A stretch of DNA of 25,945 nucleotides, taken from a virus. Positions 1 to 25,945 of this stretch are shown here, piece by piece. Under the pieces are notes generated by a model that worked only from the letters and a program-made list of their open reading frames with translations, was not told where the DNA came from and did no database searches. A program made the position numbers and the translations under genes. The stretch lies in IMG/VR virus record IMGVR_UViG_3300042335_000096, positions 1 through 25,945 of that record; one strand, 5' to 3'. Numbering within the stretch: the stretch's first letter is position 1; each line of letters opens with the position of its first letter.

Positions 1-577
1 ACATTTTAAAAATTATATCTTCATCAATCTTTTTTTTCTTTAATATCTCAAATTGTGATTTTATAGAATTTAAAAAATGAATAGGTAATTCTCCAAAATC
101 TGAATTTAAAAAATTTTTACCTTTAAATACAATAACCTTATCCATATCCTTATCTTTATCCGTATCTTTATCTTTATCTTTAATGATTAGGTAATCATTA
201 GGTAATGATTCTATAATGGTTTTAAAATCATTAAATAAATCAGATACATAATTTAATAAGTTATTCATTTTCAATTCTTTAACTACTGATATTACCGCAG
301 GTTTTTTAGTATCTAAAGAAACATATTGAAATTTTATAAACTTTGGAATAAACCAATATGTATTAAAATTTAATAATCTATTATCAAAAATTTTAAATAA
401 TTCATCTTCTGATAAATTAGTATTACACATAAAATTTAATAATTTGATAGATGGCTTGCATATTCCTGCATGATTGCAATTATCCAATAACCATTGCCAA
501 ACTATTCTGTAATCATTACTCAATGATAAATACCAGTCATCTTTCCATTTTTCTGTGTCGGTAAATCGTTTAGCCAT
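1..577 (-). CDS. Phage replication initiator / replisome-organizer-like protein, N-terminal 192 residues (3' end beyond window)
   Basis: The reading frame is open from an ATG at 577 to the left edge, giving 192 residues without a stop. The first ~85 residues (MAKRFTDTEKWKDDWYLSLS at the start, then a WQWLLDN segment) look like the winged-helix N-terminal domain of phage replisome organizers, which bind the phage origin and recruit the helicase loader or helicase. Residues 134-148 are a low-complexity Lys-Asp linker, a common feature of such proteins between the DNA-binding and C-terminal domains. The ATG follows GGAGGTAAT and overlaps the stop of the upstream gene by 8 bases, so translation is probably coupled. 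Its place at the end of a cluster with ERF and DnaA-like genes supports a replication role. Function is inferred from pattern and context; the C-terminal part, which would discriminate between DnaD-like and other types, is not in the window. Confidence 0.6.
   Translation of the reverse strand, partial: MAKRFTDTEKWKDDWYLSLSNDYRIVWQWLLDNCNHAGICKPSIKLLNFMCNTNLSEDELFKIFDNRLLNFNTYWFIPKFIKFQYVSLDTKKPAVISVVKELKMNNLLNYVSDLFNDFKTIIESLPNDYLIIKDKDKDTDKDKDMDKVIVFKGKNFLNSDFGELPIHFLNSIKSQFEILKKKKIDEDIIFKM
137..181 (-). repeat. Imperfect 6-bp tandem repeat (GATAAA-type) encoding a Lys-Asp linker
   Basis: Fifteen codons alternate Lys and Asp (KDKDKDTDKDKDMDK), written on the minus strand as about 7.5 copies of a GAT-AAA hexamer with a few substitutions. 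It is inside the replication gene and keeps frame because the unit is six bases. Such a tract can change length by slippage without destroying the protein. Confidence 0.8.
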
Positions 578-788
578 TATTACCTCCTTCAGATTTTTCA
601 TTTTCCCACATTAATTGATTATACATTTCAAGCTCTTGTAATAAATCTAATAAATCACTTCTTGACAATAAAATTTTTATTTCATTATTATCTTCATGTG
701 TCATTTGTAATAATAAATTATTACCTCGTAATTCTAATTCTAATTTGTTAAATGTTTCTAAACATTCATATTGTTTTATAACTGGCAT
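570..788 (-). CDS. Small hypothetical protein, 72 residues
   Basis: I do not recognise this family. The protein is rich in Leu, Glu and Asn, with a predicted beta-rich first half (KLELELRGNNLLLQM) and an amphipathic helix near the C terminus (SRSDLLDLLQELEMYNQL). No membrane segment or known motif is seen. I chose the ATG at 788; an ATG at 809 would add seven residues (MQTFFYF), and a TTG at 821 is possible. Its stop overlaps the start of the replication gene by 8 bases. It is the first gene downstream of the promoter at 886-918, so it and the replication gene probably form a short transcript of their own as well as being read from upstream. Confidence 0.6.
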   Translation of the reverse strand: MPVIKQYECLETFNKLELELRGNNLLLQMTHEDNNEIKILLSRSDLLDLLQELEMYNQLMWENEKSEGGNNG

Positions 789-846
789 AAAATAAAAAAA
801 GGTCTGCATTGGTAGAAGCAATACAAACCTTTAAAGTTTAAAAATT

Positions 847-880
847 AACTTCGTTGCGGCTTCTACTACGTAACGAAGTT
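847..880 (-). promoter_or_regulatory. 9-bp perfect inverted repeat at the expected transcription start (operator or attenuator hairpin)
   Basis: AACTTCGTT at 847-855 and AACGAAGTT at 872-880 are perfect reverse complements separated by 16 bases. The repeat begins six bases after the -7 box of the promoter at 886-918, so it either overlaps the RNA start as an operator or forms a 5' leader hairpin. On the minus strand the second arm is followed by AATTTTT, which also fits a weak intrinsic terminator or attenuator. The sequence alone does not choose between these. Confidence 0.5.
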
Positions 881-885
881 GTTTA

Positions 886-918
886 CAAATATACAAAACT
901 TAAATTATTCTTTCCAAA
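886..918 (-). promoter_or_regulatory. Bacteroidota-type promoter (TTTG - 21 bp - TATATTTG)
   Basis: On the minus strand TTTG occupies 918-915 and TATATTTG occupies 893-886, with exactly 21 bases between. This matches the established Bacteroidota sigma-AB consensus of a -33 TTTG and a -7 TAnnTTTG spaced 19-21 bp. The -33 box lies within the last codons of the DnaA-like gene. It would drive the 72-residue gene and the replication initiator. Confidence 0.6.
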
Positions 919-1325
919 TAAAACCGATATTTTTTTGATTTCTTTTTATCAGTTTTATAAAATTCATCATCATAACGGAAAAACTTTGAATGCCCATAAA
1001 TGCTTTTGTGCAGCTTAATGTAATGCTCTCGGAAATGTGTATCAAAACACCAGTCTTTGATTTTATTAATACTATTTAATACGGTTGTATGATCACGACC
1101 TCCCAATAAATCGCCTATTTCTTTCAATGTGCATTTAAGATCATAATACAATATATCGCAAATTATGTGCCTTGCTTCAGCGTATTGTTTTTTTCGTGAA
1201 TTACTTATAACCCATCCCACTGAAAGATTTAAATAAGTACATATTTTTTGTATCATTATTTCAGGCGTTGTATCTTTTAACTCTTCGGTATAAAGTTCGC
1301 AACGGCATTTTTCACAATATTTCAT
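900..1325 (-). CDS. Stand-alone DnaA domain IV-like DNA-binding protein, 141 residues
   Basis: Residues ~50-92 match the C-terminal DNA-binding domain of DnaA: a helix (ARHIICDILYYD), a second helix around LKEIGDLLGG, and the DnaA-box recognition signature GGRDHTTV at 75-82. The AAA+ ATPase domains of DnaA are absent. The N terminus has a Cys cluster (C4, C7, C9) that may bind metal. The C terminus is highly basic (KTDKKKSKKYR). The protein probably binds DnaA-box-like sites in the phage origin or controls early transcription. I chose the ATG at 1325 because it overlaps the upstream stop as ATGA and follows GGAGGTAAGC by a normal spacing; an ATG at 1379, also preceded by AGAGGTAAGC, would add 18 residues but overlaps the upstream gene by 58 bases. 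Confidence 0.8.
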   Translation of the reverse strand: MKYCEKCRCELYTEELKDTTPEIMIQKICTYLNLSVGWVISNSRKKQYAEARHIICDILYYDLKCTLKEIGDLLGGRDHTTVLNSINKIKDWCFDTHFREHYIKLHKSIYGHSKFFRYDDEFYKTDKKKSKKYRFYLERII

Positions 1326-1627
1326 AAATTGCTTACCTCCTTTCTCACTTCGTTTCCAGCGTGTTGTTTTTCGTGACATAGCTTACCTCTTAACTCCGGA
1401 TAATCTTCTTGTAACTTTTGCCGGCATCTGCGGATAGATTCAGGGCTTGTAAACTTTCCATCGGCGAAGTCATGTAAAAAATCGAGTGCAGTTGTTTTTA
1501 GTAAATCCTTATTGGATTCATGATAGTAAAAGTTAGCTATTAATCTATTGTCATTATCCCTTAAATGCGGCGATTTAATTAACAAGGCTTTTACTTTGTC
1601 TTTCGTTTGTTTTAGTTTCTTAATCAT
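1322..1627 (-). CDS. Conserved small phage protein (PELRG type), 101 residues
   Basis: The sequence has the pattern I associate with a widespread small phage protein family of unknown biochemical role: an N-terminal LRDNDNRLIANFYY segment, a middle FADGKFTSPESIRRCRQKLQ, and a closing PELRG. The SPESIRRCRQKLQE stretch is helix-like with many basic residues and could contact nucleic acid. The gene sits between small early genes and the DnaA-like protein, and overlaps both neighbours as ATGA (1322-1325 and 1624-1627), which supports both ends. Function remains unknown. Confidence 0.75.
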   Translation of the reverse strand: MIKKLKQTKDKVKALLIKSPHLRDNDNRLIANFYYHESNKDLLKTTALDFLHDFADGKFTSPESIRRCRQKLQEDYPELRGKLCHEKQHAGNEVRKEVSNL

Positions 1628-1770
1628 TGGTATTTTTTTATAAGTTTATTTACTTTGGTTTGTGCTTCGGTAAGATGTTTTTTCTTAACGTAGTAATATC
1701 CCATTACTTTTTTTTCATCTTCGGGTTTTTTTAGCCATGGCTTTGGCTTGAATGGTTTTGATTGGTTCAT
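1624..1770 (-). CDS. Small basic protein, 48 residues, overlapping two neighbours
   Basis: Starting at an ATG at 1770 the frame reads MNQSKPFKPKPWLKKPEDEK and continues to a lysine-rich tail ending LIKKYQ. Its TGA overlaps the next ATG at 1625-1627 as ATGA, which is the junction style used throughout this cluster and the main reason to believe it. It overlaps the 57-residue gene at 1715-1888 by 56 bases in another frame. The protein is very basic with a KPxPWLKKP motif; no family is recognised. It could also begin at the internal ATG at 1704 (26 residues). Confidence 0.55.
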   Translation of the reverse strand: MNQSKPFKPKPWLKKPEDEKKVMGYYYVKKKHLTEAQTKVNKLIKKYQ

Positions 1771-1888
1771 CTGATAAGTCGGTTTGTTTTACAAAAAATT
1801 TGTTGTTGTCATGATCCTGAACTAATAAAAGTTCATTATCGTTTTTAATTATAGACACTCTCGTTCCCATCGTTCCGTATATCCTCAT
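1715..1888 (-). CDS. Small hypothetical protein, 57 residues
   Basis: From the ATG at 1888 the protein reads MRIYGTMGTRVSIIKNDNEL, continues with a likely beta-strand region (LLLVQDHDNNKFFVKQTDLSDEP) and ends with a basic tail AMAKKTRR. I chose this start over the ATG at 1933 because it follows GGAGCA and reduces overlap with the upstream gene from 89 to 44 bases. No family is recognised. It is sandwiched between overlapping small early genes, and its 3' half overlaps the 48-residue gene in another frame. Confidence 0.5.
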   Translation of the reverse strand: MRIYGTMGTRVSIIKNDNELLLVQDHDNNKFFVKQTDLSDEPIKTIQAKAMAKKTRR

Positions 1889-2120
1889 AGTGCTTGCTCC
1901 GATAATATCTTTGTTTAAGTATTTCCAAATCATAAATGTTGCAAAATTTAATGCGTGGATGAATATTTTTTAAAATTAGTTGTTCGATTTCATCGTACAT
2001 AATACACTCACGAAGTTTGTGTAGTGAAACGTTTATAGAATAGTCGGGAAATCTCATTATATTATTTCCCCGAACTCCTATGTAATTAACGATTTTATAA
2101 TCTAATACTGCGTATTTCAT
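1845..2120 (-). CDS. Hypothetical early protein, 91 residues
   Basis: The ATG at 2120 overlaps the stop of the upstream 156-residue gene as ATGA, which fixes the start. The protein contains IMYDEIEQLILKNIHPRIKF and YDLEILKQRYYRSKHYEDIR, both probably helical and mixed-charge; there is no membrane segment or signal peptide. No family is recognised. It belongs to the ERF-DnaA early cluster and is presumably an accessory of replication or host take-over. Confidence 0.6.
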   Translation of the reverse strand: MKYAVLDYKIVNYIGVRGNNIMRFPDYSINVSLHKLRECIMYDEIEQLILKNIHPRIKFCNIYDLEILKQRYYRSKHYEDIRNDGNESVYN

Positions 2121-2587
2121 TTCTTAAGTGTGATTTTATACGTTGAGGTTGATTGTTTTGATGGTGGATAAATCGTACTTAGTTCGCCTGTTTCTTCATT
2201 AATGATGGATAAACCGGACACAGGTACAGTCTTTAAAAACTCTTTTCTGTCCTTTAAATCAGCTTCAACAGATTGTAATTGTTGTTCTAATTTCTGATAG
2301 ATAGGATCGCCGCAATTATCAAAATTGTATTTTACGCCTGTTTCTGCTAATTCTAATTTCGCCGACTGGGTTTCAATTTGCTTTCCGTTTTTAGCAATTT
2401 CATCTCTTACATAGTCGCTGAATTGTTTGCTACTTCTTAATTCTTTAATGAAATTTTCCATAACGGATAGTGCTTCGGCGGCTTCAATAATTTTGCCGTT
2501 TTCGAATATTTCCTGTAAAGATAAATCAGCCATAATCTTAAGTTGCGATTTGCTGATTCCGTTGGTGAGTGTTGGTAGTTGGTACAT
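2117..2587 (-). CDS. ERF-adjacent phage protein with coiled-coil region, 156 residues
   Basis: The protein starts only 2 bases after the ERF stop (TAA-CC-ATG). Residues ~20-60 (LSLQEIFENGKIIEAAEALS onward) and ~65-122 are long charged helices, the second a likely coiled coil (KNGKQIETQSAKLELAE and LEQQLQSVEADLKDRKEFL). The last ~30 residues look extended (SIINEETGELSTIYPP). I do not recognise a catalytic motif. Its position directly after a single-strand annealing protein suggests a partner in recombination, such as the accessory proteins commonly found next to phage annealing proteins, but this is inference from context only. Confidence 0.65.
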   Translation of the reverse strand: MYQLPTLTNGISKSQLKIMADLSLQEIFENGKIIEAAEALSVMENFIKELRSSKQFSDYVRDEIAKNGKQIETQSAKLELAETGVKYNFDNCGDPIYQKLEQQLQSVEADLKDRKEFLKTVPVSGLSIINEETGELSTIYPPSKQSTSTYKITLKK

Positions 2588-2589
2588 GG

Positions 2590-3135
2590 TTATTTGCTTT
2601 GGTTTAGTAATTCGGTTTCTATTTCTTTACTCAACTTATAAGCTGATTTTATTTTTTCTATGGTTGTTGCACCTGACTTTAGTTTGGTTACTGCAGCATC
2701 AAATACTTTGCCCTTATTTAACCATGGCTTATCTTCAGGTTTGTTATTTCCGTAGGTGGCTTTATTGCCGTCGTCATCTTCGTCCTGAACATTTAGATTT
2801 AAAGCAGACACTAAAGCATAGCGTTTTTGGTAAGTAATGCAAGATCCAATACCCTGTGGGTCATTCTTTACTGGTGTCATTGTGTATTCACTCATTAAAA
2901 ACTCACCTGATTCGTGAAGGATTAAAGTAGTTAGCCCATGATCACCGGTAGGAAATTGGCAAACAGTTAACCCGCTTTCGATTAATGGCTCTTTAATGGC
3001 GTCTTGAATATTAGACAGGGTTGCGTAATTAGATTTAAAAAAAGGATTTTTAGCGTCCTTATAAACCTCTCCCATCTTAACATGGAATAAGATTAAGGCT
3101 TTTGCGATGTTGGTGATTGATTCTGATTTTTGCAT
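2590..3135 (-). CDS. erf: ERF-family single-strand DNA annealing protein, 181 residues
   Basis: The protein fits the ERF superfamily closely: an N-terminal helix, the NPFFKSNYATLSNIQDAIKE block near residues 31-50, the GLTVCQFP strand, the HESGEFL strand, then the conserved KNDPQGIGSCITYQKRYALV and QDEDDDGN acidic motif. ERF proteins bind ssDNA as rings and anneal complementary strands in phage recombination and end repair. The C-terminal ~50 residues (KPWLNKGKVFDAAVTKLKSG) are a separate helical tail. The start at 3135 follows the CTAAAACCAAAAGC leader shared with other genes here. Length is usual for the family. The annotation is strong; whether an exonuclease partner exists cannot be seen. 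Confidence 0.93.
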   Translation of the reverse strand: MQKSESITNIAKALILFHVKMGEVYKDAKNPFFKSNYATLSNIQDAIKEPLIESGLTVCQFPTGDHGLTTLILHESGEFLMSEYTMTPVKNDPQGIGSCITYQKRYALVSALNLNVQDEDDDGNKATYGNNKPEDKPWLNKGKVFDAAVTKLKSGATTIEKIKSAYKLSKEIETELLNQSK

Positions 3136-3137
3136 GC

Positions 3138-3164
3138 TTTTGGTTTTAGCTTGTTTAATAATTG
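3138..3164 (-). repeat. 27-bp direct repeat, copy 1 (leader of ERF gene)
   Basis: These 27 bases are identical to 3416-3442. On the minus strand the copy ends in CTAAAACCAAAA and lies immediately before the ERF start codon. A 14-base core (AAACAAGCTAAAAC) recurs a third time near 3782-3795. Confidence 0.85.
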
Positions 3165-3165
3165 A

Positions 3166-3408
3166 TTAAAGTTCAACTAAATAAAAATGTTTTTCTACAA
3201 TGTCTGCAGGTTGACTTGATTCGCTACCTTTTCTAATATCAAATCTTTTTCCGAAAATATCATTAAAATAATTGTCTTTTAAGTGAATAAAATAATATTT
3301 TCTATTTTCAGCCTTTAATATAAAACGCACATCTTTTTTTGATGAATCTGAAATAATATCACCACGCTCAAATATGTGGTTAATTTCATTTGATTTTTTT
3401 GTTTTCAT
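3166..3408 (-). CDS. Hypothetical early protein, 80 residues
   Basis: The protein begins MKTKKSNEINHIFERGDIIS and has an alternating hydrophobic pattern (VRFILKAENRKYYFIHLKDN) that suggests a small beta-barrel-like fold; it ends with EKHFYLVEL. No family or motif is recognised. Its start at 3408 follows the shared AACCAAAAACTAAAT leader. It lies directly upstream of the ERF gene with copy 1 of the 27-bp repeat between them. Confidence 0.6.
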   Translation of the reverse strand: MKTKKSNEINHIFERGDIISDSSKKDVRFILKAENRKYYFIHLKDNYFNDIFGKRFDIRKGSESSQPADIVEKHFYLVEL

Positions 3409-3526
3409 ATTTAGTTTTTGGTTTTAGCTTGTTTAATAATTGGTTGAATTGTTTATCGTTTGCTGCCGAAAGTAAAGCAGCAAACAACTTGCGTTCATCT
3501 TTATTCATTCGCTTGTTTGAAGTCAT
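3386..3526 (-). CDS. Small basic protein, 46 residues, overlapping both neighbours
   Basis: The frame reads MTSNKRMNKDERKLFAALLS and then a helix-rich Gln/Lys segment ending KTKYENKKIK. It fills the gap between 3501 and 3408, overlapping the upstream gene by 26 bases (or 8 bases, as ATGAATAA, if the internal ATG at 3508 is used) and the downstream gene by 23. Its 3' half encodes copy 2 of the 27-bp repeat (QLLNKLKPK). The hydrophobic spacing in the helix looks protein-like. No family is recognised; the 8-base junction favours the 40-residue version. Confidence 0.45.
   Translation of the reverse strand: MTSNKRMNKDERKLFAALLSAANDKQFNQLLNKLKPKTKYENKKIK
3416..3442 (-). repeat. 27-bp direct repeat, copy 2
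   Basis: Identical to 3138-3164 over 27 bases. Here it lies 7 bases before the ATG of the 80-residue gene and within the 46-residue ORF. It may be a copied translation-start leader rather than a protein-coding duplication. Confidence 0.85.
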
Positions 3527-3707
3527 TTTTTAATTTTTCAAGGTTTAAAGAAAGTTTTTCAGCCATCATTTGATCGGTAAAAATACTATCTGATGTAAGA
3601 TGATCGATTGTGATTTTAATCAATCCCTGATAGGCTCCTATGATTTTTGCAAACTTCATACATTTAATAAATTCTTTTTCGTACATGTTTAGGAATACGT
3701 CTGACAT
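3501..3707 (-). CDS. Hypothetical early protein, 68 residues
   Basis: I chose the ATG at 3707 because it follows AAAAACCAAAACT, the leader pattern found before several genes in this cluster; an upstream start at 3752 would add 15 residues of unlikely sequence (PVWRTIFNNPKTKT). The protein is all-helical in appearance: MYEKEFIKCMKFAKIIGAYQ, then DQMMAEKLSLNLEKLKNDF. No signal peptide, membrane segment or known motif is seen, and the family is not recognised. Confidence 0.55.
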   Translation of the reverse strand: MSDVFLNMYEKEFIKCMKFAKIIGAYQGLIKITIDHLTSDSIFTDQMMAEKLSLNLEKLKNDFKQANE

Positions 3708-3726
3708 AGTTTTGGTTTTTGGGTTA

Positions 3727-3798
3727 TTAAATATTGTCCGCCAAACAGGCAAGAAGACAAAAAATGATAATTACAATAATTGTTTTAGCTTGTTTCAT
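3727..3798 (-). CDS. 23-residue hydrophobic peptide with a lipobox-like LLAC
   Basis: An ATG at 3798 overlaps the stop of the upstream gene as ATGA and opens a 23-codon frame ending in TAA-TAA. The peptide begins MKQAKT, has a strongly hydrophobic core (IIVIIIFCLL) and then LLAC followed by LADNI, which has the layout of a bacterial lipoprotein signal with Cys18 as the acylation site. If processed it would leave a six-residue lipopeptide; otherwise it is a single-pass membrane peptide. It may be a chance ORF, but the exact stop-start overlap and double stop favour translation. Confidence 0.35.
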   Translation of the reverse strand: MKQAKTIIVIIIFCLLACLADNI

Positions 3799-4055
3799 AG
3801 TTTTACGATTTCATAAAAGTTAGGAATGTAGTTATTTTCTTTGATGTCATCTGCTTCAAATTCAGATACAATCTTTTCGGCTTCTTCTAATGTAACACAA
3901 TCAACAATAAGATTTCCTGCTTCTCTGTCTCTGATGACATAAGCATCATTAACATACTTTTCTACAATTTGCTCGTTAGTTGAATTGTCAATGTAATAAG
4001 TGTGGTTGTCAATAGTAACGTAAACAACCTGCGGGGTTTTGATTTCAATTTTCAT
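3795..4055 (-). CDS. Hypothetical early protein, 86 residues (first gene of the early cluster)
   Basis: The protein begins MKIEIKTPQVVYVTIDNHTY, with strand-like segments and a final acidic helix (TLEEAEKIVSEFEADDIKEN). It is the first gene after the terminator at 4222-4249 and the promoter-like element at 4094-4101, so it is probably among the first made. Its ATG follows AACCAAAAACTTAAAAC. The family is not recognised; small acidic early proteins often act on host factors, but nothing specific can be claimed. Confidence 0.65.
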   Translation of the reverse strand: MKIEIKTPQVVYVTIDNHTYYIDNSTNEQIVEKYVNDAYVIRDREAGNLIVDCVTLEEAEKIVSEFEADDIKENNYIPNFYEIVKL

Positions 4056-4093
4056 GTTTTAAGTTTTTGGTTATTTGTTTTTGTTTGATAAAT

Positions 4094-4101
4094 CAAAGAT
4101 A
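4094..4101 (-). promoter_or_regulatory. TATCTTTG, a -7 box-like element for the early cluster
   Basis: On the minus strand 4101-4094 reads TATCTTTG, an exact TAnnTTTG match, about 40 bases before the first early start codon. A TTTG lies at 4119-4116, but only 14 bases upstream, shorter than the usual 19-21, so the -33 element is not standard. The 215-base gap 4056-4270 is otherwise A/T tracts (a long T-run/A-run near 4134-4154) plus the terminator of the late operon; I see no gene in it. Confidence 0.4.
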
Positions 4102-4221
4102 TATCTTTTAGGATTCAAAAAAAAATATTTTAGAACTTTTTTTTAAAAAAACTTTTTGCACCCTCTAAAACCATTGATTCTATTGAGTTATTAAAATAAA
4201 AAATATATCAAATTCATGCAC

Positions 4222-4249
4222 AAAAAAGCCGAGTATGGAAATACCCGGC
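4222..4249 (-). terminator. Intrinsic terminator closing the lysis/late operon
   Basis: On the minus strand GCCGGGTAT (4249-4241), loop TTCC, ATACTCGGC (4236-4228) form a 9-bp stem with one G-U pair, followed directly by six T. This is a textbook Rho-independent terminator, 21 bases after the stop of the 81-residue gene. It separates the late transcript from the early cluster. Confidence 0.85.
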
Positions 4250-4270
4250 CAACCAAAACTAAAACAAAAA

Positions 4271-4516
4271 CTATTCTTCTTCATCCTCAAATAGTTCATC
4301 GTACATCTCATTGACGCACTCATCAATTATTCTTAATGATTTTCTAATAATTCTTTTTACTCTTAATGCGTCTGTCTTATTCATCATTCCGGTATCTAAT
4401 CCCTCAACTGCACTTATAGCATTATAAGCGCAACCGATATAGTCCTCACGTGTTGTGAACTCAACTGCCGCCTCTTCTAATTCCTCAAGCTGATCTGATG
4501 TGTTTAAATCATCCAT
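4271..4516 (-). CDS. Acidic hypothetical protein, 81 residues
   Basis: The protein is strongly acidic at both ends (MDDLNTSDQLEELEEAAVEF and DELFEDEEE) with a basic helix in the middle (RVKRIIRKSLRI). It appears entirely helical and has no membrane segment. It is the last gene before the terminator at 4222-4249, and its start overlaps the stop of the 58-residue gene by 8 bases. A DNA-mimic or antagonist role is conceivable from the charge, but no family is recognised and no function is claimed. Confidence 0.65.
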   Translation of the reverse strand: MDDLNTSDQLEELEEAAVEFTTREDYIGCAYNAISAVEGLDTGMMNKTDALRVKRIIRKSLRIIDECVNEMYDELFEDEEE

Positions 4517-4685
4517 TTTTTAATTGTATTAAGTCAGGACGTTCCGAATCAATTTTACGCCCCATTTGTTTAGCATTTAATCTGATTGAATTTAATCTCC
4601 TGTATTTTTTACAAAGGCTTTCTAATATTGCAATCCTTTCTGAAGTTGGAATATACTCTAATAGTTTTTCTATTTCTCTTTTCAT
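4509..4685 (-). CDS. Small helical protein, 58 residues
   Basis: The frame starts at an ATG at 4685, nine bases after the phosphoesterase stop, and reads MKREIEKLLEYIPTSERIAI, then a basic helix (SLCKKYRRLNSIRLNAKQM) and a polar tail (RKIDSERPDLIQLKNG). Its TGA overlaps the ATG of the next gene within ATGGATGA (8 bases). It fills an otherwise empty 178-base gap in the operon with good coding character. No family is recognised. Confidence 0.6.
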   Translation of the reverse strand: MKREIEKLLEYIPTSERIAILESLCKKYRRLNSIRLNAKQMGRKIDSERPDLIQLKNG

Positions 4686-4694
4686 ACTGCAATA

Positions 4695-5690
4695 TTAATA
4701 CAATTCGCCGTCAATTATTTGATAGTTTTTAACAGTATAATTGCCTGATTTTTCCACAATGATATGAGCAAAGCCATGTTGAGCATTACTAACCAATGGT
4801 GAATAGTTGGGTTTCTTTTCGCATAGGCATCCGGTAGACCAACACGAAATACTATTTCCGTCCAAATCAACTTCAACATGATGGCTTGCTCTATGTAGAT
4901 GACCAACTATTATAGATTGTTTTGCTTTCATAAACGCACCACGTGCCGGACTAACAGGACTAAATATACCCTTAAAGATATGATGCCCATGTGTTATTGA
5001 TAATTTGCCGGCCTTAACCAAAGTTACATCATCTAATAAAATAACCTTTTCTTCATTCAGTCTTAACCTCTCCTCTAAATGAAAATATGGATCATCCCAA
5101 ATTTCACGAGCTTTCGCTAATAGGAATTTCTCCCATCTTGTACAATGATTACCTTTTAACCAATAGATTTGTGCTTCAGGAAATGTTGCACGTAACGAAA
5201 CTAAGAATTGTTTTGTAGCGTCAAATTCTTGTTTAACCGACCTTTTGCGAGGATCCGATTCGAACTTACTTACCTGATGGTTATCTATTAAATCACCATT
5301 TATAAAGATAGTATTGACATTGTTATCAACTCCATACTTCATTGCTATACTGATGGCGTCAATATCATGATATGGAATGTGAAGGTCAGAAATTAATAAA
5401 ATATTATTGCATCCCGTAGGTAGTTTAAATGTTTCTCTTTTTTCTTGATGGGATTCGGGTAAATTGTACGGGTTTACTGGGCGTGCTTCTTTCATAAAAT
5501 ATTTAGTTTTGATTACGTTTTTTATGTTACTTTTACCATGCTTTCCTTCAATATATCTTAATGTACATCTGCAATCTTCGGAATCTTTAAATAGCAAATT
5601 TTCATGCTTATACATGATTTTTGCAAGCTGATGTGTAGGCATGTCGGGATATTTATCTCGATACTCCCTTGCAGTTTTAGATTTTAGCAT
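4695..5690 (-). CDS. Calcineurin-like metallophosphoesterase with N-terminal HTH-like domain, 331 residues
   Basis: Residues ~95-300 show the ordered motifs of the calcineurin-like phosphoesterase fold: SDLHIPYHD (D102, H104), NGDLIDN (D133), KGNHCTRWE (N181, H182), THGHH (H234/H236) and GHLHRA (H264, H266). These residues coordinate two metal ions and cleave phosphoester bonds. The first ~65 residues (AREYRDKYPDMPTHQLAKIM...) look like a helix-turn-helix DNA-binding segment often seen on phage members of this family. The substrate is unknown; nucleic-acid processing is plausible. The start overlaps the endolysin stop by 14 bases, so it is translated with the lysis genes, an odd position for a DNA-acting enzyme. 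Confidence 0.88.
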   Translation of the reverse strand: MLKSKTAREYRDKYPDMPTHQLAKIMYKHENLLFKDSEDCRCTLRYIEGKHGKSNIKNVIKTKYFMKEARPVNPYNLPESHQEKRETFKLPTGCNNILLISDLHIPYHDIDAISIAMKYGVDNNVNTIFINGDLIDNHQVSKFESDPRKRSVKQEFDATKQFLVSLRATFPEAQIYWLKGNHCTRWEKFLLAKAREIWDDPYFHLEERLRLNEEKVILLDDVTLVKAGKLSITHGHHIFKGIFSPVSPARGAFMKAKQSIIVGHLHRASHHVEVDLDGNSISCWSTGCLCEKKPNYSPLVSNAQHGFAHIIVEKSGNYTVKNYQIIDGELY

Positions 5691-6126
5691 AAAGATTATA
5701 TTCTTCTGTTCTACGTCTTACAAGTCCTTTAAGTATAGTTAATTTTCCGTTAACCCTTGCTTTTGTCCATTTCATAAATTCATCTTTTATAGTCGGGTCG
5801 TTGGGATTGGACTGACATTTACGATATAAAGTAGAACGCAAAAAATTACCAATTCCTAAATTGTAAACAAAAGAAACAATCGCATCGTACTGATTCTGAT
5901 TAACATTAAGCTTTGGTATTTGCGTGGCGATTTTTTCAACCTCCCATGTAATTAACTCCTCAGCTCTTTTTAAGGTTATTTTTTCTCCCAATTTAACTGG
6001 TTTGCCATCCGGATAACGAATTGTGCCGTAACCTATCGTAGGCACAGATGCAGGGCAAAGGTAAGCGTTTAGATATAAACCCTCATACTTTTTAATAAGA
6101 TCAATGCAATTTTTAGACGGTTTCAT
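5677..6126 (-). CDS. Endolysin, T4-type lysozyme (glycoside hydrolase family 24), 149 residues
   Basis: The enzyme cleaves the beta-1,4 bond between MurNAc and GlcNAc in peptidoglycan during lysis. The catalytic spacing E-x8-C-x5-T is present as E15, C24 and T30 (KKYEG ... YLCPASVPTIGYGT); Cys replaces the Asp of T4 lysozyme, a known variant in this family. The second conserved half (NQNQYDAIVSFVYNLGIGNF) is intact. There is no signal peptide or SAR domain, so release depends on a holin. I chose the ATG at 6126 because it overlaps the spanin stop as ATGA and begins just before the domain; the longer frame from 6189 adds 21 residues that overlap the spanin. Length is typical. Confidence 0.92.
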   Translation of the reverse strand: MKPSKNCIDLIKKYEGLYLNAYLCPASVPTIGYGTIRYPDGKPVKLGEKITLKRAEELITWEVEKIATQIPKLNVNQNQYDAIVSFVYNLGIGNFLRSTLYRKCQSNPNDPTIKDEFMKWTKARVNGKLTILKGLVRRRTEEYNLYAKI

Positions 6127-6605
6127 CGTTTTCGTATTAAGTGAAGTAATATTGATATGCACAAGGCTATTATAAGCCCGATAATCCATTTTAAATGATT
6201 AGCAATGCTAACCCTTAGTTTTGTGTTTTGAGCCGTTAAATCGCCTCTAATAGTCTCACATGACATATCTTTAATTTTGATAGTGTCATGTATCGGCGGG
6301 ACTGATTTTAATAATTCTTTATATTTAATTAGTATTTTTCTTTCAGGACAAATTTTGTCCAAATAAATTGTGTCCAAAATTGTATCACGTTTGACTTCCA
6401 AAAGCGTATCTATTCGCTGCAAAAATGCAACATATCTTACCGAATCCCTTTTGACCTCAATCGGCAAACATGGGAACCACTTGCCCGATTTCTCGGCAAC
6501 TAATTCGGGATAATTAATATAGGCTTTATTTAATTGCTTATCGGCTTTTTTTGGCGAATAACAACCAATAAAAGTTAATAAAATAATTGTTGAAATGAAT
6601 CTCAT
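6123..6605 (-). CDS. Probable unimolecular spanin (lipoprotein plus C-terminal membrane anchor), 160 residues
   Basis: The N terminus is a lipoprotein signal: MRFISTIILLTFIGC, with Cys15 as acylation site, which would anchor it in the outer membrane. Residues ~140-157 (WIIGLIIALCISILLHLI) are a transmembrane segment followed by basic RKR, which would anchor it in the inner membrane. The periplasmic middle has repeated EVKRDS/EVKRDT units and charged helices. This two-anchor architecture is that of u-spanins such as T1 gp11, which disrupt the outer membrane as the last lysis step. It lies directly before the endolysin (ATGA overlap), as expected for a lysis cassette. Not a homology call: it rests on topology and position. 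Confidence 0.75.
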   Translation of the reverse strand: MRFISTIILLTFIGCYSPKKADKQLNKAYINYPELVAEKSGKWFPCLPIEVKRDSVRYVAFLQRIDTLLEVKRDTILDTIYLDKICPERKILIKYKELLKSVPPIHDTIKIKDMSCETIRGDLTAQNTKLRVSIANHLKWIIGLIIALCISILLHLIRKR

Positions 6606-6629
6606 TGAGTAATTTTGAATAGTTACTCA
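6606..6629 (-). promoter_or_regulatory. Hairpin immediately before the spanin start codon
   Basis: TGAGTAA (6606-6612) and TTACTCA (6623-6629) are perfect 7-base inverted arms with a 10-base loop, ending one base before the spanin ATG. It would fold over the ribosome-binding region of the spanin mRNA and could limit or time its translation. Confidence 0.4.
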
Positions 6630-6642
6630 TATTGATATACCG

Positions 6643-6669
6643 GCTGGCGTTTCAACGCTGGCTTTTTTT
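6643..6669 (+). terminator. Plus-strand (antisense) intrinsic terminator
   Basis: GCTGGCG (6643-6649), loop TTTCAA, CGCTGGC (6656-6662) pair over 7 positions in plus-strand RNA (two G-U pairs), followed by seven T. In minus-strand RNA the same two positions would be C-A mismatches with no T-run, so the element is directional and points against all genes of the window. Confidence 0.5.
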
Positions 6670-6700
6670 ATTTATCAATTTGTTTAAAAAACAAAATGAT

Positions 6701-6847
6701 TTATTTATCAGCAGCTGAGTTACCCAAAATCAAAAGACCGATAGCGGACATAACTTGCCCTAATACATTTTGCCATCCTTGCTGACTTTGAAAATAAGTA
6801 CCGATTGCAGCGATAACGCCACCGAGTGTTGTTTTCCAATTTTTCAT
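6701..6847 (-). CDS. Small membrane protein, holin-like, 48 residues
   Basis: The frame starts at an ATG at 6847, five bases after the upstream gene's stop, and reads MKNWKTTLGGVIAAIGTYF, then QSQQGWQNVLGQVMSAIGLL and ILGNSAADK. It has two short Gly/Ala-rich hydrophobic stretches (residues ~7-19 and ~33-44) separated by a polar turn, a pattern I know from small proteins near Bacteroidota phage lysis genes. It may be a holin or pinholin-type component, placed between another holin candidate and the spanin. The short hydrophobic segments leave room for a non-lysis role. Confidence 0.6.
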   Translation of the reverse strand: MKNWKTTLGGVIAAIGTYFQSQQGWQNVLGQVMSAIGLLILGNSAADK

Positions 6848-6852
6848 AATTG

Positions 6853-7059
6853 TTATTTTTCAAGTTGAGTAATACGTATTTCATGATCGTCAACATCACG
6901 CCTTAAAACTTCAATGTCTTTTTTATTACCGACATTATCAATCATAATATCCTGAATTGATTTCTCAAATCTATCGAATTTATCAATCAGTCTTTTCCCG
7001 TTGTATGCGATGTAACTAATAAGTAAAGTTGCTAAACCGCCAATTATCTCTGTCATCAA
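6853..7059 (-). CDS. Holin candidate: one membrane segment plus coiled coil, 68 residues
   Basis: The N-terminal ~20 residues (MMTEIIGGLATLLISYIAYN) form a single transmembrane helix, followed by a basic stop-transfer (GKRLIDKF) and a heptad-rich helix (KDIEVLRRDVDDHEIRITQLEK) that should form a coiled coil. This layout resembles XhlA-like haemolysin/holin accessory proteins of phages. It is the first gene of the lysis cassette, after a terminator-like hairpin at 7133-7182. The start could be either of the two adjacent Met codons. A holin role is inferred from topology and position. Confidence 0.6.
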   Translation of the reverse strand: MMTEIIGGLATLLISYIAYNGKRLIDKFDRFEKSIQDIMIDNVGNKKDIEVLRRDVDDHEIRITQLEK

Positions 7060-7132
7060 TTTAAGTGTATAAAAGTTATCAAAGTTTTATTACATTTTGT
7101 TAAATCAAAATCACAAACAAAATAATCGATAT

Positions 7133-7182
7133 AAAAAACCGCAATGGTATCACTAAATTTTGTTGAAAATACTTTTACCATT
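7133..7182 (-). terminator. Structured terminator-like element after the fibre partner gene
   Basis: On the minus strand AATGGTA (7182-7176) pairs with TACCATT (7149-7143) across a 26-base loop that itself contains a 5-bp hairpin (ATTTT-CAAC-AAAAT). GCGG and a run of six T (7138-7133) follow. The upper arm includes the stop codon of the 144-residue gene. The large loop makes efficiency uncertain. The remaining 7060-7132 stretch is AT-rich and I see no exact TAnnTTTG promoter there. Confidence 0.45.
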
Positions 7183-7609
7183 TTACTCCTGCGCCGTATT
7201 GTCTTATTACTGAATTTACCAAAATAGGTACATTTTCAGCCATGTTATTAAAAAAATCAAATTGCCCTATCGCACCGGGCGGATAATTACCGTCCTGATC
7301 AGGTTGTAATATTTGTCCTGTACTATCCACTTTTACTGTGTTATCCGCTACACTTTCTTTTGTGTACGCAGGTATGAAGGTTATTGGCTCTCCGTAAGTT
7401 CCATTTTCTTTTGTTGCGTAATAACTAACCTCCCATGCTAACGCTACATATTGCTTACCTATATTGTAAGTCATAGTGAATAACGATGCCTTTCTTTTTA
7501 GGATAGTTTCGTTAATTACTACATCGGGAATTTCTAACACAATAGGAAATTGCTGAGCATTTGCTGACATTGCGAATAAGATTGAAATTAATAAGATAAG
7601 TTTTTTCAT
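7175..7609 (-). CDS. Signal-peptide-bearing phage protein, 144 residues, next to the tail fibre
   Basis: The first 19 residues (MKKLILLISILFAMSANAQ) form a canonical Sec signal peptide with cleavage likely before Gln19 or Gln20, the typical Bacteroidota pattern. The mature part is beta-rich (VALAWEVSYYATKENGTY) and ends in NSVIRQYGAGVKW. The family is not firmly recognised, but the place one base after the fibre stop suggests a fibre-associated or host-surface factor. It could be a fibre tip, a chaperone-like partner or an exported protein that modifies the host envelope. No catalytic motif is visible. Confidence 0.7.
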   Translation of the reverse strand: MKKLILLISILFAMSANAQQFPIVLEIPDVVINETILKRKASLFTMTYNIGKQYVALAWEVSYYATKENGTYGEPITFIPAYTKESVADNTVKVDSTGQILQPDQDGNYPPGAIGQFDFFNNMAENVPILVNSVIRQYGAGVKW

Positions 7610-7610
7610 T

Positions 7611-9989
7611 TTATTTAATTATTGTTACTTTAAATGTTGCTTGCGCAGGGTCTATCGCACCACTTGAATAATTGTTAAATCTGACAGTTACTGTATTTGC
7701 TGCACTAACCCAAGCCGTATAACATGAGTTTGCGTTTACCGCAGCATTGGGAACTCCCAAAGAAACCGCATCACCATCAACTGCACCTGTTAAGGTTATT
7801 GTTAAGTCTGAACTATTTTGAGCGTTTGTACTTGGGAAATTTAAAGAAGCTGTTGCGAATATTTCGTTTGCGACTTGTTGCCAACCTGCACCTGTACCCC
7901 TGCGAATATAAACCGATGAATCCGTAGTATTAAATACACTCAATCCTATTGCAGGAGTGCTTATAGCATTCATTTGAGTTGTGGTCATACGAGGTTGTAA
8001 GAATCCTTGTGTTGTTGAACGAACATCTAATATTGCAGATGATGAAAAACCACCTGTAAAAATTCCATATCCAATAATAACTTGTGTTAAAGCATCGGAT
8101 GTATTAGTGCCTATAATTGTTCTTGAGCCGCTTCCTGCTCCAAATGTTGCAACATTTCCAGTGCTTCCAATTTGTAATATCTCCGTTGTATTGATATTCA
8201 TAGTATTATTAGAGCCACCGAAAAAAAACTGCAAATCACTACCTGTCCCCGAATTTCTTTTTAACCTTAAATGGTTTCCTGTTGAACTAACAAGACTTAA
8301 TTTATAAGTAGAATCACTAAATGGAACCCCTCCAGATGATATCGGTCCAAATGTGATATTTCCATTTGCATGGAATCTATTTGGTTGTGAACCTAAAATA
8401 GTTAAAGGTTGAGAGTTTAAAGTTAAAGTTCTTGCACTTGTTAAACTACCATCAGTTGTATAAATATTACCTCCTCCTCCCGTTGAATCTCTAAAAGCAA
8501 AGTTATTATTTCCCCCTCTTACAAAAAATACTGAATCACTTGCAGTCTTACGGAATACGTTTGTTATCCATTTGTTTGCTGTATCTGATGGGGAAACCTT
8601 ACCATTAAACGTAGTCCAATCTGCTGAACTCAATGCACCTCTATTTGTAGATGATGCAGTAGGTAAATTAAAAGTATGTGTATCTGTTGCACTTGAAATA
8701 TTAAAATCTGTACCACTTGTACCCACCCCTAAATATTGCACTTGTTTAGTTAACCCGTTTATAGCAGTTAAACCAGTAGTAAATGTAGTTATCACCTGAC
8801 AAAGATGGCTATTCTCTGTGTGCAATGTAATTGACCTTCCTGAAGTATTTACATAAATCCTCAATGCTAATCTATCCGTTCCGCTTAATATAGTTTCGGG
8901 AACTGCTAATGCAGAGAAATAAGGATTTATTGTTGTACCAAAAGCAATCAATTCAGGACTCGTTGAATTAGATGAAATCAAAGTAAAATTAGTACCATCG
9001 TATTTATAAAGTTCAACATAAAAACTCGGTGTACCTCCACCGCTACTTGCGTTAAAATAAAACTCTAAATTCCAGTTACCCACAGGTATTAAAAGATTTG
9101 TAATCGTATCGGTAATAAATTGTGCGATATATCCATCACCCTGAGCGTTTGTTCTCGTGAAGTCAGTACCTGCCCCTATAATTGCAGTCCTACTCATTTC
9201 ATAGTATGTATTCCCCCCAAAAGTACCTTTATTGACACTACCATTAAGATAGTAAGATACTGATGCACCACCTCCTGTTGTTGCAGTAGGGAAATCCCCA
9301 AGCACACCATCACCTCTTACATATTGAGAAGCAGTACCTGCACCCGTAACTCCTATTATTCCACTTGTTGTTATAGGCGAATTGGTGACTGTAAATGCAC
9401 TTGGCATTGTTAGTCCTACCGATGTAACCCTTCTTAAATTTACAGTATCTATAGCTTCAAAGTATGGGCTAAGCATCGCACTCGTATCGGTATATTTGAC
9501 ACGTTCATTTATACGTTGACTTAATGAACTTGTATCAGTAGAATAATTAGGTATATTTAACGCTCCAGTTGTTTGATTAAATGTAGCATTTCCACTTATT
9601 CCTGTTGTAGTTAAACTAACTAAATTTTGTTTTAAATCAATTCGTGAACTCAAAGAACTCGTATCGGCTTTACGCAGGTACGGCAAAAGAAGCGCACTCG
9701 TATCGGTATACTTAACGAAAAGACTTGCATCTGCACTCTTAATTGTATCCCAACTTTGAAATTTTGGATTGAAAAAGTAAAATCGGTTATTGCACGAATC
9801 AAATGCTAACGCTCCTTTTTTCGTTACATTACTTCCCAATTTAGGCGCACCACAGAAAGTTGGAATCTGAATTGTACTATCAAAATTCATTCTGAATGTA
9901 GTATATCCATATTGCGGCATGATCTGATAAACCTGTGCCTTACTACAAAACCCAATCAATAAAAATAAAATTATAAACTTATATCGCAT
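7611..9989 (-). CDS. Large tail fibre / receptor-binding protein with signal peptide, 792 residues
   Basis: Fibre features: Ser/Thr/Gly-rich beta composition, two related units near residues 92-110 and 164-182 (VKYTDTSALLLPYL, VKYTDTSAMLSPYF), collagen-free trimeric-type segments such as SATDTHTFNLPTASSTNRGA and SSADWTTFNGKV in the middle, and a C-terminal GFLQPRMTTTQMNAISTPAI unit typical of Bacteroidota phage and adhesin-like fibres. The central ~240-400 region looks like a jelly-roll binding domain. Residues 1-19 (MRYKFIILFLLIGFCSKAQ) form a Sec signal peptide, unexpected for a cytoplasm-assembled virion protein. It is placed after the neck genes and overlaps the upstream stop by 19 bases. 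Receptor binding is inferred from family pattern. Confidence 0.8.
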   Translation of the reverse strand: MRYKFIILFLLIGFCSKAQVYQIMPQYGYTTFRMNFDSTIQIPTFCGAPKLGSNVTKKGALAFDSCNNRFYFFNPKFQSWDTIKSADASLFVKYTDTSALLLPYLRKADTSSLSSRIDLKQNLVSLTTTGISGNATFNQTTGALNIPNYSTDTSSLSQRINERVKYTDTSAMLSPYFEAIDTVNLRRVTSVGLTMPSAFTVTNSPITTSGIIGVTGAGTASQYVRGDGVLGDFPTATTGGGASVSYYLNGSVNKGTFGGNTYYEMSRTAIIGAGTDFTRTNAQGDGYIAQFITDTITNLLIPVGNWNLEFYFNASSGGGTPSFYVELYKYDGTNFTLISSNSTSPELIAFGTTINPYFSALAVPETILSGTDRLALRIYVNTSGRSITLHTENSHLCQVITTFTTGLTAINGLTKQVQYLGVGTSGTDFNISSATDTHTFNLPTASSTNRGALSSADWTTFNGKVSPSDTANKWITNVFRKTASDSVFFVRGGNNNFAFRDSTGGGGNIYTTDGSLTSARTLTLNSQPLTILGSQPNRFHANGNITFGPISSGGVPFSDSTYKLSLVSSTGNHLRLKRNSGTGSDLQFFFGGSNNTMNINTTEILQIGSTGNVATFGAGSGSRTIIGTNTSDALTQVIIGYGIFTGGFSSSAILDVRSTTQGFLQPRMTTTQMNAISTPAIGLSVFNTTDSSVYIRRGTGAGWQQVANEIFATASLNFPSTNAQNSSDLTITLTGAVDGDAVSLGVPNAAVNANSCYTAWVSAANTVTVRFNNYSSGAIDPAQATFKVTIIK

Positions 9990-10402
9990 GCGTCAAATTT
10001 TGAAATTGCACTCAAATTAAAACTTAAACCAACACCACTCAAATAATCTTCATATTTTTCGCTGATAGCATCCCAATTAATATTTGTATCTATCAAATAG
10101 GAATTGCTTTGCTTTCTTAAATTGCTTATCACATCAGCAGCAATACTATGTTGGTCACTTGTTATTTCTGTTTCAAATTCACCCTCCAATCCGCTCTTAT
10201 CTAAAAACCACATTTGAATATTGAACACTTGCTCACGCCCTGCATTTAAAGCACCTGAATTAATAACAAAACAAGCCACCGGGAAAACGGGCTGATTATC
10301 CCAATTTAACCAGTTTGTTGGTGGGTTGAATTTTACCGTTTTTATTAACGGATGCGCCGCCAACTTTGTTTGTATCTCTGTCACTACTTGATTGTAGGTC
10401 AT
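9971..10402 (-). CDS. Neck / tail-completion candidate, 143 residues
   Basis: The protein begins MTYNQVVTEIQTKLAAHPLI and has a KTVKFNPPTNWLNWDNQPVF segment, then beta strands (NIQMWFLDKSG) and a helix (HSIAADVISNLRK). Its size, alpha/beta pattern and place after portal and connector genes resemble tail-terminator or head-tail joining proteins of siphoviruses, which cap the tail tube and bind the connector. Families of this type in Bacteroidota phages are usually left as hypothetical, so the role is from size and context only. Start at 10402; its 5' region overlaps a possible 53-residue ORF. Confidence 0.55.
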   Translation of the reverse strand: MTYNQVVTEIQTKLAAHPLIKTVKFNPPTNWLNWDNQPVFPVACFVINSGALNAGREQVFNIQMWFLDKSGLEGEFETEITSDQHSIAADVISNLRKQSNSYLIDTNINWDAISEKYEDYLSGVGLSFNLSAISKFDACDISL

Positions 10403-10457
10403 GATTAAATTTTTCTTTTACTTTTTTAATAAACTCGGGTTTGTAACCTTTGCTCAT
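10296..10457 (-). CDS. Possible overlapping small ORF, 53 residues, basic
   Basis: An ATG at 10457, one base after the connector stop, opens MSKGYKPEFIKKVKEKFNHD and continues through a polar tail (NKNGKIQPTNKLVKLG). It covers the otherwise untranslated 56-base gap, but two thirds of it overlaps the 143-residue gene in another frame. The N-terminal third looks like a real basic helix; the rest could be chance. It may instead serve to couple translation across the gap. Confidence 0.3.
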   Translation of the reverse strand: MSKGYKPEFIKKVKEKFNHDLQSSSDRDTNKVGGASVNKNGKIQPTNKLVKLG

Positions 10458-10458
10458 A

Positions 10459-11247
10459 TTATTTGTATAAAAACGTGAATAATTCCCCTGCCATTGCAAC
10501 ATCTCCAGTCGGTAAGTAAATATTGCCTCCTAATATTTGAATTTCCTGCGTGTCTGATGTTGTATTGGTAACTATCTTTTTTGTCAATCCACCTCTCGCT
10601 GCTATAATAGTTGTTCTACCTACCAAATCATTTACTAAGAATTGACTCTCACCACCCACCGCAGTATAGTAAACAGTAACTAAATCCGGAACTGAACTTG
10701 AGCTGCTTCTGTATGTCGGGTTAACTGTGTAACCTTCGCCCAAATAAATAGGACATGAATAACTTTTTGTAATCGGAAAAATCACATCAACGCCCAAAGT
10801 CTGATTTAAATACTCATAAAATAAGTTATAATTCTCTTGTAAGTATCTAATCATGCGAGTATTGTAAAATTCCGCCATTGATTTATACTTTTGCTCTAAT
10901 AACTCCAAATCACCTCTTGATGGCGTATTGCTTTCCTCACTTGTCTTTTGTAAAAATCCCTTAGAGAATAATTGATAACCCATAACCATCGGAAGCATTG
11001 ACATTGTATACCATACCAACGTATCGGTGATGTAATTGTCAATTAACCCGATTTCAGCGTTATTAAGATTATCAGCTTCTATGCCAGCTAATAGTCTGTT
11101 GTAAAGCGTAGAGCCAAGTGAAGGCTGAATATAGATATCAGCAGCCACTTTAATCATAGGTCTTAGCTGCTTACCATCAATAGCATTACTGGCTCCTGTC
11201 CTTTCCTTAAAAAGATTTTCGGTTATGAAAAGTATATTTTTACTCAT
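10459..11247 (-). CDS. Head-tail connector-like structural protein (DUF6712 type), 262 residues
   Basis: The N-terminal ~160 residues are helical and match what I know of the DUF6712 family of Bacteroidota phages (MSKNILFITENLFKERTGAS, then IQPSLGSTLYNRL and TDTLVWYTMSMLPM), which sits after the portal and is thought to be an adaptor related to gp6-type connectors. Residues ~180-262 form a separate beta-rich domain (VPDLVTVYYTAVGGES, IQILGGNIYLPTGDV) that may be an extra surface or joining domain. It starts inside the portal stop (TAATG). The adaptor role is inferred from family and position. Confidence 0.7.
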   Translation of the reverse strand: MSKNILFITENLFKERTGASNAIDGKQLRPMIKVAADIYIQPSLGSTLYNRLLAGIEADNLNNAEIGLIDNYITDTLVWYTMSMLPMVMGYQLFSKGFLQKTSEESNTPSRGDLELLEQKYKSMAEFYNTRMIRYLQENYNLFYEYLNQTLGVDVIFPITKSYSCPIYLGEGYTVNPTYRSSSSSVPDLVTVYYTAVGGESQFLVNDLVGRTTIIAARGGLTKKIVTNTTSDTQEIQILGGNIYLPTGDVAMAGELFTFLYK

Positions 11248-13217
11248 TACTTACGTTTTACAAAATTTATTTTCCATTGGTGTCGGCAGTATTCTCTATG
11301 ACTTCCATCTTTTAAAGTTAGCCATCCACCTCTACGATCCCATACAGAATAACCAACACGCTCACTTATTAACTCAATTTCTGAACGTGAATAAAATCTA
11401 TTAAGATCTAATAAACGTCTGCAAAAATCCCTGTTCTTTTCATCTTTTGGACCTTCATAAGAATACCTAATTAAGACTTCTTCCGTTTTAGGACTTTTGC
11501 CCTCTAATTCAGATGGAGCCTTAACAACGTCACGCTCAATTATTTTATCCTGACCTACCTTTATAATAGTAGCCTTTAAAAGTTTTCTTTCAATTAACTT
11601 TTTTAAAGTTTCATCAATAGTCTTAACGTCTGTCTTTAAGGTTTTAGCCAAAACTTCGGGAGTGATTTTTTTATCCTTTCCGATTAAGTCTAAAATGTTA
11701 GCCTCTAATTGATTGATTTTTTCATCTGCAAAATATTCTCTTGCTGATTTGCTTTCGATTATTTCGTAAATATCCCTATTTTCTCCGCATGATGAAAACT
11801 CATTAATCAATCTGTCATCTTCATTCATTGAGAATTTTTGCATTTCATCTTCTGTCAAAGGGTCAGCATCTATACCCAAAAACGTATTCACGTCATCATC
11901 TGTAAAATTAAATCCATTTTTAAGCATTAACGATGCCTGCTCTTTTGTTAGTTTGCCGTTCCCGAACTGCCTAACTATTCTCATTACGTTTTGGTATTGC
12001 CTGCCTGATAAGTTACGGATAGCCTCGTTCATCTGTGCAGGTTGTTCAGTAGGCGCAGTTATTGCTTTTGCACCATCCGCAGTAACTTGATTCGCTTGTA
12101 ATGGCTCACGTCCTAATATCTCACGTATCTCATTTTGCGTTAGGTTAGCACTTATAATAGCTTCGCCAAATTCAAATTTAAGCGGCTCAACTGGTTGAAT
12201 TTTAAACTCACCCGGCTCACCTTTTAAGTTCCTGAATTTAGTAAATACAGATTCTAATTGATTCTGTTGATTAGAAACATAAGTATTATTGAATATTTCG
12301 TATGCATCCCTAATCTCATTTCTCGCTCCTAATTGTCCGCTTTCTTTGATTCCGAAAAGAATTGGTGAAGTAATCTGATGTGCCGTAAACACCTCAGCTT
12401 GTATAAGATTATTCACATTCGTAAAATCTTCCTTAGTCAACATTGACTGCCCTAAATCCTGAATATCAGCACTATTCTCTTTTGACTTATTAAACATTAT
12501 CACAGTACGCTTTCCATCGTGTCCTGTGAACTTTTTTAATAGTTGGCGTTCAACTTCGCCTTTGTGTTCCTCTCCAATAGGATCGCCATTGTTAAGGTTT
12601 ATAAGTTTTGAACCTACGAAACCTTGTTTAGCGTTACCTAAAATGTGCCGAGAAACCTCAATATCTGATTCAATATAATTTAAACCCTGATAGTATGAAG
12701 GCAAAGGATATACATCTGAACTTGGGTTATATTCTTTATAGTAGAATATCTGACTTCCTACCGGGTTATTCACATTGAACGCCTCATAACATCTCGGCTT
12801 TTCCCTAAAATCTTTCCAGTCGTTTTTAACGTAGAATTTAGTCAAATCCTTAGACACCCTTACTTTATGGAACTCTATGTGATAAATCTCTGAAACTTGC
12901 TTTAAACGATTCCAAATGACCTGCAAATAGTATCCTCTGTATAGTTCATCATCCTTTACGCACTTTCTTAAAATATCGTTCCATGTTTCTGCACCATTCG
13001 CTTGACCCGCAACCTCAAAACCTTTACCATAAATGTATGTAGTTTTTCCTTTGACTATTGAACCATGTTTAGGACTTTCATTATAAAGCGAAAGCAAATA
13101 CTCCGGGTAATCATTTTCCGCTCCGAACTCTACATAACCCTTACCTTTCTTTTCTTCAAACTTAGGTTTTTGAGCGGTGTCAAATTGTAAAACTATGTGC
13201 CTATAATTATTTTCCAT
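11247..13217 (-). CDS. Portal protein with C-terminal winged-helix-like and Cys/His domains, 656 residues
   Basis: The first ~370 residues look like a phage portal: AENDYPEYLLSLYNESPKHG near the start, a long core with the ILGNAKQGFVGSKL segment, and the conserved AHQITSPILFGIKESGQLG stretch near 280-300. Portals form the dodecameric ring through which DNA enters and leaves the head. At 656 residues it is longer than usual. Residues ~495-550 (KKITPEVLAKTLKTDVKTID) resemble a winged helix, and 582-656 (RDFCRRLLDLNRFYSRSEIE ... EYCRHQWKINFVKRK; C599, C644, H646) resemble a MuF-like head-morphogenesis tail. It sits after the capsid rather than beside the terminase. Confidence 0.82.
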   Translation of the reverse strand: MENNYRHIVLQFDTAQKPKFEEKKGKGYVEFGAENDYPEYLLSLYNESPKHGSIVKGKTTYIYGKGFEVAGQANGAETWNDILRKCVKDDELYRGYYLQVIWNRLKQVSEIYHIEFHKVRVSKDLTKFYVKNDWKDFREKPRCYEAFNVNNPVGSQIFYYKEYNPSSDVYPLPSYYQGLNYIESDIEVSRHILGNAKQGFVGSKLINLNNGDPIGEEHKGEVERQLLKKFTGHDGKRTVIMFNKSKENSADIQDLGQSMLTKEDFTNVNNLIQAEVFTAHQITSPILFGIKESGQLGARNEIRDAYEIFNNTYVSNQQNQLESVFTKFRNLKGEPGEFKIQPVEPLKFEFGEAIISANLTQNEIREILGREPLQANQVTADGAKAITAPTEQPAQMNEAIRNLSGRQYQNVMRIVRQFGNGKLTKEQASLMLKNGFNFTDDDVNTFLGIDADPLTEDEMQKFSMNEDDRLINEFSSCGENRDIYEIIESKSAREYFADEKINQLEANILDLIGKDKKITPEVLAKTLKTDVKTIDETLKKLIERKLLKATIIKVGQDKIIERDVVKAPSELEGKSPKTEEVLIRYSYEGPKDEKNRDFCRRLLDLNRFYSRSEIELISERVGYSVWDRRGGWLTLKDGSHREYCRHQWKINFVKRK

Positions 13218-13578
13218 AAGTTATAAAAGTATTGCTTTGATCATTGTATTTAATCGGCTCAAATCCTGTTGCCGGAAGTAAAACCATGTACCCCTCCTCA
13301 ACTTTATTTTTCCCTGTTGTACTCGTTCCGCTTGAAGATGATTGCTCATAAACTTCATATTTCCAAAATCCATTCTCACTGTTCGCAAACTGCGAATTAA
13401 TCGCCAAACTAAATGAATCAACTCTTTGCGTTGTGCTTATATTAGTCACAACAAATTTAACTATTTCATTTGTAACTCGGTGAGTAAACACAAATAAAAA
13501 ATAAGGATTAGTCAGCAAGCATTTCTCTGTGCCGGTAAACCTTATCGTTTGTGTTTGTCCCTTTGTTAAAGTAATCAT
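13207..13578 (-). CDS. Conserved phage structural/adaptor protein, 123 residues
   Basis: The protein begins MITLTKGQTQTIRFTGTEKC and has the pattern I associate with a small beta-sandwich family of Bacteroidota phages (PYFLFVFTHRVTNEIVKFVV, ENGFWKYEVYEQ, VEEGYMVLL). Its molecular role is unknown; being between capsid and portal genes suggests a head or neck component. I chose the ATG at 13578 because the longer frame begins with a GTG inside the stem of the terminator at 13584-13610. It overlaps the portal start by 11 bases. Confidence 0.6.
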   Translation of the reverse strand: MITLTKGQTQTIRFTGTEKCLLTNPYFLFVFTHRVTNEIVKFVVTNISTTQRVDSFSLAINSQFANSENGFWKYEVYEQSSSSGTSTTGKNKVEEGYMVLLPATGFEPIKYNDQSNTFITYGK

Positions 13579-13583
13579 TTTAC

Positions 13584-13610
13584 AAAAAAACCCCACCCAA
13601 TAGGGCAGGG
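13584..13610 (-). terminator. Strong intrinsic terminator inside the structural operon
   Basis: On the minus strand CCCTGCCC (13610-13603), loop TATT, GGGTGGGG (13598-13591) pair at all eight positions (two G-U), followed by seven T (13590-13584). It lies 26 bases after the stop of the 178-residue gene and only five bases before the next ATG. It should reduce transcription into the portal and neck genes relative to the capsid genes. Confidence 0.75.
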
Positions 13611-13636
13611 CTATTCATTTAATCAATGAAAAAATA

Positions 13637-14173
13637 TTATCCTGCAGTTTCCAAAGTAGCAGCAATGTTTGCAGGCACTACAAGGAAATCTTCACGCTCA
13701 ACAGATGTCAAAGTCAGCATCGCTCCGTTTCTATCTCCTGCAGCAGTTCCACTTCCACTCTCAGCAGTATCAACAAACAAACCGAACTCTTTACCATAAA
13801 GGCGGAAAGTTCCGTCCATTTCTTTTGTTACTACAGTTAGGCGATTTTTAGCCAACGTGCTGATAAGGTTTCTAACAGTAGCAGTTCTGCTATTGATAGG
13901 AAACATAACCTGATGAGTGTAAAAAATAGTTCCGTTCTCTTGACTACCAGTTAAGTTAGTAGAAGCAACCGCAGTTTGACGTGGCACCTCTATTTTGTAA
14001 AATCTTTTACCTGAATTTTTTGTAAGGGCAGTTACAGTACCTGAAGATTCGATAACACGAGTGTTACCGGAAGCATCGTAAAGGGCAGAGTTTTCAATTA
14101 CGTAAACAACCTCAACGCCACCTACTGACTCTCTACAATCTATTGCGTAACCGCTTGATAAAGCACAAGGCAT
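13637..14173 (-). CDS. Conserved structural protein after the capsid (possible tail tube), 178 residues
   Basis: The sequence starts MPCALSSGYAIDCRESVGGV and is all-beta in appearance (EVVYVIENSALYD, GKRFYKIEVPRQTAVAST, GTFRLYGKEFGLFVDTAESG), ending with GDRNGAMLTLTSVEREDFLV. It matches a family I recognise from many Bacteroidota phages, always near the capsid gene. No other tail-tube candidate is visible in the window, and this gene is in the high-expression segment bounded by a hairpin and a terminator, so it is a reasonable tail-tube or head-decoration candidate. The choice between these is inference. Confidence 0.65.
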   Translation of the reverse strand: MPCALSSGYAIDCRESVGGVEVVYVIENSALYDASGNTRVIESSGTVTALTKNSGKRFYKIEVPRQTAVASTNLTGSQENGTIFYTHQVMFPINSRTATVRNLISTLAKNRLTVVTKEMDGTFRLYGKEFGLFVDTAESGSGTAAGDRNGAMLTLTSVEREDFLVVPANIAATLETAG

Positions 14174-14196
14174 AAATTTATTTTTTAAATAGTGAA

Positions 14197-14224
14197 GGAG
14201 CGGCAGTATTTAAACTACCGCCCC
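14197..14224 (-). promoter_or_regulatory. 11-bp hairpin directly after the capsid gene
   Basis: On the minus strand GGGGCGGTAGT (14224-14214), loop TTAAAT, ACTGCCGCTCC (14207-14197) pair at all eleven positions (two G-U). No clean T-run follows (TTCACTATTTA), so it is more likely a 3'-end stabiliser, processing site or partial terminator of the capsid mRNA than a full terminator. Confidence 0.65.
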
Positions 14225-14230
14225 GATTAA

Positions 14231-15190
14231 TTAGATAAGCGCTTTGAAAGCAACACACTCACTTGGAAATGCTACGTTAACGCCCATTTTAAATTCTACT
14301 CTGTAGCGTACATCGTTATTATCTTCGCTGTACCACATTTTGTAAGAACCTTCTTCGTCAACCAAATCAACCGCAAGAGCGATGTTTGAAAGAGAGATAG
14401 CGTAAGCATCACCAGTTCCGTTCAAACCATTCACGCTAACGATTTCAATGTTTGTACCGGGAAGTATGAATGAACCTGCTTGACTATCTTGTGGATTGTA
14501 AGCAAACAAATTCTCTGCTCTATAAGCCAATATCAACAAGCGATACCAGTCGTTACCTACGAAGATTTTTACATCTCCTTTGTTGATTATTGAAACTGGG
14601 ATAGCTTTGTAAACACCTTCAGTTGCAGCGATTACGTTTCCTGCATTTACAGTAGTGATAACACCACCACTAACAAAACCAGAAACGTTTGCAAGCACTG
14701 GAGAACCTGCATCTATGAGCTTAATGAGGCCATCAAATTTATTTAGATTAGCTGTCGCACTGCCCGTATCGCCATTCCATAGCGCAGTCTCTAATTGAGC
14801 AGCGATTCTTTTGTTTTTCTTATCAAGGTAAGCAGCTTGAAATTCAGCATTGCCGAAGTCCTCTGTGGTGGAACCAGCCTTCATCGCCTCTTGGAGGAAG
14901 TACGATTCGAGGTCCTTAGCACATATGCGCTCTTCAACTTTAATTTTACCTACAGTTACAGTACGCTGACTGAAGGTTGTAGTTCCTGAAGGATCAAAAG
15001 AGCAAGACTGAGTACCAAATACTGCATCAGTGTCCATTAAAGGAATAGCCACCGCAGATTTAGCGTTAGGGATAACGATACCGCCATCCTTAATTAATTG
15101 CTGAGTTTTTGCATCAAAAACCGCAGATGTCAAAAGAGGTTTTACTAACTGTTTTGTGTATGTAGATAAACCTGAAAATGCTAATGCCAT
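14231..15190 (-). CDS. Major capsid protein, HK97 fold, 319 residues
   Basis: The protein starts MALAFSGLSTYTKQLVKPLL and has an N-terminal arm, a strand-rich E-loop/P-domain region (VEERICAKDLESYFLQEAMK, then KNKRIAAQLETALWNGDTGS, the usual spine-helix area), and an A-domain ending in DVRYRVEFKMGVNVAFPSEC. The length is typical for an HK97-type capsid and it follows protease and scaffold genes, as expected. It forms the icosahedral shell around the packaged DNA. The sequence is rich in Ala, Gly and Ser, with codon use slightly less AT-rich than its neighbours, consistent with high expression. Confidence 0.85.
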   Translation of the reverse strand: MALAFSGLSTYTKQLVKPLLTSAVFDAKTQQLIKDGGIVIPNAKSAVAIPLMDTDAVFGTQSCSFDPSGTTTFSQRTVTVGKIKVEERICAKDLESYFLQEAMKAGSTTEDFGNAEFQAAYLDKKNKRIAAQLETALWNGDTGSATANLNKFDGLIKLIDAGSPVLANVSGFVSGGVITTVNAGNVIAATEGVYKAIPVSIINKGDVKIFVGNDWYRLLILAYRAENLFAYNPQDSQAGSFILPGTNIEIVSVNGLNGTGDAYAISLSNIALAVDLVDEEGSYKMWYSEDNNDVRYRVEFKMGVNVAFPSECVAFKALI

Positions 15191-15209
15191 GATTGTTTAT
15201 TTTTAATTT

Positions 15210-15758
15210 TTAAGAGAATAAAATGTCGTATGATTTCTTTTTTTCTTCTTTGAAGTTGTTAACTACTTGAGCAGCAGGATCAACTACACCTGTAGGAGCT
15301 TCGCTCAATTCTTTTGTAAGATTAATCAACCCTTCAATGATAGTTGTTGCCTTAGAAAGTTTAGCCTCATAATCAGCAAAACGTGTTTCGTAAGAAGCAA
15401 ATTTCGCTTCATAACTTGAAAACTTCTCGTTTGTAACTGATTCAAAAGCAGAGAATTTAGCTCCCATGTCTTCAACCGCAGGGGCTTCAGGAGCTACCGG
15501 AGCTTGTTCAGGTGCTTCAATTTCAGTAATTGCACCATTTTCGCCTACATAAATTTTAGTACCATCGCTCAATTCGTGCTCTCCAACCGGAGCGGGAACG
15601 CCATTAATTGTAACGATTCCACCAACTGCCAATTCGGTAATCTGAATAGCCGTACCATCTTTCAAAGTTGCATCCATCAAAGCAACTGGCTCAGCAGGTT
15701 TGCCGACCAATTCATTGAATGTCAATTTTAATTTTTCGATAATTTCTTTAGCTTGCAT
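15210..15758 (-). CDS. Scaffold-like head assembly protein with heptad repeats, 182 residues
   Basis: The N-terminal part (residues ~28-85) is a small beta domain (DGTAIQITELAVGGIVTING, VGEHELSDGTKIYVGENGAI), then an Ala/Pro/Glu linker (EAPEQAPVAPEAPAVEDMG), then a coiled coil made of near-identical seven-residue units (KFSSYEA, KFASYET, RFADYEA). The tail ends KSYDILFS. Position between protease and capsid, acidic linker and coiled coil fit a scaffolding protein that guides capsid assembly and is removed on maturation. The beta domain could be a capsid-bound part. Role inferred from architecture and position. Confidence 0.65.
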   Translation of the reverse strand: MQAKEIIEKLKLTFNELVGKPAEPVALMDATLKDGTAIQITELAVGGIVTINGVPAPVGEHELSDGTKIYVGENGAITEIEAPEQAPVAPEAPAVEDMGAKFSAFESVTNEKFSSYEAKFASYETRFADYEAKLSKATTIIEGLINLTKELSEAPTGVVDPAAQVVNNFKEEKKKSYDILFS

Positions 15759-15777
15759 AACTTTCGTATGAGTTTCT

Positions 15778-15792
15778 ATATTATAATATGTG
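15778..15792 (-). promoter_or_regulatory. Shared CACATATTATAATAT element before the scaffold gene
   Basis: On the minus strand this 15-base element is 20 bases before the scaffold start. It differs by one base from the element at 23807-23793 just before the tail chaperone. It contains TATAAT and may be a late promoter or activator site, or a leader element. Confidence 0.4.
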
Positions 15793-15796
15793 AGAA

Positions 15797-16828
15797 TTAG
15801 TCAATTAGTTCATTTAACAGTTGAGAAATTTTTTTGAGCGCTTCTTCTTCCTTAGTCATTGGTTCATCATAACTGAACAAACCTTCTACCGAAAAGCCTC
15901 TCAATTCTCCCTTTTTTACCGCATCCCATACATCAGGATTCTCAACATAAAAACTACCAAACCATGATCCATCAGGAACATCGCTAAACTGTTCCATCGG
16001 CAAAATGCCTCTTTTCTTATCCACTATGAAGGATTCAAACATAGTAACCCCTTCAACTTGTTTATTCGGGTCGTGCATTAAATTCACATTCATTTGATAC
16101 TTCTTTTTTGAAAACTTAATGGCTATTTGCTTAATAGTTTCAGCACTAAATTTTACATAATGCTCACCCATTTTATCATTGTTTCTGTAAATAAGTTGGT
16201 CAGCCACCATAAGTGGGCCTGATACGATTCTCTGCTCTTCGTTTACAATTTGAAAGGTTTGCTTTCTATCAATCTGCTCAAGTTTTCTTTTCGCCCATTC
16301 TATGCCGGCATCGCCACCCCATGCAAGCCACATTAAACGCCCGCATCCATCGCCTAATTCTTTTTGAGAATTTTCTCTATGTCTTTCAAATGCGGACATG
16401 CGTGCAATCGTTTCTCGGCTTATGCCCTCACCGTTTGCTAATTGGTTTGCTCTTATTTTTCCTACCGGAGTGCCACATTCACCCCATCCATTTTCCTCTG
16501 CCCATCTCAAAGCTATCTTTGCGTTTTCGCTTGCCTCTTTTGGATAGTCATTATAAGATTCAGCAAATTTAGCAAAGTGATTATCCCATATTGAATAACA
16601 AATGGCAGTGGCTTGTTCTTGGTCTTTGCCTTCACTAACTACATACGATATACAACGTGGAATAAATTCTGTTTCATGTTCTCCTTTGCTCGGCTCTATA
16701 AATTCATTTCTGAACATTAAAAAGTCTTTCTGTATGGCAGGCTCATCAACGAGCGCAATGTAACTTACCTCGCTATCATCCTTTAAAGATTCATTAATTT
16801 TTAATTCGTAAATTGGTAACTGTTTCAT
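15797..16828 (-). CDS. XkdF-like capsid maturation protease with inserted domain, 343 residues
   Basis: The two ends match XkdF-type head proteases: the N-terminal MKQLPIYELKINESLKDDSE with SYIALVDEPAI, and the C-terminal half with NLMHDPNKQVEGVTMFESFI, GSWFGSFYVENPDVWDAVKK and ELRGFSVEGLF. H252 (MHD) and S313 (FSVEG) are the likely catalytic pair. Between them, residues ~52-188 form an insertion: a Cys-containing segment (GKDQEQATAICYS) and a helical module (YNDYPKEASENAKIALRWAE ... CGTPVGKIRANQLANGEGIS) that I know as a separate domain in other Bacteroidota phage head proteins. The enzyme would cleave scaffold and capsid arms during prohead maturation. Catalytic assignment is by motif position, not by proof. 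Confidence 0.75.
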   Translation of the reverse strand: MKQLPIYELKINESLKDDSEVSYIALVDEPAIQKDFLMFRNEFIEPSKGEHETEFIPRCISYVVSEGKDQEQATAICYSIWDNHFAKFAESYNDYPKEASENAKIALRWAEENGWGECGTPVGKIRANQLANGEGISRETIARMSAFERHRENSQKELGDGCGRLMWLAWGGDAGIEWAKRKLEQIDRKQTFQIVNEEQRIVSGPLMVADQLIYRNNDKMGEHYVKFSAETIKQIAIKFSKKKYQMNVNLMHDPNKQVEGVTMFESFIVDKKRGILPMEQFSDVPDGSWFGSFYVENPDVWDAVKKGELRGFSVEGLFSYDEPMTKEEEALKKISQLLNELID

Positions 16829-16839
16829 AATTTTATTTT

Positions 16840-18993
16840 TTAATTTATACGTGCTGCTCTGTTTATGCGTTTTATTCTTTCCTGACTTCCGCTTACATCA
16901 GATTCTAAAACAAATGCCCTGCTTGTTGCAGATGCTAACTGATTAACTTGTCCTTGATTTAATAATGTGCTTTGTGTTTGTGGTGTTAATGGAGCGTTGA
17001 TTTGTGGCAAAGATGGAGGAGTTCCACCACCTCCACCGCCTCCCGGAACTTTAGTCGCTAATATTGATTTAACTGATTTAATACCACTCGCAACAATAGC
17101 CGCCACATTTACAATTTTACTGATAGTTGCAACAGGTTCGGGTAAAGCTGTTTTTGCTCTTAATACTTCGGTGGCACCTAACCATGTGTTAATAGTAGCC
17201 TGTGCAACTGCTAATCCTTTACCTACCGCAGTTTCCTTTCCTATAATTTCAGAAAGCTGCCCCATTGCATCTCCTATGGCTTTTGTAGTAGCAATTTTTT
17301 GAGCTGCCTCATCTTGAGCTATTTTTATTCTTGCATCTGCATTTTGTTTTTCGTATTCTGTTTTTGCCGCTTCGCTTTCAAATACTATTGTATTTATTGC
17401 ATCTTCTCTTTCTTTTACGGCTTGCAATCTTTCATCAAAAGTTAAATCCTGATTGTTTGCTCTTTGCAAATCCAATGCCGCCTCGTCTGTTAATTGTTTT
17501 TGTTTTTTAGCCTTATCTTCTTCAAGTTGTTTATCAGCTTTGTCTTTATCTTCAGCAGCAAATTTATCTTTCATTTGCTGAAGATTGATCATGTATTGTC
17601 TTTCTAATAAGGCTATTGATTCAGCCTTTTCGCTTGCAGTTGCCTTACCATTTTCAATGTCTTTTTTTGCAGCCTCTAAATCCATTTCCAATTTAACCTC
17701 TGCACGTTTCCTTTCATTTGTTATTAACGAAAGCGTAATATCATCTTGTAATTTCTTTTGTAATTCATTCTGCGCAGCATTTGCATCTTTTGTCTGTTGT
17801 TTTTCTCTTTCAATTTCTGCACTTCTATCTGTCTGCCTTTTTTTTGCAGCATCATCAGATTTCTTTCCAGCGTCTTTATTTGATTTCTCTAAACTTTTAT
17901 TTTTTTCTATTTGAAAATCAGTAGCAATATTTGCAGACTTACTTAAATTTTCAATTTCTTCGAGATTTTTTTTAGCTTGCTCTTGTAGGCTATTGCTTAT
18001 TTGAGTATTGCTTTTTTGTATATCTAAAACATTTTTATCGACTTCACCTTTTAGTTTAGCCGTATTCGCACCGGTTATAAATATTTTATCAAGGTTTTCA
18101 ATATCCTTTTTTGTTTGTTCACCTCTTGCAGCCTCTTCAGCACTTTTTGCAGCATACTCAGCAGACTTAGCAAATAAAGCATTTGCCTGCGCTTTTAATC
18201 CTTGTATTTTAATGTACGTTTGAGCCTTATCAGTAAATAATTTCTCAGCTTTATTTAAATCATTTGTTTTGCCAAATGAATCTCCTAATGTATCGTTATA
18301 AGTTTTTAGCGCTTGCTCTTTTGTTATAACTCCTTTTTTGGCTAATTCAAATGCATTACTTACCTTGTTTGTTTCTGCAATGGCATTTTTTGTACCATCT
18401 GTATAAGCCTCTAAACTTTTATTTAATTCATCTTGTGCAACTTTTGCAGCACTTGCCTTACCAAAAAGATCATCCCATTTTGAAATCAATAACGCAACCG
18501 CAGCAATCAATAAACCAATTCCAGTAGCAAGCGTAGCGGCGCTCATTTTTCTGAATGTGTCCATAACAACTACACCCAACTGTTTGAATGAATCCTTTGC
18601 CGCAGTAATCGCATTCAATCCCTGAGTTAATGCCATTGCCCCTTGTACCTTAGTAAGTACTTTTTGCAAGTCTTCAGACTCTGCACCAAATAAAGCCTGA
18701 GCGCCTTGTAAGGCAGCAAACCCACCAACAACACCCTGCAATGCAGAGCCAAATGCTTGAAATTTTGCATCAGGATTAAACGCATCCGTTAATGACTTAG
18801 CATCTCCTATTCTATCTTTTAATTCAGCGGCTTTCTTTGCAGCCTCAGCAGCTTGGGTGGATGTTTCCCCAAATTTCTCAGACATTCTTACAACCTCAGC
18901 CTGTGCCTCTCTTAATTGCTGTTTAATGCTTTTAACCGAATTACTCGCCTGACTTCCGTCTGCCGTTAATTTTAATGCTACTTCTGTTGCCAT
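16840..18993 (-). CDS. Tail tape-measure protein, 717 residues
   Basis: The sequence is typical of tape-measure proteins: Ala/Lys/Gln-rich helices throughout, an N-terminal coiled region (KQQLREAQAEVVRMSEKFGE), a hydrophobic membrane-active region near residues 150-172 (TLATGIGLLIAAVALLISKW), long coiled coils around 300-560 (KKRQTDRSAEIEREKQQTKD), another hydrophobic segment, and a Gly/Pro stretch (VPGGGGGGGTPPSLP) before the C terminus. By the usual ~0.15 nm per residue it would set a tail of roughly 105-110 nm. It follows the tail-tip genes rather than preceding them, which is unusual. It starts one base after the upstream stop. Confidence 0.87.
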   Translation of the reverse strand: MATEVALKLTADGSQASNSVKSIKQQLREAQAEVVRMSEKFGETSTQAAEAAKKAAELKDRIGDAKSLTDAFNPDAKFQAFGSALQGVVGGFAALQGAQALFGAESEDLQKVLTKVQGAMALTQGLNAITAAKDSFKQLGVVVMDTFRKMSAATLATGIGLLIAAVALLISKWDDLFGKASAAKVAQDELNKSLEAYTDGTKNAIAETNKVSNAFELAKKGVITKEQALKTYNDTLGDSFGKTNDLNKAEKLFTDKAQTYIKIQGLKAQANALFAKSAEYAAKSAEEAARGEQTKKDIENLDKIFITGANTAKLKGEVDKNVLDIQKSNTQISNSLQEQAKKNLEEIENLSKSANIATDFQIEKNKSLEKSNKDAGKKSDDAAKKRQTDRSAEIEREKQQTKDANAAQNELQKKLQDDITLSLITNERKRAEVKLEMDLEAAKKDIENGKATASEKAESIALLERQYMINLQQMKDKFAAEDKDKADKQLEEDKAKKQKQLTDEAALDLQRANNQDLTFDERLQAVKEREDAINTIVFESEAAKTEYEKQNADARIKIAQDEAAQKIATTKAIGDAMGQLSEIIGKETAVGKGLAVAQATINTWLGATEVLRAKTALPEPVATISKIVNVAAIVASGIKSVKSILATKVPGGGGGGGTPPSLPQINAPLTPQTQSTLLNQGQVNQLASATSRAFVLESDVSGSQERIKRINRAARIN

Positions 18994-18994
18994 G

Positions 18995-21328
18995 TTAATA
19001 TGTTGTATAAATTACTCGTAATAAATCTACTTTACTTAATTCACCTTCGCTATAATCGTAAACCTTAATCAATCGATATAAAACCCCATCAACCCAAATA
19101 AACTTACCAAAGTCCAAATTAAAAATATCCTTTTCGGTTAGCTTAAACTTTGCAGTTAATAACCTTGAATCCTTATCGGTTATCTCTGCCATGTAACTTG
19201 AATAATAAGCGTTGAACATATTATTACTCAAAGCACCTGTTGCCAGTGTAAAATAAAGTTCATTTGTAGCGCCGAAATTTAAATCTGCATTTGGGGCATC
19301 CGGATCGTCTAAATGTCCTGCATATCCATAAGATGTTAAATTGCTACCGCCACTAATAGGCGCAGGCGTTTGTTCACCATAAGGCAATCCAATGTCTAAT
19401 ATATCCCAGTTAACGCCAACATCAATTTTTTTGGCTTGCAATATTCTTATATTAGATGCAACCTTTTCCTCTTTGTCTGTTGTTGTGCCATCCCATTTGA
19501 AAATAGCAGATACCACTTTTTGCTGCTCTTCATAACCTACCAACGGCGTGGCTGAAAATATAACCTCATTGCTCGAAGTTTCTTTTGCAAATTCTAATTG
19601 ATTATCAAACTTCCTATCTCCATACCCTTCGTTATATTTCTTTTTATACTTCTCATTATAATAATCTGAATCTGATTTGTATTTAAACTCATAATACCTT
19701 GCATTGATTTCAGACATCGGCTTTATTCTTATTGGCTCTGACCTGTCTAATTTGTCTGACCAGTCTAAATAAGTTGAACTATCCAAATCATAAAAATCAA
19801 CCCAAGGCTCAATGATTAAATGATTTTCTTTGTACTTATCCTCCGTAACCATAAGGTTAAACATTTTAAGAATAGACGCAAAAAAATCCTTTTGAAGTAT
19901 ATTGTACGGCAAAGTATTATTAACGTTAATCGTATTGTTTAATGTATATTCAACAAACCCGGCAGGCTCTTTGCTAATCTTAATAGTCGAATTGGCTAAA
20001 ACCTTAAAAACGGTTGTATTTGTTTTTGGATCGTTAATTGTTATTTTAATAAATAACTTATCATTTGTTTTTAACTCTACAATATTTGATAGTATGTATT
20101 CCCCAATTTGATCACGTTTAGGAATGAAACTTGCAATAACATTATTTACACCAAGACTTTGCTGAATGATATAAACAACTACCGAGCTATTATATTGTGT
20201 ATTATCATATTTTATTAATGATTGTATTTTTATTTTTGTACCTGAGCCAGTGTAAGTATAAACACCACCGGACTTAGTAAATTCACTAAGTGCGCCAACA
20301 TCCTGAAAAACTTGTGTAAATTCTTTTATACCTCCAGTATTTGTATAAGTATCTGTACTATCATTATTGCCATTTACGAAATCAGTTACATCCTTTTTTA
20401 AAAATCCATTATCGTTATTCGGTACAATTAATCTCTTAAAAAAGTTAGTATTAAAAAAATTACTTTCCCATGTAAAACCAGCCTGACTAATTATTTTGTC
20501 CATGTACTCACGTACAAAAAAAGCAGGGCGTAATGTTTTATAATGATAATCGTTTTTATTTTCAGATGCTAATCCATAATCAATTAAAGGATAAAAATAT
20601 CCCGATCCCATTTTACTTACATCTATTGTACAAGGTGATGAAAGCTCTGTTACTACATTTTCTTTCACTGTTATTTCTGTTTCAACACCTAAATAACCAT
20701 TGTAAACCCTTGAAGATATAACTGTATAATTTCCATCATTCGAAGCGCTACCATTAACTGTTATCGTATCGCCTTGTATTAATGGAATGTTTGCAAGTGT
20801 GCAATAAATTTTTTTTGTTGATGCTACAAACGAACTCAATAAAGGCGAATAAGTGTCAACTAAATCCCAACTATTTTTTATATTCGTTGCATTGTACACA
20901 TGATCATGCTCACTAAAATCTAATTCCTGTAATCTTTTATTCCCTAACTTGGCAACAAACCCGCCTAACTCACCAAACAAAGCAATCTCATATTCTATAT
21001 TCTCACCGTCGATTATTATTTCCATTAATCTCATCGCACCCTTTAAAATGATAAGTCCGTTAATTTCAACTAATACATTTGCAGACTTAGCAGCATTGAA
21101 ATTATAACCTACATTTGGAGCGAAGTCATCTGTAAAATTAGCATTGCCAAACTCAAAGATATTACCGAGTAGTTTATTATTCTTAGCCGTACCCGGTAAA
21201 ACAATCGTTTTACTGAACGCAGTTGATTTGCTATCAATGTTGTTGATGTCATCAACGGCATAGGTTATCTGATGAGTAAACCCTTCGTTAACATCTAATT
21301 CCTGACCTTCAATAAATAATCTTATCAT
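18995..21328 (-). CDS. Large tail-tip / baseplate hub candidate, 777 residues
   Basis: The N terminus (MIRLFIEGQELDVNEGFTHQ, then STAFSKTIVLPGTAKNNKLL) is a signature I associate with a large Bacteroidota phage tail protein. The body is beta-rich with several Ig-like or oligosaccharide-binding-like segments (GDTITVNGSASNDGNYTVIS), and the C terminus (FGKFIWVDGVLYRLIKVYDY) resembles hub-type strands. It lies between a second tail protein and the tape measure with 4-base and 1-base junctions, so it probably forms part of the tail tip that opens the tube. No hydrolase motif is visible. Exact role is inferred. Confidence 0.6.
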   Translation of the reverse strand: MIRLFIEGQELDVNEGFTHQITYAVDDINNIDSKSTAFSKTIVLPGTAKNNKLLGNIFEFGNANFTDDFAPNVGYNFNAAKSANVLVEINGLIILKGAMRLMEIIIDGENIEYEIALFGELGGFVAKLGNKRLQELDFSEHDHVYNATNIKNSWDLVDTYSPLLSSFVASTKKIYCTLANIPLIQGDTITVNGSASNDGNYTVISSRVYNGYLGVETEITVKENVVTELSSPCTIDVSKMGSGYFYPLIDYGLASENKNDYHYKTLRPAFFVREYMDKIISQAGFTWESNFFNTNFFKRLIVPNNDNGFLKKDVTDFVNGNNDSTDTYTNTGGIKEFTQVFQDVGALSEFTKSGGVYTYTGSGTKIKIQSLIKYDNTQYNSSVVVYIIQQSLGVNNVIASFIPKRDQIGEYILSNIVELKTNDKLFIKITINDPKTNTTVFKVLANSTIKISKEPAGFVEYTLNNTINVNNTLPYNILQKDFFASILKMFNLMVTEDKYKENHLIIEPWVDFYDLDSSTYLDWSDKLDRSEPIRIKPMSEINARYYEFKYKSDSDYYNEKYKKKYNEGYGDRKFDNQLEFAKETSSNEVIFSATPLVGYEEQQKVVSAIFKWDGTTTDKEEKVASNIRILQAKKIDVGVNWDILDIGLPYGEQTPAPISGGSNLTSYGYAGHLDDPDAPNADLNFGATNELYFTLATGALSNNMFNAYYSSYMAEITDKDSRLLTAKFKLTEKDIFNLDFGKFIWVDGVLYRLIKVYDYSEGELSKVDLLRVIYTTY

Positions 21329-22473
21329 CGTCTGTAGCCGTAGCGTTTTTGGTTAACATCAATATTTACATTCAATACTTTTAACTTATTCGTATTATAA
21401 GTTGAGTATTCGTAGTTCGTGTCCTTAATAGTTACCGGATAATAATTACCATCCAATTCCATGTATATTAAAGGGCTTGCTATTAATTCAGCCAGCCATT
21501 GATATTCTGCATCTGTAGGATAGTCCATAGTTAGATTGTACGACCACATCGCCGTACTCCCGTAATTAATCTTAGATTCATAATAAACATTCTTTGCATT
21601 ATAATAATCAACAGATGAACTACCAAAACGATAATCTTGTTTCTCAAATGCTTTTCTCTGTATGTCCATTGTCAGTTTACTTGCTAATTTAAACCTTGCA
21701 GTATCAAAAACACCGCAGGCATTCATGAAGTGTAAATTAATTGGCGTGTAAATAGGTGAACAATCTAAATATACTTTGAATTTACTTAGATTATTGTTTA
21801 AATCTGTGATTGTATAATAAGCAACGTTTGAATCTATTAAGCCGCTAAATTCATTATTAATAGCCGAAGGGCTTATGTCTAATTGCTGAATGCCATTAAC
21901 GCCAACGCCTATATCCTCTGAATCAATTAATGAATTATTATACCCATAAGTTTCAACTAATAAATCTAAAATGCCAGTCGTTTTAATTCCAATCATTAAT
22001 TTTTCTGTCAAAGTTAATTTAGCATAATTCGGTCTATTCGTTAACCATTTATTGTTGTATTGAGTAAAGTCTAATTTTCTGCGTTTAAATAATGATGGAA
22101 CGTAATTAAATGCCTTTACATTTCCACTTGCCATATTCGTAGTCATAACTCCGCTCACATCCTCACCCACTCTTATAGAATAAGTCAAAGCAACCTCACC
22201 GGATTGCGAAGGCGTTGCTAATAATACACCGCCATTATCAGGTACAAACCATTCATAAGTGACTTCATTTCTAACTATCGGCGAAGCATCAAAATAACCT
22301 TTTCCGTTTGTAGGATCAGGGAATACCTTTACTCTGACTAATTGCTCACTTCCTTTATAGACATCAAAAATATATTTCATGTCCGTACTGCCTGAATTAT
22401 CTGAACTGGCTATGTGCCACAGATTATCTTGCAATGAAGGCTCACCGGATGGACTTATTAAATTACTTATCAT
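21325..22473 (-). CDS. Tail protein, distal-tail candidate, 382 residues
   Basis: The protein begins MISNLISPSGEPSLQDNLWH and contains IASSDNSGSTDMKYIFDVYK and FPDPTNGKGYFDASPIVRNE, a beta-rich pattern seen in Bacteroidota phage tail modules next to the hub candidate. The C-terminal part (DYPTDAEYQWLAELIASPLI, YYPVTIKDTNYEY) also looks like stacked strands. It overlaps the downstream gene as ATGA, so the two are made together and likely interact. It may be a distal tail (Dit-like) protein joining tube and tip, but there is no diagnostic motif. Confidence 0.55.
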   Translation of the reverse strand: MISNLISPSGEPSLQDNLWHIASSDNSGSTDMKYIFDVYKGSEQLVRVKVFPDPTNGKGYFDASPIVRNEVTYEWFVPDNGGVLLATPSQSGEVALTYSIRVGEDVSGVMTTNMASGNVKAFNYVPSLFKRRKLDFTQYNNKWLTNRPNYAKLTLTEKLMIGIKTTGILDLLVETYGYNNSLIDSEDIGVGVNGIQQLDISPSAINNEFSGLIDSNVAYYTITDLNNNLSKFKVYLDCSPIYTPINLHFMNACGVFDTARFKLASKLTMDIQRKAFEKQDYRFGSSSVDYYNAKNVYYESKINYGSTAMWSYNLTMDYPTDAEYQWLAELIASPLIYMELDGNYYPVTIKDTNYEYSTYNTNKLKVLNVNIDVNQKRYGYRR

Positions 22474-22474
22474 T

Positions 22475-23077
22475 TTATTTACTTGAAAATGTTACTGTTA
22501 TATCTTTACCAAACGCCTCTGCCATAACCTCACCAATATCTCCGAATACTTCTTTTACCGCATCATCAAACCACCTTTTCGCTCTTATACCTTTTTTCTT
22601 TATTCCGAATATTGCATTTTTAACCTGAAAATCAATCAATGCTTTCCCACCTCTGCGACTAAATTTTTTTTCCAATTCTTTGTATGCCGGCGAAAATGTT
22701 GTCACTTTCTTTTGTCCACTTCTAACCCACTCCTCAACTGACTTTGCACCTTCGGCATTCATGCCCTTTGTTTTAAACTGATAAGGACTATTTGGAGCCT
22801 TACTTGAATCAGCCCATCCCTTAACACCCTTATTCGTATAGTCGTAATAATCAGCCATTTTTATTGTCATGGTGATCTTACTACCTTGCTTTTCAATTAT
22901 CGGTTGACTAATAGAATCTTCCAAAGCACCGCTTGCAGTTACTCCACGTTGATTTAATAGTTCAATACACTTAACCCTGAAATCCCTTCCCAGTTTTTCT
23001 ATTAAATTTTCAGCTTCAACCGGTACGAACTCTTTACTTCCTATATCCTCCAATAATACGTTTTTGTTGCTCGGCAT
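22475..23077 (-). CDS. HK97 gp10-like protein, 200 residues
   Basis: Features similar to the HK97 gp10 / neck family: an N-terminal helix (LIEKLGRDFRVKCIELLNQR), the RGVTASGALEDSI segment, a Tyr-rich DYYDYTNKGVKGW strand and the basic C-terminal helix (IKKKGIRAKRWFDDAVKEVF). Such proteins join tail and head or help tail completion. Its ATG at 23077 lies 44 bases inside the -1 frame extension of the tail chaperone. Placement in the tail rather than neck module is unusual for gp10 proteins, so a Bacteroidota-specific tail role remains possible. Confidence 0.55.
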   Translation of the reverse strand: MPSNKNVLLEDIGSKEFVPVEAENLIEKLGRDFRVKCIELLNQRGVTASGALEDSISQPIIEKQGSKITMTIKMADYYDYTNKGVKGWADSSKAPNSPYQFKTKGMNAEGAKSVEEWVRSGQKKVTTFSPAYKELEKKFSRRGGKALIDFQVKNAIFGIKKKGIRAKRWFDDAVKEVFGDIGEVMAEAFGKDITVTFSSK

Positions 23078-23309
23078 CTAATTTTCTTTTTACTTTTAAG
23101 TAAGTTAAATCATTTAAAAACTGTAAAACAGGCATCGCCCAAACGCTATCTAAACTGATATTTTCAAATTCTGATACCATTTTGGCTGAATAGATCCAAC
23201 CATAGTTTCTGTCAAATTCTGAACTATCTGATTCGCCTCCTCTTTCTTCTCCTTCGGTAATTCCAAAGAGTGCAGTAAAGTTTTTATTGACTGCGTGAAA
23301 AGAGCGCAA
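23034..23309 (-). CDS. C-terminal extension of the tail assembly chaperone, read by -1 frameshift
   Basis: This -1 frame has 91 codons after the slippery run and no convincing start of its own (only a TTG at the slip point). The frame is open from about 18 bases before the T-run. It encodes FGITEGEERGGESDSSEFDR followed by NYGWIYSAKMVSEFENISLD and WAMPVLQFLNDLTYLKVK; the pattern of aromatic helix, 'WxMPVLQFLNDLTYLK' and basic tail is typical of the C-terminal (T) part of tail chaperones. A -1 slip on the T9 run would join it to residue 162 of the upstream frame, giving a 253-residue fusion comparable to lambda gpGT. Both product and mechanism are inferred from sequence. Confidence 0.7.
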   Translation of the reverse strand: MRSFHAVNKNFTALFGITEGEERGGESDSSEFDRNYGWIYSAKMVSEFENISLDSVWAMPVLQFLNDLTYLKVKRKLDAEQQKRIIGGYRK

Positions 23310-23794
23310 AAAAAAACAGAGGCATGGTACGCTATATTAAAGTCAAGATGTAGCATATCTTCAGCTATTTGCTCATGATCCGTTGCGTCATATTCTTTCA
23401 TTTTAAATCCTTTCCATGTCAGCTTCATAGGATTTGCCATCGATGCCAATATCTTATGCATGTTGCCGATTATGTCATTTGAGAACGTGGCAACCTCTAC
23501 ATATCTTCCGGCATTCATTGGCTTTTTGGTTATCTCGTAGTTAAGAAAATACCACCTGCCATTAACCTTAATTATTTGTTTTGGATTGCCCTTAGTTAAT
23601 TCTTTGCTGAACAAATCAAAAGACTTATTGATATGATTGCAAACCTTATTGAATTTTTTAACATTCATTGTTTCAACTTCGAACTGGCTCTTATCCAATA
23701 GGGTTTGGACTAATAGTATTGATTTATCTAATTCGTCCATCTCCATTTGACTGATTGCATACAGTTGCTGAAATTTTAAAATGGTAATCTTCAT
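23150..23794 (-). CDS. Tail assembly chaperone (G-like product), 214 residues
   Basis: The protein begins MKITILKFQQLYAISQMEMD and contains LLVQTLLDKSQFEVETMNVK and KKFNKVCNHINKSFD, then GRYVEVATFSNDIIGNMHKI. This resembles phage tail chaperones and T4 gp26-like proteins that coat the tape measure before tube assembly. Translation without slipping ends at 23150; a slip after F162 gives the longer fusion. It lies immediately after the large terminase with a 63-base AT-rich gap, and starts the tail module. The 52-residue zero-frame tail (KEKKEEANQIVQNLTETM) looks less conserved in style than the -1 tail. Confidence 0.65.
   Translation of the reverse strand: MKITILKFQQLYAISQMEMDELDKSILLVQTLLDKSQFEVETMNVKKFNKVCNHINKSFDLFSKELTKGNPKQIIKVNGRWYFLNYEITKKPMNAGRYVEVATFSNDIIGNMHKILASMANPMKLTWKGFKMKEYDATDHEQIAEDMLHLDFNIAYHASVFFCALFTQSIKTLLHSLELPKEKKEEANQIVQNLTETMVGSIQPKWYQNLKISV
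23308..23316 (-). other. Nine-T slippery sequence for -1 frameshifting
   Basis: On the minus strand the zero frame reads GTT-TTT-TTT-TGC, which contains T-TTT-TTT, an ideal X-XXY-YYZ heptamer for tandem -1 slippage. After the slip, reading continues TTG-CGC-TCT into the 91-codon extension. It lies at the start of the 160-base overlap of the two frames. Confidence 0.7.
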
Positions 23795-23807
23795 ACTATA
23801 ATATGTG
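23793..23807 (-). promoter_or_regulatory. Shared CACATATTATAGTAT element before the tail chaperone
   Basis: Reads CACATATTATAGTAT on the minus strand and ends within the ATG of the chaperone gene. One mismatch from 15778-15792. Because it touches the start codon, a promoter here would give a leaderless message; a translation or activator role is also possible. Confidence 0.4.
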
Positions 23808-23857
23808 GTTTTTAGTGATGTCGGTTTGTGAGAAAGTAAAAAAACTGTAAAAAAAGT

Positions 23858-25018
23858 TTAAATAAATCGGTAAACCCCCGATGTTTTATGTTCGTTTCTA
23901 CATTTTACGGCAAGTGCTAAGGCGTTCACGCAGTCATCATGATACCCGGAAGGCGCATTGTATCTCACCCCTGTTGATGTATAAACATACTCAAAGGTTT
24001 CTAATTCGTTGACTATCGTACCATCGGGAAAGAATATCTGTCTGTTTTGAATTTCTGATGCAAGCAATTCCATTAACTGCTGCTTAGATTGGCTTGTGTA
24101 TTTAAACCCATGCATACGCTGAAATGACCTTTGTAGATCTTCGGTAATGGCATCACCAACCCCGGTACTATCTATCATTACAGGTCTGCTTTTATCAATG
24201 GTTAGTATTTCATTCTTTGTCTGCATCCAATCTTTCTGAAAGCGATTATAATACGATACCTGACCGTTTATGTCAAGTCCGACTATGACGGTCCAGTCAA
24301 ATGACTTCGCTAAATCAATCCCATAGTACATCGGTTGTAAAGTAGATATTGGGCGTATGCATTCTTTGATATGCTGACTGCCGAAAGGATTAGCAGCGTT
24401 TTCCATTGGATTCGCCATGTACTCCTGCTCAAAGACCGCTTCGGGTAATTGTCGGCGTGCATCATCTATCTCATTAGGATCAATGTATGGATTATCGTAT
24501 GTTGTGAATTTAAACGATTCCCAGTCTGTTTCACGTGAAATGCCTTTATTAAAAATCTTATAAAAGAAATTTTTACCTTTTGGAGTTGAAAGGAATAAAG
24601 CTCTACCTTGATAATCTGTTAAGGTAGGTCTGATTGAATTTAGCCACCCATCTTCAAGATTAGGAATGAATGACGCCTCATCTATTACGACAAGGTGAAA
24701 TTTGCGACCTCTTAAATTATCTAATCGTTCACCGGTGAAAAACTCAACGCTGCCTTCGTTTGGAAATCTTATTATTAAATCAGACTTGTTATTCTCGAAT
24801 GGAACTGATAAAATTAGTTTCTCAAAGAATGTTTTGGCTAATTTGTATGTAGGAGTAATATAGGCAACGGCTTTGCCTAACATGGCATTTTTAATAATTT
24901 CAATTTGACTTACTTCAGACTTTCCAAATCTACGGCCACAGCATACGACTCTAAACCTTGCCTGACTGTCAAGGATTCTTTTTTGGTTAATGTGTGGTTT
25001 AGATAGTTCAATTCTCAT
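23858..25018 (-). CDS. terL: Terminase large subunit, 386 residues
   Basis: Motor domain: Walker A CGRRFGKS (residues 27-34), Walker B LVVIDEA with D113/E114, and coupling motif LSTPKG (143-148). Nuclease domain: D235 in YGIDLAKSFDWT, D283 in MIDSTGVGD and D362 in GYHDDCVNALALA, the usual three-acidic-residue RNase H-like site. The enzyme cuts concatemeric phage DNA and pumps it into the prohead through the portal using ATP. An in-frame TAA stands directly before the ATG at 25018, fixing the start. Length is normal to short. No frameshift or missing residue is seen. Confidence 0.95.
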   Translation of the reverse strand: MRIELSKPHINQKRILDSQARFRVVCCGRRFGKSEVSQIEIIKNAMLGKAVAYITPTYKLAKTFFEKLILSVPFENNKSDLIIRFPNEGSVEFFTGERLDNLRGRKFHLVVIDEASFIPNLEDGWLNSIRPTLTDYQGRALFLSTPKGKNFFYKIFNKGISRETDWESFKFTTYDNPYIDPNEIDDARRQLPEAVFEQEYMANPMENAANPFGSQHIKECIRPISTLQPMYYGIDLAKSFDWTVIVGLDINGQVSYYNRFQKDWMQTKNEILTIDKSRPVMIDSTGVGDAITEDLQRSFQRMHGFKYTSQSKQQLMELLASEIQNRQIFFPDGTIVNELETFEYVYTSTGVRYNAPSGYHDDCVNALALAVKCRNEHKTSGVYRFI

Positions 25019-25064
25019 TTAGTTCTTCTGCTGATTCCGCTCCGTCGGATGGATTCCAGTTCAT
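25008..25064 (-). CDS. Possible 18-residue leader peptide overlapping the terL start
   Basis: An ATG at 25064 opens MNWNPSDGAESAEELNEN and stops at 25008, overlapping the terL start by 11 bases. It is acidic and soluble-looking. Its only support is the overlap and position; it may couple ribosomes into terL after the long non-coding gap, or be a chance ORF. Confidence 0.3.
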   Translation of the reverse strand: MNWNPSDGAESAEELNEN

Positions 25065-25153
25065 AATATAGCTTTACTTTTATTATTTAAAGTCAGTTTA
25101 TAATCTGTCTTATTTAGGCACTATCAGTTCTAATTTGTCCAGTTTTTTAAACT

Positions 25154-25304
25154 ACATAGACAGCTTGTCCATCTATGTGCCTATGTTTACGAAACGTGAA
25201 CAGGTTACAATTTGTAACGCTTTGCACAAAGTATTGTTTTTCAGCACCTTTCGCAAATTATACCTTATCGGATATAATTACACTTATTTCGGTATATTTA
25301 TACC
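25154..25304. repeat. Cluster of inverted repeats in the terS-terL gap
   Basis: The gap 25065-25306 has no supportable gene but contains at least four perfect inverted repeats: ACATAGA/TCTATGT (25154-25178, with an inner GACA/TGTC), GTTACAA-T-TTGTAAC (25204-25218), AATTATA/TATAATT (25256-25279) and GGTATA-TT-TATACC (25291-25304); a CTTT-GCAC-AAAG element lies at 25220-25231. No TAnnTTTG promoter box is seen on the minus strand. Candidates are a packaging (cos/pac) recognition site, operators, or structured leader RNA for terL. Confidence 0.55.
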
Positions 25305-25306
25305 CT

Positions 25307-25681
25307 TTAGAGTATAGTTTTACCTTCAACAAATACAACCTCAATTTTACCGCTATTTTCTACTGTTGCTGATTCTTTCGGTTTTCCGATAGCCCGGCTG
25401 ATTATGGTTTCTAAATTCCATAAACTGCCTTTTTCATAATCTCTCAATAATGCCTTTGCCACCATTCTCTCTAATAAAGTGCATTCCTCATTCTCTGTAA
25501 TGGATTGTATTTCTGTCTTTGTGAGTGCTGCTATGTTCATCAGCGTGTCTGCTATCTCTCTATTGTTGTAACCTAATTCAGATATTTTTGATATGAGTTT
25601 GCGTGGCGCACCGGATGTATTACGCTTCGGGTCAAAGCCCTTTTTAAATGGAGTAAGATTATTTAAACTATTCTTATTCAC
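25307..25681 (-). CDS. Terminase small subunit candidate, 124 residues
   Basis: The N terminus has the motif PFKKGFDPKRNTSGAPRK (residues 11-28), a basic DNA-contacting signature common in small terminase or DUF5681-type phage proteins. The remainder is helical (REIADTLMNIAALTKTEIQS, LLERMVAKALLRDYEKGSLW) with a C-terminal beta tail (GKIEVVFVEGKTIL). Small terminases recognise the packaging site and regulate the large subunit. It starts with GTG at 25681, two bases after the stop of the previous gene, so translation is coupled. The position upstream of terL supports the call, although the 288-base gap to terL is unusual. Confidence 0.7.
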   Translation of the reverse strand: MNKNSLNNLTPFKKGFDPKRNTSGAPRKLISKISELGYNNREIADTLMNIAALTKTEIQSITENEECTLLERMVAKALLRDYEKGSLWNLETIISRAIGKPKESATVENSGKIEVVFVEGKTIL

Positions 25682-25683
25682 AG

Positions 25684-25944
25684 TTATATCACAGATAATT
25701 TATTTTTGTAATGCTCACAAAGTTTATCCATCTCTCCGATATAATATGTTGTAAAATCTTTATATCCTTTATTGTCTTGTTCAAAGTTTCTGTAAAGTAT
25801 TGCTCTTAATCTTTGAGCAGGCGTCTTGACATTTTCAAAGTCTGTCTTTAAACTTTCTATCGTATCCGATTCATCTTTTGTAAACGGCTCGGGCTTAATT
25901 CCTATGTAGCAAAGTTGTTGATTAAGTTTAAATACGTCTGTAAG
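25684..25944 (-). CDS. Unknown phage protein upstream of terS, C-terminal 86 residues (5' end beyond window)
   Basis: The frame is open to the right edge and ends in TAA at 25684-25686, two bases before the GTG of the small-terminase gene. The visible part contains KTPAQRLRAILYRNFEQDNK and DFTTYYIGEMDKLCEHYKNK. I have seen this RLRAVLY...EMEKIIxHYKxKL-like pattern in proteins of unknown role located before terminase genes in Bacteroidota phages. It is all-helical with no membrane segment. Function unknown; start not visible. Confidence 0.65.
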   Translation of the reverse strand, partial: LTDVFKLNQQLCYIGIKPEPFTKDESDTIESLKTDFENVKTPAQRLRAILYRNFEQDNKGYKDFTTYYIGEMDKLCEHYKNKLSVI

Positions 25945-25945
25945 C

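Follow-up and report, generated by a model that had tools for sequence, protein, structure and literature searches.

Making a short product and a longer −1 fusion from one gene is a strategy already known from phages lambda and P2. The zero-frame tail of lambda G/GT is short. In P2, the gene for gpE and the gpE+E' fusion (Phage_TAC_7, PF10109) lies between the tail tube and the tape measure, and its zero frame stops about 20 nt past a T_TTT_TTG slip. Judging by the title of a 2022 paper by Vladimirov, T4-like phages reportedly make their tail assembly chaperones from separate genes. Nine identical A or T at a frame junction are also found in transcriptional realignment, as in IS elements and Thermus dnaX (PMC1088944).

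We analyzed a comparable locus in a 25,945-nt stretch of viral DNA (IMG/VR record IMGVR_UViG_3300042335_000096, positions 1 to 25,945), hereafter the window, in which the first-pass annotation had proposed a programmed −1 frameshift in a tail assembly chaperone. The features concerned are the following.

23858..25018, minus strand: terminase large subunit (TerL), upstream neighbor (phrog_2, E=1.1e-49)
23150..23794, minus strand: zero-frame ORF for the short G-like product, 214 aa (ORF list; kept in 98 unique sites; AlphaFold model)
23308..23316, minus strand: T9 run in the phase GTT TTT TTT TGC (sequence and relatives)
23309..23315, minus strand: candidate slippery heptamer T_TTT_TTT (zero-frame codons ..T TTT TTT; phase identical in all relatives)
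23150..23309, minus strand: dual-coding overlap, 160 nt, with signs of selection on both frames (substitution and open-frame statistics)
23037..23309, minus strand: −1-frame coding part, 91 codons, predicted T-like tail of the 253-aa fusion (conserved profile A3; helical model)
23034-23036, minus strand: stop codon of the −1 frame
22475..23077, minus strand: downstream neighbor, 200 aa, HK97-gp10-like by appearance only (only match phrog_29822, unknown function, 2.6e-4); it begins before the −1 frame has ended
16840..18993, minus strand: probable tape measure protein of 717 aa, encoded three genes downstream (match to phrog_3336, tail length tape measure, 1.6e-4)

The overlap begins at the nine Ts (site at 23317-23306, minus strand), where a −1 slip would join residue 162 to a 91-residue tail. 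The only start listed for the −1 frame is a TTG that is part of the slip itself. Our ORF analysis returned the coordinates and counts of the first-pass annotation unchanged (the 214-aa frame, 160 nt, residue 162, 91 and 253), together with its pure T run carrying T-TTT-TTT at the overlap start, its lack of a proper −1 start and its three genes between the site and the tape measure region.

The locus shares with lambda gpG/gpGT the two-product −1 logic (PMC5009743): two overlapping frames are −1-related, the second has no start of its own, an in-phase X_XXZ_ZZN heptamer is conserved, and both frames bear signs of selection. However, its slip sequence is different, no sequence match to lambda gpG or gpGT was found, and the gene lies beside TerL and not at the typical lambda-type site just before the tape measure. 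With P2 gpE it has in common the short product plus −1 fusion, a close slip sequence, a short motif in the N-terminal part and sub-threshold family matches, but in the window the zero frame continues for 52 selected codons past the slip, and the position beside TerL differs from that in P2. As in transcriptional realignment, the junction also carries nine or more A or T in a row, although here the run contains a proper ribosomal heptamer too.

To compare relatives, 80 loci were taken from a TerL-anchored scan and 80 from a scan with a fusion profile, with contigs partly shared; 13 of the TerL-anchored loci show no frame pair, their contigs stopping before or within the region. After duplicate removal, 98 complete sites were left, falling into 31 clusters below 70% identity and 14 below 50%. 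Exactly nine Ts were found in 97 of them and ten in the remaining one, with the same frame relation throughout. An independent contig with 96% protein identity to the window has T9 as well, and the run is kept in lineages at about 20–26% identity to the window protein (L084/L163, a single contig, and L164–L167). Across the 98 sites, the codon 5′ of the two TTT is GTT, CTT or ATT and the codon 3′ always begins with T; the heptamer stays in zero-frame phase at the junction in all relatives. In the T10 relative (L143), TTC follows the two TTT and the frame relation is unaltered, which looks like an ordinary substitution.

The first-pass annotation had suggested comparing homologous loci, and the T run and both frames proved conserved over the 98 unique sites. 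It had also held that a frameshift would be refuted by a true count of ten or seven Ts or by homologues whose second frame has its own start and no slippery run. Neither condition refuted it: the sole T10 relative has the same frame relation, and the only lineage with no slip carries a single-frame fusion plus a short paralogue.

Within the overlap, substitution rates are level over the three codon positions (0.166, 0.130 and 0.158); in the non-overlapping parts third positions are fastest (0.347 upstream and 0.263 in the −1-only part). Among sequence pairs 70–97% identical, four-fold sites inside the overlap differ at 0.10 (−1 frame) and 0.11 (zero frame), compared with 0.28 and 0.38 outside. 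Given the zero-frame protein, the chance of an open −1 frame through the overlap has a mean P of 0.016 per locus, and the chance of a zero frame open equally far, given the −1 protein, a mean P of 0.15. Conservation of the −1 frame runs from the slip site across the overlap, and TTC, which makes up 26% of the upstream Phe codons, is used in 0 at the slip. By these patterns, both frames are under protein-level selection.

The lineage with no slip site (L168–L173) encodes the G and T parts in a single frame, as a 241-aa protein. In 4/4 checked members, a 181-to-191-aa G-like gene lacking the T part precedes this G+T gene, the tandem pairs lying at these positions.

L168 3481-4723: short G-like gene followed by single-frame G+T gene
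L169 3478-4723: the same tandem arrangement
L171 3481-4726: the same tandem arrangement
L173 from about 1976: the same tandem arrangement

The short-protein profile matches both genes and the T profile matches the long one, most of these matches being weak, and family-level hhalign gives only 28%. The tandem genes of L169 are paralogues by sequence (E=5e-8). In this lineage a duplicated gene apparently stands in for the frame switch, and both products appear to matter, because the G-like and G+T forms are supplied from two genes. This use of one gene for the short form and another for the long form is like that of the T4-like phages as far as the title mentioned above conveys it.

Searches of isolate phages by sequence gave 0 matches for the fusions of the window and of L084/L163, for a relative at mid divergence and for a single-frame homologue, and the isolate relative was found only through predicted structure. 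The zero-frame and −1-frame proteins were folded as separate models: the 214-aa short protein gave a pLDDT of 82.9 and a pTM of 0.78, and the −1-encoded part is helical with a pLDDT of 74.5. The short-protein model matches 34 predicted viral structures at E <= 0.001, including I6R9M9 of the cultivated Nonlabens phage P12024S (E=1.3e-6). In P12024S, CTT TTT TTT TAT stands directly after TerL; the two frames overlap by 84 nt, and the fusion has 231 aa. Profile comparison of this fusion with the window family gives a probability of 95%. P12024L has the same T9. The switches lie at 23136-23830 of JQ823122 (L176) and 23946-24640 of JQ823123 (L178).

Family, T9 phase and position right after TerL are thus common to the window and both isolates, which differ from it in the shorter overlap, in an ATG over the zero-frame stop and in being annotated as two hypothetical proteins (genes 38 and 39 in P12024S, 40/41 in P12024L). 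PHROGs likewise stores the two halves as distinct families of unknown function, 32199 and 38404. The gene models of the two cultivated phages would be corrected accordingly, with the two hypothetical genes joined; for the P12024S fusion, the predicted tryptic junction peptide is MLEAPLIAYSSCILFFLSFR. We infer the host group of the window from P12024S and from a head-protein match to P12024S/L. A scan of GTDB genomes with the fusion profile gave no match, so no prophage form was found.

Judged by this conservation, the frame switch is real, because roughly a hundred related phages, two of them cultured, have retained it. The comparisons strongly support a programmed −1 frame change that joins the two frames. 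This part of the first-pass proposal is upheld by the conservation, the dual coding and the single-frame fusions; its ribosomal step is less secure, as transcriptional slippage on T9 could produce the same change.

The reading that we consider probable is that a ribosomal slip at T9 yields a G-like protein and a T-like fusion that act as tail chaperones. Most ribosomes would read the zero frame to give the 214-aa G-like protein, and a minority would move one base back at T9, presumably by tandem slippage on T_TTT_TTT, to give the 253-aa fusion of the first 162 residues and the 91-residue helical T-like domain. By analogy with lambda G/GT and P2 E/E', the two products in a set ratio would chaperone tail assembly, the shared part binding the tape measure and the T-like part recruiting tail-tube subunits. 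No downstream RNA stimulator is conserved among the relatives. This is no problem for a ribosomal slip, because in E. coli most X_XXZ_ZZN heptamers exceed background shifting with no stimulator needed (PMC4066793) and lambda needs a product ratio of only about 30:1, though U_UUU_UUU is weaker than A_AAA_AAG in ribosomal slippage in E. coli (PMC5009743). An apparent upstream hairpin signal disappeared against codon-preserving shuffles and gave no consensus fold.

What weighs against a ribosomal slip is that nine Ts are conserved although seven would be enough for the heptamer, a length that fits transcriptional slippage too. RNA polymerase could slip on T9 to give U8, U9 and U10 transcripts, of which U10 would read into the fusion and lead to the same two products. 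Because the nine Ts are invariant and no RNA stimulator is conserved downstream, this is a serious rival, with a real but smaller chance of being right. Very distant relatives have nine Ts and never seven or eight, and A/T runs of nine are avoided in many bacterial genomes, owing to transcriptional slippage (PMC1088944). In addition, T8 and T9 have zero further occurrences in 229 kb of flanking sense sequence, where the neighboring genes tolerate T7 in slip phase about six times, albeit in small numbers. However, a proper −1 ribosomal heptamer is in phase every time, no upstream hairpin of the kind that stimulates such slippage in some cases is conserved, and the outer two Ts are partly due to protein needs, the −1 residue being Leu or Phe and Leu occurring in the no-slip relatives too. 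We moderately prefer the ribosome over RNA polymerase, the DNA sequence fitting both. The further idea that polymerase slippage on T9 sets the ratio of short to long chaperone in the group related to the Nonlabens phages, with the duplicated gene doing so in the sister lineage, is offered as a tentative and rather doubtful one.

Tail assembly chaperone is the likely function and the best reading. The first-pass assignment is favored by weak matches and by context, but a formal assignment to Phage_TAC_7 (PF10109) is not made: the best score is 18.1 bits, in the relative L168, below the curated 25-bit cut-off, and the window gives no match. Weak Phage_TAC_7 matches occur in 12 of 56 members (best E 0.0029), and sub-threshold ones to the "tail protein" phrog_166 in 28/56 (best 4e-4) and to the "tail assembly chaperone" phrog_18582 in 2/56; the members are interrelated, making these counts non-independent, and chance families appear in the same match lists. 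With hhalign, nine gpE-type proteins share only a short motif, and P2 gpE itself gives a probability of 18% over 24 columns. Searches of PDB folds and of Rfam returned no match. The score below the family cut-off, the missing PDB fold match and the distance of the gene from the tape measure count against a chaperone role.

The frame switch could also serve a different assembly protein with two forms, such as one of the head-tail connection. The gene adjoins TerL, and sub-threshold chaperone matches with no PDB fold match would suit such a protein. Yet the weak chaperone and tail-family matches recur in the same region, no other chaperone candidate is seen in the window, and the G/GT logic fits the short and long forms, making a non-chaperone unlikely.

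Much less credible still are separate genes, with re-initiation or an independent start accounting for translation of the −1 frame. In P12024S the ATG over the zero-frame stop is the annotated start of gene 39, but in most relatives the first −1 ATG falls within the conserved domain, the conserved stretch of the −1 frame reaches from the slip through the overlap, and single-frame fusions exist, so an independent start was rejected for most relatives. A homopolymer sequencing or assembly error, or a decayed gene, is favored only by the prior expectation that homopolymers are error-prone and is refuted, because some 100 independent contigs, along with two cultivated isolates, carry T9 and both frames are under selection.

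We found no description of the T9 switch in the open-access literature. What is new at this locus is the phage group, together with an invariant T9, a position beside TerL, a sister lineage with a duplicated gene and a zero-frame tail that is long and under selection (52 codons in the window and about 25–85 in relatives). A phage group that has seen few experiments thereby gains a deeply conserved, unannotated frame switch. T9 in very distant lineages, one T10 and tandem genes with no slip form a natural series in which to study how frame switch and gene duplication replace each other, and the invariant T9 makes the choice between ribosome and RNA polymerase directly testable.

Some further observations were made at other loci. 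Flavobacterium phage 6H has a weak fold match to the short protein (7e-3; L177, about 10230-10927, minus strand) and no T9 at its site, and was set aside as evidence; a T-like reading frame follows there in another frame, and since T9 is missing the phage may use another arrangement. The sole other A9/T9 run of the window (4117-4125) lies between listed minus-strand ORFs and inside none. The window ORF at 11247-13217 (minus strand) has a portal match over its first 344 of 656 residues, followed by a long C-terminal extension.
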